A program made the position numbers and the translations under genes. This document shows, piece after piece, positions 1-57,773 of a stretch of 57,773 bases of DNA. The notes under the pieces were generated by a model. It did not search any database. It was not told the DNA's origin and saw only the letters and a program-made list of their open reading frames with translations. The DNA is from Verrucomicrobiota bacterium (GTDB lineage: Bacteria > Verrucomicrobiota > Verrucomicrobiia > Chthoniobacterales > Terrimicrobiaceae), in the NCBI GenBank assembly GCA_026398255.1, contig JAPLTG010000023.1, positions 1 through 57,773 of the forward strand, in the 5' to 3' direction. How positions within the stretch are numbered: the first letter of the stretch is position 1; each line of letters starts with the position of its first letter.

Positions 1-592
1 TGAGATTCAGCGTTCCGTTTCCGGAGAAGCCGACATGGAACTGATTAGTGGTGTTTGTCCATGTGCCCCCGCTCACATTCGCCACCCCCTTGCCGTCGGA
101 AGCACCACCTATGTAGCTATTGCTGCTGGATACATTGCCGCTGGTGAGATTCAGCGTCGCATTTCCAGAGTTACCCATGATCAGAACGGGACTCGACCAC
201 CTTCCATTGCTGATATTAACCTCCCCGTAGCTGCCTGCAATATCCCCAATATAGCTCTCGTTGTTGCAGGTAACATTGCCGCCAGTGAGATTCAGCGTTC
301 CGTTGCCTGAGGCGCCTACCGTGAGAGAGGTGCTATTCGTCCATGTTCCATTGCTCACATTGGCCACGCCGACGCTGCCGGAGTTCAGGCCTATGATGCT
401 GTAGGCGTTCGACAGGCTACTGCCACCATTAATCGTAATGTTACCACTGCCATTTTCGCCGATCACAACACTGATGCCATCATTGGAGGTGTCCCCACTA
501 AAAGTCACAGCCCCAGAGGCAGGGTGACCCGCCACGAGCAAAAGAAGGCAAAGAGCGATAGCGAAACGGAGTGAAAAAATGGCGTAATACAC
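1..592 (-). CDS. Autotransporter passenger, N-terminal part (runs off the window)
   Basis: About 197 codons are visible and the reading frame is open to the window edge. The N-terminus is a Sec signal peptide (LRFAIALCLLLLVAG then HPASGA) nearly identical in pattern to that of the 2106-residue autotransporter at 38266-44586. The mature part begins AVTFSGD and continues with repeats of the type GTLNLTGGNV, IG, GVANVSGGTWTN, expected to form a beta-helix. The start is GTG at 592, because the frame has a TAA ten codons upstream and no ATG in between; AGGG lies about 11 bases before it. The paralogue instead has AAGGG just before an ATG, so this start is less optimal. Secretion through an outer-membrane barrel is inferred from the paralogue; the barrel itself is outside the window. 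Confidence 0.85.
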   Translation of the reverse strand, partial: MYYAIFSLRFAIALCLLLLVAGHPASGAVTFSGDTSNDGISVVIGENGSGNITINGGSSLSNAYSIIGLNSGSVGVANVSNGTWTNSTSLTVGASGNGTLNLTGGNVTCNNESYIGDIAGSYGEVNISNGRWSSPVLIMGNSGNATLNLTSGNVSSSNSYIGGASDGKGVANVSGGTWTNTTNQFHVGFSGNGTLNL

Positions 593-924
593 TTTGAATT
601 GAACCCTAGAGTTTTCCCCTTAAAGTGCAAAACCCTCACTGTTAATATTCGATCTGCAAAAAATAGCAAGGGAGCAATTATCTTTTTTACAAGAGGAGAG
701 GACAGATGGGCGCGTTTGAATTCCGCTGCAAACTTTATAACCAGCTCACCTCCAATACATCGTTTTGAAATCTTCCGCCCCTGTTCTCGATCAAGGACGG
801 AGGGGGCTGGCCCCTCAAGTGGATCGTTTCGGCAAAACAACCCTACCCCGTTTTTATTCGTGACCGGAGCGAAATCGGCAGCGGTCTGCCAACTTTACCC
901 TAATCTGCGAGATTTTGGGATTTT
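593..924. other. Intergenic region, 332 bases
   Basis: This separates the GTG start of the autotransporter from the stop of the permease gene; both genes are on the minus strand. Besides the candidate promoter it contains a perfect 6-bp hairpin (GAGGGG/CCCCTC, arms 800-805 and 811-816) with no T-run, so it is not a convincing intrinsic terminator. The two overlapping short open frames here, one per strand, have no recognisable features and were not called. Confidence 0.5.
642..669 (-). promoter_or_regulatory. Candidate sigma70-type promoter for the partial autotransporter gene
   Basis: On the minus strand TTGCTA (669-664) is followed after 16 bases by TATTAA (647-642); each matches four of six consensus bases. 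It lies about 50 bases before the GTG start. This is pattern matching only. Confidence 0.3.
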
Positions 925-2115
925 TTAGGAACCGGGGGGATCGACTTGATGGCTCGCGGGGCGGTCCCAGAAATATCTTTTTAAGAGAACCTTGATCGTG
1001 GCCGTGAGGGGAACGGCGAGGATGGCTCCAAGGAGGCCGCCGAGGATTAAGCTCCAGGCCAGCACGGAGATAATGACCGTGAGGGGGTGCAGACCGACCG
1101 ACTCGCCGACGATTTTCGGGGCGATGAAGATGCCGTCGATATTATTGGCCAAGATGAAGATAAGCGTGACCAACGCGGGGTGGAACCAGTCTCCAAACTG
1201 CGCGGCGGCGATGATCACGGCCGGGATGTAGCAAATCATCATGCCGAGGTAGGGAATCAGCCCGAGGATTCCGACCATGATTCCGATAAGAATGGCAAAG
1301 TCCAGTCCAAGAAAAAGTAACGCTACAGCTATCATCACGCCATCGATCAGGCTCACGAGGAGTTGGCCGCGAAAGAAACTAATGAGGTAGGAATTGATTT
1401 CACCCACCAACGAAACAATCTCGCTTTTGAGCGGAGAGGCGCGCATCGGCAGATAGCGGCTCCAATTTTCCGCAATGGCAGGGCTGTCTCGCAGGAAGAA
1501 AAACAGGAAAATCGGGACGAGGATAAGGCTCAGCAGAAATCCGAAAACACCGAGGAAGCCGCCGAGACTGCGTTGAAGAAACCGACCGGATTCCACCGCG
1601 AGGTCGGGGAGTTTTTGCTGCACCCAGATTCCGGCGTCCTTGATTGCCGTGCGAACCATCGCGGTGATCTGGTCGCCGGCGGTTTGGGGCTCTTGGTGGG
1701 CGTCGAAGGGATCAAACTCGGCGAGTTTTTGGAGGTTGTTCAGCGTGCTCGTCGCCAGCGCCTCGGTCTTCATCATGTAGGCGGGGAAATTTTTTGTGAA
1801 TGACTGACCCTGCCGGTAGGCCGGCGGCGCGATGTAGACGATCAAGCCCACGAACAGGCATGCAAAAATCACATAAACCGCCGCGATGCTGGCGAGTCGG
1901 CTGAGGCGCAGCCGCATGAAAAATTTCACCACGGGCTCAAGCAGGAATGCCAGAATTGCGGCAACGGCGACCGGGATCAAAACCGGTTGAAGAAACGAAA
2001 TGCCCCCGACGACAATCGAGCCCACGAGCGTGATCGCCGCCGCGATGGCGAGGAAGGACAGCGTGGTGACGGCCGCCCAGAAAATTTTGAGCTGAAATGG
2101 ACTCGGGTGCTTCAA
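925..2115 (-). CDS. AI-2E family (PerM-like) membrane transporter
   Basis: This 396-residue integral membrane protein has the layout of the AI-2E/PerM family: two hydrophobic segments near the N-terminus, a central soluble stretch (about residues 95-190), then five or six membrane segments including FLFFFLRD and the C-terminal ILGGLLGAILAVPLTA, which is typical of the family. Members export small molecules or act as ion antiporters; the substrate cannot be read from the sequence, and the name does not imply quorum sensing here. It is the last gene of an apparent operon with the ParA-like ATPase (51 bases upstream) and the amidase. The start is an ATG followed by KHPSPFQLK. Confidence 0.88.
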   Translation of the reverse strand: MKHPSPFQLKIFWAAVTTLSFLAIAAAITLVGSIVVGGISFLQPVLIPVAVAAILAFLLEPVVKFFMRLRLSRLASIAAVYVIFACLFVGLIVYIAPPAYRQGQSFTKNFPAYMMKTEALATSTLNNLQKLAEFDPFDAHQEPQTAGDQITAMVRTAIKDAGIWVQQKLPDLAVESGRFLQRSLGGFLGVFGFLLSLILVPIFLFFFLRDSPAIAENWSRYLPMRASPLKSEIVSLVGEINSYLISFFRGQLLVSLIDGVMIAVALLFLGLDFAILIGIMVGILGLIPYLGMMICYIPAVIIAAAQFGDWFHPALVTLIFILANNIDGIFIAPKIVGESVGLHPLTVIISVLAWSLILGGLLGAILAVPLTATIKVLLKRYFWDRPASHQVDPPGS

Positions 2116-2166
2116 ACCGCGTCAGTTACTACCCGCCAACTGCGCGGCGGGCAAAGAAAAACAACG

Positions 2167-2994
2167 CTACTCGGGCGTCTCCTGAGCACGATGCGCGGGG
2201 GAGTTCATGAAGGTCACCTGGCTTTTCTGGCGCTGGAGAAATTCGGCGGCGAGCTTGCGGTAGGAGGCCGCGCCGATGCCGTTCGGGTCGTGCTCGAAAA
2301 TCGTCCGCCCGTGGCTCGGCGCCTCGGCGAAGCGAACCGTGCGCGGGATGAGTGTTTTGTAAACGACCTCTTGAAAATGATTCCGCACCTCGCGCTCCAC
2401 GGCGGGGTTCAAGTTCGTGCGGGCGTCGAACATCGTGAGCAAGAGGCCGGAGATCGAGAGCGTGGGATTCGCGCCAGTGGCCCGGATGCGATCCGTAACT
2501 TCCATTAAAAGCCCGAGCCCTTCGAGCGCGTAGTATTCGCACTGGATCGGCACGAGGATTTCGTCGGCAGCCGTGAGCGCGTTCGACATCAGGATTCCCA
2601 GCGAGGGCGGGCAGTCGAGCAGGACATAGTCGAAGGCATTTTTCTCGCGAAGATCCTCGAACGCCGCGCGGAGCCGCATCATGTGGTCATCCATCCGCGC
2701 GACTTCCACCTCGGCGCCGGCGAGGTCGAGGTCCGAGGGAATGATCGAAAGATTTTTGATGCGGGTGGGAGAAATGAGATCGGAGGCGGGTTTTTCACCG
2801 ATGAGCGCGGCGTAGATGCTCGGGGCCTCCGCGCCCTCCTCTTTCGAAACCAACACGCTGGAGGCGCTGCCTTGCGGATCGAGATCCACCAGCAAAACGC
2901 GGACCTTTTTTTCCGCGAGGGCGGCGGCGAGGTTGAGGCTGGTGGTGGTTTTCCCAACCCCTCCCTTTTGGTTCGTGATGGCGATGATTTTCAT
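2167..2994 (-). CDS. ParA/Soj-family ATPase
   Basis: This 275-residue protein has the deviant Walker A motif KGGVGKTT at residues 10-17, the ParA switch region VDLDPQGSAS, and YVLLDCPPSLGILMSNAL in the Walker B region. ParA proteins bind DNA as ATP dimers and position chromosomes, plasmids or protein complexes. Length and motifs fit chromosomal Soj/ParA. No parB gene is visible nearby. It sits 15 bases after a cell-wall amidase gene and before a permease gene, so its cargo is uncertain. The last 20 or so residues are polar and not conserved in pattern. Confidence 0.92.
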   Translation of the reverse strand: MKIIAITNQKGGVGKTTTSLNLAAALAEKKVRVLLVDLDPQGSASSVLVSKEEGAEAPSIYAALIGEKPASDLISPTRIKNLSIIPSDLDLAGAEVEVARMDDHMMRLRAAFEDLREKNAFDYVLLDCPPSLGILMSNALTAADEILVPIQCEYYALEGLGLLMEVTDRIRATGANPTLSISGLLLTMFDARTNLNPAVEREVRNHFQEVVYKTLIPRTVRFAEAPSHGRTIFEHDPNGIGAASYRKLAAEFLQRQKSQVTFMNSPAHRAQETPE

Positions 2995-3009
2995 GGCTTG
3001 GGGCGAAGG

Positions 3010-4206
3010 CTAGCGTTGCGAGTAGTGGTTGACCAGCCCCTCCACAACCGCGTCGGCGTATTCCTTGTAAATGCTCTTCCGCATCGTGCCAGCGATCTTT
3101 TTTTTGCCGTCGTAGTAGCCCGCCTGCACCCGAGTGAAAACCTCGCGCGAGTTCATCACATAAGGCTCGGCGTAGACGACTGGACACTCGAAGAGCCGGT
3201 TCGCGAGAAGGTTCCTTGCCCAAATGTAATCGCTCCCGGGGATGCGGACCTCGCCTCCTTGATAGATATAGGGAGGCAAGCCGGTGTTTTTGAGCGTGGT
3301 TTTGGCGAGTGCTTTCGAGACCGCCACTTCCTCGTTGTGCGAGCCGTTGAGGAGCTTCACGAGCATCTCGAACCGCTGGTCCTCGTAGGCGAGCTCCTTT
3401 TTGCTCCAACCGCCAGTCACGAGGAAATGGGCGTGGTTTTTGTTGATCAGCGAAGGTTTTGCAGGATTGCCCCAAGCCTCGGCGTTGAAATGCAGCGCCA
3501 GAACGAGGTCGGGCTTGATCGAGTCGTTGACGAGCACCGCACGGCGGCGGATCTCGGCGGTGCGGTAGAAAAGCCGTTCGCTTTCTTTCGTGATCGCGAA
3601 GTTCGTGGCCTTGTCACCTTTTTCGCGGAGGGATTCGAGCGCCAACTTCCGAAGAGCGTCCGGGCGGCGGCTGGTGATCGGCTCGGAGCCGGAACGCGTC
3701 AACCAAACCTGAGCGCCAAGGGCCTCCAGGCGAGGCTTGAGAAGTTTCGCCACTCGGAGCGTCATGTCGCCCTCGACAACCGGCTTGGAGTCCCCGATCT
3801 GGAACCAGCGCTCCTCCATTTTCGCCCACTTGCCGCCGATGTGGCCGGGGTCGATCGCGATTTTCACGCCGGCGAGCGGCTTGCCGGAATCCTTCGGAAT
3901 CGCCGAGCGCGGGCGCCAGTAACGGGCGGGCGTGAGCGAAGATTTCGCGAAGCGGAGTAAATACGGCGGCTTGCCGGGAGCGGTCTGGATTTTCGCCATC
4001 GTGGGCGTGACGGCAATCACCCCGACCGCCGCATCGCCAGGCGCGTAAATATTCGCAAGCCATTCGATAAACCGCTCGCGTGTGATGGTCTCCTGGAACT
4101 TGTCGAGTTCGGACCAATCAGGCCGGTTGCCGAGCGGCGTGGTTTTCGCGAAGGCCGAATGAACCAGCCCCGCCAGACAGAAAAGAATCAACGCAAGAAT
4201 TCGCAC
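3010..4206 (-). CDS. Exported N-acetylmuramoyl-L-alanine amidase (Amidase_3-like)
   Basis: This 398-residue protein starts at GTG (4206) with a Sec signal peptide ending about residue 20 (HSAFA). The catalytic part begins at IAIDPGHIGG (His122), with a second probable zinc ligand Glu145 in VVEGDMTL and a third, His239, in LVLALHFNAEAW; YAEPYVMN near the C-terminus may provide the catalytic glutamate. These match the zinc amidase_3 fold, which cleaves the amide bond between MurNAc and the stem peptide. The N-terminal 110 residues are an extra region I do not recognise, and the spacing between the second and third ligands is longer than in small amidases. It is the first gene of the operon with the ParA-like and permease genes, and is divergent from ymdB with only 47 bases between starts. 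Confidence 0.8.
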   Translation of the reverse strand: MRILALILFCLAGLVHSAFAKTTPLGNRPDWSELDKFQETITRERFIEWLANIYAPGDAAVGVIAVTPTMAKIQTAPGKPPYLLRFAKSSLTPARYWRPRSAIPKDSGKPLAGVKIAIDPGHIGGKWAKMEERWFQIGDSKPVVEGDMTLRVAKLLKPRLEALGAQVWLTRSGSEPITSRRPDALRKLALESLREKGDKATNFAITKESERLFYRTAEIRRRAVLVNDSIKPDLVLALHFNAEAWGNPAKPSLINKNHAHFLVTGGWSKKELAYEDQRFEMLVKLLNGSHNEEVAVSKALAKTTLKNTGLPPYIYQGGEVRIPGSDYIWARNLLANRLFECPVVYAEPYVMNSREVFTRVQAGYYDGKKKIAGTMRKSIYKEYADAVVEGLVNHYSQR

Positions 4207-4253
4207 CCGGTTTTTTTAAATGCGTTCACCGCCGGTTGCTATAAAAAGGATCG

Positions 4254-5045
4254 ATGATCCGACTTCTTTTTTTGGGTGACATTGTTGGCGAACCGGGGCG
4301 CACGGCTACCAAAAAAGTCGTCACCGCCATGCTCGCCGACAACGTTGTTGATTTCGTGGTGGTGAATGGCGAAAACGCCGCGCATGGCCGCGGAATCACC
4401 CCGAAAATCGCGATCGACCTCCTCCGCGCTGGCGTGGCCGTGATTACAACCGGTGACCATGTTTGGGATCAAAAGGAAACCGCGCCCTACCTCCCCACCG
4501 AGCCGCGCGTGTTGCGTCCCGTGAACTACCCGCCGGGCGCGCCGGGTCAGGGAAGCATCGTGCTCGAGACGGCCAAGGGAAAGATCGCCGTGATGAATGT
4601 GCAATGCCGCACCTTCATGAACCAGCAGCTCGACAATCCCTTCACCTGCGCGATGGCCGAGGTGGAGCGACTGCGCGCGGAAACGCCCGTAATTTTCGTG
4701 GATGTGCACGGCGAAACGACGAGCGAAAAAACCGCGATGGCCCGCCACCTCGACGGCAAGGTCTCGGCTGTTGTGGGAACCCACACGCATGTCCAAACCG
4801 CCGACGAACGCATCCTCCCCGGCGGAACCGCGTTCCTCTGCGACGCCGGAATGTGCGGGCCGCTCGACTCGATCCTTGGCCGGAAGGCGGACGCCGTTGT
4901 GAAAAAATTCCTCGACGCACTTCCCTCGCAATTCCCCATCGCCCGAGGCCCTGTGCAGGTTTGCGGGGCCTTGGTTGAGATCGATCCTGCAACCGGCCGC
5001 GCCGCCTCGATCTCGCGCTTCCGCCAGGTGCTCGACGAGGCCTAA
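4254..5045 (+). CDS. ymdB: YmdB-family metallophosphoesterase
   Basis: This 263-residue protein has the metal-binding signatures of the TIGR00282/YmdB family: FLGDIVGEPGR (Asp9), VVNGENAAHGRGIT, TTGDHVWDQ, VDVHGE and GTHTHVQTADE. Characterised members hydrolyse 2',3'-cyclic nucleotides or cyclic dinucleotides and influence RNA turnover and multicellular behaviour in Bacillus; the substrate here is inferred only from family. AAGGA lies just before the ATG. It is the first gene of a plus-strand operon; its stop overlaps the ATG of the MATE gene by one base. Confidence 0.9.
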   Translation: MIRLLFLGDIVGEPGRTATKKVVTAMLADNVVDFVVVNGENAAHGRGITPKIAIDLLRAGVAVITTGDHVWDQKETAPYLPTEPRVLRPVNYPPGAPGQGSIVLETAKGKIAVMNVQCRTFMNQQLDNPFTCAMAEVERLRAETPVIFVDVHGETTSEKTAMARHLDGKVSAVVGTHTHVQTADERILPGGTAFLCDAGMCGPLDSILGRKADAVVKKFLDALPSQFPIARGPVQVCGALVEIDPATGRAASISRFRQVLDEA

Positions 5046-6406
5046 TGGCAAAATCCAGCACCCTTCAGGAACTCCACCGCGAGAACCGCCACACGCTCGC
5101 TCTGGCTTTTCCAATCGTCGCCGGATTGGTCGGCCAAATGCTCATGGGGCTCGCGGACACCCTTATGGTCGGCCATGTCGGCACAATCCCCCTCGCCGCC
5201 TGCGGTTTTGCGAACACCCTGCTCTCCGTGCCGCTGGTCTTTGGCTTCGGCGTTCTCGCCGGAGTGAGTGTAAACGCCTCGCACGCCTTCGGTGCCGGCA
5301 AGCCGCATCTCGCCGGCGAAAGTCTCCGCGGGGGCCTCGCCATTGCGCTGGTGATGGGTTTGCTCGTCGCCCTCGCAGCCCACGCGCTCCTGCGTTCCCT
5401 CCCGATCTTCGGTCAACAGCCGGAGGTGAATTCCTCGGCCGCGAACTACCTTCTGCTCTGCGCGTGGTCGATGCCCGCTGTGTTCGTGACAGGAACGGCG
5501 AAAAATTTCTGTGAAGCCCTCGCGCGCCCCTGGCCGCCGTTCTGGATCATGCTTGGCGGGGTTTTGCTGAATGTGCTTTTGAACTGGATTTTGATCTACG
5601 GAAACCTCGGCGCCTCCGCGATGGGAATTGACGGCGCGGGGCTCGCCACGCTGCTGAGCCGCATTGCCACGATGATCGCCATGCTCCTCTATCCGGCCCT
5701 GGAATCGCGCCTCCACGCGGCCTGGCCCTCCGATTGGACTGCGCCCGGCTTGTTGCCAGAAATCCAGCGCCTGCTCGGCATCGGCATCCACTCGGGCGGC
5801 TTGAGCCTCTGCGAGGTCACGGGATTTTCCTTCGGTTCGCTGATGATGGGCTGGCTAGGAATCACCGAGTTGGCGGCCCATCAAATCGCCCTCACCTGCG
5901 CGGCGACGACCTTCATGGTGCCTCTGGGAATCGGTCAGGCCGTGAGTGTCAGGGTCGGCCAGGCCCAAGGTGCGGGTCGGTTCGGGGAAATCCGTGCGAT
6001 TGTCCACGGCACGCTCGGCATGACGCTTGGCATCGCTGTATTATTTGCGGCAGTTTATTTGACGCTCGGCTCGTGGATCGCGGGGTGTTTCACGGACGAT
6101 CCAGCGGTGAGGGCATTGACCGCCCAACTACTCGTCCTGGCCGGAGTCTTTCAAGTTTTCGACGGCATCCAAATCGCCTCCTCCGGAGCGTTGCGAGGAT
6201 TTGGTGACACGAAGATTCCTTTCCTCTTTGGCATCCTCGCCTACTGGGTCGTGGCGTTGCCCGTGTCCCACCTCGCCGCCTTCCATTTTGGCTTGGGAGC
6301 CTCCGGAATCTGGATTGGTTTTGTCGTGGGCCTCGCCGTCGCCGCCGCTGCCCTCGCCACACGCTTGCTGGCAAAATGCTCGGCACATCCCGAAACGCCC
6401 CGATAG
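5045..6406 (+). CDS. MATE family efflux transporter
   Basis: This 453-residue protein has about twelve membrane segments in two similar halves, beginning with HTLALAFPIVAGLVGQMLMGLADTL-like sequence. The first MATE signature region is at residues 13-50 and the second is around TGFSFGSLMMGWLGITELAAHQIA. The family exports cationic drugs, dyes and metabolites with a sodium or proton gradient. Length is typical. The ATG overlaps the TAA of the upstream phosphoesterase gene, showing translational coupling. The substrate cannot be predicted. Confidence 0.93.
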   Translation: MAKSSTLQELHRENRHTLALAFPIVAGLVGQMLMGLADTLMVGHVGTIPLAACGFANTLLSVPLVFGFGVLAGVSVNASHAFGAGKPHLAGESLRGGLAIALVMGLLVALAAHALLRSLPIFGQQPEVNSSAANYLLLCAWSMPAVFVTGTAKNFCEALARPWPPFWIMLGGVLLNVLLNWILIYGNLGASAMGIDGAGLATLLSRIATMIAMLLYPALESRLHAAWPSDWTAPGLLPEIQRLLGIGIHSGGLSLCEVTGFSFGSLMMGWLGITELAAHQIALTCAATTFMVPLGIGQAVSVRVGQAQGAGRFGEIRAIVHGTLGMTLGIAVLFAAVYLTLGSWIAGCFTDDPAVRALTAQLLVLAGVFQVFDGIQIASSGALRGFGDTKIPFLFGILAYWVVALPVSHLAAFHFGLGASGIWIGFVVGLAVAAAALATRLLAKCSAHPETPR

Positions 6407-6421
6407 CATTCCGACGATTTG

Positions 6422-7417
6422 ATGGACCAAGAAAAACTTCGCCTCCTCCTGTGTGAACTCGGCGCCGCGATCCGATCGAAAGTCGTGTCGGCGCGTCAGG
6501 GCCTTTCGGCCGAAAAACTCGCCGCCGTCACAGGCGAAGCGGGAGGTGACACAATCTTCGCCATCGACCGCTTCGGCGAGGACGCGATCCTCGAGTGGTT
6601 TCGTGCGCAATGGCCGAGCGAAGAACCAGTCCAGATCGTCATGGAGGGCCTCGAATCCGAACTCTGTTTTCCCGAGGGAAAATCCGCCGCCGATACGAAA
6701 TGGAAATGCATCATCGACCCGATCGATGGCACCCGAGGGTTGATGTATGACAAGCGCAGCGCTTGGGCTCTGGCCGCCATCGCCCCCCAGCGCGGCGAGG
6801 AAACCCGCCTCTCCCAAATCCTCGCCTGCGCGATGACCGAGCTGCCCGTCTCGAAACAATGGCGCGCCGACCAATTCAGCACGAACTTCGACGGCCCGCT
6901 GTTCGCGACATGGTGCGATTGGCGCGCGGGCACTGCGCCGGAACCTCTCCCAATCGCCCCGTCAACCGCCACGAATTTCGACCACGGCTTCGCCTCGCTC
7001 GTAAAATTTTTCCCGGAGGGGCGCACGCTGACGGCGCAAATCGAGGAGCGTTTGTGGGACCAACTCGTCGGCGCGAACAGCTCCCGCTCGCCAGTGATTT
7101 TCGACGACCAATACCTCTCCACCGCCGGACAGTTCCACGAGATGATCACCGGCCGCGACCGACTGGTCGGCGACCTGCGCCCCCTCGTCTTTCACGCGCT
7201 CGACCTGGAATCATCCCTCGTCTGCCATCCCTACGACGCCTGCGCGTGGCTTCTTTTGAAAAAAGCGGGCGTCGTTTTCGAGCATCCGCTGGGAGGTTTT
7301 CCCGACGCACCGCTCGACACCGAAACCGGCGTCGCCTGGATCGCCTACGCCAACGAAACCCTCGCCGCCAAGGCCCGCCCGGTCCTTCAGAAAATCCTGC
7401 GGGAGTTTTTGCCATGA
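6422..7417 (+). CDS. Inositol monophosphatase-family phosphatase
   Basis: About 331 residues. The family metal-binding motif IIDPIDGTRG is at residues 98-106, with an upstream GGDTIFAIDRFGE that corresponds to the first acidic site, and HPYDACAWLLLKKAG near the C-terminus matches the WD-x-AA-like third site, in altered form. The family hydrolyses sugar or inositol phosphates, or PAP/CysQ-type substrates; the substrate here is unknown. It is longer than ordinary IMPases (about 260-270), with an insertion in the middle. A TTG three bases upstream is in frame, but the ATG at 6422 is preferred. The TGA overlaps the next ATG. Confidence 0.8.
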   Translation: MDQEKLRLLLCELGAAIRSKVVSARQGLSAEKLAAVTGEAGGDTIFAIDRFGEDAILEWFRAQWPSEEPVQIVMEGLESELCFPEGKSAADTKWKCIIDPIDGTRGLMYDKRSAWALAAIAPQRGEETRLSQILACAMTELPVSKQWRADQFSTNFDGPLFATWCDWRAGTAPEPLPIAPSTATNFDHGFASLVKFFPEGRTLTAQIEERLWDQLVGANSSRSPVIFDDQYLSTAGQFHEMITGRDRLVGDLRPLVFHALDLESSLVCHPYDACAWLLLKKAGVVFEHPLGGFPDAPLDTETGVAWIAYANETLAAKARPVLQKILREFLP

Positions 7418-8046
7418 CACGCGAACGCCTCCTCGCCCTCCTCGGTGCGGCGCTCCTCCGCGGACTCTTTGCCACCCTGCGCCTTCGATTTGAGGACCGA
7501 TTCGGTCTCCTTAATGAAGCGACGCCCAAGCCCTCCCTCTTCTGTTTTTGGCACAACCGAATTCTCGGAATCACTTTCGCCTTTGACCGCCTCTATCCCA
7601 AAAACCGCCTCGGCGTGACCGTGCTCACCAGCCCCAGCCGCGATGGCGAAATCCTCGCCCAGCTCGTGGCCGCCTTCGGCATGGGCTCGGTGCGCGGATC
7701 GAGTTCTCGCCGAGGCTCCCGCGCCCTTCTGGAGCTCGTCCGCCTCATCCGCCTCGGGCGCGATATCGCGATCACGCCCGATGGACCCCGCGGCCCCAAA
7801 TACTCCCTCGGACCCGGCGTGATCCTGCTCGCCCAAAACACCGGCGCCCGCATCATTCCGATGCACGCCACATTCAGCCGCTGCATCCGGATGAAAACCT
7901 GGGACGGCTTCATCATCCCATTGCCGTTTTCCAAGGTGTCGGTCACAATCGCGGAGCCGCTGGAAATTCCGGAGAACCTCTCCGACGACGAATTCGAGGC
8001 AGCAAGAAATCAACTGGAGGAACTTCTAAAAAATGGTGCGGATTGA
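7414..8046 (+). CDS. Lysophospholipid acyltransferase-like protein (DUF374 type)
   Basis: This 210-residue protein has [10 protein letters not shown] (His47), a SPSRDGE motif, [15 protein letters not shown] and [20 protein letters not shown], the signature of DUF374 proteins in the LPLAT acyltransferase superfamily. Such proteins are thought to acylate lipid A-like or glycerolipid acceptors at the inner membrane; a hydrophobic N-terminus ([17 protein letters not shown]) fits membrane attachment. The ATG overlaps the upstream TGA (ATGA), and the gene overlaps folD by 14 bases, so the five genes 4254-8911 look like one transcript. Confidence 0.85.
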
Positions 8047-8911
8047 CGGAGCGGCGGTAGCCGCCAAGGTGCTCGTGGAAACCAAACAACGCGTGGACGC
8101 CCTGCGCCAACGCGGCATCCAACCCGGCCTTGCCGTGGTGCTCGTGGGCGATGATCCCGCCTCCCGCGCCTATGTGCGCTCGAAGGACCGCAAAGCCGCC
8201 GAACTCGGCCTGCATTCCGTGAAGGAGGAACTCCCCGCCGACACAACACAGGAGCAACTTCTCGCCCTCGTCGAAAAACTCAACGCCGACCCCGCCGTTC
8301 ACGGCATCCTCGTCCAATCCCCGCCCCCGCCGCAGATCGACGAAGCCGCGATCGTCCGCGCCATCGATCCCAGCAAGGATGTGGACGGCTTCCATCCCGT
8401 GAATGTCGCCAAACTCGCGCTTGAGGACCCCACGGGTTTCGTTCCCTGCACGCCGCTCGGCTGCATCCGACTCCTTCAAGAATCCGGCATCGAAACCGCT
8501 GGCAAAAATGCGGTCGTCGTGGGCCGGAGCATGATTGTCGGAAAACCGATGGCCCTCCTGCTCATGAAACGAGGCCCGGGCGGCGATGCCACCGTGACCG
8601 TTGCCCACTCACGCACAAAAAACCTCGCCGCCGTCACCCGCGCAGCAGACATCGTGGTCGCCGCAATCGGGCGTCCCCATTTTCTCGGCGCCGACCACAT
8701 CCGAGAAGGCGCCGTGGTGATCGATGTCGGCATCAACCGCATCGACGATCCCTCCAACCCCAAAGGCTATCGCCTCGTCGGCGATGTGGACTACGACGCC
8801 GTGGCCGACCGCTGCGCCGCGATCACACCTGTTCCCGGCGGAGTCGGCCCCATGACGATCGCGATGCTGATGTCCAACTGCGTCACCGCCGCCGAGCGCC
8901 TCACGGCCTGA
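8033..8911 (+). CDS. folD: Methylenetetrahydrofolate dehydrogenase/cyclohydrolase FolD
   Basis: This 292-residue bifunctional enzyme interconverts 5,10-methylene-, methenyl- and 10-formyl-tetrahydrofolate using NADP. Visible motifs: [16 protein letters not shown] with the catalytic lysine region, [46 protein letters not shown] in the Rossmann part and [16 protein letters not shown] at the C-terminus. Many FolDs read VQLPLP where this has VQSPPPP, a minor variation. GGAGGA lies about ten bases before the ATG, inside the end of the acyltransferase gene. Confidence 0.96.
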
Positions 8912-8927
8912 GCAACAAGAGTGTAGA

Positions 8928-8944
8928 ACGGCCGAGACGGCCGT
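8928..8944. repeat. Small palindrome between convergent genes (possible bidirectional terminator)
   Basis: Arms ACGGCC (8928-8933) and GGCCGT (8939-8944) enclose a five-base loop in the 80-base gap between folD and the convergent TPR gene. It is preceded by GTGTAGAACGG, which recurs at 45094-45104. There is no clear T-run, so the terminator role is uncertain. Confidence 0.35.
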
Positions 8945-8991
8945 GCCCCCATCTTTGGACTATTTTACGATGTCGTCGAAACCAGTCCGCC

Positions 8992-10392
8992 TCAGTAGGA
9001 GCTCTCGACGCGCTTGGCGACATCGCGGTAGCCGTAGTCGACTTCGTAGATTTGCTTCATGCAATCGACGGTCTTTTGGGCGTCGCCCATTTTCTCGTAA
9101 ACGAGGCCGAGGTTGTAGATGACATCTTTTTTAACGGCATCCATGACCAGAAGCTCGGCGACGGCGTCGGAGAGAGTCTTGGCGGCGAGGTCGAGCATGC
9201 CGCGGGCGGTGAAGCATTGCCCTAGCAGGCTCATCGCGCGCATGCGGACATTCGGATTTTGGCGGGCTTTTTGGAGTTCGGGAATAGCCTCCTGCCAGTT
9301 TTCGAGATCAACGAGGATTTCGCCGAGTTCGAAGCGGAGTTGGAGGTCGGTGGGGTTTTGGTCCACGCGGGAACGGGCGGCCTCGAGGGCAAGGTCGGCG
9401 CGCTGTTTTTTTAAAGATTCCAATTCGGCGGCGTAGCCTTCGGACTCGGGCGTGCCGGGATTGGCTTCGATGAATTGCTCGCGGGCTTCGATGGCGAGGT
9501 CGAACTGGCGGATTTGCAAGTCGGAGGCTTTGCGAACGAGCGCCATATCGGAATTGTTCGAGAGCGAGGCGGCGTAATTGAACCAGTTTGTGGCGTTCTC
9601 CCAATCCTCTCTCTGCTCGTGGAGTTCGGCGATGCGGCGGGCGGTATCGACGGTGCAATTTTCGCCCTCGGCCTCCGCCTTGGCGTGGAGTTCGGCAAGG
9701 AGGTTATCGATCATCTCCTCGCTGCGGACGACGCGGGATTGCTGCTCGAGCGCGACGGCTTGATCCTTGTCCTTGATGAGGTCGCGGTAGGTGGATTCGG
9801 CCTTGTCCCAACCACCGGATTTCATCGAAGAGGAGGCGGCGGCATCCTTGGATCCTTTAATGGCGGCGAGGTCGTTCGGGGAGATATCGAGGAGGCGTTG
9901 AAAAATCGGGACGGCTTTTTCCGGCGCGCTGTTTTTCAAGTAATGCTGACCGAGTTCGTGCAGGGCCTTGGTGTCTTTCGGCGAAGCCTCGACAATGGTC
10001 TCCAAGGCAAAGGCGGCGATGTCGGGGAGATTCGCGGCGAGCGCGGCATCCTTCAGGAGTTGGTTGAGTTGGGGATTTTGAGGGTCGGTCTCGAGGCTTT
10101 TCTCGATGGCATCGAGGGCCGAGAGGGGATCTTTTTTCAGCTGGGACTGGATTTTGATCGAACTGAAGGAAGCGACGGAAAGTCCGGAGAGGAGGCTTTT
10201 TTTCCCGGCGGTCTTGGCGATGGCGGACTTTCGCAGGAGTTGTCGCGCGGCGAGGAACTCGGGATGGCTCTTGAGGATCGTCTGAAGGAGTTGGATGGCG
10301 TAGCCGTAATTCTTGAGCTGCATTGCGCTCATGGACTTCAGCCAATTCGCCCGGTGGAACTCGGGAAGGTCTTTTTCAGTTTTTACAGGCAT
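8992..10392 (-). CDS. Tetratricopeptide-repeat protein
   Basis: This 466-residue protein is mostly helical TPR-like repeats, for example NYGYAIQLLQTILKSHPEFLAARQLL, ALHELGQHYLKNSAPEKAVPIFQRLL and VIYNLGLVYEKMGDAQKTVDCMKQIY. No signal peptide or enzyme domain is seen, so it is probably a cytoplasmic scaffold. The start at 10392 (MPVKTEKDLPEF) was chosen over further upstream starts because these would overlap the SDR gene and their sequence looks non-coding. It follows the SDR gene by 49 bases on the same strand, so the two may be cotranscribed. The role is unknown. Confidence 0.85.
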   Translation of the reverse strand: MPVKTEKDLPEFHRANWLKSMSAMQLKNYGYAIQLLQTILKSHPEFLAARQLLRKSAIAKTAGKKSLLSGLSVASFSSIKIQSQLKKDPLSALDAIEKSLETDPQNPQLNQLLKDAALAANLPDIAAFALETIVEASPKDTKALHELGQHYLKNSAPEKAVPIFQRLLDISPNDLAAIKGSKDAAASSSMKSGGWDKAESTYRDLIKDKDQAVALEQQSRVVRSEEMIDNLLAELHAKAEAEGENCTVDTARRIAELHEQREDWENATNWFNYAASLSNNSDMALVRKASDLQIRQFDLAIEAREQFIEANPGTPESEGYAAELESLKKQRADLALEAARSRVDQNPTDLQLRFELGEILVDLENWQEAIPELQKARQNPNVRMRAMSLLGQCFTARGMLDLAAKTLSDAVAELLVMDAVKKDVIYNLGLVYEKMGDAQKTVDCMKQIYEVDYGYRDVAKRVESSY

Positions 10393-10441
10393 GCAAAAGG
10401 GAGCAGCACGATAGTCGCGGAAGGTTTCAACAGTAAGCGCG

Positions 10442-11254
10442 TCAGATCGTTTGCGAGAGGAATCCCCCGTCCACCCGAATGTCACTGCCGGTGACGAACG
10501 AACTGGCTTGCGGGCTGGCGAGGAAAACAACGGCTCCGGCGAGTTCCTCGGCTTCGCCGAAACGGGCCATCGGGGTGTGGTCGAGAATGGCTTTGGCTCG
10601 CGGGGTGGTGGATCCGTCGGGATTGAAGAGAAGGCGGAGGTTTTGCTCGGCGGGGAAAAATCCGGGCGAGATGGAGTTCACTCGCACGCCGGTGGAGGCC
10701 CATTCGCGGGCGAGGAATTGGGTGAGATTGAGCACGGAAGCCTTCGCAGCGGAGTAGGCCACCACGCGGGAGAGCGGCAGGTGACCGGAGGTGCTGGCGA
10801 TATTGATCACACTGCCTCGCCCGGCGTCGGCCATCGCCTGGCCGATGACTTGGCAGGGAATCAGCGCGCCGCCGACCAGGTTCAGCTCGTAATTTTCCAT
10901 CCAGTCGTCCGCGGCAATTTCGGAAAACGGTGACTCGGGAGTCACAGTCACGCGGGGATCGTTTCCGCCGGCGGCATTCACCAACACGGACGGGATGCCG
11001 AAAGCCTGCGTGGTGGCGGAGAGGAGGTTCTCGACGCTTTCGCGGTCGGTGGCGTCGGTCTCGACGAAAAAAGATTTTCCGCCGGCCTTTGCGATCTCGG
11101 CCACGCGGGCTTTGCCACGCTCGGCGCTGCGTCCGGCCACCACAACTTTGGCGCCGGAGGTGGCGAGAGCGAGGGCCATGCTTCCACCGAGAACACCGGT
11201 GCCGCCGATAACAACAGCCACTTCTTCAGAGAGGTCGAACAGGTTCGTAGCCAT
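10442..11254 (-). CDS. SDR-family oxidoreductase (possibly mannonate/fructuronate type)
   Basis: This 270-residue short-chain dehydrogenase has the nucleotide-binding motif VVIGGTGVLGGSMALAL, NAAGGN, the catalytic Ser in INIASTSG and YSAAK, and ends with VTGSDIRVDGGFLSQTI, a classical SDR C-terminus. The VLVNAAGGN motif and the LFDLSEEVAVV beginning resemble D-mannonate/fructuronate reductases of the YjmF type, but no uronate genes are nearby, so the substrate is open. The start ATG at 11254 gives a classical SDR N-terminus (MATNLFDLSE); longer versions run into the divergent folE2 leader. Confidence 0.88.
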   Translation of the reverse strand: MATNLFDLSEEVAVVIGGTGVLGGSMALALATSGAKVVVAGRSAERGKARVAEIAKAGGKSFFVETDATDRESVENLLSATTQAFGIPSVLVNAAGGNDPRVTVTPESPFSEIAADDWMENYELNLVGGALIPCQVIGQAMADAGRGSVINIASTSGHLPLSRVVAYSAAKASVLNLTQFLAREWASTGVRVNSISPGFFPAEQNLRLLFNPDGSTTPRAKAILDHTPMARFGEAEELAGAVVFLASPQASSFVTGSDIRVDGGFLSQTI

Positions 11255-11345
11255 AGGGACGCAGACTAAAAGCCATTCGCCTCCTTCCCGCACGGCTTTT
11301 TTTGGCTTCCGGTGTCGATCGACTGGAAGCAAAGTCGGACTCTCC

Positions 11346-12128
11346 ATGTTGAAAGACACCCAAAGCGAACGCGACCACCGCCGGATTCCGATCGACCGCG
11401 TGGGGGTCAAGTCGCTCCGCTATCCCATGCAGGTTCGCGACAAGCACCACGCCGTCCAAAGCACCGTGGCGACTTTGCAAATGACAGTCGACCTGCCGCA
11501 CCATTTCAAGGGCACGCACATGAGCCGCTTCATCGAGGTCCTCGCCGAGCACGGCCCGGTGATCCATGTGGCGAACATCCGCGACATCCTCGAAAAAATG
11601 GCCAAGCGCCTCGAGAGTGACTGCGCCCATTTCGACATCGAGTTTCCTTTTTTTCTGGAAAAAAAAGCGCCCGCAACCGGCTCGCCGGGATTAATGGACT
11701 ACACCGTGCGATTCAATGCCACGCTCGCTGCGGGCAAGATCGATTTCATTGTCACAACCGTCGTGCCAGTGACCACGCTCTGCCCGTGCTCGAAGGCCAT
11801 CAGCGCCGCCGGCGCCCACAACCAGCGCGGCCATGTGACTCTCTCCGTGCGCTGCAAAAAACCCATGTGGGTCGAGGACATGATCGTGCTCGCCGAGGAG
11901 TCTGCGAGCGCCGGCCTTTATAGTCTCTTGAAGCGGCCGGATGAAAAACATGTCACCGAACTCGCCTACAACAATCCGGTGTTCGTCGAAGATCTTGTTC
12001 GGAATGTCGCGGTCCGCTGCGAGGAGGACTCGAACATTCTCTGGTATCGCGTGGAGGCGGAAAATTTCGAGTCGATCCACAACCACAACGCCTACGCCCT
12101 GATCGAAAAACACCTCACCGCCGAATGA
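11346..12128 (+). CDS. folE2: GTP cyclohydrolase FolE2
   Basis: This 260-residue enzyme makes 7,8-dihydroneopterin triphosphate from GTP, the first step of folate (and queuosine) synthesis. Family motifs visible: IDRVGVKSLRYPM at the N-terminus, GTHMSRFIEVL, TTLCPCSKAIS with the catalytic/metal cysteine, GAHNQRGHVTL and the C-terminal SIHNHNAYALI. FolE2 is the metal-flexible alternative to zinc-dependent FolE. The ATG at 11346 gives the expected N-terminus. A 91-base gap divides it from the divergent SDR gene; I see no clear Zur-type operator there. Confidence 0.95.
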   Translation: MLKDTQSERDHRRIPIDRVGVKSLRYPMQVRDKHHAVQSTVATLQMTVDLPHHFKGTHMSRFIEVLAEHGPVIHVANIRDILEKMAKRLESDCAHFDIEFPFFLEKKAPATGSPGLMDYTVRFNATLAAGKIDFIVTTVVPVTTLCPCSKAISAAGAHNQRGHVTLSVRCKKPMWVEDMIVLAEESASAGLYSLLKRPDEKHVTELAYNNPVFVEDLVRNVAVRCEEDSNILWYRVEAENFESIHNHNAYALIEKHLTAE

Positions 12129-12149
12129 CCGCGCCGATTTTTTTGCCGC

Positions 12150-12177
12150 TTGAAGCGCCGGGGTTTCCCGCTAATTT
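12150..12177 (+). promoter_or_regulatory. Candidate promoter of the tRNA-Ala gene
   Basis: TTGAAG (12150-12155) and TAATTT (12172-12177) are 16 bases apart and end 16 bases before the tRNA. The -35 matches four and the -10 three of six consensus bases. Confidence 0.3.
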
Positions 12178-12193
12178 TCTTCCCACTTTCCTC

Positions 12194-12266
12194 GGGGGTA
12201 TAGCTCAGTTGGTAGAGCGTCTCGTTCGCAATGAGAAGGCCAGGGGTTCGAATCCCCTTACCTCCA
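12194..12266 (+). tRNA. tRNA-Ala (anticodon CGC)
   Basis: The 73-base cloverleaf folds by eye: acceptor GGGGGTA with TACCTCC, D-arm GCTC/GAGC, anticodon stem TCTCG/TGAGA (one G-T pair), loop TTCGCAA with anticodon CGC, and T-arm AGGGG/CCCCT around TTCGAAT. The discriminator base is A and CCA is not encoded. It reads GCG alanine codons. It lies between folE2 and alr, 16 bases before the alr ATG. Confidence 0.95.
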
Positions 12267-12282
12267 CTCCCCTCCCCTTCGC

Positions 12283-13398
12283 ATGATCTCGGTCGCCGAC
12301 CATGTTCGGACTTGGGCGGAGATCGATCTCGATGCCATTCGTCACAACATCGGCGTGGTTCGACGCCGGATCGGTTCGCAGGCGGAAATCCTCGCCGTGG
12401 TAAAAGCCGACGCCTACGGGCATGGGGTGGCTCCCGTGGCGCGAACTCTCGCGGCCGAGGCGTCGATTTTCGGAGTGGCGAATCTCAAGGAGGCGCGGGA
12501 TGTCGCGGCACTGGGGACCGGTCGCGACATCATGCTCCTGAGCGCGTGCCTGCCCGCCGAGCGGCGCGATGCGGTGGAGGAAAAATTCATCGTCACCGTC
12601 TCGGGGGCGGACGAAGCGGCGGCGTTTGCGGACTGCGGACCGGCGCGGATCAATTTCAAAATCGATACTGGAATGGGCCGCATCGGCTGCTCGGCGGACT
12701 CCGCTTTGGAAGCTCTGCGGGCGGTCCGGCAAATGCGAAATCTCGAGGTGCATAGTATTTCCACCCACCTGCCGAGCGCGGATGAGGATTTTGTTTTTAC
12801 CGGATCGCAGCTTGAGAAATTTGCCGCTATGAAAAATCAAATCCGCGAGATTTTTCCTGCCGCGAAAAACCATGCCCTCAACAGCGCGGGGATTTTAAAC
12901 CACCATGTCGGGCCTACTGAGATTGTGCGCCCCGGCCTGATGCTTTACGGAGCGTCGCCGATCCTCTCGATGCAAAAGGAACTCCGGCCGGCACTGACTT
13001 GGAAAGCTCGAGTGGCCATGGTGCGCGATGTCGCCAAGGGGGCCTCGATCAGCTACGGGCGCACCTTTATCGCTCCGGAGAGAATGCGCGTGGCTGTTCT
13101 CGCGCTGGGCTACGCCGATGGGTTTCCTCGCCATGTTTCAGGCAACGGCTCGGCGGCTCTTCTTCATGGGAACCACTGCCCAATTCTCGGCCGTGTGACG
13201 ATGGATCAGATCGTCGTCGATGTTTCCGCCACGCCAGATGTGCGACCAGGCGATGCGGCCACGCTCGTGGGAAATGATGGCGAACAGCAAATCACCGCCA
13301 CAGAACTCGCCGCGCGCGCCGGCACGATTGCGTGGGATATTTTCACCGGCATCGGACAACGCGTTCAGCGCTTCCATTACGACTCGGCCGTTAATTGA
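12283..13398 (+). CDS. alr: Alanine racemase
   Basis: This 371-residue PLP enzyme converts L- to D-alanine for peptidoglycan. The PLP lysine is Lys41 in AVVKADAYGHG; the second catalytic residue, Tyr258, is in ISYGRTF; other motifs are VKTH-like SISTHLPSADE and RPGLMLYG. Length is normal. The gene begins only 16 bases after tRNA-Ala, so it may share a transcript with it. Its 3' end overlaps the convergent DUF4870-type gene by 22 bases. Confidence 0.95.
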   Translation: MISVADHVRTWAEIDLDAIRHNIGVVRRRIGSQAEILAVVKADAYGHGVAPVARTLAAEASIFGVANLKEARDVAALGTGRDIMLLSACLPAERRDAVEEKFIVTVSGADEAAAFADCGPARINFKIDTGMGRIGCSADSALEALRAVRQMRNLEVHSISTHLPSADEDFVFTGSQLEKFAAMKNQIREIFPAAKNHALNSAGILNHHVGPTEIVRPGLMLYGASPILSMQKELRPALTWKARVAMVRDVAKGASISYGRTFIAPERMRVAVLALGYADGFPRHVSGNGSAALLHGNHCPILGRVTMDQIVVDVSATPDVRPGDAATLVGNDGEQQITATELAARAGTIAWDIFTGIGQRVQRFHYDSAVN

Positions 13399-13787
13399 AA
13401 AAAACGGATCGTCATCGGAAAACGGTAGAAGACTCCGTCGCTTGCCTTGATCGCTCCAAGGACTCCGTAGATAACCCAAGCGACCAGAATAATCAGCGGG
13501 AATACGAGCGGGATAATCAAGCAGCCGAAGAGCCCCACGAAAATCCAAGACAGCGCCCACCACAGCGACCAGGAAATTTGAAAATTCAGAACATTCCGGC
13601 CAGCGACATCGAGGCCGGGAACCTCGTTTTTTTTCATCAACCACACGATCAGCGGAGCAAGAATTTGGCCGAATCCCACCAGCAAAAATCCCGCGAGCGC
13701 GCTGATATGCAAAATCGTGATCCATTGACGGGAATTCGGGGAATCCACGGGCGGGGGCGGCGTTTCTTGATGCGGCGAGTCATCCAT
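13377..13787 (-). CDS. DUF4870-type small membrane protein
   Basis: This 136-residue protein has a proline-rich cytoplasmic N-terminus (QETPPPPVDSP), then hydrophobic segments around ILHISALAGFLLVGFG, SLWWALSWIFVGLFGCLIIPLVFPLIILVAWVI. The pattern HxSALxGF...GxILAPLIVWLxKK...VxxxGRNVLNFQxS is characteristic of DUF4870/Tic20-like proteins; the function is unknown. The start at 13787 (MDDSPHQE) is chosen because everything upstream in this frame is antisense to nusA. The 3' end overlaps the end of alr. Confidence 0.8.
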   Translation of the reverse strand: MDDSPHQETPPPPVDSPNSRQWITILHISALAGFLLVGFGQILAPLIVWLMKKNEVPGLDVAGRNVLNFQISWSLWWALSWIFVGLFGCLIIPLVFPLIILVAWVIYGVLGAIKASDGVFYRFPMTIRFFQLTAES

Positions 13788-13865
13788 GCCGGAGAGCCTT
13801 TCAACGATCCCCGTGGCGATCAAGGCGGGTGATTTCCCCTTACGGAAATTAACGGCCCTTGCCGC

Positions 13866-13894
13866 TTGACCGATGTTGACGCACCCCCCATAGT
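13866..13894 (+). promoter_or_regulatory. Candidate sigma70-type promoter of the nusA operon
   Basis: TTGACC (13866-13871, five of six) and CATAGT (13889-13894, four of six) are separated by the optimal 17 bases and lie about 70 bases before the nusA ATG. This is the strongest promoter-like match I found in the window. Confidence 0.5.
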
Positions 13895-13962
13895 TTCCGA
13901 TTCCGAAAAAGTGCGGCGGTCGGGAAATCCACCCGCCAACACATTCCGGAACCGAGAGATTT

Positions 13963-15213
13963 ATGAATTCCGAACTCATCACAATGCTGGACTTGTTGGA
14001 GCGTGAAAAGGGCATCAAGCGCGATGTTCTGATCGACGCCATATCCACCGCCATCCTCGCGGCCTCGAAGAAAAACTTTACCTCCGGCACCAGGGATCTT
14101 CGGATCGATATCGACCCGAAAAATGGCGGAATTCGCGCCATCGCGAAGCTCATCGCCCGCGAGAAATTGGATAATCCCCATGATGAAATAGCGATCGCCA
14201 AGGCCCGCACCATAAAGCCCGATGTGGTTGATGGCGAAGAGGTGGAAATCGAGGTAACACCACGCGATTTCGGTCGCATCGCCGCCCAAGCCGCCCGGCA
14301 AGCGATCAATCAACGCCTCCGCCAGATCGAGCGGGAGATGATTTATGAGGAGTTCAAAGACCGCGCTGGCGAGATCGTGACCGGCACCGTCCGCCGTTTT
14401 GAAAAATCCGATGTGATCATCGACCTCGGCAAATTCGAAGGCGTCATGCCCTCCCGCGAACGCGTGATGACCGAGGACTACAATGTCGGCGACCGCCTCC
14501 GCGCCTATGTTGTGGCCGTCGAGAGCGGCAACCGCGGCCCCGAGATCATCCTCTCCCGCAGCCACCCGAATTTTGTCCGACGCCTTTTCGAACTCGAGGT
14601 CAGCGAAATCGCCGACCGCACCGTGGAGCTCAAGGTCATCGCCCGCGAAGCCGGTTTCCGCACCAAGGTCGCCGTCCACAGCGCCGATGCGAAGGTCGAC
14701 CCTGTTGGAGCCTGCGTCGGCATGCGTGGAGCTCGTGTTAAGAATATCGTTCGCGAACTCAACAACGAGAAAGTGGACATCATCCGCTGGGATCCGGATC
14801 CGTTGAAGTTCGTCACTGCGGCCCTGAAGCCCGCGAACATCCGCTCTATTACCACCAACGAAGCCAAGAAGACGATTCATGTGCTCGTGCCGAAAGAAGA
14901 CCTCTCCGTCGCCATCGGCCGCCGCGGTCAAAATGCCCGACTCACTTCGAAAATGTGCGGTTGGGATGTCGATATCCAAGAGGACAAACGCAAGGAAGAG
15001 GCTATGCAAAACCAAGCCGCCGAAGCCGCACACTCGCTCGCCGGATCTCTTGGCATTAGCGAAGACGAAGCCAATATTCTGGCCAATGCCGGCATGACCT
15101 CGATTGAGGTGATCCAACTCGCCGGCGCGGAGGATATCGCCGAAGCCCTTGGCGCCGATGTCGCCCTTGGCCAACGCATCCTTGAGGCCGCCCAAGCGCT
15201 CCAAAAAGCCTAG
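13963..15213 (+). CDS. nusA: Transcription termination/antitermination factor NusA
   Basis: This 416-residue RNA polymerase-binding factor shows the N-terminal domain (ELITMLDLLEREKGI), an S1 domain from about residue 133 (GEIVTGTVRRFEKSDVIIDL), two KH domains (VGACVGMRGARVKNIVREL; LSVAIGRRGQNARL) and one short helix-hairpin-helix-like C-terminal repeat (SEDEANILANAGMTS). It modulates pausing, termination and antitermination. It opens the operon; rimP, which commonly precedes nusA, is not present here. It is followed after 36 bases by infB. Confidence 0.97.
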   Translation: MNSELITMLDLLEREKGIKRDVLIDAISTAILAASKKNFTSGTRDLRIDIDPKNGGIRAIAKLIAREKLDNPHDEIAIAKARTIKPDVVDGEEVEIEVTPRDFGRIAAQAARQAINQRLRQIEREMIYEEFKDRAGEIVTGTVRRFEKSDVIIDLGKFEGVMPSRERVMTEDYNVGDRLRAYVVAVESGNRGPEIILSRSHPNFVRRLFELEVSEIADRTVELKVIAREAGFRTKVAVHSADAKVDPVGACVGMRGARVKNIVRELNNEKVDIIRWDPDPLKFVTAALKPANIRSITTNEAKKTIHVLVPKEDLSVAIGRRGQNARLTSKMCGWDVDIQEDKRKEEAMQNQAAEAAHSLAGSLGISEDEANILANAGMTSIEVIQLAGAEDIAEALGADVALGQRILEAAQALQKA

Positions 15214-15249
15214 GGAGTATGAAAACCTGCTCCCTTCCGAAAAATTATC

Positions 15250-17397
15250 ATGGCAGAGAAAACCAAGAAAAAACCTACCGAAAGCAAGCCGACGGCGACC
15301 GCCCGGCGATCGGGCGCTTCCACGCGTTCCACCCGTCCGGCCGCTGAATCACCGGCTCCTACCCCTGCCAAAGAAAAGGAACCTAAAGTCCAAGGCCCGA
15401 CCGTTGATCTCCTAAATCCGGAGAAAAAGGTCAAAAAAGTCTCCACCCGCGCGGGCATCAAGCCATTCGGCTCGAAAACCACGCCAACTCCTCCCCCACC
15501 CGCTCCCGAGCCAGAGCCAGAGCCCGTTATCGAATCCGCTCTCGAGCCAGAGCCCGTCGCCGCCATCGAGCCTCAGGAGCCCGAGACGCCCACCGTTACC
15601 GAAGACGCCTCAGGGAAAAAAATCCTCCAAGTTAAGCCACCGGTCAGCGTCAAAGTCCTCGCCGAACTTCTCGGCCTCAAGCCCTTCCAGCTTATCAAGG
15701 ACCTCATGTCCTTGCAGATTTTTGCGAATCTCAACCAAACCGTGGAGGCCGATGTCGTCGCCAAAGTTTGCGACATTCACGGCTTCATCTTCGATCGCGA
15801 GAAAAAAGACACCTCCAAAGGCCACCACAAGGTCGAGCAGAAGGTCGAAATTCCAAAAGCTCCCGAGCCCGAGAAACTCGTCGACAAGCTCCAATCCCGC
15901 GCCCCGATCATTACTTTCATGGGCCATGTCGACCATGGCAAAACCTCTCTCCTCGACGCGATCCGCAAAGCCCGCGTGGCCGCTGGCGAGGCTGGTGGTA
16001 TCACCCAGCACATCGGCGCCTACAGTGTGAACCGCAAGGGTCACAAAATCACTTTCCTCGACACCCCCGGCCACGCCGCCTTCACCGCCATGCGTGCCCG
16101 CGGTGCCAATGTCACCGACATCGTGATCATCGTCGTCGCTGCCGATGACGGCCTCATGCCGCAAACACTCGAGGCCATTTCCCACGCCAAGGCCGCGAAG
16201 GTGAAAATCATGGTCGCCATCAACAAAATCGACCTCGCCTCCGCCAATCCCGATCGCGTCAAAAAACAACTTCAAGAGCAGGGCCTCACTCCCGAGGACT
16301 GGGGTGGCGATACGATTTGTATTCCTGTCAGCGCCACCAAAGGCACCGGCATCGACGAACTCCTCGACCTCATGCTCCTCGAAGCCGAAATGCTCGAACT
16401 CAAAGCCAGTGGCTCTGTGGACGCCCGTGCCACCGTCATTGAGGCACAGGTCGAGCAAGGCCGCGGCCCGACTGCTACAGTCATCGTCCGCATGGGCACC
16501 CTTCGCTACGGCGATGTGTTCATTTGCGGCAACCACTGGGGCAAGGTGAAACAACTCATCGACGACATGGGCAAGCCCGTGAAGGAAGCCGGACCCTCGA
16601 CTCCAGTTAAGATTCTTGGCCTCAGCGGCCTTCCAAATGCCGGCGATGAACTCGTCGTGATGGAATCGGAAAAATCCGCCCGCATTCACAGCGAGGAACG
16701 CCTTTCCGATCTCCGCGACTCGAAGCTCTCGACCCCGCAACGCGCCACTCTCGAGAACCTCTTCGCCAGCATCGCTTCGGAGGCCAAACCATCCCTCAAC
16801 GCGATCATCAAATGCGATGTCCAAGGCTCGCTCGAAGCCGTCGTCAACTCGCTCAAGGATATCCCTCAAAAGAAAATCTCCCTCGAGATCATCCACTCCG
16901 CCGTGGGTCCGATCACCGAGTCCGATGTCCTCCTCGCCAGCGCGTCAAACGCCATCATCATCGGCTTCGGCACCAAGACCGAGAACACCGCTGCGCAAGC
17001 CGCCAAGCGCGAAGGCATCCAGATCAAACTCTACAGCATCATCTACGAATTGATCGATCAGGTCCGGGAGGCCATGAGCGGATTGCTCGCGCCGGAACAT
17101 CGCGAAACCGTCATCGGCCACGCCGAGGTGAAGCAGGTTTTCGATCTCACCAAAGGCAAGGTTGCCGGTTGCGTCGTTACGGACGGCCGCATCGCCCGCA
17201 CCGCCCGTGCCCGCGTGTTGCGCCGCAAGCAGCCGATCTACGACGGCGGCCTCGCCACGCTTCGCCGCTTCACCGACGATGTGAAAGAGGTTCGCTCCGG
17301 TCTCGAGTGCGGCATCAAGCTGGGCGACTTCTCCGAATACCTGCCCGAGGACATCATCGAGTGCTACACGCTCGAGAAAGTCCCGCAGCAACTCTGA
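15250..17397 (+). CDS. infB: Translation initiation factor IF-2
   Basis: This 715-residue GTPase places initiator tRNA on the ribosome. The N-terminus (about 1-110) is low-complexity, rich in Lys, Pro and Glu-Pro repeats. Then comes an IF2-N domain ([21 protein letters not shown]), the GTPase domain with GHVDHGKTS at about residues 225-233, [16 protein letters not shown] and NKID, and domains II-IV ending [16 protein letters not shown]. It is shorter than enterobacterial IF-2 because of the compact N-terminal region. It lies between nusA and rbfA. Confidence 0.97.
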
Positions 17398-17404
17398 TCA
17401 AACC

Positions 17405-17424
17405 GGCGCGGCCCGACCCGCGCC
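17405..17424 (+). other. Perfect GC hairpin in the infB-rbfA gap
   Basis: GGCGCGG (17405-17411) pairs with CCGCGCC (17418-17424) around a six-base loop, ten bases before the rbfA ATG and on top of where its ribosome site would be. No T-run follows, so it is not a classical terminator; it may affect mRNA processing or rbfA translation. Confidence 0.4.
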
Positions 17425-17434
17425 ACCCAGCTTT

Positions 17435-17788
17435 ATGAAAAACCGCCTCGCCAGGGTGTGTGAAGTCCTCAAACGCGAAATCGGAGTCCTCGCCACGCGA
17501 GACTTCGATTTTCACGGCGACCTCATTACGATTTCCTCAGTGGATATCACGCCGGACCTCAAGCAGGCCCATGTTTACATATCCGCACTCGGCTCCCCCG
17601 GAGCGAGTCGCCGCGCGCTGGAATTGTTTGAGAAAAACCGCACCCACCTTCAGACCGAACTTTCCCGCCGGGTGCAGATCAAACACACGCCCCATCTCCA
17701 TTTCCACATGGACGAGTCGATCGAGCGCGGCACCCGCGTGATCGGCATCATGGATGAACTCGGCCTCCTCGACGAACCCAAGAAATGA
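17435..17788 (+). CDS. rbfA: Ribosome-binding factor A
   Basis: This 117-residue 30S maturation factor has the KH-type fold pattern: RVCEVLKREIGVLATRDF, LITISSVDITPDLKQAHVYIS, and RVQIKHTPHLHFHMDESIERG, the family's C-terminal signature. It assists 16S rRNA 5'-end maturation. Its TGA overlaps the ATG of the DHH phosphoesterase gene (ATGA), indicating coupled translation. Confidence 0.95.
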   Translation: MKNRLARVCEVLKREIGVLATRDFDFHGDLITISSVDITPDLKQAHVYISALGSPGASRRALELFEKNRTHLQTELSRRVQIKHTPHLHFHMDESIERGTRVIGIMDELGLLDEPKK

Positions 17789-18759
17789 CCACCTTCGAAT
17801 CCATCGCTGACACCCTCCGCAACGCCCAAACGATCGGCGTCGCCAGCCACCTCCGCCCGGACGCCGACGCGCTTGGCTCGACCATCGCCTTCGCCCTCTG
17901 GCTTCAATCGCTCGGCAAAACCGTCCATGCCTTCAACGAGGAGGGCTCGACCGCGAAATTCCACTATCTGCCCGGCCATGAAGTCGTCACTCTCCCGCCA
18001 GCCACGCCGCAGAAGTTCGATGTCTTCGTCGCCCTCGACACCTCGGTGAAAAACCGCCTCGGCACCGTGCTCGAAGCCATCGCTCCGGGAACTCCGCTCA
18101 TCAACATCGACCACCATGTGAGCAACGAGAATTACGGCGACCAGAATTTCATCGACCCCACGGCCCCCGCGACCGGCCAAATCCTCGTGGAGTTTTTCCA
18201 GAAAATCGGCGCGCCGATCACCCGCGAGATGGCGACCAACCTCTTCGCGGCGATTTCCACCGACACCGGCTCGTTCCAATACGCCGGAACGAACGAGCGG
18301 ACCTTCGCCGCCGCCTCGCATCTCATCGCCTGCGGCGTCGATGTCCCAGGCCTCTCGCGCGCGATGTATGACAGCCAACCGCGCCGCCGCTTCAACCTCC
18401 TGCGTCACGCACTGAACACCGCCGAGTTCCATTCCGACGACCGGATCGCCACTTTCTCCCTGCCGCTCGATGTCGTGGAGGAACTCCAAGTCCTCCCCGA
18501 GGACAACGAGGGCATCATCGACCACCTCCGCTCGATCGAAGGCGTCGAGGCAGCCGTGTTTTTCGAGGAGCTTCCGGAAAACAAGGTCCGCGTCAGCGCC
18601 CGCTCAAAAATCCCCGCGATCGATGTCTGCAAAGTCTGCAAGCAATTCCAGGGCGGCGGCCATCCGATGGCCTCCGGCGCCCGCGTCCCCGGCTCCCTCC
18701 AGCAGGTGAAACACGATTTTCTCAAAGCACTCGATCATGAAATCCGGAACCGAAATTGA
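17785..18759 (+). CDS. nrnA: DHH-family bifunctional oligoribonuclease/PAP phosphatase
   Basis: This 324-residue protein has DHH motifs: ASHLRPDADALGS, VALDTS, INIDHHVSN and AISTDTGSFQY, followed by the DHHA1 domain with the glycine-rich GGGHPMASGA. NrnA-type enzymes degrade nano-RNA and 3'-phosphoadenosine 5'-phosphate. The position between rbfA and truB is a recurrent bacterial arrangement. The start overlaps rbfA's stop; the 3' end overlaps truB by 23 bases. Confidence 0.93.
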   Translation: MTTFESIADTLRNAQTIGVASHLRPDADALGSTIAFALWLQSLGKTVHAFNEEGSTAKFHYLPGHEVVTLPPATPQKFDVFVALDTSVKNRLGTVLEAIAPGTPLINIDHHVSNENYGDQNFIDPTAPATGQILVEFFQKIGAPITREMATNLFAAISTDTGSFQYAGTNERTFAAASHLIACGVDVPGLSRAMYDSQPRRRFNLLRHALNTAEFHSDDRIATFSLPLDVVEELQVLPEDNEGIIDHLRSIEGVEAAVFFEELPENKVRVSARSKIPAIDVCKVCKQFQGGGHPMASGARVPGSLQQVKHDFLKALDHEIRNRN

Positions 18760-19459
18760 CGGCGTTCTCCTCGTAGACAAGGCGCCGGGGATGACCTCTC
18801 ACGATGTCGTCGCCATCACCCGCCGCGCCCTCGACACCAAAAAAGTCGGCCACTGTGGCACACTCGATCCGCTCGCGACCGGTCTCCTGATCCTCACCCT
18901 CGGCCGGGGAACAAAAATCCAGGACCTCCTCATGAGCGAGGACAAGGAGTATGTCGGCACCCTCCGCCTCGGCGAGACGACCGACAGCCAAGACTCCGAC
19001 GGCCAGATTTTGGAAACCAAACCCGTGCCGGATTTTTCCCAGGATCAAATCGAAGCCGCCTTCTCAAAATTCCATGGCGATTTCTACCAGACCCCACCCA
19101 TGGTCAGCGCGATCAAGAAAGACGGCGTGCCGCTCTACAAGCTCGCCCGCCAAGGCAAGACCGTGGAACGCGAACCGCGCTTCGTGCATGTCTATGCCCA
19201 TGAGATTCAGACAGTCCGCTTGCCGGAAATCGATTTTCGCGTCGTTTGCAGCAAGGGTTTCTATGTCCGCACCTACGCCCACGACATCGGGCAGGAACTC
19301 GGCTGCGGCGCTCATTTGAAATCCCTCCGCCGCACCAAGTCCGGCCGCTTCTCGGTGGACGGCGCGGTGACTGTGGATGAACTCAAGAACGGCCCTCGCG
19401 AGGCGATCCTCCAGCGCGTTCTCAGCCTGCCCGCCGTCTCGCGGCTTCGGGGCGCGTGA
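18737..19459 (+). CDS. truB: tRNA pseudouridine(55) synthase TruB
   Basis: This 240-residue enzyme makes pseudouridine 55 in the tRNA T-loop. The N-terminal GVLLVDKAPGMTSHDVV and the catalytic aspartate Asp44 in GHCGTLDPLATGLL are clear, as are QTPPMVSAIKKDGVPLYKLAR and CSKGFYVRTYAHDIG. It is shorter than E. coli TruB (314) and lacks a C-terminal PUA domain. The start overlaps nrnA by 23 bases. Confidence 0.95.
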   Translation: MKSGTEIDGVLLVDKAPGMTSHDVVAITRRALDTKKVGHCGTLDPLATGLLILTLGRGTKIQDLLMSEDKEYVGTLRLGETTDSQDSDGQILETKPVPDFSQDQIEAAFSKFHGDFYQTPPMVSAIKKDGVPLYKLARQGKTVEREPRFVHVYAHEIQTVRLPEIDFRVVCSKGFYVRTYAHDIGQELGCGAHLKSLRRTKSGRFSVDGAVTVDELKNGPREAILQRVLSLPAVSRLRGA

Positions 19460-20400
19460 TGCGCGTCCTCCGGTCCATCGACGGATTGGCGGAAATCCCC
19501 GGCCCGGTAGTGATCGCCGCCGGGGTTTTCGACGGGATGCACCTCGGCCACCGGATGGTTCTGGAAACCGCCCAGCGCGAATCCCAAAAACTCGCCGCCA
19601 CCGCTGTGGCGCTAACCTTCGATCCCCACCCGGCGACGGTTCTGCGTCCGGACTCTGTGCCAGCCCTGCTCACGCCGACGCCCTTCAAACTGCGCCTCAT
19701 GGAGCGAATGGGCTTCACCCACGCACTGGTGCTGACCTTCGACAAGGACTTCGCCGCTCTGCAGGCCGAGGATTTTGTCGAACAGCTCTGCGCCGCCGCG
19801 AATCCCCTCGCCGGCATCTGTATCGGCGAGGGCTGGACCTTTGGAAACCAGCGCCGGGGAAACATCGAGCTCCTCCGCCAATTCGGCCGCGAAAAAAATT
19901 TCTTCACCTGTGAGGTTCCGCCCGTTCGTATCGACGGCATGGTGATCAGCAGCACGATGATCCGGCTCGCCCTTTCCGAGGGACGCCTCGCCGACGCCGC
20001 CCAACTCCTCGGGCGAGACCACACCATCGCCGGCTCCGTCCTTCGCGGCGCGGGCTTGGGTCGCCAAATCGGATTCCCCACCGCGAACCTCGCCACCGAC
20101 CATCTCCAACTCCCCCCCGACGGAGTCTACGCCGTCGAGGTTTTGGTCGAAGGAAAAAACCACCCCGGTGTGGCCAACCTCGGCATTCGTCCCACGGTCG
20201 ATCAAACCCGGACCCGTCTCCTGGAAATTCATCTTTTCGATTTCGAGGGCGACCTCTACGCCTGCGAAGTTGAGGTCTGTCTGAAACATTTTCTCCGGCC
20301 CGAGCAGCGTTTCGACTCGATCGATCTTCTCAAAATCCAGATCGCGCGCGATGCCGAGGCCGCGCGCCAATTCCTCGCTAACTCCTCCGCTGCCGCATGA
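19459..20400 (+). CDS. ribF: Bifunctional riboflavin kinase/FAD synthetase
   Basis: About 313 residues. The N-terminal FAD synthetase half has AAGVFDGMHLGHRMV (nucleotidyltransferase HxGH) and LTFDPHPATVL; the C-terminal flavokinase half has GLGRQIGFPTANL and GVANLGIRPTVDQTRTRLLEIHLFDF. It converts riboflavin to FMN and FAD. The ATG at 19459 shares one base with the truB stop; an in-frame GTG lies just upstream. Its TGA overlaps the start of the ATP-grasp gene. Confidence 0.95.
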   Translation: MRVLRSIDGLAEIPGPVVIAAGVFDGMHLGHRMVLETAQRESQKLAATAVALTFDPHPATVLRPDSVPALLTPTPFKLRLMERMGFTHALVLTFDKDFAALQAEDFVEQLCAAANPLAGICIGEGWTFGNQRRGNIELLRQFGREKNFFTCEVPPVRIDGMVISSTMIRLALSEGRLADAAQLLGRDHTIAGSVLRGAGLGRQIGFPTANLATDHLQLPPDGVYAVEVLVEGKNHPGVANLGIRPTVDQTRTRLLEIHLFDFEGDLYACEVEVCLKHFLRPEQRFDSIDLLKIQIARDAEAARQFLANSSAAA

Positions 20401-22913
20401 GCGCGCTCTGGCACTTCCGCACCTTTGACGAAAACTTTGGTCCGGACGGCCTACCGCGCGATGTCTATCGCGACCTCTTCGAGCGCCTGAACCGCATGCC
20501 CCGCCACGAAGTTCGCGCGCTCGACGCCCGACTTGAGGCGACCATGCGCGAGATGGGCGTGACCTTCGACATCCACCGAGAACTCCCTTGGTGCAAACGC
20601 GGTTGGTTTTGCGACCTGCTCCCGCAGATTTTTACTCCTGCCGAATGGGACCCCCTCGCCGCCGGAATCCGCCAGCGCCTCCGCGCCTTCGAGATGTTCC
20701 TGCAGGACAACCACTCCAAAAAACAAATCCTGCACGATGGCGTCATTCCTGAAGCTCCCGTGCTCGGCAGCGAGTATTTCCAGCGCGCCGCGTGCGGCGT
20801 TCCCTCGCCCGGCGGCGCGTTTTTGCACCTGAGCGGCGTCGCGGTTTGCCGACTGCCTAGCGGCCAACTCGCCGTGAAGCACCACTACTTCAGCAACGCG
20901 TCGGGCATTTCCTACATGATGCAGAACCGCCGCGCGCTCACCCGCGTGATTCCGCAATCCTTCCAAGATACCGGCATTCACTCGATCTCGGATGTGCCGA
21001 CCGGCATCGTCGAAATGCTCCGCGCGCACTCGGATGACGCCGATCCGATGGTCGTGCTCCTGACGCCCGGCCCGCTCAGCCCCGCCTACTCCGAGCACTG
21101 CTTCCTCGGCCGCCGCATGGGCATTCCCCTCGTGCAAGGCGGTGACCTCCTCGTCCTCAACGACAAGGTCTATCTGAAAACTGTCTCCGGCCTGAGCAAG
21201 GTGGATGTCATTTACACCCGCCTCTCCGATCGCTGGCTCGACCCTATGGCATTCCGGCGCGACTCGATGATCGGCGTGCCGGGCCTCGTTCATTGCATCC
21301 GGAAAAAAAGCGTCTCGGTCGTGAACGCCATCGGCACGCAACTCGCCGACGACCGCGCGCTCCTGCCTTTCTCGAATCAAATCATCCGCTACTACCTCGC
21401 CGAGCGCCCGATTCTGCCAACCGTTCCGACCTACTGGCTGGGCGATGTCGACCAGCGCCACATGGTTCTCGACGATTTGGAGAACTTCACGATTCGCATC
21501 CTCTACGGTGAACGGATCGTGCTCGGCGGCGACGGGAATTTGCCAAGCCACGAAAAGCTCGAAGCCGCCCGCCGGGAGATTCTTAAAAACCCATCGCAGT
21601 TCGTGGCCCAATCCCAGACTTGCGACGCCGAGACCGTTTCGTTCCAGGATGGCGACCGACGCCGACGCCGACAGGATCACATCGTCTTTGCCCTGCGCGA
21701 ACCTGATGGCGACCTCCGGGTTTTTCCCGGAGCGCTCACCCGCGTTTCCACCACCGAATCCGAATTCACCTCGTCGGAACTCGGCGGCGGTTCGAAAGAC
21801 ACCTGGGTGCAAGTGGGCGCTAACTCGCCAACTGACGATTGGGATTCCTCGCTTCAGCCCGACAGCCAGATTCCCTCGCATGGAGTCACCAGCCGCGTGG
21901 CTGATGCCTACTACTGGATCGGACGCTATCTCGAGCGCGCCTACGACCTCGCCGGAATGATCGGCGCGATCGAGTCTCTGGAACTCGAGGAATTAAATCC
22001 CGTCGAGCGCATGAACTACCGCCCGGTCTGGAACCGCATCCTGCCAATGCTCGAAGTGACCGGATCTGCATCGCGCCGGACCATCTCAAATCCCGAGGGA
22101 CGCTACCGCTTGACCTTCGATCCCTCGGAACCCGGCTCCGTCCTGAGCACGATCCACCGCGCCTTCGCCAATGCCGAGTCCGTGCTGGAAACCCTCAGCC
22201 TGGAAGCTTGGGGCGTCATGAGCCAGCTCCGCGAAAAATTCGACGCCGTAGGCTTCGATCCCGCGGCATCGACCGAAACTCTCGCCGCCGCCAGCCGCGA
22301 ACTGTGCCTCTTCGCGCGCCAAGCGATTCCCCAGTTTTTTGGAACCTCTAAAGTCACCATGCTCGCCGACGATGGGTGGAGTTTTTGCGAGATCGGCCAA
22401 TTGCTTGAGCGCGCGGCGATCACTGCGAACGCCACGACCTCGCTCGCCGCTTCGCTCGTCGGCCCCGCCGCGGAACGGACCGGGACCCACGCCCGCGAGA
22501 TTCGCCTCTCGGCATTCTTGCGAATGCTCGGTAGCCGCGACATCTACCGCCGCGTCTACCAAATGCGCATCGAGCCGCTCCCGATGCTTGAACTGCTCTG
22601 GAAAAATCCCGTCGCCCCACGCTCGGTCCTGCGTTGTCTCAATGGCTGCGCCTCCCGCATTCGCGAGAGCGAGAGCAACCTCTCCCCCGCCACCGGCCGC
22701 GCCCTCGCCGCCATTGAAGCGTTGCTCCAATCCATCCGCGTCACCGATTGGGAAACGCTCCTCGCAACTATCCCGGCCGGCTCGGCGAAACCTAAACTCC
22801 AATCGCACTCCGAGGATTTGTTGGCGCGCCTCTTCGCGCTCCACACGACGATTTGCGACAGCTTCTTGAACCATCAGGTTCTCATCCACGGCGAAACGGA
22901 ATCTCTACTCTGA
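20397..22913 (+). CDS. Circularly permuted ATP-grasp/alpha-E domain fusion protein
   Basis: An 838-residue fusion. Residues about 1-480 match circularly permuted ATP-grasp type 2 proteins (QILHDGVIPEAPVLGSEYFQR, VPTGIVEMLRAHSDDADPMVVLLTPGPLSPAYSEHCFLGRRMGIPLVQGGDLL in short pieces, LPSHEKLEAARREILKNPSQFVAQ). Residues about 500-838 match the alpha-E (DUF403) helical domain, beginning SRVADAYYWIGRYLERAYDLA. Elsewhere these are usually two adjacent genes. Comparative genomics by others proposed an amidoligase/peptide-tagging role with a partner transglutaminase; the product is not known. The ATG overlaps ribF's stop, and two transglutaminase genes follow directly. Confidence 0.9.
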   Translation: MSALWHFRTFDENFGPDGLPRDVYRDLFERLNRMPRHEVRALDARLEATMREMGVTFDIHRELPWCKRGWFCDLLPQIFTPAEWDPLAAGIRQRLRAFEMFLQDNHSKKQILHDGVIPEAPVLGSEYFQRAACGVPSPGGAFLHLSGVAVCRLPSGQLAVKHHYFSNASGISYMMQNRRALTRVIPQSFQDTGIHSISDVPTGIVEMLRAHSDDADPMVVLLTPGPLSPAYSEHCFLGRRMGIPLVQGGDLLVLNDKVYLKTVSGLSKVDVIYTRLSDRWLDPMAFRRDSMIGVPGLVHCIRKKSVSVVNAIGTQLADDRALLPFSNQIIRYYLAERPILPTVPTYWLGDVDQRHMVLDDLENFTIRILYGERIVLGGDGNLPSHEKLEAARREILKNPSQFVAQSQTCDAETVSFQDGDRRRRRQDHIVFALREPDGDLRVFPGALTRVSTTESEFTSSELGGGSKDTWVQVGANSPTDDWDSSLQPDSQIPSHGVTSRVADAYYWIGRYLERAYDLAGMIGAIESLELEELNPVERMNYRPVWNRILPMLEVTGSASRRTISNPEGRYRLTFDPSEPGSVLSTIHRAFANAESVLETLSLEAWGVMSQLREKFDAVGFDPAASTETLAAASRELCLFARQAIPQFFGTSKVTMLADDGWSFCEIGQLLERAAITANATTSLAASLVGPAAERTGTHAREIRLSAFLRMLGSRDIYRRVYQMRIEPLPMLELLWKNPVAPRSVLRCLNGCASRIRESESNLSPATGRALAAIEALLQSIRVTDWETLLATIPAGSAKPKLQSHSEDLLARLFALHTTICDSFLNHQVLIHGETESLL

Positions 22914-22916
22914 GCT

Positions 22917-23783
22917 ATGCTGTTCGAAGTCGTCCACTCCACCTCCTACCAATACGCCGAGACGGCGATGGAGGCGTATCTGGAGGCTCGGCTCACCCCG
23001 CCCGCGCGGCCGACCCAGCAAATCCTCGCGCACCGCATCGATTTTCTCCCGATCGCCCAAGCCTCCAGCTACACGGATTATTTTGGAAACCTCACGGCTT
23101 TCTACTCGATGACGCTTCGGCATCCGCAGCTCAAGGTCGTCAACCACCTGACCGCCCGCACCGCCACGCACCGACTCCCCGCCGGCGGCCTCGCGCCCTC
23201 CGTCGCCGAAGCCCGCCAAATCCTCGGTTCCGCTGGCCCCGTGATTTTCGACTACCTCCAGCCCACCCCTACGGTTCCGCTCGGAGGCCCTTCGTCCAAC
23301 TGGGCCCGCGAATTCATTCGTCACAACCTCCCGCTCGGCGATTGCCTCGAGAGCCTGAACTCCGCGATTTTTTCCGAGTTGAAATACCACTCCGGCGCGA
23401 CCGATGTGGATACCCCGCTGGACCAAGTCTGGGAGCGGCGCGAGGGCGTCTGCCAGGATTTCGCCCATGTCATGCTTTCGGTCCTCCGCACGGCGGGAAT
23501 TCCCTGCCGGTATGTCTGCGGCTACATCGAAACCGAACCGGCGGCGGGCGGCCCGTTGATCGGCGCGGTCGCCACCCACGCCTGGGTCGAGGTTTTGGTT
23601 CCCGGAATGGAATGGGTTGCCCTCGACCCCACCAACAACAAATGGCAGGGCGAACAACACATCGTCGTGGCGGTGGGTCGCGACTACCTTGACGCCACCC
23701 CGGTGAAGGGAACATTCAAAGGATCATCCTCGCAAAAAATGAAGGTGCGTGTGACCATGCGCCGAATTCCTGAAAAACCATGA
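22917..23783 (+). CDS. Transglutaminase-like cysteine peptidase (first of two)
   Basis: This 288-residue cytoplasmic protein has the N-terminal bacterial transglutaminase domain (LFEVVHSTSYQYAETAMEAYLEARLTP) and the core with Cys179 (EGVCQDFAHV), His221 (ATHAWVEVLVPG) and Asp237 (VALDPTNN), a complete catalytic triad. This family accompanies circularly permuted ATP-grasp/alpha-E genes in many bacteria and may cleave or transfer the peptide bonds they make. It starts three bases after the ATP-grasp gene and overlaps the second transglutaminase by four bases. Confidence 0.92.
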   Translation: MLFEVVHSTSYQYAETAMEAYLEARLTPPARPTQQILAHRIDFLPIAQASSYTDYFGNLTAFYSMTLRHPQLKVVNHLTARTATHRLPAGGLAPSVAEARQILGSAGPVIFDYLQPTPTVPLGGPSSNWAREFIRHNLPLGDCLESLNSAIFSELKYHSGATDVDTPLDQVWERREGVCQDFAHVMLSVLRTAGIPCRYVCGYIETEPAAGGPLIGAVATHAWVEVLVPGMEWVALDPTNNKWQGEQHIVVAVGRDYLDATPVKGTFKGSSSQKMKVRVTMRRIPEKP

Positions 23784-24628
23784 AACTCAAAATCAAAAAG
23801 GAATCGCTCTACAACTACGCGGAGCCCGTTTCATTCTCGCCACACCATGTCCGGATTTTTCCCCGTGTGGATTTGTTCGTGAAGGTCGAGCGGGTTGTTT
23901 TCGAAACCGCACCGGGCGCCGATGTGCAATACCGGCAGGATCTTTTCGATAATCTGATCGCTTATTGTTTCTACCCAAAGACCGGCCTCGAGCTGCCCTT
24001 CCGCCTCGAACTCGACCTCGAGGTGAAGGAGAAAAACCCGTTCCACTTCCTGCTCGAATCGACCGGCTTTAAAATCCCGCCCGAATACCGACCCGACCGC
24101 GCCGAAATCCTCGAGCCCTACCTGCGTCCCCAAGGCGGTTGCAAACTCCCCGATCCGCTCGCCCCGACCGTGCCCCGGCCGACGGTCGAGACCCTTGTGA
24201 ATTTCAATCACTGGATCTACGAGAACATCGCCTATGAGTCGCGCCAACTCGGCAAGCCCTACACGCCCGCCGAGACTTTGAAAAAAGGCTCCGGTTCGTG
24301 CCGGGATTTCGCGGCGTTGCTCGTCGAGGCGCTTCGCCAAAACGGCGTCGCCGCGCGGCTCGCCAGCGGGTTCGTGTGGGAAGGGGACAAGGCCGAGGAG
24401 GACAAGCGCGCCTCGAGCGCCATGCACCTGTGGGTCGAAGCCTGCCTGCCCGGCGCCGGCTGGATCGGCATGGACCCCACAAACGGCGTCCTCACCGACC
24501 ACCACTTCATCACCACCGCCGTCGGCCGCAGTCACGAGGATGTCTCCCCGATTTCCGGGGTGTTCTACTCATCCAAGCCGGCGGAGAACAACCTGACGAC
24601 CATCTTGAGTGTCGAAAAAACGGCGTGA
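23780..24628 (+). CDS. Transglutaminase-like cysteine peptidase (second of two)
   Basis: This 282-residue protein is of the same family but diverged: N-terminal LKIKKESLYNYAEPVSFSPHHVRIFPR, catalytic Cys174 (GSGSCRDFAALL), His216 (AMHLWVEACLPG) and Asp232 (IGMDPTNG). The triad is intact, so it is probably active and not a decayed duplicate. The ATG overlaps the previous stop (ATGA). No signal peptide is seen. Confidence 0.92.
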   Translation: MKLKIKKESLYNYAEPVSFSPHHVRIFPRVDLFVKVERVVFETAPGADVQYRQDLFDNLIAYCFYPKTGLELPFRLELDLEVKEKNPFHFLLESTGFKIPPEYRPDRAEILEPYLRPQGGCKLPDPLAPTVPRPTVETLVNFNHWIYENIAYESRQLGKPYTPAETLKKGSGSCRDFAALLVEALRQNGVAARLASGFVWEGDKAEEDKRASSAMHLWVEACLPGAGWIGMDPTNGVLTDHHFITTAVGRSHEDVSPISGVFYSSKPAENNLTTILSVEKTA

Positions 24629-24684
24629 GTTTAAAAAGGCTGGAAACTCTTTTCGCTCCGGGGGCGTAACCCTGTGACCCTGAC

Positions 24685-25500
24685 ATGATGAGATTTTTCC
24701 AAGGTTGCAATGCACTCGTCACCGGAGCCTCTTCCGGGCTTGGAGCCGAATTTGCCCGCCAACTCGCTCCGCTCGCCTCGCGCCTCGTTCTCGTCGCCCG
24801 CCGCAACGACCGCCTCGAGGAACTCGCCGACGACCTTCGCCGGTTCCACCCGCATCTCGAAGTGCGGATTTTCGCGACCGACCTCGCCACCGCCGACCGC
24901 CGCCACGCCCTTGCCGACTGGCTCGCCTCCGAAAAAATCGACATCAATTTCCTCATCAATAATGCAGGTCTCGGCGACCACGGCGAATTCCACTCGAGCG
25001 ATTGGGCGCGTGTTCAAGCCATGCTGGACCTCAACATCACCGCCCTCACCCATCTCACCCACCTGCTCGTGAACCGCATGATCGTCCAAGGCCGCGCAGC
25101 GATCTTGAATGTCAGCAGCGTCGCCGGATTTTTCCCTCTGCCCACGATGTCGGTCTACTCCGCAACGAAGGCCTATGTGACCAGTTTCTCGGAATCCCTC
25201 GCCATGGAACTCCGCCCGCTGGGCATCACCGTCACCGCGCTTTGCCCGGGCCCGGTGCCAACCGAGTTTTTCGAGATCGCAACCCGCCCGGGTGACGAAG
25301 ATCGTGCCAACAACTTCAAAACCTGCCCCGCCCTCGTGGCCTCGCCCTTTGAAGTGGTTCGCGCCGGTCTGGAAGCCGTGGCCCGCGACCGCGCGCGGGT
25401 GATCCCAAATCCTCTCCTCGCTGCCACCGTGGCGATCGGACTCGCAATTCCGTTTTTTATCGTTCGAAGGATTCTCGCCGCCCGCGCCTCCAATCACTAA
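24685..25500 (+). CDS. SDR-family NAD(P)-dependent oxidoreductase
   Basis: This 271-residue protein has ALVTGASSGLGAEFARQL, NNAGLGDHGEF, NVSSVAGFFPLPTMSVYSATKAYV (Ser-Tyr-Lys site) and a hydrophobic C-terminal tail (IGLAIPFFIVRRILA), which suggests membrane attachment. It resembles DltE/YqjQ-type SDRs; the substrate is unknown. It follows the transglutaminases by 56 bases and precedes the prenyl synthase by 12, so it may belong with either. Confidence 0.9.
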   Translation: MMRFFQGCNALVTGASSGLGAEFARQLAPLASRLVLVARRNDRLEELADDLRRFHPHLEVRIFATDLATADRRHALADWLASEKIDINFLINNAGLGDHGEFHSSDWARVQAMLDLNITALTHLTHLLVNRMIVQGRAAILNVSSVAGFFPLPTMSVYSATKAYVTSFSESLAMELRPLGITVTALCPGPVPTEFFEIATRPGDEDRANNFKTCPALVASPFEVVRAGLEAVARDRARVIPNPLLAATVAIGLAIPFFIVRRILAARASNH

Positions 25501-25512
25501 ATTTTCCCAACC

Positions 25513-26526
25513 ATGACAGCTGAAAACAGCCACAACCGGTCCGCCACAAACGAGGGCATCTCGTTCGCCGAGGCGTTTGATTTGATCAATCCCCACCTCT
25601 ACACGGTCGAGGAACGGATTCGCGCCCAGGCCAAGGCATTCGACCCCGCCGTCGAGGGCTATATCTCCTACATCTGCGGCGCCGGCGGCAAACGTCTCCG
25701 CCCCGCACTCGCCCTCCTCGCCGCTGGAGCGACCGGAAAAATTACGCCCGCCCATGTCGATCTCGCGGTAATCCTCGAACTCATCCACATCGCCACGCTG
25801 GTTCACGATGACATCATCGACGGCGCGGAACTCCGCCGCGACCAACCCTCCGCTAACGCGAAGTGGGGCAACTCGATCAGCGTCCTCCTCGGCGATGTCC
25901 TCTTCGCCCACGCGCTCAAGCTCTCCACGAATTTCAGCAACTCCGATATCAGCCGCCGCATTGCCGATGCCGCCGCCGAGGTTTGCTCGGGCGAGATCAT
26001 CCAGACCCAACGCCGCTTCGACCTCAAACTCACGACCACCGACTACTACCGCATCATCGAGATGAAGACGGCGGCGCTTTTCTCCGCAGCCTGCGAACTC
26101 GGTGCGTTCATCAGCGAAGCCAGCCCGACCATCATCAGCGGCCTCAAAGCCTACGGCACCAAGCTCGGCGTCGCCTACCAGATCTACGACGACATCCTCG
26201 ACATCGCCGGCAGCGAGGAGGAAACCGGAAAAACGCTGGGCACCGATTTGCAGAAAGGAAAATTCACCCTCCCGATCCTACTCCTGCTCCAGTCCGGCAA
26301 AGACCTCGGCTCGATCCGCGATCTCCTCCTCAAGGACGACCCCGCCGCCATTTCCGAACTCGCCTCGATGGTCGACCGCAGCGGCGTGCTGGAAAATTCC
26401 AAACGCATCGCCCGAACCAAAATCTCGGAGGCCGTCGAGCATTTGGGCGCCATCCAAGAAAACCGCTACGCCGGCGGACTCCACGCCATCCCGAATCACT
26501 TGTCGCACCTACTGGATCAGCTTTGA
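25513..26526 (+). CDS. Polyprenyl diphosphate synthase (octaprenyl/heptaprenyl type)
   Basis: This 337-residue trans-prenyltransferase has GAGGKRLRPAL, the first aspartate-rich motif VHDDIIDGAELRR and the second QIYDDILDIAG, with the flanking GDVLFAHAL. It condenses IPP units onto an allylic diphosphate to make the side chain of quinones. Small residues before the first Asp motif allow long chains, but chain length cannot be fixed by eye. Its stop overlaps the putative start of the next gene. Confidence 0.93.
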   Translation: MTAENSHNRSATNEGISFAEAFDLINPHLYTVEERIRAQAKAFDPAVEGYISYICGAGGKRLRPALALLAAGATGKITPAHVDLAVILELIHIATLVHDDIIDGAELRRDQPSANAKWGNSISVLLGDVLFAHALKLSTNFSNSDISRRIADAAAEVCSGEIIQTQRRFDLKLTTTDYYRIIEMKTAALFSAACELGAFISEASPTIISGLKAYGTKLGVAYQIYDDILDIAGSEEETGKTLGTDLQKGKFTLPILLLLQSGKDLGSIRDLLLKDDPAAISELASMVDRSGVLENSKRIARTKISEAVEHLGAIQENRYAGGLHAIPNHLSHLLDQL

Positions 26527-28451
26527 TCGGTCCCGTGGCGCGTCTCCCCCTCCTTCTACTCCTCCTCCTGGCAGGAACTGGAACGCTCGCTGCCCTCGAT
26601 CTTTCGAGGCCTCCCGATCCCAGGGAAATCTGCTCACTGGCAGCCGATTCCTACCCCGCCATCGCGCACAAAATTTCCGAAGCCCTGATGGCGGCCTATG
26701 TCCCTGGAGCCCGCGGCCGGCCCGGCATTTCCGGAAACCCTGCGTTCTCCACATGGCTCGATTTTTACCGGGGCTGCGAGTTGTTGGCCCGCCCTTGCAG
26801 CGCCGAGACGATCCCTCTCGTGCGACGCTACTTTTTCCGCGAACGAGCCACCGGGAAAATCTTCTTTCTCGAAACCGGAGTGGTTCGGCCAGAGGCTTTG
26901 GATAGCCTGCCGGAGTCAGAATTGGCCGCCATGGCTGGGCACCCGCAGATCCGCGCCCAGCTCGAGAAAGCCGCCCTGCCTCCGGGCTCGGCTCTGCCCA
27001 GCGGCACACTGGGAGATATTGCGGGAACGAAATTATCCGGCGAGTTTCTTTCGAATCCCTCCTTCCTCGCGGCGTTCTTTTCCACGCTCTCGGACCGCGA
27101 CTACACGCCGCTCGTTCTGAAAAATCTGCGCGAAATCCTCGAGTCCCAACCGGGCAAGTGGCGCGAATACCAAAACCTCGCCATCGCCATCGCGGTGGTG
27201 AACGACTCGGCGCTTCCGGAGTTCTGGCCGCACATCCAAGTCACCCCCTCCCTCGTCCCGAAGGAAATCCCCTCGGTGAGCGCCCAATTCTCGCGCTGGG
27301 TCGCGGCCAACGAGTCCAGCAAGCTCGACCACGACCTCCGCAAGCTCCCGCCCGACCAACTCAAATTCGTCATCGATGCGTTTGTTTCCGAATCCGAGAT
27401 CGACTGGGCGCGGAAAAATGTTCGTTTCAGTCGCTCAAATTTCGACCGCGCCTTTTCCGAGGTTGCCTACCAGCCCGACCGCATCAAAAACAAACGCTTC
27501 TTCTGGAAAGCCTCGCCCTACACGCTGGAAAATATCCGTCGCACGGGTGGCATTTGTGTCGACCAAGCCTACTACGCCATGATCGCCGGGAAGGCCCACG
27601 GACTCCCGACCCTCTTCTTCACCGGCCAAGGCAAGGACGGCGGCCACGCCTGGTTCGGCTACCTCAAGCGCGAAGACAAATGGGAACTCGATGTCGGCCG
27701 CTATGCCCAACAAAACTACGCCGTCGGCCAGGCCCTCGACCCGCAATCCTGGCAACCGATCAGTGACCACCAACTCCAACTCCTCGCCGCACGCTTTCGG
27801 GACAAACCCGAATTCGCCGCGTCAATGAACGACCTCGCCATGGCCGCGATCTTTAAAAAAAACGGCGACGCCATCCGCGCCGATGCCGCCCTCGCGAGCG
27901 CGGTGCAAACCTGTCCGAAAAATCCCGACGCCTGGGAACAGCGCGGCGAATTCCTCGCCCGCACCAACGCGCCGATGGAGCAGCGGCGCCAGTTCCACGA
28001 CGAGGCCATTCGCCGCCTCGGCTCCAGCCCCGACCTCAAAGTCCGCCACCAAACCGCCCTCGCCAACCTCCACCGCGAATCCGGCGACCAATCCTCCGCA
28101 AACAAAGTCGAGCGGGCAATCATCACCCAAAACCGCCGCGAACGCACCGACCTGAGCGTCGGCATCGCCGCGCAAAAAGTGAACGCCGCGATCGCCACCG
28201 GCGATCTCGATGCCGCCGCGTCCGAGTTCCACAAACAACTCCACTCGATCGGAGAAAACGCCGGCGGGGATTTTGTGAAACAAGTCGGTGTGCCGTTTCT
28301 CGAAGCCCTGATGAAGAACGGCAAAAACACCCGTGCCCGCCGCGCCATCGACACCATGCGACAGCAACTCTCCCCCGACCCCGGCAGCCTCCTCGACATG
28401 GCCCTCCGCGAACTCGAACTCTCGACCAAAAACCGCACAAAGGTTCCGTGA
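26523..28451 (+). CDS. Exported protein with transglutaminase-like core and TPR-like C-terminus
   Basis: About 642 residues. A TTG at 26523 overlaps the prenyl synthase stop; a GTG at 26535 is the alternative. Either gives a signal peptide (ARLPLLLLLLLAGTGTLAA). Residues 25-330 are a region I do not recognise. Around residue 340 there is a transglutaminase-like core: Cys344 in RTGGICVDQAYY, His374 in GGHAWFGYL and Asp389 in WELDVGRY, in the right order and spacing for a Cys-His-Asp triad. From about residue 410 to the end helical repeats resemble TPRs. It is probably periplasmic; whether it acts as peptidase, transferase or structural protein is unknown. Confidence 0.78.
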   Translation: MIGPVARLPLLLLLLLAGTGTLAALDLSRPPDPREICSLAADSYPAIAHKISEALMAAYVPGARGRPGISGNPAFSTWLDFYRGCELLARPCSAETIPLVRRYFFRERATGKIFFLETGVVRPEALDSLPESELAAMAGHPQIRAQLEKAALPPGSALPSGTLGDIAGTKLSGEFLSNPSFLAAFFSTLSDRDYTPLVLKNLREILESQPGKWREYQNLAIAIAVVNDSALPEFWPHIQVTPSLVPKEIPSVSAQFSRWVAANESSKLDHDLRKLPPDQLKFVIDAFVSESEIDWARKNVRFSRSNFDRAFSEVAYQPDRIKNKRFFWKASPYTLENIRRTGGICVDQAYYAMIAGKAHGLPTLFFTGQGKDGGHAWFGYLKREDKWELDVGRYAQQNYAVGQALDPQSWQPISDHQLQLLAARFRDKPEFAASMNDLAMAAIFKKNGDAIRADAALASAVQTCPKNPDAWEQRGEFLARTNAPMEQRRQFHDEAIRRLGSSPDLKVRHQTALANLHRESGDQSSANKVERAIITQNRRERTDLSVGIAAQKVNAAIATGDLDAAASEFHKQLHSIGENAGGDFVKQVGVPFLEALMKNGKNTRARRAIDTMRQQLSPDPGSLLDMALRELELSTKNRTKVP

Positions 28452-28500
28452 TCGATTCGAATCATCGCCAATCCTCCCCCCGCCTGATTAAGTTTTCGAA

Positions 28501-29343
28501 GTGGCCATCCTTGGAAAACTCAATCGCCTGACCGTCCTGAAGGACTCCAGCCCCGGTCTGTATCTCGACGGAGGCGACTTGGGCGAAATCCTCCTGCCCG
28601 GTGACGCCATCCCCAAAGGCGCCGCCCCCGGAGATGAACTCGAGGTTTTCCTCTATCGCGACTCCGAAGACCGCCTCGTTTGCACAACCCTCAAACCCCT
28701 CGCCCAAGTTGGCGATTTCGCCCCGCTCGTCGTTCGGGAAGCCCATCCCCGCCTCGGAGCCTTTTTAGATTGGGGCCTCCGCAAAGACCTCCTCCTCCCC
28801 ATCGCCGAGCAAGAGCGCCGCGTCGAGGAAGGCGAGACCGTTGTGGTGTTTGTTTTCATCGATTATCAAACCGAACGCATCATCGCCACCACGCGGCTCT
28901 TGGCCCACACCGACCACACCCCACCCCCATACAAAACCGGCTACGAAGTTTCCCTCCTCATCTCCAGCGAGACCCCGCTCGGCTACAATGCCATTATCAA
29001 TAACTCCCGCATGGGCCTGCTTTACCGTGCTGAGCTCGGCACTCCGCTACGCATCGGCCAACGCTGCGAAGGCTTCGTAAAAACCATCCGCCCCGATGGA
29101 AAAATCGACCTCAGCCTCGACCCAGCCGGCTACGCCCGGGTCAAACCGCTCGCCGAGCGAATCCTCGCCAACCTCCGCGCCAACAACGGCCACCTCGCCA
29201 TGAGCGACACGAGCCCCCCCGAAGCCATCCGCGCCACCTTCCAAGCCAGCAAAAAAGCTTTCAAACAAGCCATTGGCACCCTTTACCGCAACCGCCTCAT
29301 CGACCTCACCCCCTCCGGAATCCAGCTAAAAACTCCCCGGTAA
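28501..29343 (+). CDS. cvfB: S1-like RNA-binding protein, CvfB/YitL family
   Basis: This 280-residue protein begins at GTG (28501). It has CvfB-like S1 repeats: LGKLNRLTVLKDSSPGLYLDGGDLGEILLP, GAFLDWGLRKDLLLPIAEQ and GLLYRAELGTPLRIGQRCEGFVKTIRPDGKIDLSL, followed by a winged-helix end (FKQAIGTLYRNRLIDLTPSGIQL). Staphylococcal CvfB binds RNA and affects virulence genes; the role here is unknown. It stands alone after the TPR protein with a 49-base gap. Confidence 0.9.
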   Translation: MAILGKLNRLTVLKDSSPGLYLDGGDLGEILLPGDAIPKGAAPGDELEVFLYRDSEDRLVCTTLKPLAQVGDFAPLVVREAHPRLGAFLDWGLRKDLLLPIAEQERRVEEGETVVVFVFIDYQTERIIATTRLLAHTDHTPPPYKTGYEVSLLISSETPLGYNAIINNSRMGLLYRAELGTPLRIGQRCEGFVKTIRPDGKIDLSLDPAGYARVKPLAERILANLRANNGHLAMSDTSPPEAIRATFQASKKAFKQAIGTLYRNRLIDLTPSGIQLKTPR

Positions 29344-29377
29344 GAGCTTCTCCAGTTCACAGTGAGAGAGTGCATTC

Positions 29378-30865
29378 CTAGCGGCTTGTCTTCACCCCAG
29401 CCATCTCCTCCTGACGCCCTGGCGCAAATCCCAGCAACCGGATTTCTGAAAAACTCAATCCCACGGAATACAATTCCCGCCCTTTGTCATCTTTTTGCCC
29501 GAGGGCCGCATACTTGGCGACATCGCTCGTCACCACCCAGGAGCTGTCTTTTTTGAGCTGAAACGCAAACACAGGCTTCGACCCCGACTTCGGCCATGGA
29601 TCCAAACGAGCGGAACGCGACAAATCTGAATCCAGCACCGCGTCCGCAGGAATTGCATTCGCCGCCAGGCAGTCCTCCAAGGCGCGGGTTTCCGAAGCCG
29701 CAGTAGGAAAAAACATTTCACCGCCAGAGGTTTTCTCAGCCCATTCTGGACATTGCTTTTTGAGCGAATCAAACGCGCCGAAGACCATGTAATAGCGCCA
29801 CCAAATCCCGCGCCCCGATGTCACACCGAGCCGGGGAATCACCACGGCGACCAAGTAATTCCTCGTAGCCCTCGCGACTTTTTCGGATTTCCCGCCGGCC
29901 CTACCAAAGCGCAAAAGCGTTTTCGCCCTCGGCAACAGCGCGGGATCAATCCCCGAGGTTGGAAAATCATCCCGCCCAAAAGTCAGGCCCAGCGCATACC
30001 GATCCACCGCCCCGCTCTCCTGCGCGAAAGCCATCCAGCCCCCGGTGTTCGGCGCGAAAGCCGTGCCTCGATCGCCAAAATTGGGCAACGGATCCAGCCG
30101 CCTCGCCGCCTCGCGTTCGTTTGCATCCGCCATCCACAGCTCCCCCAACGCCGTCTGCCTTACCCCGCCCCACGGAGCATTCAGCCACGGATAACTATTC
30201 TTTCCGAAATCAAAAATTCCCACCGTTACCTCCAACACACCCCGCGCCGCGAACCGATACCGCGAGTAATACAGCACCTCCGAGACGAGCGGGCTCGAAG
30301 TTTGCGGAACCATCCCCCACGAGAGCATCGTGAAGGTCTTTTGCTCCGGAGACCAAGACTGCGCCAGGCACGGCGCGGAGATCGGCGCTTCCCCTGTTTT
30401 CACATAGCAACCGGATTGATGCACAAAAATCTTTTCTGGCTCGCGCGTCACCGCCACCGACTGCCAGACCTCGTCATTCCAAGGACTCAGCATGTTGTGC
30501 CTTGCGTCCCGCCACTGCGGCGGCACCAACTCCCCGATCGCCGACTGGATCGAATACAAATGCCCGCCCTTGCCGATGCGAAACTCGATCGGCCGGCCCT
30601 GCAAATCCACCGTCCGAAAGGCTCGGAGAAAAACCGATTCCTCCGGCCCCGGAGTCGCCCACGGCCCCTCGGACGGCGAAAATTCGCTCGTCGTGGAAAC
30701 CTCGAAATCCTCCCCGTCAGACCCATCCACCGCAGGCAACACCGAAAGCATCTGCTTCTCAAAAAGCGATGAGCCAGCGTTCGCAGCACCCCCGCCAACC
30801 GTATCCGCGGAATAAATCGGAGCCAGTGAAGCCAGCAGCACCGCGACAAAAAGAACGCCAATCAT
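29378..30865 (-). CDS. Exported protein of unknown function
   Basis: This 495-residue protein has a short Sec signal (MIGVLFVAVLLASLAPIYSA). The mature part shows no family I recognise. Visible traits are many Trp and aromatic residues, a few Cys (HQSGCYVKTG, SAPCLAQSW, KKQCPEWAEK, LEDCLAAN) that could pair in the periplasm, and an alternating pattern suggesting beta structure. It is convergent with cvfB across 34 bases and upstream faces a 133-base gap with no clear feature. Composition is like its neighbours, so there is no sign of recent transfer. It is probably a lineage-specific envelope protein. Confidence 0.75.
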   Translation of the reverse strand: MIGVLFVAVLLASLAPIYSADTVGGGAANAGSSLFEKQMLSVLPAVDGSDGEDFEVSTTSEFSPSEGPWATPGPEESVFLRAFRTVDLQGRPIEFRIGKGGHLYSIQSAIGELVPPQWRDARHNMLSPWNDEVWQSVAVTREPEKIFVHQSGCYVKTGEAPISAPCLAQSWSPEQKTFTMLSWGMVPQTSSPLVSEVLYYSRYRFAARGVLEVTVGIFDFGKNSYPWLNAPWGGVRQTALGELWMADANEREAARRLDPLPNFGDRGTAFAPNTGGWMAFAQESGAVDRYALGLTFGRDDFPTSGIDPALLPRAKTLLRFGRAGGKSEKVARATRNYLVAVVIPRLGVTSGRGIWWRYYMVFGAFDSLKKQCPEWAEKTSGGEMFFPTAASETRALEDCLAANAIPADAVLDSDLSRSARLDPWPKSGSKPVFAFQLKKDSSWVVTSDVAKYAALGQKDDKGRELYSVGLSFSEIRLLGFAPGRQEEMAGVKTSR

Positions 30866-30998
30866 AGAAAACGGTTACTCTCTTGTTTTAGAAATCGAGT
30901 CGATGCCAATCTCCACCCCGTCCCCGGCTACTGGCCCATCTTTTTCCAAACCAGCCTGTTGAAAGCAACAGAAAATCAACCTGAAAAATAGTTCCGCA

Positions 30999-31628
30999 CT
31001 AGGCCGACTTTCTTGGAGCAGCGACTTTTGAGGATTTTACATCGTCGATCGCAGCCTGCAACTGATCCAGTCGCTGCTCTCGCGAACCCCACAATTCCAC
31101 CAATAGCGGACCATTTTTCTCCGGCAAAACCTGAAACCGGCCCTCGCGATAGATTTGTTTGAAAATCGCATCCACCTCATCGCGATAAGCATGATCGACC
31201 GGTCGGATGCCATCGGTTTCCATCTCCACGGGCCAGGCATCGGATTTCGGCACAAAGGCCAGAATGTCCAAATGATCCAGCGATTCCCTGACGGCAGGAA
31301 CCATCGACTCTACAAAAGCCGCATCGATATCCGTGCTGCCTTGATTCGCAGTATATTGGGAATAAGCGATATAATCCACTGGCGCGCGGTCGAAAATCAC
31401 ATCGTCTGTGGATTTGCCATACCGATGAATCCTGCTGATGTTGTAATACATCTGAATCCCATTGTGCAGTTTCGTGGAGGCATCTCGGAAGAGAATCTCA
31501 TACGGCCCGTAAAGCCCCAGCGCACGGTATGGCTCCTCCTCGCGAACGAAATGGGGATTTTTTGCAAACCATTCGTTGACAATTGTTGATTTCCCCAAGG
31601 AGTGAGATCCAGAGATGGCGATGCGCAT
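30999..31628 (-). CDS. P-loop ATP/GTP-binding protein (AAA_28/NadR-kinase-like)
   Basis: This 209-residue protein starts MRIAISGSHSLGKSTIVNEW, a Walker A motif (GSHSLGKST), and has DVIFDRAPVDYIAYSQYT, the second acidic/DRxPxD region typical of NadR-kinase-like or deoxynucleoside kinase-like P-loop proteins. The 31628 ATG fits the family start; the upstream extension does not look coding. It is divergent from the small membrane protein at 31757. Substrate unknown. Confidence 0.8.
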   Translation of the reverse strand: MRIAISGSHSLGKSTIVNEWFAKNPHFVREEEPYRALGLYGPYEILFRDASTKLHNGIQMYYNISRIHRYGKSTDDVIFDRAPVDYIAYSQYTANQGSTDIDAAFVESMVPAVRESLDHLDILAFVPKSDAWPVEMETDGIRPVDHAYRDEVDAIFKQIYREGRFQVLPEKNGPLLVELWGSREQRLDQLQAAIDDVKSSKVAAPRKSA

Positions 31629-31756
31629 GGTTGAGGCTTGGTGGCCAGAGCCTGTATCCCAGAAACCGATTGAACAAGAGTTTCCTTCCTTCGATGCCAA
31701 GGTGGTCGCGGGGATCACCCCATTTTGCAGCGCATCACCGCATACGACCTTGCGAC

Positions 31757-32191
31757 ATGAAAACTTTAGTCTTGTTGTTGTCGGGAGGGATTGCCGGAAC
31801 CATGGCTATGACCCTTTTTCTTCTGCTTCCCCGCTGGCTGGGATGGGCTCATGTGGATGTCATTCGGGCGGGAGGGTCGCTGGTTGTGGGACCTGGCAAT
31901 CGGTCCGCTTACCCTGTGGGGATGGGCCTTCACATCCTGATGGGGATCGGCTTCGCGTTCGTTTACTATGGGTTTCTGAGTCTTTCCTCGCTGCCATTCA
32001 ACGCCCTCACCGGCTTGCTGCTCGGCAGTATTCATGGAGTCATCGCCATGCTGCTCGTCTCGATTTTGATCATGGAGCACCATCCGAACTCCAAATACCA
32101 CAACCGCGGACCCGCCACCGGTCTCGCCCAGTTGGGCGCCCATATGGTCTACGGAACCATCGTCGGATCCGTCGCGAGTTTATTACGTTAG
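31757..32191 (+). CDS. Small multi-pass membrane protein
   Basis: This 144-residue protein has four hydrophobic segments (LVLLLSGGIAGTMAMTLFLLL; MGLHILMGIGFAFVYYGFL; LTGLLLGSIHGVIAMLLVSIL; LAQLGAHMVYGTIVGSVASLL) with glycines inside them and conserved-looking His residues in the loops (MEHHPNSKYHNRGP). I do not recognise the family with certainty; it resembles DUF6789-like proteins. The ATG at 31757 is preferred since the frame upstream overlaps the divergent gene's start. Confidence 0.75.
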   Translation: MKTLVLLLSGGIAGTMAMTLFLLLPRWLGWAHVDVIRAGGSLVVGPGNRSAYPVGMGLHILMGIGFAFVYYGFLSLSSLPFNALTGLLLGSIHGVIAMLLVSILIMEHHPNSKYHNRGPATGLAQLGAHMVYGTIVGSVASLLR

Positions 32192-32376
32192 CCAAGCCGC
32201 ACGAATTTTACCATCCGCTCGGTCAACTTTTTGACAAGGCAAAAAAGGCATCGGCACTTTGCATGCATCCACTATCACGATCGATCGACATTTTTCTTAT
32301 TGCCTAAAAAAGCTTCACAGGATGGTGGCTCAGGCTACGGATTTGAGGCGCTCAATCGGGGCGAGTTCTCAATATC

Positions 32377-32916
32377 CTAATCTTCAGCCAACTTTTCCTT
32401 CACCCAGTGATTCCAATTAATACCCGCAGGAGGTCTGTCATAGAGAAATTCCAATGATTCCGTGCATTCTTCTTTAAGTGGGTGCTCAAGTTGATCAGCA
32501 ATTTCGGCCAGAAAAGGGTGTAAAACTTGAGGCGGTCTATTTAGCAAGTCGTTGAAAAAAAATCTTACTGCAGCTTGAGGTATGGAGTTCGAAATCAATT
32601 TTTTCGACCATTCTGCAGCTGTATTGTCATCTGAAAGTTCAGCAATTTCCTCAGCGTATTTTTCTTGTTCACGCTCATTGAGCTTGGGAAGGTCATCAAA
32701 GAGGCTCCTTATTCTTGATGGTAAATCAAGATCCGACTGCGCCATATCGGTCGAAATGCCTCGCGCTGATGCACGCTGAGAAGTTTTGGTGTCGGCCGGC
32801 TTTTGTTTTTCTATTTGTTGTTGAGGAACATCGTATGAAGAAACAAAAAACAGGAAAAACATCAAAGCTGTAACCGTTAGCAGCAACGCAGCAGGCAGAA
32901 GAAAGCGCCCTTTCAT
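32377..32916 (-). CDS. Hypothetical protein with N-terminal membrane anchor
   Basis: This 179-residue protein has a membrane segment at about residues 5-26 (LLPAALLLTVTALMFFLFFV), then a polar, probably helical periplasmic part (DLPKLNEREQEKYAEEIAEL). It may be an uncleaved signal anchor. The gene is clearly AT-richer than the flanking operons, with many AAA, ATT and CAA codons. No family recognised. It is convergent with the gene at 31757 across 185 bases in which I see no strong terminator. Confidence 0.65.
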   Translation of the reverse strand: MKGRFLLPAALLLTVTALMFFLFFVSSYDVPQQQIEKQKPADTKTSQRASARGISTDMAQSDLDLPSRIRSLFDDLPKLNEREQEKYAEEIAELSDDNTAAEWSKKLISNSIPQAAVRFFFNDLLNRPPQVLHPFLAEIADQLEHPLKEECTESLEFLYDRPPAGINWNHWVKEKLAED

Positions 32917-33013
32917 TATCTACAAAACCACAACATAATAAGAAATGTATAAAACTATATGAGCATTTAAATCTGCTTTCAACGGCTTGTGCTCGAGAAG
33001 CAAAGAGCCCGGT

Positions 33014-35068
33014 TCAATCCCGAGATATTTTAATAGGAGGCTTGGCAAGGCCTATAAAAATGCAAATGCCATCACCGCCCGGATTCCCAATATTCGGTAT
33101 GATGTCCATGTTATAGTTTGGTTTAAAATTGTTTGTTACCCAGATATTTCCGCCTTGGTCGATCACGGCGGCCGTCTGTCGCATGAGCGGAGTGTAAACA
33201 GGTGGACGACCCTTACCGTAGAGTGGTGATCCATTAGGCAGGCGAACCTGGGCTCCTGCAGATGGTAAAGTATAACCAGTGGAGGGGCTGATCGCATCCC
33301 CCATATTCGAGCCTGGTGGTCTTGTCGCCGCATTACTTCCAGCCAGTTTCGTGAGACATGCGTTGGAGTAGACCTCACCCGCGCCCTGCTCGCCAAAATT
33401 GGCTACCCACACATTGTCATCGCCATCCACCGAGGTGCTCCAAGGACTACTGATACCGCCTAAATATGTGTTATTCCCATCGGCATCTTTTCCTCCAAAT
33501 TTTCCGATGCATGTTCCGTTACTGGCAAGCACATAGATACAATCATCTCCGCCCGAGGCGACCCATGCATTGCCTTGAGAGTCCAAAGAAAAGCCCTTTA
33601 AACTATGCCAATCTTCTGGGGCAAGGTAGCCTGTCACAAGAGGAAAACGAGGTTTGATCTCGGTGCCATCCAAATAGTATTTTCCAACAGACCCCTTTCC
33701 GAAACGGGTCATATCTCCGCTATTGGTGACCCAAACATCGCCATCATCTGCGAGGTGGACATCGAACGGGCATGTTCCGCCGGTTGGCAATGTGTAGGTA
33801 ATTGTCGCTGAGTAATTCCCATTTGGGAACACACAAATCGTATTGTTCCCGTAACTTGCCATCCAGATATTCCCATCCAAATCACAGGTAACGCCTTGCA
33901 CTCTATCAGGGCCACCTTGAATGCCTGTCGAGCCGGACAGTGGCTCTCCCAAAGAATTAAACTTGGAGATGCTGCCTGTGGTTGTCGGCGAGGGCTGATA
34001 ATCCGTGCCGCCCCATCCAAAATTTCCCGTCCAGACATTGCCCTGCAAGTCGATGCAAATTCCGAATCCACCGCCTAGCGTGCCGCCACCGAAAATGGGT
34101 GATTTTGGAAAACTTTTGCTGCCCTTGGCTGGGGATCCATCTGGCTTCAAGACGGCTAGGTATCGTGATGAGTAGGTTTTTCCTTGGACTAGATTATTAG
34201 TGATCCACGCGTAGCCATTTTCATCGAAAACGATGTTTCCTGGGCCTCCGAACGGAATCCTTTTGTTACCCGTATTATTGACTTTTACGACCAATGTCCA
34301 TGCATCTGGCATTGACTGAAGATATGGGCGATAGGGTTCCAGAGCAAAAGTGGGGTCATTTGCCAGAGTAAGGTCGTAGATTTTTTTAACATTATTTTGC
34401 GGATTTCGCGCGATATTGGAAAATGCTTGAAGCATGCTCGTTGGAGCAACGCCAGCCGTTGATTTGGTAAGGTTGTAAAAAGCAACTAACGAAATGCCAT
34501 TATTACCTCGCACAAAAGAGGCAATAAGATTAGCAAGCGAGCGAGTTGATCTCAGCGAATTGGTTTCATCACCATTGGGGGACAGGGTGAGAACCGGAGA
34601 AGAATTTCCACTTCCGGGAGCGACAAGATTGTTGTTCATTCCGGCTGCAATCCGAAGGCCAAAGGCGTCTCCCTGTATGGTGTCACCAACTATAAATTGA
34701 GCCATCGAATAACCTGCAGCCACGGTTGTTAGCTCATTAATCACGATTTTCTTTGGAATCTGCGTCCCAACCACGCTCACAAGGGTAATACCATAGCCTG
34801 CGTTGGCTGTTACATAAAAAATACTTGAGGATACCGAGCGGGATGTGGAGATCCGAAATGAACCATCCGCCTTGGTCGTGGCATTTCCTAAAGCTGTAGG
34901 AGCGGTTGAATTAGCTTCATAAAGGGTAACGCTCGCATTTTTGATAGGGATTTTTTTATTTGTGCCTCCCGTAAAAAGCTGACCTGTCATTGTTGTCGCC
35001 ATCGCAGAATTCGAATATGCAAGGACTAATGCACTTAAAGTTAAGAGTATCGTTATCGTTTTTTTCAT
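33014..35068 (-). CDS. Secreted NHL/SMP-30-like beta-propeller protein
   Basis: This 684-residue protein has a signal peptide (about residues 1-24), then a carboxypeptidase-regulatory-like beta-sandwich (MTGQLFTGGTNKKIPIKNASVTLYEA to about residue 110), a helical middle and a C-terminal propeller of NHL/Vgb-type blades: GNIWMASYGNN, GDVWVTNSGD, GNAWVASGGDD, DNVWVANFGEQ, GNIWVTNNFK. Such proteins bind ligands or act as lyases/lactonases; the repeats alone do not settle this. The gene is AT-richer than average. It follows the RND-type adaptor gene by 49 bases on the same strand. Confidence 0.85.
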   Translation of the reverse strand: MKKTITILLTLSALVLAYSNSAMATTMTGQLFTGGTNKKIPIKNASVTLYEANSTAPTALGNATTKADGSFRISTSRSVSSSIFYVTANAGYGITLVSVVGTQIPKKIVINELTTVAAGYSMAQFIVGDTIQGDAFGLRIAAGMNNNLVAPGSGNSSPVLTLSPNGDETNSLRSTRSLANLIASFVRGNNGISLVAFYNLTKSTAGVAPTSMLQAFSNIARNPQNNVKKIYDLTLANDPTFALEPYRPYLQSMPDAWTLVVKVNNTGNKRIPFGGPGNIVFDENGYAWITNNLVQGKTYSSRYLAVLKPDGSPAKGSKSFPKSPIFGGGTLGGGFGICIDLQGNVWTGNFGWGGTDYQPSPTTTGSISKFNSLGEPLSGSTGIQGGPDRVQGVTCDLDGNIWMASYGNNTICVFPNGNYSATITYTLPTGGTCPFDVHLADDGDVWVTNSGDMTRFGKGSVGKYYLDGTEIKPRFPLVTGYLAPEDWHSLKGFSLDSQGNAWVASGGDDCIYVLASNGTCIGKFGGKDADGNNTYLGGISSPWSTSVDGDDNVWVANFGEQGAGEVYSNACLTKLAGSNAATRPPGSNMGDAISPSTGYTLPSAGAQVRLPNGSPLYGKGRPPVYTPLMRQTAAVIDQGGNIWVTNNFKPNYNMDIIPNIGNPGGDGICIFIGLAKPPIKISRD

Positions 35069-35117
35069 AATATTTTAGGGTTCAGTGTGCATTTTTTAAA
35101 TTTCTCCCGTTTCTGCA

Positions 35118-36245
35118 TCAATTATTCTCCGGCGAGGGAGCTTTTGAGGGTTTGGGGGCGAGAGAGTTGTCGATATTCACTCCGGCGCCGGTGCGGAGTT
35201 TGAAGGCGCCGGCGGAGGCTACGGTGTCGCCGGTTTTCAATCCCTCGGTGACGGCAATGAAATCTCCCATGGCGCGGCCGGTGCGGATGAAGCGTTGCTC
35301 AACGAATTTCTCGGTTGTGCCGTCGGCGGCGGGGCGTTCGAGGACGACGAAGACCGAGTCGCCATAGGGGGCACGGAAGAGGGCGGTGAGCGGGATGCGG
35401 AGGACCTCGTCGGCGCCGCCTTGGAAAATCTCGACTCGGGCAAACATGCCGGGTCGCAGCGCGCCGTCGGCGTTTTTGAGGGTTCCCTGCAGGCGGATGT
35501 TGCGGGTGATGCGGTCGACCTCCGAGTTAATGGCGGTCAACTCGCCCTCGAACACCCGGTCGGGATAGGCATCGGTGCGGATGAGGATTTTTTGGCCAGG
35601 GGCCATGGTGGAGATCAACTGCTGAGGCAGGAGGAAATCGACAAAGATGGGATCGAGGGATTGAAGCGAGACGATTTTGTCGCCGTTTTTCATGAACTGC
35701 CCGAGGTTCACCTCGCGAATGCCGAGGCGGCCGGAGAAGGGCGCGCGGAGTTGTTTTTTGGAAATGGTGGCGCGGAGTTGCTCCACGAGGGCGGTGACTT
35801 TGCGGAGTTGCGAGGCGGCGGCGTCGAGGTCGGACTGCGGAATCGCATTCGTCGCGCGGAGAGTTTTGGTGCGCTCGTAAACGGTGCGGGCGAGGTCGGC
35901 CTCGGCTTCGGCGGAGCGGAGCGTGGCCTGCTCGGCCTCGGTGTCGAGTTCCACGAGCAAATCCCCCTCGCGCACCTCGGCTCCGTTTTCAAAAAGGATG
36001 CGCGAGACGATGCCGGGCGTCTCCGTGCTCAGATCCGCTCCCTGAAAGGCTCGCAGCGAACCCACCGACTCGACGCTCCGCACCCATTCGTCGGTCTCCA
36101 CGAGCGTGGTGCTGATGGTCTCCATCGGCTTCGTGGCATTTTTTCCAGCACTGATCAATGCCCGAATCTGGAGGGCCTTGATTCCCACAATCACCCCAGC
36201 CAGAAGCAAAATGCTCAGCGCCGTGAGAAATATTTTTTTGAACAT
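35118..36245 (-). CDS. RND-type efflux periplasmic adaptor (membrane fusion protein)
   Basis: This 375-residue protein has an N-terminal membrane anchor (ILLLAGVIVGIKALQI), a barrel-sandwich lipoyl half (GIVSRILFENGAEVREGDLLVELD), a helical hairpin (residues about 105-165), the second lipoyl half (LRAPFSGRLGIREVNLGQFM) and a beta-barrel domain. It should bridge an inner-membrane pump and an outer-membrane channel. No RND pump or TolC-like gene is in the window; the next gene downstream is the NHL protein. Confidence 0.92.
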   Translation of the reverse strand: MFKKIFLTALSILLLAGVIVGIKALQIRALISAGKNATKPMETISTTLVETDEWVRSVESVGSLRAFQGADLSTETPGIVSRILFENGAEVREGDLLVELDTEAEQATLRSAEAEADLARTVYERTKTLRATNAIPQSDLDAAASQLRKVTALVEQLRATISKKQLRAPFSGRLGIREVNLGQFMKNGDKIVSLQSLDPIFVDFLLPQQLISTMAPGQKILIRTDAYPDRVFEGELTAINSEVDRITRNIRLQGTLKNADGALRPGMFARVEIFQGGADEVLRIPLTALFRAPYGDSVFVVLERPAADGTTEKFVEQRFIRTGRAMGDFIAVTEGLKTGDTVASAGAFKLRTGAGVNIDNSLAPKPSKAPSPENN

Positions 36246-36610
36246 CGGTTCTTTATCTCCAATCGATGGTGACCGGGCGATTCAAATTGCTTTCCGGACC
36301 TGAGCCGTGAGGTATTCGAGAAGGGCGCGAAGGTCCTGAACGGCCACTTCGCGTCTCATAAAAGCTCGCGGCTTGTTGTCATTTCCGCAGCCGCAGGCTT
36401 TAAAGTCACTTCGCTGGCTTTAGGAAAAAGAATCCGGGAATGCTCTCGCCGAGTTTGAAGATTTTCGGGGCGGGAAAATTCCTTTCGGGCCAAAGCCTCA
36501 GAGGCACGAAGGGCATTGTAATCGGGGCCCTCGATCGTGATGAATTCATGACTCCCAAATCGGCGAGGCTTCATGTCAGTCAAAATAGCATTGGCTGATG
36601 CTTGGGCGAT
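36246..36610. other. Intergenic region of 365 bases
   Basis: Between the adaptor gene and the old-yellow-enzyme gene, both on the minus strand. Apart from the 75-residue frame I see no repeat, RNA gene or clear promoter. The sequence GAGCCGTGAGGTATTCGAGA, about 55 bases upstream of the adaptor start, has no recognised role. Confidence 0.4.
36356..36583 (-). CDS. Possible small hypothetical protein
   Basis: A 75-residue frame begins MTDMKPRRFGSHEFITIEGPDYNALRASEAL. The beginning reads like a real protein, but there is no clear ribosome site, family or conserved motif, and the C-terminus is arbitrary. It may be a degraded remnant or not a gene. Confidence 0.25.
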   Translation of the reverse strand: MTDMKPRRFGSHEFITIEGPDYNALRASEALARKEFSRPENLQTRREHSRILFPKASEVTLKPAAAEMTTSRELL

Positions 36611-37693
36611 TTATTTTCCGCCATCGAGCGCTGGATAGTCGGTGTAGCCCTCTGGACCGGGCGAGTAGAAAGTCGCGGGGTTGGGAGCGTTCAGCGGTGC
36701 GCCGGCGCGGATGCGCGCGGGAAGGTCGGGGGTTGCCAGGAACGGAGTTCCAAACGCAACGGCGTCGGCTTTTTTAGCGTCAACCGACTCGGCAGCTTCG
36801 TCGGGCGTGAAACCCATGTTCAGCACGAGCGGGCCATGGAAATGCTCGCGCACGGGAGTGACGACATCGCCGTGTTGTTGGCCGAAAAAATCGGCTCGCA
36901 TGAGGTGGAGGTAGGCGAGGCCGCATTCGTTGAGGCGCTTCGCAAGCCAGGTGGCGAGGCCGACGGGGTCGGAGTCCGACATGCTGTTGTAGCTGTTGAG
37001 CGGCGACAGGCGCACGCCGACGCGGTTCGCGCCGAGGATTTGGGAAACGGCCTCGATGACCTCAAGGAGCAGGCGGGCGCGGTTCTCGATCGGTCCTCCG
37101 TAGGGGCCGGTGCGTTTGTTGGCTCCGTCACGGAGGAACTCGTCGAGCAGGTAGCCATTGGCGGCGTGGATTTCCACTCCATCGAAACCGGCGGCTTTGG
37201 CATTGGCGGCGGCTTTTTGGAAACCCTCCACGATCCCCGGCAATTCCTCGTCGCGGAGTTCGCGCGGGAGGGCGTAGGGCTTCTTGCCCTCGGGAGTGTT
37301 CACCTCGTCGCCCGTGATCGCGATGGCGCTGGGCGCAACGGGTTGGGCGCCGTTGTTGAAAAAGGGATGGCACGCGCGGCCGCCATGCCAGATTTGAAGA
37401 AAAATCCGGCCGCCTTTTGCATGAACGGCGTCGGTGACGCCCCGCCAGCCGGCGATCTGGGCTTCGTTGTAAATTCCCGGCTCGGCGTAAAAAGCCGAGT
37501 TGCCCTCCATCGCCATAGTGGCCTCCGCGATGATCAATCCTGCCGAAGCGCGCTGGGCGTAGTATTCCACCATGAGCGGGCCAGGCACATGGCCGGCTTC
37601 GGCGCGGCAGCGGGTGAGCGGCGCCATCAGGATGCGGTTGGGCAATTCCAACGCGCCGAGGCGGAGTTTTTCAAAAAGCGGAGCAGGATTCAT
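36611..37693 (-). CDS. Old yellow enzyme-type alkene reductase
   Basis: This 360-residue FMN enzyme has PLTRCRA near the N-terminus, IFLQIWHGGRACHP, the active-site region GFDGVEIHAANGYLLDEFLRD (His-Ala-Ala-Asn) and RTGPYGGPIENRARLLLEV, as in NemA/xenobiotic reductases. It reduces activated C=C bonds with NADPH. The start MNPAPLFEKL (37693) is chosen because it gives the family N-terminus five bases after the DoxX gene; the longer version overlaps that gene. Confidence 0.93.
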   Translation of the reverse strand: MNPAPLFEKLRLGALELPNRILMAPLTRCRAEAGHVPGPLMVEYYAQRASAGLIIAEATMAMEGNSAFYAEPGIYNEAQIAGWRGVTDAVHAKGGRIFLQIWHGGRACHPFFNNGAQPVAPSAIAITGDEVNTPEGKKPYALPRELRDEELPGIVEGFQKAAANAKAAGFDGVEIHAANGYLLDEFLRDGANKRTGPYGGPIENRARLLLEVIEAVSQILGANRVGVRLSPLNSYNSMSDSDPVGLATWLAKRLNECGLAYLHLMRADFFGQQHGDVVTPVREHFHGPLVLNMGFTPDEAAESVDAKKADAVAFGTPFLATPDLPARIRAGAPLNAPNPATFYSPGPEGYTDYPALDGGK

Positions 37694-37698
37694 GGCGA

Positions 37699-38091
37699 TT
37701 AGTTCGAGGATTTCACAAAGCTCAAAAGCGAGCGACCGGCGGCGAGAGCCTGCCAAGCGGTCAAAAAGGCGATGCCGATCATCATGGGATCAAGCAACGA
37801 AGCCGGGCCGAAGAAAAAAACATGGAAGGCGAAAATATTGACGATGATCGGGCCAAGCACGATCAGGCCGAGGTTTCGAGTTGCCGGGATGGCCATCAGG
37901 ACGCCACCGAGTATTTCGAGAACCTTCACGAAGGCCAGCATCCCCGAGAGATACATCCCGCCCATGAACATCGCAGCCGGAGAACCCTCAGGCGGCATGG
38001 GGATCGGGATGAATTTGAGAAAGAAATTCGCGCCAAAAACTATGAAAACGAGGCCGAGCAGGGCGGCGGAGATGCGATTGAGGATTTTCAT
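37699..38091 (-). CDS. DoxX-family small membrane protein
   Basis: This 130-residue protein has four membrane segments: LLGLVFIVFGANFFL, YLSGMLAFVKVLEILGGVLMAI, LIVLGPIIVNIFAFHVFFF, GIAFLTAWQALA. These match the DoxX/DoxD-like family, whose members are linked to redox or quinone functions. It lies five bases before the old-yellow-enzyme gene and both are likely one operon, which fits a redox role. Confidence 0.85.
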   Translation of the reverse strand: MKILNRISAALLGLVFIVFGANFFLKFIPIPMPPEGSPAAMFMGGMYLSGMLAFVKVLEILGGVLMAIPATRNLGLIVLGPIIVNIFAFHVFFFGPASLLDPMMIGIAFLTAWQALAAGRSLLSFVKSSN

Positions 38092-38265
38092 AAGCGTGCA
38101 CTATTACGAACTGCGGATGCCTGCGCGCTAACAAAAATGTTGAGCGCCGCGCGGCTGCCAACCCCACTTTCATAGGATTCGACAAGCTGAAGCCAAACAT
38201 CGGCACGCTGAGAAACCGATTGCCCTCCGCGACGAAGCGCCAAGGCAGTTCGGCGGCGCTGCCCT

Positions 38266-41200
38266 TTAGAATGAGAACCCGAGCGAGGTGCTGATGATGT
38301 TGTTGGTGTAGCCCTCGGCTCCGAAGTTCACATTGTAGAACACCGATCCGTTCCAGCGATCGCCGAACTTCGCGCTGATGCCGGCTCCGCCGAAGACGCT
38401 GTTGCGATACGGGGCGCTGGTTTCGTAGTCGAACGACGGGCCGCTGCCGCCTTCAAGCGCGGAGCTGATGTTGCGCGGGTTGTTCAGGAACTCGTGCATC
38501 CAGAAGCCTCTCACTTCGGGGATGAGCGTGATGTTCGAGCCGACTTCCCAGTTGTAGGCGATGCGCGCGCCGAGGTTGGTGCGGAGGCTGTTGGCGTTTT
38601 GGTGGCCGAGCGCCAAGTCGAGGCTGTCGGCTCCGCTTTCCGTGAAGCCGCCGATGCCGGCGTAGGTGTATTGGGCTCCCACGATTGGGCCGAGGGTGAA
38701 ATTGCCGATCTCGAAGTCTTTTCCGAGATTCAGCGCCGCGCTGAATTGGCCGCTGTTCGGGTCGGCGGATGGGGTGCGGTCGATTGTGCTGAACTCGATG
38801 GATCGGCGGGTTTGGAAGCCGGTGTAGCCACCGCTCACGATGGCGTCGGCGTAGTAGCCATCCTCATGCGTGTAGCTGCCGTAGAGACCGAAGAGCGCAC
38901 TGTTTCCGCGGGTGCTGCTGCCGCCATCATATTTCGCGTAGCTGTATTCGTAGCCGGCAAAAAGGCCTGCGGCGAAGTTCTCGCTCAGGCGGTAGTCGGC
39001 GCCCACGAGGAAGCCGCCCGCATTGTTGTTGTAGTTTGGAACACCCGCCAATCCACGCGAGAGCGAGAACTCGCCGTTTGCGATTACCCACGAGTTCCAG
39101 TTCGTATCGATGGCGGATTCCACAATCGGCGAGGCCGTTTTTGCATCCGCTGCGCTCTTGCCATCCTTGTCGTATTTGATCGGCTGGCTCATTCCGATGG
39201 CTTGGAAGCCTGTGGCCCCGAGGCGGACGGAACCCATGCGCTGGGTGAGGAGTTGGGTTTGGTTGTAGGTCTGCTCGATCGCGATATTCGCCAGGCTCTC
39301 GTAGAAGCCGGGCATGATCTGCTCGAAGGCGTAGGGGTATTGCTCGGCGGTTTGCAAATCGAGCGCGATGCTGACGGTCTCTCGGTCTCCGCTGGTGGCA
39401 GCGATGAACGAGTCGAGCGCCTTGGCGACATTTTGCTGATTTGGGGTAACCGCCACCTGTGTGTAGGAGTCCGGCGCGATAAGGAGGATGCCCGTTGTGC
39501 CAAGATTCAGGAACCGCCCGCGGAAGGTCGCCGGCGCGGTGATCGTGTCGAACTCGCCGGAGATCCCGCCGCTCGCCACGAGAAACGAATACTGCTGGCC
39601 GTAGGCGAGCGGGTTGCCGTTGTAGGGAATGACATTCAGCGTGCCATCCACCGTCGCCGCTCCGCCGACCACAAGGCGGTCGAAGTTCGTCAGGCTTTCG
39701 ATTTCTATATCCGTCGCAGCGGTGGGCGTGAGGGCCAGGGACGCCATGCTCAGCGTTCCGGGCGAATTGCCCGGCGCCAAATTTCCAGAGACTGTGACAG
39801 GCGCGAAGATCGTGCCACTTCCACCTAGAATGGCACCGGAGTTTACAGCTACGGAATTGGCAGTGAGGTTGCCGTTCAAGGAAAGCAGCCCTGCATCGAT
39901 CGACGCCGTGCCATTGACCGACAGCGTGCTTTGGACATCAAGTTCGCCCGCGCCGGTTTTATTGAAATTCCCCGGCGTCGCCAATGTCCCACCGCTCACG
40001 ACCGAGTTGCCATTTTCAACCGCCACTTGCCCTTGCGACAGCGAGAGCGCGTAGCCGGCTTGAATGGCGAGGTTGCCGTTATTGGTGAATGCCAGGTCGC
40101 GGATCGTGTTGTTGCCGCCGGCTGTGATGACTGTGCCGTTGCCGGTGTTTCCATTCACTGTGAAATCCACCCAGGTCGGCGTGGCCCCGGCGCCGGAATT
40201 GTCGATCACATTACCCGATACATTTGCGCCTTGGAGGTTATAAACCAGCGAGTTTCCGATGATTTGGAAGCTGCCCGAAAGCGAATTGCTCCCGGAGATG
40301 GCAGCCACAAAATTCGACGCTGAGAAGTTCGTCGCACCGAAACTCACGAGCGTATTGTTGCCAAGTTGCAGGGATTGCCCGGTGCCGAAATCCAAAGTGC
40401 GATTGCCAGTGTTTCCCCCGTTCGAGAAATTGCCGCTGATCGTGATGTTGCCACCGTGGGCGAGGGAGATCACTGCATTGGAACTCAACCAAACAAGGTC
40501 GGTCATGCCGCTGAGGACGAGGTTGGGATTTGCAGTGTTCCCAACGGCCAGTGTGCCGGAAGAGAGTGTCAGCGTTCCATTCCCGAGCGCGTTGGCGTGA
40601 AGAGCTTCCAAAACTCCGCCATCGAGTTGAGTGCCGCCGGTGTAGCTGTTGGTGCCGGAAATCGTCACGGTTCCCGAGCCGGTTTTCAGCAACGATCCAT
40701 TCCCGCTCATCACACCTGCATAGGTGCCAGTGAAGCTCTGATCAAAGTTCACCACCGCGTTGTTTGCGATCGCGCCTTGGAGGCCAGCTGTCGTTCCAGC
40801 CAGTATTCCAGAACTTACCGTTGTTCCACCCGTGTAGGTGTTCGAGCCCAAAAGAGTGAGGGTTTTGTTTCCCGCTTTCGTGAGTGAGGCGTTGCCGGAG
40901 ATGGCACCCGAGACAATCAGGTTTGCAGTATTTGTGGCGAAGGTTTGGTTAGCGCCGAGGGTGAGATCGAGTGCCAGTGTCTGGGTATTTGCCGAGTCGT
41001 TGACGATTCCTTCGCCAAGCAATGTCAACGCGCTTCCGTTCACCGTGTAGGAACCCGCACCGGCAAGGAATGTGAGGCCAGACGCAGAATTCAAGAAGCT
41101 GTTGTTCGTGCTAACCCCGCCAGATCCACTGAACTCGATGGCATCGCCGTTCGAAGGCAGCGATCCGCCATCCCACTGCGCTTCGGTAGACCAATTGCCG

Positions 41201-44200
41201 GTGGCGGTATTCCAAGTGGCGGCTGTTTTGTAGTTGAGCAGAAGTGTGGTGTTGCCCGAGCCGAGGCTCATGAAGTAACCGCCCGCAGTCCCGGTCATAT
41301 TCGAAGAATTGAATGTGAATGCCGATGCGTCGAATCCGCTGATGCCCGAGGTGAAATTGCCTATTTGCCAAGAAGCATTCTTCACGCCCGCCAACGACGC
41401 CCCGCCCAGTGTGGAGAGGCTAATTGTGGTTGGATTGCCGGATGTGGCGTTGAGCGTTAGGGTTCCCGCCGAAGCGATCAGATCCCAGCCTGTGCCTGCC
41501 GTGCCATTTGCCGAGGCGAGTTCCCAGTTGTAGATGCCGCCGCCGTTCCACACGCTGTTTCCAACGGTGAGGATTCCGGGGCTGTTGCCAGGGTTGATGG
41601 CGCCGCCAGAGTTGATGGTGACAACACCAGCTGTGCCGTTGCCGGTGAGAATACCACCTGAATTGATGGTGACAGCGCCGAGGCTTCCGTTGCCGGTGAG
41701 GGTTCCTCCGTTGTTAATCGTCGTTGAGGCGTTTGCCATGCTTCCGGTTAGGGATACGATGCCGGAGTTGATGGCTGCGGTGCCGTTGAATGAACTACTG
41801 TTACCGCTCAGAGTAAGGGTTGCATTCCCTATTTTGGACAGATCTCCAGATCCGCTCATCACGCCGGTGTAGGTGCCATTGGTGGTCTGGTTAAAGACAA
41901 GGCTGGCGTTATTGGTGATGGCACCTTGGAGGCTCTGGGTATTGCCTTGAAGGGTGCCGGAACTGACAAACGTTCCACCGGTGTAGGTGCTATTGCCTGT
42001 AAGGATCGTTGTTCCCGCGCCGAGTTTGTTTACCGTGAGGTTGCCCTCGAGAATTGGGCTGAACGAGTGGTTACCGGTATGGTTGAAGTTCACGATGGCC
42101 GTGCCATTTCCGGCGGCGACTCTGGCGGCTTGGAGGTTGCCCACCGTGGTGCCGTTACCGATGTTTAAGATACCTGTGGAACTCGATTGAGTAGCCACGG
42201 TCAAATTGCCCGCGCCGCCTACGATGGAGACATTACCACCCGTGAGATTCAGCGTGCCGTTGCCATATCTACCAACTCGCAATCTATCAGAACTCGACCA
42301 AGTGCCCCCGCTGACATTCACGACACCCGTGCTTCCGTTTTCAACTGCGAGGAAGACTCCGGCATTGGATACGTTGCCGCCGGTGATATTCAAGGTTCCA
42401 GTTCCCAAGACGCCGATTTGAAGTTGATCTGCATTTGTCCAGTTGCCGCCGCTCACATTCGCTACCCCAGTGCTTCCAGCATTGAGGCCGATGTAGCAAA
42501 ATCCAGTATTTGAAATGAGTCCACCGGAGAGATTCAGCGTTCCATCTCCGGAATTGCCCACCGTGAAATTGCCGGTGTTCGTCCAGTTGCCGCCACTTAC
42601 TGTCGCCACGCCTCTGCTGCCAGCGTTCACGCCAATGTCGCCTCGCGCGTTGGAAATACTTCCACTCGAGAGATTCAGTGTGCCATTGCCGATATTCGTG
42701 TCTACCAATGCGTGTGTGATACGGCCGTTGTTGCTGATGGATAGTGTGCCACCGGAAATGGTGGTGCCGCCGGTGTAGGTGTTGGTGCCGGAAATCGTCA
42801 CGGTTCCCGAGCCGGTTTTCAGCAACGATCCATTCCCGCTCATGGCTCCCGCGTAGGTGCCAGAGGTCATTTGGTCGAAGTTCACCACCGAGTTGTTGGT
42901 GATCGCTCCTTGCAGGCTGGATGTCGTTCCGGCCAGCATTCCAGCAGAGACGATGGTTCCGCCGGAGTAGGTGTTCGTGCCCGAGAGGGTGAGCGTTTGG
43001 TTGCCCGCCTTGGTAAGCGAGGCGTTGCCGGAGATATTGCCGGAGATGACGAGGTTCGCGGTGTTGGAGGCGAAGGTTTGGTTCGTGCCGAGAGTGAGGT
43101 TGATCGCTACGGTCTGGGTGCTGTTCGAGTTGTTGACGATGCCATCTGCACCAATTGTGAGGGCATTCCCGTTGATCGTATAGGAGCCATTGGCAGTGGA
43201 GGTGAAGGTCACGCCGGAGATTTCCGAGAGGTTGCCGGAGGCGAAGTTGTTCGTGCTGGTGCCGCCGGGACCGGAGAATTCGATCGCGTCGCCATTGGTC
43301 GGGAGCGTGTTTCCTTCCCACTGCGTGGCGGTGGTCCAATTTCCAGAACCTGTGCTCCAGACTGAGCCAGCGGACGCATAGTTGAGCAGCAGTGTCGTGT
43401 TACCACCGCCGAGACTCAGCGAGTAACTGCCCGCACTTCCGCTCATGCCCGTGGCGTTAAAGGTAAAGTAGTCGTTGCTGAAGCCGGTGATCCCAGTAGT
43501 GAAGTTACCGATCTCCCACGAGGCGATCTTCACCCCGGAAAGGGAGCCGCTTCCGTAGCTCGCCAGCCTGATTGTGAATTTGTTGGTCGCATTTGCCCCG
43601 ATCGTAAGAGTGCCAGAGGAGCTGATGAGGTCCCAGTCCATGCCAGCTGTGCCGTTGGCTGAAGCCAACTCCCAGTTGTAAAAGCCGCCACCGTTCCAGG
43701 TCATGTTGCCGGTGGTGAGCGTGCCAGGCGAGTTGCCGGGGGCGATCGCTCCGCCGGAGTTGATAACCACATCGCCGACCGTGCCAGTTCCGCCAAGGGT
43801 GCCAGAGTTGATCGTCACGGCCGAGGTAGAACCGGTGATGAGGAGCGTGCCGGCCGAAATCGTCGTGCCGCCGGTGTTGGTATTTGTGCCTGTAAGGGTG
43901 GTGGTGCCTGTGCCGAGGTGGTTGAGAGACAGGCTGTCTGTCATGTTTGAGCCGAGGCTGTAGCTGCCGCTTTGGTTGATGTTCACGACGGCGGTGCCGC
44001 TGCCGCCAGTGATCGTTGCGGCGCTGAGTGTGCCGGCGGTTGTTCCGTTGCCAAGGTTCAGCGTGCCGATACTGCCAGAAGTTTGGGCTAAGTTCACCAA
44101 GCCGCCGCCGCCGACGGAGACTGTTCCGTTTCCGGTCAGGTTCAGTGTGCCATTGCCTGCGCTGCCTATGAAAAGGGCGCTGGAGTTTGTCCAAGTGCCG

Positions 44201-44586
44201 CCGCTCATATTCACTGTGCCATTGCTTCCGGCGTAGTAGCCTACGCGGCCATTTGCATTCGATACAGTGCCATTAGTGATCGTGAGGCTGCCAGTGCCAC
44301 TTTCGGCTATGTAAAGGTCGTTGGAGTTCGTCCAATTACCGCCGTTCACATTCACCGTGCCGTTGCCAGGCCCTAATCCCACATAGCCCTCTATCTTCGA
44401 TAGGCTGCTGCCGCCATCGATCGTCAGGCTGCCTTGGCCACCCATGCCGACAACAACCACGGGGCCAAAGTCGAAGGCATCTCCAGTATAAGTCACCGCA
44501 CCAAAAGCGGGGTGAGCGGCCGCGAGCAGAAGCAGGCAGAGAGCGGTTGCGAAGCGGAGTGGAAGATTGAAGAAGTGTGTTTTCAT
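38266..44586 (-). CDS. Giant autotransporter with passenger-associated transport repeats
   Basis: A 2106-residue type Va-like autotransporter. Residues 1-29 are a Sec signal (ATALCLLLLAAAHPAFG). The passenger consists of short GTLNLTGGNVSN/GGTWTN repeats (about 60-170 and 640-850) and at least seven copies of the PATR motif, such as LLKTGSGTVTISGTNTYTGG. Residues about 300-610 and 1020-1320 are two diverged copies of one module (NWELASANGTAG ... GDAIEFSG). The last 280 residues (from about 1827, NSWVIANGEFSLSRGLA) form the outer-membrane barrel, ending in a β-signal SLGFSF. The only cysteine I noticed is in the signal. AAGGG lies just before the ATG. It is divergent from a LytS/LytTR operon, with candidate operators between them. 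Confidence 0.95.
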   Translation of the reverse strand: MKTHFFNLPLRFATALCLLLLAAAHPAFGAVTYTGDAFDFGPVVVVGMGGQGSLTIDGGSSLSKIEGYVGLGPGNGTVNVNGGNWTNSNDLYIAESGTGSLTITNGTVSNANGRVGYYAGSNGTVNMSGGTWTNSSALFIGSAGNGTLNLTGNGTVSVGGGGLVNLAQTSGSIGTLNLGNGTTAGTLSAATITGGSGTAVVNINQSGSYSLGSNMTDSLSLNHLGTGTTTLTGTNTNTGGTTISAGTLLITGSTSAVTINSGTLGGTGTVGDVVINSGGAIAPGNSPGTLTTGNMTWNGGGFYNWELASANGTAGMDWDLISSSGTLTIGANATNKFTIRLASYGSGSLSGVKIASWEIGNFTTGITGFSNDYFTFNATGMSGSAGSYSLSLGGGNTTLLLNYASAGSVWSTGSGNWTTATQWEGNTLPTNGDAIEFSGPGGTSTNNFASGNLSEISGVTFTSTANGSYTINGNALTIGADGIVNNSNSTQTVAINLTLGTNQTFASNTANLVISGNISGNASLTKAGNQTLTLSGTNTYSGGTIVSAGMLAGTTSSLQGAITNNSVVNFDQMTSGTYAGAMSGNGSLLKTGSGTVTISGTNTYTGGTTISGGTLSISNNGRITHALVDTNIGNGTLNLSSGSISNARGDIGVNAGSRGVATVSGGNWTNTGNFTVGNSGDGTLNLSGGLISNTGFCYIGLNAGSTGVANVSGGNWTNADQLQIGVLGTGTLNITGGNVSNAGVFLAVENGSTGVVNVSGGTWSSSDRLRVGRYGNGTLNLTGGNVSIVGGAGNLTVATQSSSTGILNIGNGTTVGNLQAARVAAGNGTAIVNFNHTGNHSFSPILEGNLTVNKLGAGTTILTGNSTYTGGTFVSSGTLQGNTQSLQGAITNNASLVFNQTTNGTYTGVMSGSGDLSKIGNATLTLSGNSSSFNGTAAINSGIVSLTGSMANASTTINNGGTLTGNGSLGAVTINSGGILTGNGTAGVVTINSGGAINPGNSPGILTVGNSVWNGGGIYNWELASANGTAGTGWDLIASAGTLTLNATSGNPTTISLSTLGGASLAGVKNASWQIGNFTSGISGFDASAFTFNSSNMTGTAGGYFMSLGSGNTTLLLNYKTAATWNTATGNWSTEAQWDGGSLPSNGDAIEFSGSGGVSTNNSFLNSASGLTFLAGAGSYTVNGSALTLLGEGIVNDSANTQTLALDLTLGANQTFATNTANLIVSGAISGNASLTKAGNKTLTLLGSNTYTGGTTVSSGILAGTTAGLQGAIANNAVVNFDQSFTGTYAGVMSGNGSLLKTGSGTVTISGTNSYTGGTQLDGGVLEALHANALGNGTLTLSSGTLAVGNTANPNLVLSGMTDLVWLSSNAVISLAHGGNITISGNFSNGGNTGNRTLDFGTGQSLQLGNNTLVSFGATNFSASNFVAAISGSNSLSGSFQIIGNSLVYNLQGANVSGNVIDNSGAGATPTWVDFTVNGNTGNGTVITAGGNNTIRDLAFTNNGNLAIQAGYALSLSQGQVAVENGNSVVSGGTLATPGNFNKTGAGELDVQSTLSVNGTASIDAGLLSLNGNLTANSVAVNSGAILGGSGTIFAPVTVSGNLAPGNSPGTLSMASLALTPTAATDIEIESLTNFDRLVVGGAATVDGTLNVIPYNGNPLAYGQQYSFLVASGGISGEFDTITAPATFRGRFLNLGTTGILLIAPDSYTQVAVTPNQQNVAKALDSFIAATSGDRETVSIALDLQTAEQYPYAFEQIMPGFYESLANIAIEQTYNQTQLLTQRMGSVRLGATGFQAIGMSQPIKYDKDGKSAADAKTASPIVESAIDTNWNSWVIANGEFSLSRGLAGVPNYNNNAGGFLVGADYRLSENFAAGLFAGYEYSYAKYDGGSSTRGNSALFGLYGSYTHEDGYYADAIVSGGYTGFQTRRSIEFSTIDRTPSADPNSGQFSAALNLGKDFEIGNFTLGPIVGAQYTYAGIGGFTESGADSLDLALGHQNANSLRTNLGARIAYNWEVGSNITLIPEVRGFWMHEFLNNPRNISSALEGGSGPSFDYETSAPYRNSVFGGAGISAKFGDRWNGSVFYNVNFGAEGYTNNIISTSLGFSF
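40648..40710. repeat. 63-base exact repeat, copy A (inside autotransporter gene)
   Basis: By hand comparison this stretch is identical to 42781-42843. The offset of 2133 bases is exactly 711 codons, so the duplication is in frame. It encodes a PATR motif of the passenger. Confidence 0.85.
42781..42843. repeat. 63-base exact repeat, copy B (inside autotransporter gene)
   Basis: Partner of 40648-40710. The wider protein modules around both copies (about 300 residues) are similar but diverged, so this identical patch suggests recent gene conversion or selection. Confidence 0.85.
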
Positions 44587-44726
44587 TTGAGCCCTTAAGA
44601 TTTTCTTTTTTAAGCGGCGAAGCGGTTGGAATTGTGTTTGAGCGAGCGATTGTTAGAATGCCTCGATTTCATCGCTGACTTAGATACGGACGCCGCTCTG
44701 AAACGCATAGAAAAAACTGAAAAATG

Positions 44727-44761
44727 CGACGAACAGGTCAAAATCGTCGACGAACAGGCCA
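44727..44761. promoter_or_regulatory. Candidate LytTR-type operator, autotransporter side
   Basis: CGACGAACAGGTCA (44727-44740) is repeated as CGACGAACAGGCCA (44748-44761), a 21-base period (two helical turns). On the minus strand each reads TGTTCGTCG, containing GTTCGT, which fits the GTTN(A/G)(T/C) half of the LytTR consensus, though the bases before GTT do not fit. It lies 141-175 bases upstream of the autotransporter ATG. The longer match with the second site covers about 50 bases. Confidence 0.5.
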
Positions 44762-44785
44762 GAGGGGGTGGGAATCCAGCATAAT

Positions 44786-44820
44786 TAACCACAGAGGACA
44801 CAGAGAGCACAGAGGATGAG
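44786..44820. repeat. CACAGAG-type inverted repeat, left arm
   Basis: TAACCACAGAGGACACAGAG continuing to 44820. The reverse complement of 44985-45024 shares the 23-base core beginning at ACCACAGAGG. To my knowledge such CCACAGAGGACACAGAG motifs recur in intergenic regions of unrelated bacteria; the function is unknown. Confidence 0.75.
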
Positions 44821-44984
44821 GTTTTGCAGCAAGTTGAATCCGAAAACTGATTTTTAGACAGGATGATCCGCCTACGAAAAGGCAACTCCGGCGGGACAAG
44901 GCAGGACTAACAGGATATACAAGAAGATTTACGGGGGGGTTGGAGGTAACACACAACATGGAATGCTTATCGAATTGTAAGCAA

Positions 44985-45024
44985 CTCATTCTCTCCTCCG
45001 TGCTCTCTGTGTCCTCTGTGGTCA
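44985..45024. repeat. CACAGAG-type inverted repeat, right arm
   Basis: Right arm, 164 bases from the left arm and in opposite orientation. The pair and the sequence between span about 240 bases, the size of a small non-coding mobile or structured element; there are no obvious target-site duplications directly at the outer edges. Confidence 0.75.
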
Positions 45025-45134
45025 AATAAATCTTGCCGATCCTGAGACGCCGCTTCGCGGCTAAATCTTGGGGTATGCCAACTGAAGCCTCGGGTGTAGA
45101 ACGGGGTGAAGGCATAGGGAAATTCTAAAAAATG

Positions 45135-45169
45135 CGACGAACAGGTCAAAATCCGCGACGAACAGGCCA
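45135..45169. promoter_or_regulatory. Candidate LytTR-type operator, two-component operon side
   Basis: CGACGAACAGGTCA (45135-45148) and CGACGAACAGGCCA (45156-45169), the same halves and the same 21-base period as at 44727-44761. It ends 63 bases before the kinase ATG, a suitable position for autoregulation by the LytTR regulator encoded in this operon. Confidence 0.5.
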
Positions 45170-45232
45170 GCGGGGCGGGAATGGAGGTTGTCGCCGGTCT
45201 TGGTGGATGCCTAAGGTGGGCAAGGAAAGGCG

Positions 45233-46318
45233 ATGGCGAAAAAACAAAAAAACATGCGTGCGGCGTCGGCCATCCTGCAGCCTGATTTCATGCAGAGGCT
45301 CACCTTTTGGCCATTGCAGATCGGGGGCTGGGCATTCCTTATGGTCTTTCCCCTCGGGATATGGCTGGCTGGGGGGAGCAGCGCGGCGCCATTTTTTTGG
45401 CTGGCTTTTGCGAGGGGTCCCTCGGGCTTTGCGCTCACTTCGGCGCTGAGACCGCTGTGCGGCCGCGTCTTCGCGGCGAGGCTCCACTACGCGATTCTTT
45501 TCCCGGGGCTGGTTGTCTCTTCGTTGATCCTTGGCTTTGTCGAGCTGGAGGCCACCTGCTGGCTGGGGCGGTCTTTGGGATTGGCTGCTCCGGTTATTGG
45601 CGCCGACATGATGTATGGGAGCGCCTGGATGATCCGATCTATGGTCCTGCTCCTGTGGCTTTTGCTCTACTTTGGAATCAAATTACTGAAGCGGTTTTTG
45701 GAGGTGGAGAGGGAATTTCAGAGAGCCGAGGTGCGCCTGCTGCGCTCGCAAATGAACCCGCACTTCCTTTTCAACGCCCTCACCACGATCATGGCGGTGC
45801 GCAGGGATGAGGCGAAGGTGGAACTCGTCACGCAATCGCTCGCCGATTACTTGCGCTTCTCTTTGCAGCAGGAGGAGGATGAGCAAATCCATGTGGCGGC
45901 GCATCCGCTTGGCGATGAAATTTCTGCGATGGAAAACTACCTTCGGGTGGAGAAGGTGCGCTTCGGCGACGATCTGGATTGGAGCCTCGATGCAGAGGCG
46001 GATGCGCTGCGCACGCTCGTTCCCTCGGCCTTGGTGCAACCGTTATTGGAAAACGCCATCAAGCATGGTCAGGAAACCAGCCCGCGAATTCTGCGCATCT
46101 CGATCACCGCAAGGGTCGTGCAAAGCAATCTCGAACTCGAAGTGTGCAACTCGGGCCATTGGATCGAGCGCGACCGAACGCACGCGGGCGGCGTGGGATT
46201 GAAGAACCTGAGGAGGCGGTTGGAATTAATCTACGGCCACGCCGCCTCGCTGGACATCCGCCACGGACAATCCACGGTGACGGTGTGCGTGTCACTACCC
46301 GCTCGTCTCTTGCAATGA
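45233..46318 (+). CDS. LytS/YehU-type sensor histidine kinase
   Basis: This 361-residue kinase has about four membrane segments in residues 25-150, then a short coiled linker (LEVEREFQRAEVRLL), the His_kinase domain with phosphoacceptor His177 in QMNPHFLFNAL, the N-box PLLENAIKHG and the G-box GVGLKNLRRRL. It lacks a periplasmic sensor domain of any size, so it probably senses within or at the membrane. AAGGAAAGG precedes the ATG. Its TGA overlaps the regulator's ATG (ATGA), so they are translated as a pair. Confidence 0.93.
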   Translation: MAKKQKNMRAASAILQPDFMQRLTFWPLQIGGWAFLMVFPLGIWLAGGSSAAPFFWLAFARGPSGFALTSALRPLCGRVFAARLHYAILFPGLVVSSLILGFVELEATCWLGRSLGLAAPVIGADMMYGSAWMIRSMVLLLWLLLYFGIKLLKRFLEVEREFQRAEVRLLRSQMNPHFLFNALTTIMAVRRDEAKVELVTQSLADYLRFSLQQEEDEQIHVAAHPLGDEISAMENYLRVEKVRFGDDLDWSLDAEADALRTLVPSALVQPLLENAIKHGQETSPRILRISITARVVQSNLELEVCNSGHWIERDRTHAGGVGLKNLRRRLELIYGHAASLDIRHGQSTVTVCVSLPARLLQ

Positions 46319-47094
46319 ACCCGCCCGCCATCAATCGCGCGATCCGGGCTGTTCTCGTGGATGATGAAAAAGGGGCGCGCATGCACCTCACCGAACGCCT
46401 CGCCGTGCACCCCGGCATCATGATCGTCGGCGAGGCTGACCGCGCGCAGGCGGCCATCGATTTGATCCATCGAGCCAAGCCCGATGTGGTCTTCCTGGAT
46501 GTGCAGATGCCTGGCGGCACGGGATTTTCCCTGCTGCCCCTCCTCGGCGGCATGTGCCCGCCGCCAGCGGTCGTATTTGTAACTGCCTACGACAAATATG
46601 CCCTGAAGGCCTTTGAAGCCAATGCGCTCGATTACCTCACCAAGCCGGTGAGTCCGCCCCGCCTCGCGATCACCATCAAGCGGTTGCAAAATCTCCTCCT
46701 GGCTACCGGTGGGGCTCCCAAGGACGAGTCGGATGCCAGCGCGCCACCCCGCCCGCTGGAAATGCGAGACCTCGTTCTGCTACGCGAAAAAACCTCCCTG
46801 CGGATGGTGGAGGCGGGCGAAATCTGCGCCGTGGAGGCCGAGGCCGACTACACACACATCTTCTTGGCCGATGGGCACAAGGCATTCCTAAGAAAACGCA
46901 TGAGCCAATGGGAAGAGGAATTGCCCACGCCCCCCTTCTGCAAGACCAGCCGTCGGCTGCTGCTCAACACTCAACGCATCATGAAAATCGTGGCGAACGA
47001 TCGCGAAAGCGCGGAAGTCCATTTGCAAGGCATAGAGAAGCCGTTCCTCCTCAGCCGCATCGAGCTACGCCGCCTCCGCGCCGCCTGCGGGTAG
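46315..47094 (+). CDS. LytTR-family response regulator
   Basis: This 259-residue regulator has a receiver domain with VDDE (Asp16/17), phosphoacceptor Asp62 in VVFLDVQMPGG and the KP motif in YLTKPVSPP, then a LytTR DNA-binding domain (AGEICAVEAEADYTHIFL, FCKTSRRLLLNTQRIMKI). LytTR domains bind pairs of 9-10-base direct repeats two turns apart, and such a pair lies upstream of this operon and on the autotransporter side. The start is the ATG overlapping the kinase stop. Confidence 0.95.
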   Translation: MNPPAINRAIRAVLVDDEKGARMHLTERLAVHPGIMIVGEADRAQAAIDLIHRAKPDVVFLDVQMPGGTGFSLLPLLGGMCPPPAVVFVTAYDKYALKAFEANALDYLTKPVSPPRLAITIKRLQNLLLATGGAPKDESDASAPPRPLEMRDLVLLREKTSLRMVEAGEICAVEAEADYTHIFLADGHKAFLRKRMSQWEEELPTPPFCKTSRRLLLNTQRIMKIVANDRESAEVHLQGIEKPFLLSRIELRRLRAACG

Positions 47095-47152
47095 GCCTTC
47101 TCCGCTGAGCTCCGATTCTGTCTAAAATTCCCGTGGCGAGCAGCACTTTGTT

Positions 47153-47235
47153 AGGAACGCTGAGGTCCTCCTCGGCCCAGAGACATGCCGAGCGAAGCCA
47201 ACGGGGACGTTGGCGTTCCCGAGTGGCGCGACAGC
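47153..47235. repeat. 83-base dispersed repeat, copy 1
   Basis: It agrees with 48890-48972 at about 72 of 83 positions without gaps (hand count). It contains two hairpins: a 6-bp stem in CTGAGGTCCTCCTCGG (47160-47175; one G-T pair) and a perfect 7-bp stem GCCAACG/CGTTGGC (47197-47214). Confidence 0.85.
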
Positions 47236-47310
47236 ACTCTCAGGGAGCGGACGCTGCATAGACGCTGGTCTGCAGGAAACAGTTGCAGGTTCAAATTCAG
47301 CTGGAAAACC

Positions 47311-47538
47311 ATGTCGGGATGCATTAAAAAAACATCAATTAGCTCGCAAACCTTGCTCTCGGAAATCGAAAGCGCCCCGGAGGAAATCCGGCGCGAGGTT
47401 TGGGATTTTTTGAAGTTCTTGAAAAGCCGACAGTCTGCCGGAACTAAAAGGGAGGATTCCATGCTGCCTCTGGCTCAAACGGCGTGGGCTTCTGATTGGA
47501 CCTCGGCCGAGGAGGACGAGGCATGGAGGGACTTGTAG
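47311..47538 (+). CDS. Putative antitoxin of the PemK-like toxin (DUF2281-like)
   Basis: This 75-residue protein reads SSQTLLSEIESAPEEIRREVWDFLKFLKSR then ends ASDWTSAEEDEAWRDL, a pattern of DUF2281/VapB-like antitoxins: a helical dimerising N-terminus and an acidic, tryptophan-containing toxin-binding tail. The ATG at 47311 is chosen because the frame upstream runs into the repeat element. It overlaps the PemK-like gene by 16 bases, as expected of a toxin-antitoxin pair. Confidence 0.7.
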   Translation: MSGCIKKTSISSQTLLSEIESAPEEIRREVWDFLKFLKSRQSAGTKREDSMLPLAQTAWASDWTSAEEDEAWRDL

Positions 47539-47864
47539 CAGGCGATGTGGTGACTGTGCCGTTCCCATTTACGGATTTCAGTAGCCAAAAGGTTCGTCCC
47601 GAAATTGTTCTGGCTGTGTTGGAGCGCGGGAATGTGCTACTCTGCCAAATCACCAGCCAACCCCTGACGCATAAAAACGCGATACCTATCCACGAATCGG
47701 ATTTTTTCGCGGGTGGATTGCCGAAGCAAAGTTTCCTTTTGCCGCATAGGCTGGTCACTGCCAGTAGCAGCATCGTTCGCCGAGTGGCTGGCCACATCAC
47801 GGAAATCCGCCAAGCTGTTTGCGCCGTGGTGCGCGGAGAGCTCGGCAACACCCGGAAAGTGTAG
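47523..47864 (+). CDS. PemK/MazF-family toxin
   Basis: This 113-residue protein begins GLVAGDVVTVPFPFTDFSSQKVRPEIVLAV, the PemK/MazF signature (GDVV..PFPFTD..KxRP), with ITSQPLTHKNAIPI and the C-terminal LVTASSSIVRRVAGHIT matching the rest of the fold. The family cleaves mRNA at short sequences. An in-frame ATG nine codons upstream is less likely because it would deepen the overlap with the antitoxin gene. A 199-base gap with no recognised feature separates it from the second module. Confidence 0.87.
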   Translation: MEGLVAGDVVTVPFPFTDFSSQKVRPEIVLAVLERGNVLLCQITSQPLTHKNAIPIHESDFFAGGLPKQSFLLPHRLVTASSSIVRRVAGHITEIRQAVCAVVRGELGNTRKV

Positions 47865-48063
47865 AAATCGTATTTTTGAGCCAAGCTGGAGAACAGCCAC
47901 CCATGGTTGCGCACTGCCGCGCGAAAGAGAGGGGCTTGGTCGTCTCGAGCGTGCAGGAGCGAGGCGCGGTTTTTCATGGATGAGGTTGCCCAGCCGTTGT
48001 CCTTCCAATTTTTTCGCTTGTGTTTAGGCGTGCAGCACGGAAGCTCTTTTAAAGGATTTTTAT

Positions 48064-48330
48064 ATGAACTATATCGGAGTTTCCGAACTCAAACAAACGA
48101 AGCGGATGTGGAAAATGCTGGATTCCGAGGGGGAGCTGGTCCTGACCAAGGAGGGCAAGCCCGGGGCGGTGATCCTGGCGGTCACGCCAGAGACCCTGGA
48201 ATCCACGGTTCGTTCGATCCGGCGGGCACGCTTTTCCGATGCAGTGGCGCGCATTCGCTTGAGAGGGCCGGCCATGGATGAGGCGGAGGTGGAGAAGGAA
48301 ATCGCGGATTATCGGGCAGGGAAGCCGTGA
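48064..48330 (+). CDS. Phd/YefM-type antitoxin
   Basis: This 88-residue protein starts MNYIGVSELKQTKRMWKMLDSEGELVLTKEGKPGAVIL, a Phd/YefM-like DNA-binding N-terminus, and has a helical acidic C-terminus (DEAEVEKEIADYRAGKP). AAAGGA lies shortly before the ATG. It overlaps the PIN toxin gene by four bases (GTGA). Confidence 0.82.
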   Translation: MNYIGVSELKQTKRMWKMLDSEGELVLTKEGKPGAVILAVTPETLESTVRSIRRARFSDAVARIRLRGPAMDEAEVEKEIADYRAGKP

Positions 48331-48731
48331 GGCTGGTCCTCGACACAAATGTTCTGGTCTCAGGGTTGCTAACGGCGGGGAATCCTCCGGGGCGTATTGT
48401 GGACTTTTTGAGGGCCGGTAAAATCCAACTCCAAGTGGATGAGAGGATCGTAGCGGAATATGGCGGCGTTCTCTCGCGGCCAAAATTCCGGAAAAAAATT
48501 CCCCCGTTCGAGAGGGATATGGTGATGGATTTCATCAAGGTGGATTCCGAGTGGCATGTCTGCACCACGGTTGTGGAGGGGTTGCCCGATCCGGGTGATG
48601 CGTGTTTTCTGGAGGTGGCGCGGGAAGCAGGGGTTCCGCTCATCACGGGGAACCAACGGCACTACCCGCAAGAGCTTCGCGGAGGCGTGGAGGTCCTGTC
48701 GCCCCGTGAGTTTTTGGAACGGATGAAGTAG
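48327..48731 (+). CDS. PIN-domain toxin
   Basis: This 134-residue protein has the PIN acidic residues in MRLVLDTNVLVSGLL, DERIVAEYGGVLSRPKF, LPDPGDACFLEVA and the end motif PLITGNQRHYP, matching the 'putative toxin-antitoxin system toxin, PIN family' class. These are Mg-dependent ribonucleases. The start is GTG at 48327, overlapping the antitoxin stop. Confidence 0.88.
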   Translation: MRLVLDTNVLVSGLLTAGNPPGRIVDFLRAGKIQLQVDERIVAEYGGVLSRPKFRKKIPPFERDMVMDFIKVDSEWHVCTTVVEGLPDPGDACFLEVAREAGVPLITGNQRHYPQELRGGVEVLSPREFLERMK

Positions 48732-49132
48732 GAGCAGAGGGAGAGCGACGCTCCGTCGGCCATGAAGGTCGGGGGATTTTGAGATCATTGCTGGGTTCCG
48801 GGCCCGGGCAGAGGAGGCGGGCACGCTCCCCATTCGTAACAATTTGTGCTCGTGGTTTAAAAAAATCCATTGATCAAAACCACTCTTTCAGGGACGCCGA
48901 GGTCCTCCTCGGCCCTGATATATTCAAAGCGATGCCAACGGGGACGTTGGCGTTCCCGAGTGGAGCGTCAGCCGAGGGTTTGGGATGGCGTCGGAGACTC
49001 CGGCTTTTTCAGCCAGAGTTTCCGGGCGCATTTAAGAGACGCGGGGATTAAAATTTACCCCTTGAATCGCGGTGACGGGAGTATTCCCGCTTGCTTCGGA
49101 TTTTTGGAATCTGCGAGTCTACGCCTCTACCT
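48732..49132. other. Intergenic region of 401 bases with repeat copy 2
   Basis: Between the PIN toxin and fabV, both plus strand. Besides the 83-base repeat there is GAGAGCGACGCTCCGTCGG near 48742, which has the look of another dispersed repeat but no second copy in this window. No gene or clear promoter was seen. Confidence 0.5.
48890..48972. repeat. 83-base dispersed repeat, copy 2
   Basis: Same orientation and length as 47153-47235. The first hairpin is perfect here (CCGAGG/CCTCGG, 48897-48912) and the second is identical (GCCAACG/CGTTGGC). Differences lie mainly in the segment between the hairpins. With copy 1 it brackets both toxin-antitoxin modules. Confidence 0.85.
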
Positions 49133-50326
49133 ATGATCGTCGCTCCCAAAATCCGCGGATTCATCTGCACCACCGCCCACCCAACCGGCTGCGCCAAGCA
49201 TGTCGCCAACCAGATCGCCGTCGTCAAAAATCGCGGCCCGATCACCAACGCGCCCAAGAAGGTTCTCGTGATCGGGGCTTCGACCGGTTACGGCCTCGCC
49301 TCCCGCATCGCCACGGCATTCGGCGGCGGAGCGGCGACGATCGGTGTGTTTTTCGAGCGCGGCGCCGAGGGCGAACGCACGGCCACGGCCGGTTGGTATA
49401 ACACCGCTGCCTTCGAGCGCGAAGCCGCTGCGGCGGGACTCTACGCCCGTTCTTTCAATGGCGACGCCTTTTCCGACGAACTCAAAAAAACCGTCGTTGA
49501 GGCCGTGAAGCAGGACCTCGGACAGGTGGATTGCGTGGTTTACAGCCTCGCCTCCCCCCGCCGCCAGCACCCGCGCTCGGGCGAGGTTTTCAAATCCGTC
49601 CTCAAGCCGATCGGCCAGACCTACTCGAACAAAAATCTCAACACCTCGAATGGCCAGGTCAACGAAGTCACCATCGAGTCCGCCAACGACGAAGAGATCG
49701 CCCACACGATCGCCGTGATGGGTGGTGAGGATTGGGAAATGTGGATGGATGCCCTGCAAGAGGCCGGCGCACTGGCTCCCGGAGTCCGCACGCTCGCTTA
49801 TTCCTACATCGGGCCATCGCTGACTTGGCCGATCTACAAAAACGGCACCATCGGCCGGGCGAAGGAAGACCTCGAACGCGCCCAGCGCGATATCGAAGCC
49901 AAGCTCGCCCCGCTCGGCGGCAAGGCCTGGGTTTCGGTGAACAAAGCCCTCGTCACGCAGGCCAGCAGCGCGATTCCCGTGGTCCCGCTCTACATTTCGA
50001 TTCTCTACAAAGCGATGAAGGCCGCCGGCAACCACGAGGAATGTGCCGAGCAGATGGACCGCCTCTTCCGCGAACGCCTCAACTCCTCGACTCCCGCAAT
50101 CGATGACGCCGGCCGAATCCGGCTCGACGATTGGGAAATGGCCGACGATCTCCAAAATCTCATCGCCGACCGCTGGGCGAAGGTCACCACCGAAAACCTC
50201 GGTGAACTCGCAGACTTCGCGGGCTATCAGGAAAGTTTCCACCGCCTCTTCGGCTTCGGCCTGGCCGGCGTGGACTACGGCGCGGAGGTGGATGTCCAAG
50301 TCCCCATCCCCTCGATCAAGGCCTGA
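49133..50326 (+). CDS. fabV: Trans-2-enoyl-CoA/ACP reductase FabV
   Basis: This 397-residue NADH-dependent enoyl reductase has IRGFICTTAHPTGCAKHV, the cofactor motif VLVIGASTGYGLASRI and the catalytic Y-x8-K with Tyr235 and Lys244 (YKNGTIGRAK), exactly as in characterised FabV/Ter proteins. FabV completes fatty acid elongation and is triclosan-resistant; whether it is the main or a second enoyl reductase here cannot be seen. The ATG at 49133 gives the family N-terminus. It is convergent with the FIST gene, with six bases between. Confidence 0.96.
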   Translation: MIVAPKIRGFICTTAHPTGCAKHVANQIAVVKNRGPITNAPKKVLVIGASTGYGLASRIATAFGGGAATIGVFFERGAEGERTATAGWYNTAAFEREAAAAGLYARSFNGDAFSDELKKTVVEAVKQDLGQVDCVVYSLASPRRQHPRSGEVFKSVLKPIGQTYSNKNLNTSNGQVNEVTIESANDEEIAHTIAVMGGEDWEMWMDALQEAGALAPGVRTLAYSYIGPSLTWPIYKNGTIGRAKEDLERAQRDIEAKLAPLGGKAWVSVNKALVTQASSAIPVVPLYISILYKAMKAAGNHEECAEQMDRLFRERLNSSTPAIDDAGRIRLDDWEMADDLQNLIADRWAKVTTENLGELADFAGYQESFHRLFGFGLAGVDYGAEVDVQVPIPSIKA

Positions 50327-50332
50327 CCAGTC

Positions 50333-51478
50333 TTAAGCTTCGCGCTCGATGAGCACGGCGGCGGCGGCGGTGTTTCCGTGAAGGGCATTCAGCCCGCGCA
50401 CGGGCGCGATCTCGCCGTTGCAGAAAAATCCCGCGCAGGGCTTGTCGCCCAAAGCCTCGGAGAGCGTCACGGCATCCTGATCCTTTTCTCCAAAGAACCG
50501 CGAGCCGCGTCCCAGACAGGAAAACAACAGGGCGCCGAAGGCTTGATCACTCACGGCGCGGGCGGGTTCGAACGCCCGGCGCAAATCCTCCACCGCCGCC
50601 TCGCGGTCGCGGATTTGGTATTGGAGCGTCTGGCCCACGCGGGGAATTCCCCCGATCACCACCGCGCCGGAGTCGGGGTCTGCGCCGAGAATGTTTTTGA
50701 TGAGAAAATCTCCCGAGCCGAAATCATCGAGGTATTCCGTGCCCGCCAAACCCGCAAAGAGATTGCCGCGCGCGTTGGATTTTTCGCCCTCTGAGAGCGT
50801 CTCGAAGGCGCTCTCCAAAACACGGTAGGCCGACTGGCTGCCAAGCGCGTAGAGAATATTGTGGTCGGCGCGGGTGACTGTGAGCGGTTCGCCGATCGGC
50901 CGGCATCCCTGGCTCACCACGGGAACAATCTCCGTGCGCCCGATGGCTGGCACCGCCACCGCATCCACGATCCGGTCGTTCACAAAAACCACGGTGTCCT
51001 CGAACGACCCGCCGCTGGCGAGACCTCCCACGGTCGGGATGCCACGAAAACGGCGGTTCCATTTTTTCAACCAGTCCTCGACCGGAAACGAAAACGGATT
51101 CGAGAGCGTGATCCAGCCATTGGGTTCGAGGATTGGATTTGGCAAAACCGCCTCGCCCTCCTCCGTGGATTCGAGCACCACGGGGTCGCCAAAATCCCCA
51201 CTCAAAGCGAGCAGAACAAAGCCCGAGCCGCGCTCCATCTCGCGCCGGCCCTCGATCCGACCGCCGCAGGTGCAGCCCACGAGATCGCGGATATGACCAT
51301 CCACGCGCAGAATTTCGGAGAGTTCAGCCAGGTGCGCGGCGTAGTTCGCGCTAAAAAACAAAAACCCGAGCCGCGCCGGCCCGCCGAGGTTCTTGCGAAC
51401 GCGCCGCGCCGCCTTGAGGGCGGTTTCGGGTTTGTAGGGACCGGGAATCTCACACCCGAACGCTTGGAACGAAGCCAT
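50333..51478 (-). CDS. FIST N- and C-domain sensory protein
   Basis: This 381-residue protein shows the FIST N domain (LGFLFFSANYAAHLAELSEIL, LVGCTCGGRIEGRREME, VGGLASGGSFEDTVVFVND) and FIST C domain (QGCRPIGEPLTVTRADHNILYAL, GALLFSCLGRGSRFFG, CAGFFCNGEIAPVRGLNALHGNTAAAAVL). FIST proteins sense small ligands, possibly amino acids. No kinase or cyclase output domain is fused, so it works as a stand-alone module. The ATG at 51478 is chosen to start the domain. Confidence 0.92.
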   Translation of the reverse strand: MASFQAFGCEIPGPYKPETALKAARRVRKNLGGPARLGFLFFSANYAAHLAELSEILRVDGHIRDLVGCTCGGRIEGRREMERGSGFVLLALSGDFGDPVVLESTEEGEAVLPNPILEPNGWITLSNPFSFPVEDWLKKWNRRFRGIPTVGGLASGGSFEDTVVFVNDRIVDAVAVPAIGRTEIVPVVSQGCRPIGEPLTVTRADHNILYALGSQSAYRVLESAFETLSEGEKSNARGNLFAGLAGTEYLDDFGSGDFLIKNILGADPDSGAVVIGGIPRVGQTLQYQIRDREAAVEDLRRAFEPARAVSDQAFGALLFSCLGRGSRFFGEKDQDAVTLSEALGDKPCAGFFCNGEIAPVRGLNALHGNTAAAAVLIEREA

Positions 51479-51588
51479 GCCCAAATCATCACCAACGAAA
51501 CCTCCGGAGAGAAGAAAGAAGTCGGCGCAGTTTTCCCTCACCCGCCTTGCGGTGGCGCGGCGACGCTGGCAATGTCCCATTCCTTCGG

Positions 51589-52863
51589 ATGTTTGAGATC
51601 AAGGAAAAGCCAAAGATGGTGGAGCGCGCCCTGCTCGTCGGGGCCTACACGCGCGACGAGGAGCGCGCCGAGGCGGACAGCCTGCTTGAGGAACTCGCGG
51701 AACTCGTCAACACCCTCGGTATCCCGATCGTCGGCCGCGAACTCGTCCACCACCGCGAAAACCATGCGCGGTTCCTGATGGGCTCGGGCAAGGCCGAGGA
51801 GGTCGCCGACCGCGCGAAGGAGCTTGCGGCGGATGTCGTCATTTTCGACAACGAACTCACCCCCTCCCAGCAGAGGAATTGGGAAAAACTCACCGCCGGC
51901 CTCGTGATCGACCGCCAAGAGGTGATTCTAGATATCTTCGCGAAGCGGGCCCACACGCGCGAGGCGCGGTTGCAGGTCGATCTTGCCCGCATGGAGTATT
52001 CCCTCCCCCGACTCGTCCGCGCTTGGACCCACCTCGGCAAGCAGGGCGGCGGCATCGGCTCCAAGGGCGAGGGCGAATCCCAACTCGAGCAGGACAAACG
52101 CAAAATCCGGGGTCAAATCGATCGCCTCAAGCGCGACCTCGCCGCCGTGAAACTCCAACGCGCCACCCAGCGCAAGGACCGCAAACGCGCTCCGGTCCCG
52201 AACGCCGCGATTGTCGGCTACACGAATGCCGGCAAATCCTCCCTCCTCCGCGCCCTCACCGGCGCCCAAGTCCTCGTCGAAGACAAACTCTTCGCCACCC
52301 TCGACACCACCACACGCAAGATCGAACTCCCGAACAACCAACCCCTCCTCCTCACCGACACCGTGGGGTTTGTCCGAAAGCTCCCGCACGGGTTGGTCGA
52401 GGCCTTCAACGCCACGCTTGAGGAGGCCGTCCTGAGCGATTTTCTCATCCATGTGCTCGACGCCAGCCAGCCCGAGGTTTTGGAATTTTACGAAACGACC
52501 CGCTCCGTCCTCGCCGAACTCGGCGCCGACTCGCGGCGAACGCTGATCGTTTTCAACAAAATCGACGCCATCACCGATGCCGACTCGATCCCCGCGTTGC
52601 GCGACCGTTTTCCCGACGCGGTCTTTATTTCGGTAAAATCCGGCGCCGGGTTGCCCGAACTCATCGCTCGTATCTCCGAATTTGTTGCCGACGATCTGAT
52701 CACGCTCGAACTCCGCATTCCCCAATCCCGCGCCGACCTCATCGCCCGCCTGCACCGCGATGCGGACATCCGCCACACGGACTACGAGGGAAACGATGTT
52801 CTCATCCGCGCGCGCCTCGCCCCCCGCGCCGCCGCCGCCTACGCGGAGTTCACCCAAAGTTGA
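51589..52863 (+). CDS. hflX: Ribosome-rescue/ribosome-dissociating GTPase HflX
   Basis: This 424-residue protein has the HflX N-terminal domain (ALLVGAYTRDEERAEADSLLEELAELV ... LMGSGKAEEV, VIFDNELTPSQQRNWE), the glycine-rich GGGIGSKGEGESQLEQDKR linker and the GTPase domain with GYTNAGKSS (about residues 209-217), DTVGFVRKLPHGLVEAF and NKID. HflX splits stalled ribosomes, chiefly under heat stress. The ATG at 51589 (MFEIKEKPKM) starts well; a longer upstream frame overlaps the divergent FIST gene. Confidence 0.95.
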   Translation: MFEIKEKPKMVERALLVGAYTRDEERAEADSLLEELAELVNTLGIPIVGRELVHHRENHARFLMGSGKAEEVADRAKELAADVVIFDNELTPSQQRNWEKLTAGLVIDRQEVILDIFAKRAHTREARLQVDLARMEYSLPRLVRAWTHLGKQGGGIGSKGEGESQLEQDKRKIRGQIDRLKRDLAAVKLQRATQRKDRKRAPVPNAAIVGYTNAGKSSLLRALTGAQVLVEDKLFATLDTTTRKIELPNNQPLLLTDTVGFVRKLPHGLVEAFNATLEEAVLSDFLIHVLDASQPEVLEFYETTRSVLAELGADSRRTLIVFNKIDAITDADSIPALRDRFPDAVFISVKSGAGLPELIARISEFVADDLITLELRIPQSRADLIARLHRDADIRHTDYEGNDVLIRARLAPRAAAAYAEFTQS

Positions 52864-52894
52864 GCCGCCGGGCCGCTAGCCTTCTGTCTAGGCT

Positions 52895-52923
52895 TTGACA
52901 TCTCCTCGCCGCCGACGCAATTT
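52895..52923 (+). promoter_or_regulatory. Possible promoter of the iron operon, next to a short hairpin
   Basis: TTGACA (52895-52900) is a perfect -35 and 17 bases later CAATTT is a poor -10; the resulting leader would be only a few bases. A weak hairpin (AGCCT/AGGCT, 52878-52882 and 52890-52894) lies directly before it and could end hflX transcription. Confidence 0.25.
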
Positions 52924-52933
52924 TCCCGGCGTC

Positions 52934-53857
52934 ATGCCCTATCGAGTCGGGGAGTCCAATGCGGTCGATGTCCTGCAGGTCCAAGCCGGGGATGCTCTCA
53001 AGCATCTCCATGAGTCCGAATACTCCCAAACTTCGGCGACGACCGCGAGCGTGGCGGGGGCTTTGTGCATCAGCCTCCAACGGGCCGGCGAGATCGTCGG
53101 GGAACTCGCTCGCGCCGGCCTGGCGGACTCGCACGGACCAGCGATTCAACTCACGGGGGCTGGACGCGAGGAAGCCCGCCATTTGCTGCGCGCCCACCGG
53201 CTCTACGAAACCTATCTTGCCAATGAAACCGGAGTGGCAACAGAGGATTGGCACCGCCGGGCGGATTTGGTGGAGCACACCCTGTCGCGCCAAGAGGTCG
53301 ATGCCCTCTCGAACCGCCTCGGGCGTCCGCAATACGATCCCCACGGCGACCCGATTCCCACGCGCGACGGCTCGCTGCCACCGCGACGAGGCCGACCGCT
53401 GCTCGAAATGCCGGAAGGCTCCTCGGCCGAAGTCGTCCACCTCGAGGACGAGCCCGCGAGCGTTTATCGCCAAGCGGCCGACGCGGGGATTCTGGCCGGT
53501 GCGCGGATGCGGATTTTACGGCGCGGGGCGGATTTTTTGCGTGTCGCCGTCGAGGACCGCCAGTGCCAACTGCCTCTCGCCGTCGCCGCCGCGATTCAAG
53601 TGGAACCCTGCGAGGCTCCGCCGGCGGTAAAGCCACTTTCCTCGCTGAGCCGGGGAGAATTTGGGCGCATCGCGAGTCTTTCGGCAACGCTGATTGGCGG
53701 GGAGCGCCGACGGATGCTCGATCTCGGGCTCGTGCCCGGCACGCGGATCGAGCGGGATTTCGACAGCATGTTTGGCAGCCCCACCGCCTATCGCGTGCGC
53801 GGCGCCGTGATTGCCCTCCGGCGCGAGCAGGCGGAGCGGATTTTTTTAGAGGCCTAA
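52934..53857 (+). CDS. DtxR/MntR-family metal-dependent regulator with C-terminal FeoA domain
   Basis: This 307-residue protein begins with a winged helix (ALCISLQRAGEIVGELARAGLAD), then the DtxR metal-binding/dimerisation part (AHRLYETYLANETGVATEDWHRRADLVEHTLS, ALSNRLGRPQYDPHGDPIP), an SH3/FeoA-like domain and a second FeoA domain (GERRRMLDLGLVPGTRIERDF). It probably senses Fe(II) or Mn(II) and controls the FeoB genes that follow four bases downstream. The fused FeoA may also replace a separate FeoA. The ATG at 52934 is preferred over one 13 codons upstream. Confidence 0.88.
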   Translation: MPYRVGESNAVDVLQVQAGDALKHLHESEYSQTSATTASVAGALCISLQRAGEIVGELARAGLADSHGPAIQLTGAGREEARHLLRAHRLYETYLANETGVATEDWHRRADLVEHTLSRQEVDALSNRLGRPQYDPHGDPIPTRDGSLPPRRGRPLLEMPEGSSAEVVHLEDEPASVYRQAADAGILAGARMRILRRGADFLRVAVEDRQCQLPLAVAAAIQVEPCEAPPAVKPLSSLSRGEFGRIASLSATLIGGERRRMLDLGLVPGTRIERDFDSMFGSPTAYRVRGAVIALRREQAERIFLEA

Positions 53858-53861
53858 AGGA

Positions 53862-54632
53862 ATGTCGAACTGCGCACCCACAACCTGCGAGACCTGCCCA
53901 AGCCCTCACGCGGAACTCCGCCGACTGGGCTCGAGGTCTGACCGCTGGGACCACACCGTCGCCCTCGCCGGAAATCCGAATGTCGGCAAAAGCACGGTCT
54001 TCAATCTCCTCACCGGCCTGCGTCAACACACCGGAAACTGGCCTGGGAAAACCGTCTCCCGTGCCGAGGGGGCGTTCGACCTGGACGGAAAACGCTACAA
54101 AATTGTTGATCTGCCGGGCACTTATTCCCTCCTTGGAACCACGCCCGACGAGGAAGTGGCACGGGAATTCCTGCTCTTCGGCAAACCGGATGTGACGCTT
54201 GTCGTGGCGGACGCCACCTGCCTCGAACGCAATTTCATCCTGCTCCTGCAAATCCTCCAGATCACTCCGAGAGTCGTTCTTTGCATCAATCTCCTCGACG
54301 AGGCGCGCGCCCATGGGATCGACATCGACACGCGAGGACTCTCGCGCGAGTTGGGGATTCCCGTCGTGGGAACGGCCGCGAGGCGCGGCGAGGGTTTGGC
54401 AGAATTGCTCTCGGCGGTGCGCGATGTGGCGACCGGAGCATTTGTTTGCGCGCGGCAAGCACCGGAATTTATTCCCGCCGCCCTCCGTGACGCGGTGGGA
54501 AAACTTTCTCAAAAACTCGGCGCCACCTATCCCGCGATGCAAAATCCTTCATGGATCGCGCTGCGCCTTCTCGAGGGCGATCCCCGCATCGTCGCCGCGC
54601 TGAAAAACGGGGAGTTCATTTCCACACCATGA
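53862..54632 (+). CDS. feoB: FeoB GTPase domain, encoded separately
   Basis: This 256-residue protein is the cytosolic N-terminal part of FeoB: G1 GNPNVGKS (37-44), the GNWPGKTVSRAEG region, G3 DLPGTYSL, G4 NLLDEA. It ends ALRLLEGDPRIVAALKNGEF, where other FeoB proteins continue to the membrane domain. A Cys-rich start (NCAPTTCETCPSP) may bind metal. The next gene starts in the stop codon (ATGA), so the Fe(II) transporter is made as two chains. Confidence 0.9.
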   Translation: MSNCAPTTCETCPSPHAELRRLGSRSDRWDHTVALAGNPNVGKSTVFNLLTGLRQHTGNWPGKTVSRAEGAFDLDGKRYKIVDLPGTYSLLGTTPDEEVAREFLLFGKPDVTLVVADATCLERNFILLLQILQITPRVVLCINLLDEARAHGIDIDTRGLSRELGIPVVGTAARRGEGLAELLSAVRDVATGAFVCARQAPEFIPAALRDAVGKLSQKLGATYPAMQNPSWIALRLLEGDPRIVAALKNGEFISTP

Positions 54633-56047
54633 GCCCGACCGAAGAAATCCTCCGCGACGCCGAGTCGGCCAGATGGGAGCTGGGTCCGCGCTTTCAGGAT
54701 GAAGTAGCGGCGCGTGTGAGCGAGGAAGCCTCGCACCTCGCCTCGCGACACATGCACCGAAAGGGGGATGGTTCGCGATTGCGTTGGCAGCGCGGGCTGG
54801 ACCGGATTTTGACCAGCCGAATCACCGGGATTCCGGCGATGGCGTCGATTTTTGCCATCGTGCTCTGGCTCACGATCGAAGGCTCGAATGTGCCCTCCGC
54901 CATGCTGGCGGAGCTTTTGGTGGACACCCTGCACCCCTGGCTGAAAGCCCATGCGCTCGCGCTCGGCATGTGGCCTTGGCTTGCCGGTTTGTTGATCGAC
55001 GGCATGTATCTCTCCGGCGCGTGGGTGGTGAGTGTAATGCTTCCGCCCATGGCGATTTTTTTTCCGCTCTTCACGCTACTTGAGGATTTCGGATATCTGC
55101 CGCGGGTGGCGTTCAATCTCGACCGGCTCTTTCAAAAAGCGGGCGCACACGGCAAGCAGGCTCTCACGATGACCATGGGCCTCGGCTGCAACGCCGCCGG
55201 CGTCGTGGCTACGCGCATCATCGACTCTCCGCGCGAACGCCTGATCGCGATTCTCACAAACAATTTCTCCCTCTGCAACGGCCGCTGGCCCACCCAAATC
55301 CTCATGGCCACCGTCTTCCTCGGCGCCGTGGCCCCGCCGGCGCTCGCAGGCGTGGTCGCCGCCGGTTCTGTGTTTTGCGTGGCGGTGCTCGGCTTTCTTT
55401 TTGCCTTCGGGAGTTCCTGGCTGCTCTCGCGCACGGTGCTCAAGGGCGAGTCCTCCACTTTCAGCCTCGAGCTTCCGCCCTACCGCCCTCCGAACCTGCT
55501 TCGCACGATGCACACCTCGCTCGTGGACCGCACAATGATCGTTCTCTGGCGCGCCGTGGTTTTTGCGGTTCCCGCCGGCGCGGTGATTTGGCTTGTGGCC
55601 AATGTGAGCGTCGGCGGCCACAGCCTGGCGTGGTGGGCGATCGGAGCCCTCGACCCGCTCGCGTGGGTGATGGGCCTCACCGGCGTCATTCTTTTCGCCT
55701 ATGTGATCGCCATTCCCGCCAATGAGATCGTGGTGCCGACGATTTTGATGCTGACCGTTCTGGTTTCCGGATCCCCTGTGGCTGACGCGCCCGGCGCGGG
55801 CGTGATGTTCGAGGCCGACAACAGCACACTCCACGCGATGCTTGTCTCGGCGGGTTGGACCACGCTCACCGCCGTGTGCCTCATGCTCTTCAGCCTCCTG
55901 CACAACCCCTGCTCCACCACTCTCTACACGATCCAAAAAGAAACCGGCAATTGGCGTTGGACCACCCTCTCCGCTACCCTGCCGCTGGCGCTAGGCTTCC
56001 TCGTTTGCTCCTCCGTGGCCTTCGTCTGGCGCTACTTGGCGGGATAG
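54629..56047 (+). CDS. feoB: FeoB membrane permease domain, encoded separately
   Basis: This 472-residue membrane protein starts with the usual FeoB linker (LRWQRGLDRILTSRITGIP) and then the permease with two Gate-type halves. GLGCNAAGVVATRIIDSPRERLIAILTNNFSLCNGRWP holds the conserved cysteines, in a variant form (most FeoB read GCNVPA and CSARLP). Sum with the GTPase is about 728 residues, the usual FeoB size. It imports Fe(II) across the inner membrane with the GTPase as partner. The start overlaps the GTPase stop. Confidence 0.88.
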   Translation: MSPTEEILRDAESARWELGPRFQDEVAARVSEEASHLASRHMHRKGDGSRLRWQRGLDRILTSRITGIPAMASIFAIVLWLTIEGSNVPSAMLAELLVDTLHPWLKAHALALGMWPWLAGLLIDGMYLSGAWVVSVMLPPMAIFFPLFTLLEDFGYLPRVAFNLDRLFQKAGAHGKQALTMTMGLGCNAAGVVATRIIDSPRERLIAILTNNFSLCNGRWPTQILMATVFLGAVAPPALAGVVAAGSVFCVAVLGFLFAFGSSWLLSRTVLKGESSTFSLELPPYRPPNLLRTMHTSLVDRTMIVLWRAVVFAVPAGAVIWLVANVSVGGHSLAWWAIGALDPLAWVMGLTGVILFAYVIAIPANEIVVPTILMLTVLVSGSPVADAPGAGVMFEADNSTLHAMLVSAGWTTLTAVCLMLFSLLHNPCSTTLYTIQKETGNWRWTTLSATLPLALGFLVCSSVAFVWRYLAG

Positions 56048-56054
56048 TTTTCTC

Positions 56055-56696
56055 TTAACGGGTGGGATCGGTAATTCGGTTGCTGGAATTTTCCAACCGC
56101 TTCTTCACCGCTTCCCAAGAGAGCATCTCCGCGTGGCAATCCGCGAAGAGGTAGTTGGCCTGATTGCCATGACGATTGACATCAACAAGCTCCTCGAAAG
56201 CATCGGGCGGCACCTGTTCTGGTTCACCAAAGAATTCTGAAAAATGGAAATGATCCATCGTGAAATCGGGCGAAGCCTCGGCAAAGTAAATCGTTTCCGA
56301 GGGGCGATCGATTTTGGATAAGTAGGAGTAGTCCAAAAAAACCGCTTTGCATGGATTAGGAGTCAGCATGTCATTAATTGCATAACTTCTTTCACGGGTT
56401 TTAGATGGATCTGATGGGCACTTAAACTTAATATCATTTCCAGAATAAGGCTGCAAGGTCACCTCCCATTGATTCTCCGCTCCCTTATGGGAAGTCATTG
56501 GCAGTTTCATATTGTTGTCCGAGGCGAAGGCCAAAGCAGCGATTCCGATATTTCGCATGTTTCCAAGGCATTTCGCAGCATTCCCACTTTCCGTAATGGA
56601 TTTCGCCATCGGCAAACCCAAGGCCGCCAAAATGGCTAGAATTGCAATCACGACTAAAAGTTCGATTAGTGTGAAGGCAATTAAACGCTTTTGCAT
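56055..56696 (-). CDS. Type II secretion/type IV pilus-like pseudopilin
   Basis: About 213 residues. The prepilin signal RLIAFTLIELLVVIAILAILAALG has the +5 Glu; the cleavage is before Phe and Ala replaces the usual Gly at -1. The C-terminal part contains NRHGNQANYLFADCHAEML, like the H-x9-DG region of planctomycete/verrucomicrobial pseudopilins. The ATG at 56696 gives the compact signal; a GTG at 56750 would add 18 residues. No other secretion genes are nearby. Its 3' end is seven bases from the feoB permease's. Confidence 0.85.
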   Translation of the reverse strand: MQKRLIAFTLIELLVVIAILAILAALGLPMAKSITESGNAAKCLGNMRNIGIAALAFASDNNMKLPMTSHKGAENQWEVTLQPYSGNDIKFKCPSDPSKTRERSYAINDMLTPNPCKAVFLDYSYLSKIDRPSETIYFAEASPDFTMDHFHFSEFFGEPEQVPPDAFEELVDVNRHGNQANYLFADCHAEMLSWEAVKKRLENSSNRITDPTR

Positions 56697-56899
56697 AGCT
56701 ATTCTGTTGGCAATACCCAAATCTCCAAGGCTATGGATTTTTTTAGTCACTTATAAAGCTCTGGTTTTTCTATTGAAATATAACAGTTTATAATATAAAC
56801 TGGGTCGCCCGCGCTACATTCTAAAAGTCTAAAAGCGAGCTATGGTTTAATGAAACCGCTTTTTTTTGCTTCATAAATTTAATTAAAATCTAATAGATA

Positions 56900-57773
56900 T
56901 CATTTTATAATAATTCTGATGGTTTTCACCCCGGTTCCTCCGGCGTTTACAGCTCGAATCGTTATTTTCCTTTGCCCAGCTCTTGTTGGTGTGCCGCTGA
57001 TTAGACCTGTTGACCCATCGAGGAACAACCCAGCTGGTAGGGTTCCAGAGACTGAGTAGGCTGTAGGGCTGTTGCTGGCCGTGATTTGGTGGCTGAATTC
57101 ACTGCCGACGGATCCAATGGCTGTGGATGCGTTGCTGATCACCGGGGCTTGAGGAAGGACGAGAATAGATAAAAGGCGGCTATCCGAACCTCCGGCGTTC
57201 GAGGCACTGATCGTGATCGTTGCATTGCCTACCTCAGTCGGCATGCCACTAATCAGGCCACTCGTCGTATTGAGGGATAACCCTGTCGGTAGGGTTCCAG
57301 AGACCGAGTAGGAACCCGGTCTGTTGCTGGCTGTGATCTGATAGCGAAACGGTCTGCCGATCGTGCTATTAGTGCTGAATGCACTCCGAATCACTGGCGC
57401 TTGGGGAAGGATGCGAATTGTCAACGACTGGCTTGTAGAGCCAACGGCATTTTTAACTCGGATGGTGACGGTGGTATTGCCTGCTCTTTTTGGGATTCCA
57501 CTAAAAAAACCGTTTTTTTGATTAAACCTTACCCCGGCTGGCAGCGTTCCAGAAACCGAGTAGGAGGTTGGGTTGTTGCTGGCCGTGATTTGATGGCTGA
57601 AGACACTGCCGACTGTGCCGTTGGCGGTGGCTGCGCTAGTGATCACCGGGGCTTGGGGGAGGATGCGAAAGGTCAAGGCCTGATTACCGGAACCTCCGGC
57701 ATTCGCGGCACTGATCGTTACGGTTGCGTTGCCCGCCGAACTCGGCGTGCCGCTTATCAAGCCGCTGGTCGCA
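56900..57773 (-). CDS. Ig-like (putative-Ig/cadherin-like) repeat protein, C-terminal part
   Basis: About 290 residues of the end of a larger surface protein; the frame continues through the window end. It has three complete repeats of about 84 residues plus a fourth partial one, each with ITASNxPxxYSVSGTLPAGL, GLISGTP and ILPQAPVI, as in He_PIG/putative Ig domains. The last unit ends IRIIIK with no anchor, sorting tag or barrel. The 203 bases upstream of the pseudopilin start have no gene and are AT-rich. Confidence 0.88.
   Translation of the reverse strand, partial: ATSGLISGTPSSAGNATVTISAANAGGSGNQALTFRILPQAPVITSAATANGTVGSVFSHQITASNNPTSYSVSGTLPAGVRFNQKNGFFSGIPKRAGNTTVTIRVKNAVGSTSQSLTIRILPQAPVIRSAFSTNSTIGRPFRYQITASNRPGSYSVSGTLPTGLSLNTTSGLISGMPTEVGNATITISASNAGGSDSRLLSILVLPQAPVISNASTAIGSVGSEFSHQITASNSPTAYSVSGTLPAGLFLDGSTGLISGTPTRAGQRKITIRAVNAGGTGVKTIRIIIK

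Follow-up and report, generated by a model that had tools for sequence, protein, structure and literature searches.

A degenerate ATP-grasp/alpha-E fusion with two transglutaminases in Chthoniobacterales, and an intact ligase at a second locus

Gene organization of the cassette

The window, that is the whole stretch of 57,773 nucleotides that was analyzed, corresponds to one contig (C20, 58 kb) of a genome of 2.6 Mb (G000) from a member of the Terrimicrobiaceae, order Chthoniobacterales, phylum Verrucomicrobiota. It carries a cassette of three genes on the forward strand. The open reading frame of the first, FUS (positions 20397–22913, + strand), encodes 838 residues that form a degenerate circularly permuted (CP) ATP-grasp domain (approximately residues 8–471) followed by an alpha-E domain (residues 498–824). 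The corresponding Pfam matches cover residues 76–451 (PF14403, E=1.3e-108), 76–405 (PF04174) and 498–824 (PF04168 Alpha-E, E=5e-49). Next come two transglutaminase genes, TG1 (22917–23783, +; 288 residues, CQD type) and TG2 (23780–24628, +; 282 residues, CRD type), the products of which both consist of Bact_transglu_N and Transglut_core domains (PF08379 and PF01841) and are 26% identical (70/270 aligned positions). The initial annotation had described a fused CP ATP-grasp/alpha-E chain followed by two transglutaminases with intact Cys-His-Asp triads. The reading frames and Pfam domains confirm this; both cysteines had been correctly named, and their partners are located, yielding Cys179/His221/Asp237 in TG1 and Cys174/His216/Asp232 in TG2. 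The assignment to the CP-ATP-grasp/alpha-E/transglutaminase system also holds, as all three protein families are found by Pfam.

The genes are tightly packed. TG1 and TG2 overlap as ATGA, FUS and TG1 are separated by 3 bases, and the start of FUS overlaps, again as ATGA, the stop of ribF (19456–20400, +), which encodes a bifunctional riboflavin kinase/FAD synthetase recognized by NCBIfam equivalogs. On the same strand, ribF ends a series infB-rbfA-dhh-truB-ribF, in which the names other than that of ribF come from reading the open frames. Given these overlaps and the 3-base gap, with the gene after TG2 lying 56 bases away, there is no room for a precursor peptide gene inside the cassette. All-against-all clustering of the open reading frames near the cassettes of relatives revealed no convincing conserved extra gene, the clusters being dominated by antisense frames. 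The order FUS-TG1-TG2 is kept across the order Chthoniobacterales, far beyond chance.

Two other reading frames of the window deserve mention. Downstream of the cassette, a gene at 26523–28451 (+; start chosen by us) encodes a tetratricopeptide-repeat protein with a sub-threshold match to the transglutaminase core (E 0.055 for the whole protein, 0.012 for a part), and may possibly represent a third, diverged transglutaminase-like protein. A 2106-residue open frame with an apparent signal peptide at its start lies at 38266–44586 on the reverse strand.

The ATP-grasp site of FUS is degenerate

The catalytic motifs of ATP-grasp enzymes are ExN, a Lys/Gly loop and D-x-R. PDB 3n6x, which of all solved structures is the closest, and the other CP ATP-grasp protein of G000 have in common VLEDNxRxPSG, a lysine ahead of a GGYG loop, and RH(I/V)DLRP. 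At these three positions, FUS has VKHHYFSNASG (residues 160–170, nucleotides 20874–20906, +), R....GERI and RRQDHIVF, the last including Gln426-Asp427-His428 (nucleotides 21672–21680, +) at the D-L-R position of active copies.

The fate of these residues was followed in distinct sequences retrieved from the order, the 83 rows of standalone ATP-grasp proteins being reduced to 80, the 7 rows of a proteobacterial type of fused protein to 6, and the fused proteins of the window type numbering 55. The Glu and Asn of ExN, the loop Lys, both loop Gly and the Arg are kept in 80/80 standalone sequences, with all nine checked residues intact. Among the 55 window-type proteins, Glu, Asn, Arg and the pair of loop Gly are kept in none, the Lys in 1, the Pro in 6 and the Asp in 54; a combination of ExN, loop Lys with Gly-rich loop and D-x-R, as expected of an active ligase, is found in no window-type fused protein (0/55 keep Glu, Asn or Arg). 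The proteobacterial-type proteins (6 distinct; Azospirillum, Caballeronia) are degenerate in another way, having lost Glu, Asn and the loop and kept Pro and Arg. Judged by the disappearance of its catalytic motifs, the ATP-grasp half of FUS is dead as an ATP-grasp enzyme. Of the description of this chain as ligase-like, the fold therefore stands and the catalytic motifs do not (0/55 keep ExN), an intact ligase being encoded at another locus.

Loss of the motifs does not reflect decay of the domain. When G000 was compared with its congener G015, dN/dS amounted to 0.067 for FUS, 0.066 for its ATP-grasp part and 0.059 for its alpha-E part, to be set beside 0.025 for the standalone ligase and 0.180 for ribF. 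With a ratio of 0.066, close to that of the alpha-E part, the ATP-grasp domain is by this measure under purifying selection.

The lost residues are replaced in a consistent manner. At least one His occupies the E/D/N positions in 54/54 window-type copies (one of the 55 rows has a gap there and was not scored), vs 0/83 standalone rows and 0/7 rows of proteobacterial-type fused proteins. Asp-His is found at the D-L position in 52/54 window-type copies. Gln426, Asp427 and His428 are invariant in A1. His162 and His163 are nearly so; His162 is replaced by Asn, Ser or Gln in some families, and His163 by Gln in others.

For the fused protein, AlphaFold2 gave a model too poor to use (pLDDT 64). The model of the alpha-E domain was good (pLDDT 82), and a Foldseek search with it gave no match below E=0.001. 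The best VIA-align superposition, with a helical bundle, had a Z of 10.9 (rmsd 3.5, 127 residues), which is under the warning level of the tool for such folds.

An intact ligase is encoded elsewhere in the genome

The only other alpha-E gene of G000 lies on contig 17, where it is preceded by the gene of a CP ATP-grasp protein that keeps all nine checked residues and has the features of an intact ligase. The CP ATP-grasp and alpha-E families (PF14403/PF04174/PF04168) are thus present twice, in FUS and as a standalone pair. The Bact_transglu_N transglutaminases with intact Cys-His-Asp are present once, as TG1 and TG2 are the sole two matches of this family in the genome. DUF2126 (PF09899), an amidoligase domain, has no match in G000; it scores above the cut-off in 43/97 genomes of the order and 2/16 of the genus. 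Likewise, the Anbu peptidase (PF00227) was not matched in G000 or in any of the 26 searched genomes of its family, its own included. Five parts of the system are therefore found at two places in G000, the cassette trio and the standalone ATP-grasp/alpha-E pair.

The standalone alpha-E gene is followed in G000 by a squalene/phytoene-synthase-like gene (locus L055, contig 17, 8086–8973, − strand), then by an arginine-decarboxylase-like gene. After the standalone pair, a squalene/phytoene-synthase-like gene was seen in the genus of the window and, within the same family, in two genomes from a second genus (L060, L174). Outside this family, many Chthoniobacterales genomes (families f3–f5 and f8) have adjacent pairs of PF00227 genes that resemble 20S proteasome subunits.

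Distribution of the two loci

Among 97 genomes of the order, that of the window being one, 78 have alpha-E. A hand count gives 63/97 with a fused alpha-E; a standalone one is present as well in 60 of the 63, and the three others, G059, G082 and G094, are 84, 78 and 88% complete. The cassette alone was not found in any of the 97 genomes that is at least 90% complete. Conversely, 15 genomes have a standalone alpha-E and no fused one. They include G053, in which a fused-type ATP-grasp gene is cut by the contig end and shows no alpha-E match; counting it, 64 genomes have the fused protein, 59 of them the window type (hand count). In a sample of the phylum, alpha-E was present in 26/106 genomes (own included), and all 20 genomes with a fused match had a second, standalone-type match, that of G148 being a 66-residue fragment (hand count). 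G021, G054 and G088 are examples of genomes that lack both loci; each is at least 95% complete. In several genomes Bact_transglu_N is missing too, as in G021 (96% complete), whose congeners G018, G024 and G025 have both loci. The fusion to which the initial annotation drew attention is real and not special to this genome, as it occurs in 63/97 genomes of the order and also in Azospirillum and Caballeronia.

Directly after FUS, both TG1 and TG2 were found in 44 of the 57 window-type loci fetched. Four more, from one genus, have TG2 only, and in the remaining nine the sequence (contig or stretch) runs out within 3.3 kb; two of these nine (G046, G071) have a TG1-TG2 pair on another contig. For the four genomes without TG1 beside FUS, TG1 was found elsewhere in G001, G008 and G014, and was not found in G009. 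No transglutaminase occurs within 6 kb downstream of FUS at L096 (Chthoniobacter flavus Ellin428) and L097. Lack of conservation of TG2 had been named at the outset as grounds to abandon the initial reading; beside FUS, TG2 is kept more strictly than TG1.

The standalone pairs show the complementary pattern. A transglutaminase gene lies beside them in 0/57 informative loci of genomes with a window-type fusion (one more locus was too short), vs 7/14 loci of genomes without a fused protein. With the proteobacterial-type fusion only, the proportion is 2/4 loci. The six genomes of family f8 combine the standalone pair with a single TG2-like enzyme and lack FUS, TG1 and DUF2126; the transglutaminase was read in the DNA at L206 and L209 and rests on the PF08379 count in the other four genomes. 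The lone TG2-like enzymes at L206, L209 and L210, in f8 genomes without a fused protein, are 43–46% identical to TG2, and G032, one of these genomes, has no alpha-E at all.

TG1 and TG2 belong to two lineages

Residues were examined in 144 distinct transglutaminase sequences of at least 230 residues, out of 204 found. Cys-His-Asp is present in 143/144, the exception (Azospirillum, L227) being perhaps an alignment slip. For the tree, near-duplicates were removed by locus, leaving 115 of the 144. One clade (support 1.0), with the motif GVCQD, unites TG1 with the enzymes encoded next to standalone ligases; TG2, together with DUF2126-linked and other enzymes, mostly has G[STA]CRD and belongs to the other clade (support 1.0). 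An origin of the TG1/TG2 pair by local duplication is ruled out, because the two fall in two deep clades.

Within its clade, TG2 joins the enzymes fused to DUF2126 with a low support of 0.47. A direct tie is provided by G038, in which TG2 is part of a 952-residue chain with a DUF2126 amidoligase domain. Other f5 genomes have long TG2 frames of 919–1014 residues, and in many families DUF2126 is encoded within a few kb of TG2. From these sequences, we read the cassette of the window as one the second ligase of which, DUF2126, has probably been lost. The initial annotation had proposed that two different transglutaminases mean two cutting or transfer steps. The separate lineages strengthen this idea; the steps themselves are a prediction from sequence.

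Genomic context and possible regulation

The ATGA overlap of ribF and FUS was found in 14/14 informative genomes of the genus (13 and the window), the region being cut in G002 and G014. In G026, ribF lies 1.2 kb upstream of FUS, and it was not found beside the other cassettes fetched. The link to a housekeeping operon that the initial annotation had pointed out is therefore a real coupling confined to one genus. For this reason it says little about function: the coupling is a local rearrangement, and a general functional meaning was rejected. At L039, L044, L051, L052 and L198, a gene resembling, by eye, that of ribosomal protein L13 lies beside the cassette, a second and separate neighborhood of cassettes with translation genes.

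In other bacteria, the standalone system responds to nitrogen. It is reported to be sigma54/NtrC-dependent in B. cenocepacia (PMC5491218) and induced by nitrate over ammonium in P. putida (PMC8050072), and the domains have been linked with urea metabolism in a metagenome study (PMC3597751). Because other bacteria induce the standalone system when nitrogen is limiting, nitrogen-linked peptide modification would, by analogy, be the likeliest setting. Upstream of the standalone ligases, 18/70 regions have a sigma54-like site scoring at least 9 of 12, vs 3.8 expected from first-order shuffles, the sequences being related to one another; upstream of the cassettes, the figures are 3/53 and 2.9. Sigma54 (PF04552) itself was detected in 94/97 genomes. 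These motif counts are only suggestive of sigma54 nitrogen control of the standalone ligases. G000 itself showed no sign of nitrogen control, its standalone ligase being preceded by no good sigma54-like site. Individual sites of the form TGGCAC/TTGCT, at most 100 bases before the start of the standalone ATP-grasp gene, were noted in several lineages, at L178, L063, L142, L160, L164, L167, L173, L176 and L177.

A probable split of the system over two loci

The cassette is a genuine variant of a known system and is conserved throughout the order. The explanation that we favor, and consider probable, is that it represents the Chthoniobacterales form of the CP-ATP-grasp/alpha-E/transglutaminase system for peptide synthesis or tagging, split over two unlinked loci. 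The standalone ATP-grasp protein would use ATP to activate a carboxylate and form an amide bond. The pseudo-ligase/alpha-E chain would be its non-catalytic partner, as a scaffold, a substrate carrier or an allosteric subunit, and the product would be presented through FUS to TG1 and TG2. These would act on peptide bonds, by cleavage or transfer, in two distinct steps, that of TG1 being the general one, paired elsewhere with the standalone ligase, and that of TG2 the one paired elsewhere with the DUF2126 ligase. In the genus of the window, the cassette would have moved under the infB-truB-ribF operon. That the parts of the two loci complement each other is indicated by the absence of transglutaminases beside the standalone pair of cassette genomes (0/57 vs 7/14). 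As the loci are unlinked, it is their co-occurrence that speaks for a partnership, and common descent inflates this co-occurrence. The fused genes without adjacent transglutaminases (L096, L097, G046, G071) and the f8 genomes count against such a split.

It is unlikely that the cassette is instead an autonomous second system, in which FUS retains some ligase activity through an altered site and the standalone locus is dispensable. The genes do travel as a block, the ATP-grasp domain is strongly conserved, and Asp427, the Asp of D-L-R, is kept in 54/55 copies. However, ExN and the Gly-rich loop have gone from every window-type copy and the loop Lys from 54/55, the cassette was never found alone in a genome that is at least 90% complete, and the standalone loci of cassette genomes are those devoid of a transglutaminase. 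Conversion of the old Mg/ATP site into another active or ligand site, made of His162, His163, Tyr164, Asp427 and His428 and acting for instance as a transition-metal site on a peptide, would explain the histidines at the E/D/N positions that standalone and proteobacterial-type proteins lack, the Asp-His in 52/54 copies and the invariance of residues 426–428. Yet His162 and His163 are exchanged in several families, and with a model of pLDDT 64 the proximity of these residues is deduced from the ATP-grasp fold; we regard this conversion, too, as improbable. Least credible is that the window shows an ordinary member of the family, with a split devoid of function, a neighborhood due to chance and unrelated tasks for the two loci. 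Both loci do come from one widespread family, the ribF neighborhood is specific to one genus and the f8 genomes dissociate the parts, but the asymmetric co-occurrence, the joint absences and the complementary distribution of transglutaminases speak against it.

Returning to a system split over two loci, a more elaborate version can be formulated, which we regard as speculative and rather doubtful: the dead site of FUS would have been rebuilt as a conserved His/Asp center, probably binding metal or peptide, and FUS would be a hub passing the product of a remote ligase to two transglutaminases of different descent. As far as the searched literature goes, the systematic loss of the ATP-grasp site with its distinct His/Asp replacement in a subfamily, the complementation between two loci and the two lineages behind TG1 and TG2 are new. 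In practical terms, assays for ATP-dependent bond formation should target the standalone ligase and not FUS of the window, which is to be treated as a partner. TG1 and TG2 are separate, long-lived components and should be treated separately in knockouts.

Comparison with known systems

A CP-ATP-grasp/alpha-E/transglutaminase system (COG2308/COG2307/COG1305) was reportedly predicted by Iyer et al. in 2009. The Pfam text on Alpha-E is said to mention CP ATP-grasp domains of both kinds, active and inactive, as well as the fusion of a transglutaminase to a CP ligase. Rv2567 of M. tuberculosis is a fusion of the pseudo-ligase class. Because of these two precedents, this class is not claimed to be new. 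In common with the system of Iyer et al., the genomes considered here have the three protein families, two transglutaminase lineages, and an intact and a degenerate CP ATP-grasp protein per genome. Here, however, the intact and degenerate parts are unlinked, TG2 stands alone without DUF2126, the cassette is coupled to ribF, and a His/Asp cluster occupies the degenerate site, unlike in the proteobacterial-type fused proteins.

We know of no complex of these proteins. The Anbu operon (P. aeruginosa, Y. bercovieri, P. putida PP_2685–2688) resembles the present loci in having standalone ATP-grasp, alpha-E and transglutaminase genes, and shows induction by nitrogen limitation. It includes the Anbu peptidase, which is not matched by PF00227 in G000 or the 26 genomes of its family. 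The papers on Anbu refer to Iyer et al. 2009 for a prediction of peptide synthesis or tagging, and report no peptidase activity of Anbu (PMC5666114, PMC6376114). The Y. bercovieri study describes the release of phosphate from ATP by the ATP-grasp protein, and pull-downs with Anbu as bait that gave no specific interactions with Anbu-operon proteins (PMC6376114), which counts against a system with partners at two loci.

The structure 3n6x, annotated as a putative glutathionylspermidine synthase, is a nearly full-length homologue of the ATP-grasp half of FUS. It keeps the ExN, loop and D-L-R motifs, whereas FUS does not, and matches the standalone protein (E=2.5e-183) much better than FUS (E=2.6e-87). 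The p1 cluster of Caballeronia zhejiangensis (L228) brings together a standalone ATP-grasp protein, alpha-E, a transglutaminase-DUF2126 chain and a fused ATP-grasp/alpha-E protein. The parts are the same as here, including a fused chain, of 843 residues, in which ExN and the loop motifs are lost. In contrast to the arrangement described here, they form one contiguous cluster, the TG2-type enzyme is fused to DUF2126, and the fused protein, about 29% identical to FUS, is without the His cluster.

Follow-up and report, generated by a model that had tools for sequence, protein, structure and literature searches.

LytTR regulators are mostly activators. Their known sites consist of two repeats of 9-11 nt with spacers of 10-13 nt (PMC4847170, PMC11347149). 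AlgZ/AlgR of Pseudomonas aeruginosa, like the locus described here, pairs a kinase with a LytTR regulator, has a TTCGTC half-site core, and acts, as is proposed here, in surface and envelope control; the AlgR box is CCGTTCGTC (PMC4064291). The AlgR boxes at algD, however, lie far apart rather than in a fixed 21-bp tandem, and AlgR targets are alginate, pili, and others. BtsS/BtsR (YehU/YehT), YpdA/YpdB, and AgrA resemble the present system in having a pair of direct repeats, each of about 10 bp, spaced by two helical turns, and in combining a LytTR regulator with a kinase (PMC4847170, PMC4227749), but their half-site sequences and their targets are different. CoxC and RcoM also use LytTR repeats, with 12-13-nt spacing, but they are one-component CO sensors with three 8-bp repeats (TTCNNGCA) (PMC11347149).

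A further comparison is offered by the PEP-CTERM box of Proteobacteria. A conserved cis-regulatory site of PEP-CTERM genes, together with PrsK/PrsR/PrsT, was described in 2006 and reported only for Proteobacteria; the same paper credits Verrucomicrobium spinosum with 65 PEP-CTERM proteins but gives no Prs regulators for it (PMC1569441). That system and the one considered here both connect exosortase and PEP-CTERM genes, through a common upstream site, with a TPR protein and a kinase-regulator pair. PrsR, though, is a sigma-54 activator whose site contains a sigma-54 motif (PMC1569441), whereas the regulator of the present locus is of the LytTR type and its site is a 21-bp tandem. LytTR operators built as two-turn tandems are of a kind already known; what appears to be new is their tie to PEP-CTERM genes and exosortase operons. 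A literature search combining LytTR with PEP-CTERM and LytTR with exosortase found no paper that links them. The sequence evidence suggests that this lineage may control its cell-surface proteins through a regulator class that had no earlier connection with such proteins.

In the window, the whole stretch of 57,773 nucleotides that was analysed, the intergenic region 44586-45233 separates a minus-strand autotransporter gene from a plus-strand kinase/LytTR operon and carries two 32-bp tandems. These tandems are probably operators for a LytTR regulator, most likely the product of 46315-47094, that would switch the divergent surface-protein gene, here the autotransporter. The features of the locus are as follows.

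38266-44586, minus strand: autotransporter of 2106 aa with a signal region, PATR and T5SS/PEP-CTERM-associated repeats, and a beta-barrel domain; proposed target.
44610-44708, minus strand: short frame MRFRAASVSKSAMKSRHSNNRSLKHNSNRFAA, then a stop, between site 1 and the autotransporter; likely the truncated start of a PEP-CTERM-type gene of relatives (gene in L101, L103).
44712-44767, no strand: extended conserved copy 1, 56 nt, with A-rich stretches flanking each half-site.
44727-44758, minus strand: putative operator site 1, a tandem of two 11-bp half-sites with a 21-bp period, upstream of the autotransporter gene.
44782-45028, no strand: inverted-repeat element with arms 44782-44816 and 44994-45028 (ACCACAGAGGACACAGAG), between the two operators and not part of the switch.
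45120-45175, no strand: extended conserved copy 2, 56 nt, 89% identical to copy 1.
45135-45166, minus strand: putative operator site 2, in the same orientation as site 1, upstream of the divergent kinase gene.
45233-46318, plus strand: membrane histidine kinase of 361 aa (PF06580, His_kinase); proposed sensor.
46315-47094, plus strand: response regulator of 259 aa with receiver and LytTR domains; proposed binder of sites 1 and 2.

The kinase has several hydrophobic segments within its first 160 residues. Passenger repeats and a C-terminal beta-barrel mark the surface protein as a classical (type Va) autotransporter (PF12951 and PF03797, 185 bits). The regulator falls short of two family models: it scores 141.6 bits against the BtsR equivalog NF008677, for which the cut-off is 246, and 33 bits, through its receiver part only, against the PrsR model TIGR02915, which includes the sigma-54 interaction domain and has a cut-off of 502.6.

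The extended copies, located with a repeat finder in the window, start 408 bp apart. Exact copies of CGACGAACAGG occur at 44727 and 44748 in the first and at 45135 and 45156 in the second, which bears out the two near-identical repeats of 21-base period described in the initial annotation. Each copy thus comprises 11-nt repeats with a 10-nt spacer, and on the strand of the autotransporter gene site 1 reads CCTGTTCGTCG twice. The distance to the start codon is 140 bp for site 1 (autotransporter ATG) and 66 bp for site 2 (kinase ATG). With at most one mismatch allowed, the half-site has six matches in the window against 1.32 expected, a number reached in none of 100 shuffles. Genome-wide (2,604,041 bp in 44 contigs) the 11-mer occurs seven times; four of these occurrences are in the intergenic region, and the other three are single half-sites inside long open reading frames. 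The tandem, at up to three mismatches, is found in exactly two places in the genome, both at this locus, whereas a reversed control pattern gave no matches. A search of plasmid records gave no match. A coding origin of the repeat was rejected: a frame beginning MRRTGQ crosses it, but in a related genome, G095, a stop directly follows the ATG (ATGTGACG) and the sites are intergenic. A sigma-70 promoter overlapping the half-site was also considered; neither a -10 nor another promoter element was recognised at a constant distance among 24 aligned sites.

Several lines of evidence connect the tandem with LytTR regulators. The minus-strand half-site CCTGTTCGTCG includes CTGTTCGTC, which agrees with the AlgR box at eight of nine positions. 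The two-repeat layout and the spacer length match those of known LytTR sites and so lend support to a LytTR operator. A scan that assumed no core sequence, carried out at 30 related LytTR-regulator loci, found 20 near-perfect tandem 12-mers with periods of 14-30; 12 of these have period 21, and every other period accounts for between none and three. The binomial probability of this excess is about 1e-10, a figure that overstates independence, because the loci are related to one another. TTCG is a core common to most of the 12. As controls, unselected DNA from the rest of the window (48.7 kb) contained no tandem 12-mer at period 21, and 30 PEP-CTERM gene loci contained three, two of which are these same operators; loci with CGACGAA-N14-CGACGAA were excluded because they had been selected for 21-bp patterns. 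The other two LytTR genes of the window genome (contigs C26 and C34) have no such 21-bp tandem nearby. Comparison of the isolated LytTR domain with solved LytTR structures gave no sequence match, and so no guide to base contacts. It is very probable, judged from these sequence features, that the tandem is a LytTR operator.

Orthologous and paralogous operons point in the same direction. The LytTR regulator gene is tied to the site and kept in relatives, with the exception of G005. In G094, whose regulator is 67% identical, the tandem lies upstream of the kinase gene and about as close to its start as site 2. In G056 (regulator 65% identical) the tandem is on a contig that ends inside an apparent kinase gene, and the regulator is on another contig. 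The window genome itself has a second kinase/LytTR operon (contig C37, regulator 54% identical), and here a 21-bp tandem of a different half-site, CGACGAATCGC, is found upstream of the kinase; G011 retains it, and G048 and G084 have slightly altered forms. Exact CGACGAA-N14-CGACGAA occurs three times in the window genome, always at the two kinase/LytTR operons; across the order this pattern is mostly coding background and is informative only with an A-rich spacer. Further tandem variants are present at LytTR loci of G071, G063, G017, G012, G007, and G064. A scan of genomes with the kinase returned only distant relatives, among which the betaproteobacterium Pollutimonas harenae is informative: GTTCGTCG and ATTCGTCG stand there with a 21-bp offset, immediately before a receiver-like gene divergent from the kinase. 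The two regulator types diverge in the final segment of the LytTR domain (NDRESAEV against RKNLLSWE, for example). These differences fit the different half-sites, short of proof, and the paralogous operons may provide, within one genome, a natural test of how the LytTR domain reads DNA.

The tandems could instead be operators of some other regulator, one at work also in genomes that lack LytTR genes; the LytTR pair would then be a coincidental neighbor or simply one more target. G005, 97% complete, has a perfect site, yet no LytTR gene was found there, and G013 has one site and a single, distant LytTR gene. Such a regulator is nevertheless unlikely. The 21-bp tandems are specifically enriched at LytTR loci, the paralogous operons bear variant half-sites of their own, and the half-site nearly reproduces a known LytTR box; the lack of a LytTR gene in G005 may reflect assembly or recent loss.

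What a LytTR operator of this kind would control is indicated by the genes it faces in relatives. A stricter pattern, searched in 213 genomes of the order, gave 16 sites in nine genomes of three families, against one control match; in a phylum sample of 388 genomes, from which most of the site-bearing relatives were left out, there were no sites beyond the two of the window. Some of the relatives' assemblies are incomplete, and their gene calls are open reading frames, with family matches for some. Followed along the strand that reads TTCGTC, eight of the 16 sites run into secreted-protein genes that are intact or nearly so: the autotransporter gene of the window and seven others, which encode proteins of PEP-CTERM or similar type (one each in G094, G048, and G005, two each in G056 and G007), an assignment made by NCBIfam for the proteins tested, with one G007 protein lacking a family match. 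Two more sites (G094 and G056) lead into short secreted leaders and have a PEP-CTERM gene on the opposite side, and one (G012) leads into a decayed copy of the G005 gene. A site in G095 precedes an operon of TPR protein, exosortase, kinase, and LytTR regulator. The site in G013 stands before a small gene in which no surface signal was seen, and two sites (window site 2 and one in G056) are beside a kinase gene with no gene start directly in front. The strict site is absent from most PEP-CTERM genes of the relatives; this, the G013 gene, the G005 site, and the lack of recognised promoter elements at a constant distance weigh against the proposed switch. The remaining site, also in G095 (L106 7286-7322), is upstream of a cheA-type gene, and the regulon may reach chemotaxis-like signalling.

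The variant operator likewise runs into PEP-CTERM or secreted-protein genes, in G048, G084, G011, G000, G007, and G012. At G017 a tandem lies between a LytTR gene and a PATR-repeat surface gene, and at G064 a triple repeat precedes a kinase-LytTR-exosortase operon. In G012, and apparently in G007, a kinase-LytTR-TPR-exosortase operon and an LPMO10 gene lie on either side of a 21-bp tandem; the LPMO10 gene, of LPMO10-CBM2 type in G012 (L210 7026-8123) and with a similar beginning in G007 (L211 1-672), is divergent from the operon across the tandem. At L210 (G012, contig C14), L211 (G007, C187), L212 (G064, C121), and L105 (G095, C45), the operon that contains the exosortase gene also encodes a TPR protein, a histidine kinase, and a LytTR regulator. 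Such operons would be the LytTR counterpart of the PrsK/PrsR/PrsT set.

Since in relatives the operator is followed by genes of PEP-CTERM proteins or by an exosortase operon, the autotransporter is a special case, and the sites would define a surface-protein regulon rather than an arrangement specific to the autotransporter. It seems reasonably likely that exosortase and PEP-CTERM genes in this order are controlled by kinase-LytTR pairs resembling AlgZ/AlgR, every pair having a 21-bp tandem variant of its own, and that the switch of the window has passed from a PEP-CTERM protein to an autotransporter. If so, LytTR pairs would play in this order the role that the sigma-54-dependent PrsK/PrsR play in Proteobacteria. 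The LytTR system and its readable operator are a testable candidate for the control of exosortase-sorted and autotransporter surface proteins in another lineage, and the operator motif can be used to map the regulon.

The motif and its period, uniqueness, conservation, and orientation, together with the surrounding genes, are read from the sequences. We infer the course of the switch, from signal and phosphorelay to binder, activation over repression, and feedback on the kinase operon, as follows. A signal sensed by the membrane kinase (45233-46318) would lead to phosphorylation of the LytTR regulator, two monomers of which would bind cooperatively to the two half-sites, which share one face of the DNA at a spacing of two helical turns. 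The bound regulator would then switch, and most likely activate, the divergent surface gene toward which TTCGTC reads. Repression is also possible, since CoxC, a LytTR protein, is a repressor (PMC11347149). Site 1 would be a second copy of the kind found before PEP-CTERM surface-protein genes in relatives, whereas site 2 is arranged as at the orthologous operons and may in addition exert feedback on the kinase/regulator operon.

The sites keep a conserved orientation in which TTCGTC reads in the direction of the surface gene, opposite to that of the kinase, as at the autotransporter, and for this reason the surface gene is the likelier main target. Autoregulation of the kinase/regulator operon is possible but less certain, because both sites point away from the kinase. 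The initial annotation had proposed LytTR operators common to the regulator operon and the autotransporter, with one regulator governing both. Likeness to the AlgR box, the 21-bp enrichment, conservation in orthologs and paralogs, and uniqueness in the genome uphold the operators, and control of the surface gene stands as the likelier main role; the autoregulatory half of the proposal is left as merely plausible.

It is conceivable that site 2 alone works, as an autoregulatory site, and that site 1 is a by-product of local duplication that leaves the autotransporter uncontrolled. Site 2 and the G094 site are indeed similarly close to their kinase starts, and the two copies, 408 bp apart, look like the outcome of one duplication. 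This reading is very unlikely, however, because other genomes have the operator before surface genes, away from any kinase gene and oriented as at the autotransporter, and because the leader that follows site 1 is conserved with such surface-protein genes.

A repeat sequence similar to the ACCACAGAGGACACAGAG element between the operators follows the site in G013 (L100). That the 56-nt sequence is itself a piece of a dispersed mobile or repeated element with no regulatory role, the alternative named beforehand as one that would count against an operator, is hardly credible and largely refuted: an inverted-repeat element does lie between the copies, and a similar repeat does follow the G013 site, but the genome-wide tandem search found just two copies in 2.6 Mb, both here, and in relatives the flanks differ but tandem, period, and gene context are preserved.

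The short frame 44708-44610 aligns with the start of the PEP-CTERM-type genes that the operator precedes in two relatives, G005 and G007; the decayed G012 copy aligns with it as well. The signal region of the autotransporter resembles that of a G007 protein with a PEP-CTERM-like end (L102). Autotransporters occur in several genomes of the genus, and none of these matches is on a site-carrying contig. Read most simply, the autotransporter gene would have ended up behind an operator that may formerly have served a PEP-CTERM protein. The passenger repeats TIGR04393 and TIGR02601 are combined with a beta-barrel in the window and, in a protein encoded close to the kinase of G094, with a PEP-CTERM end. 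The G094 protein, encoded near the orthologous kinase operon (L094 4525-11121), is likewise a giant one and joins autotransporter-type repeats to its PEP-CTERM end.
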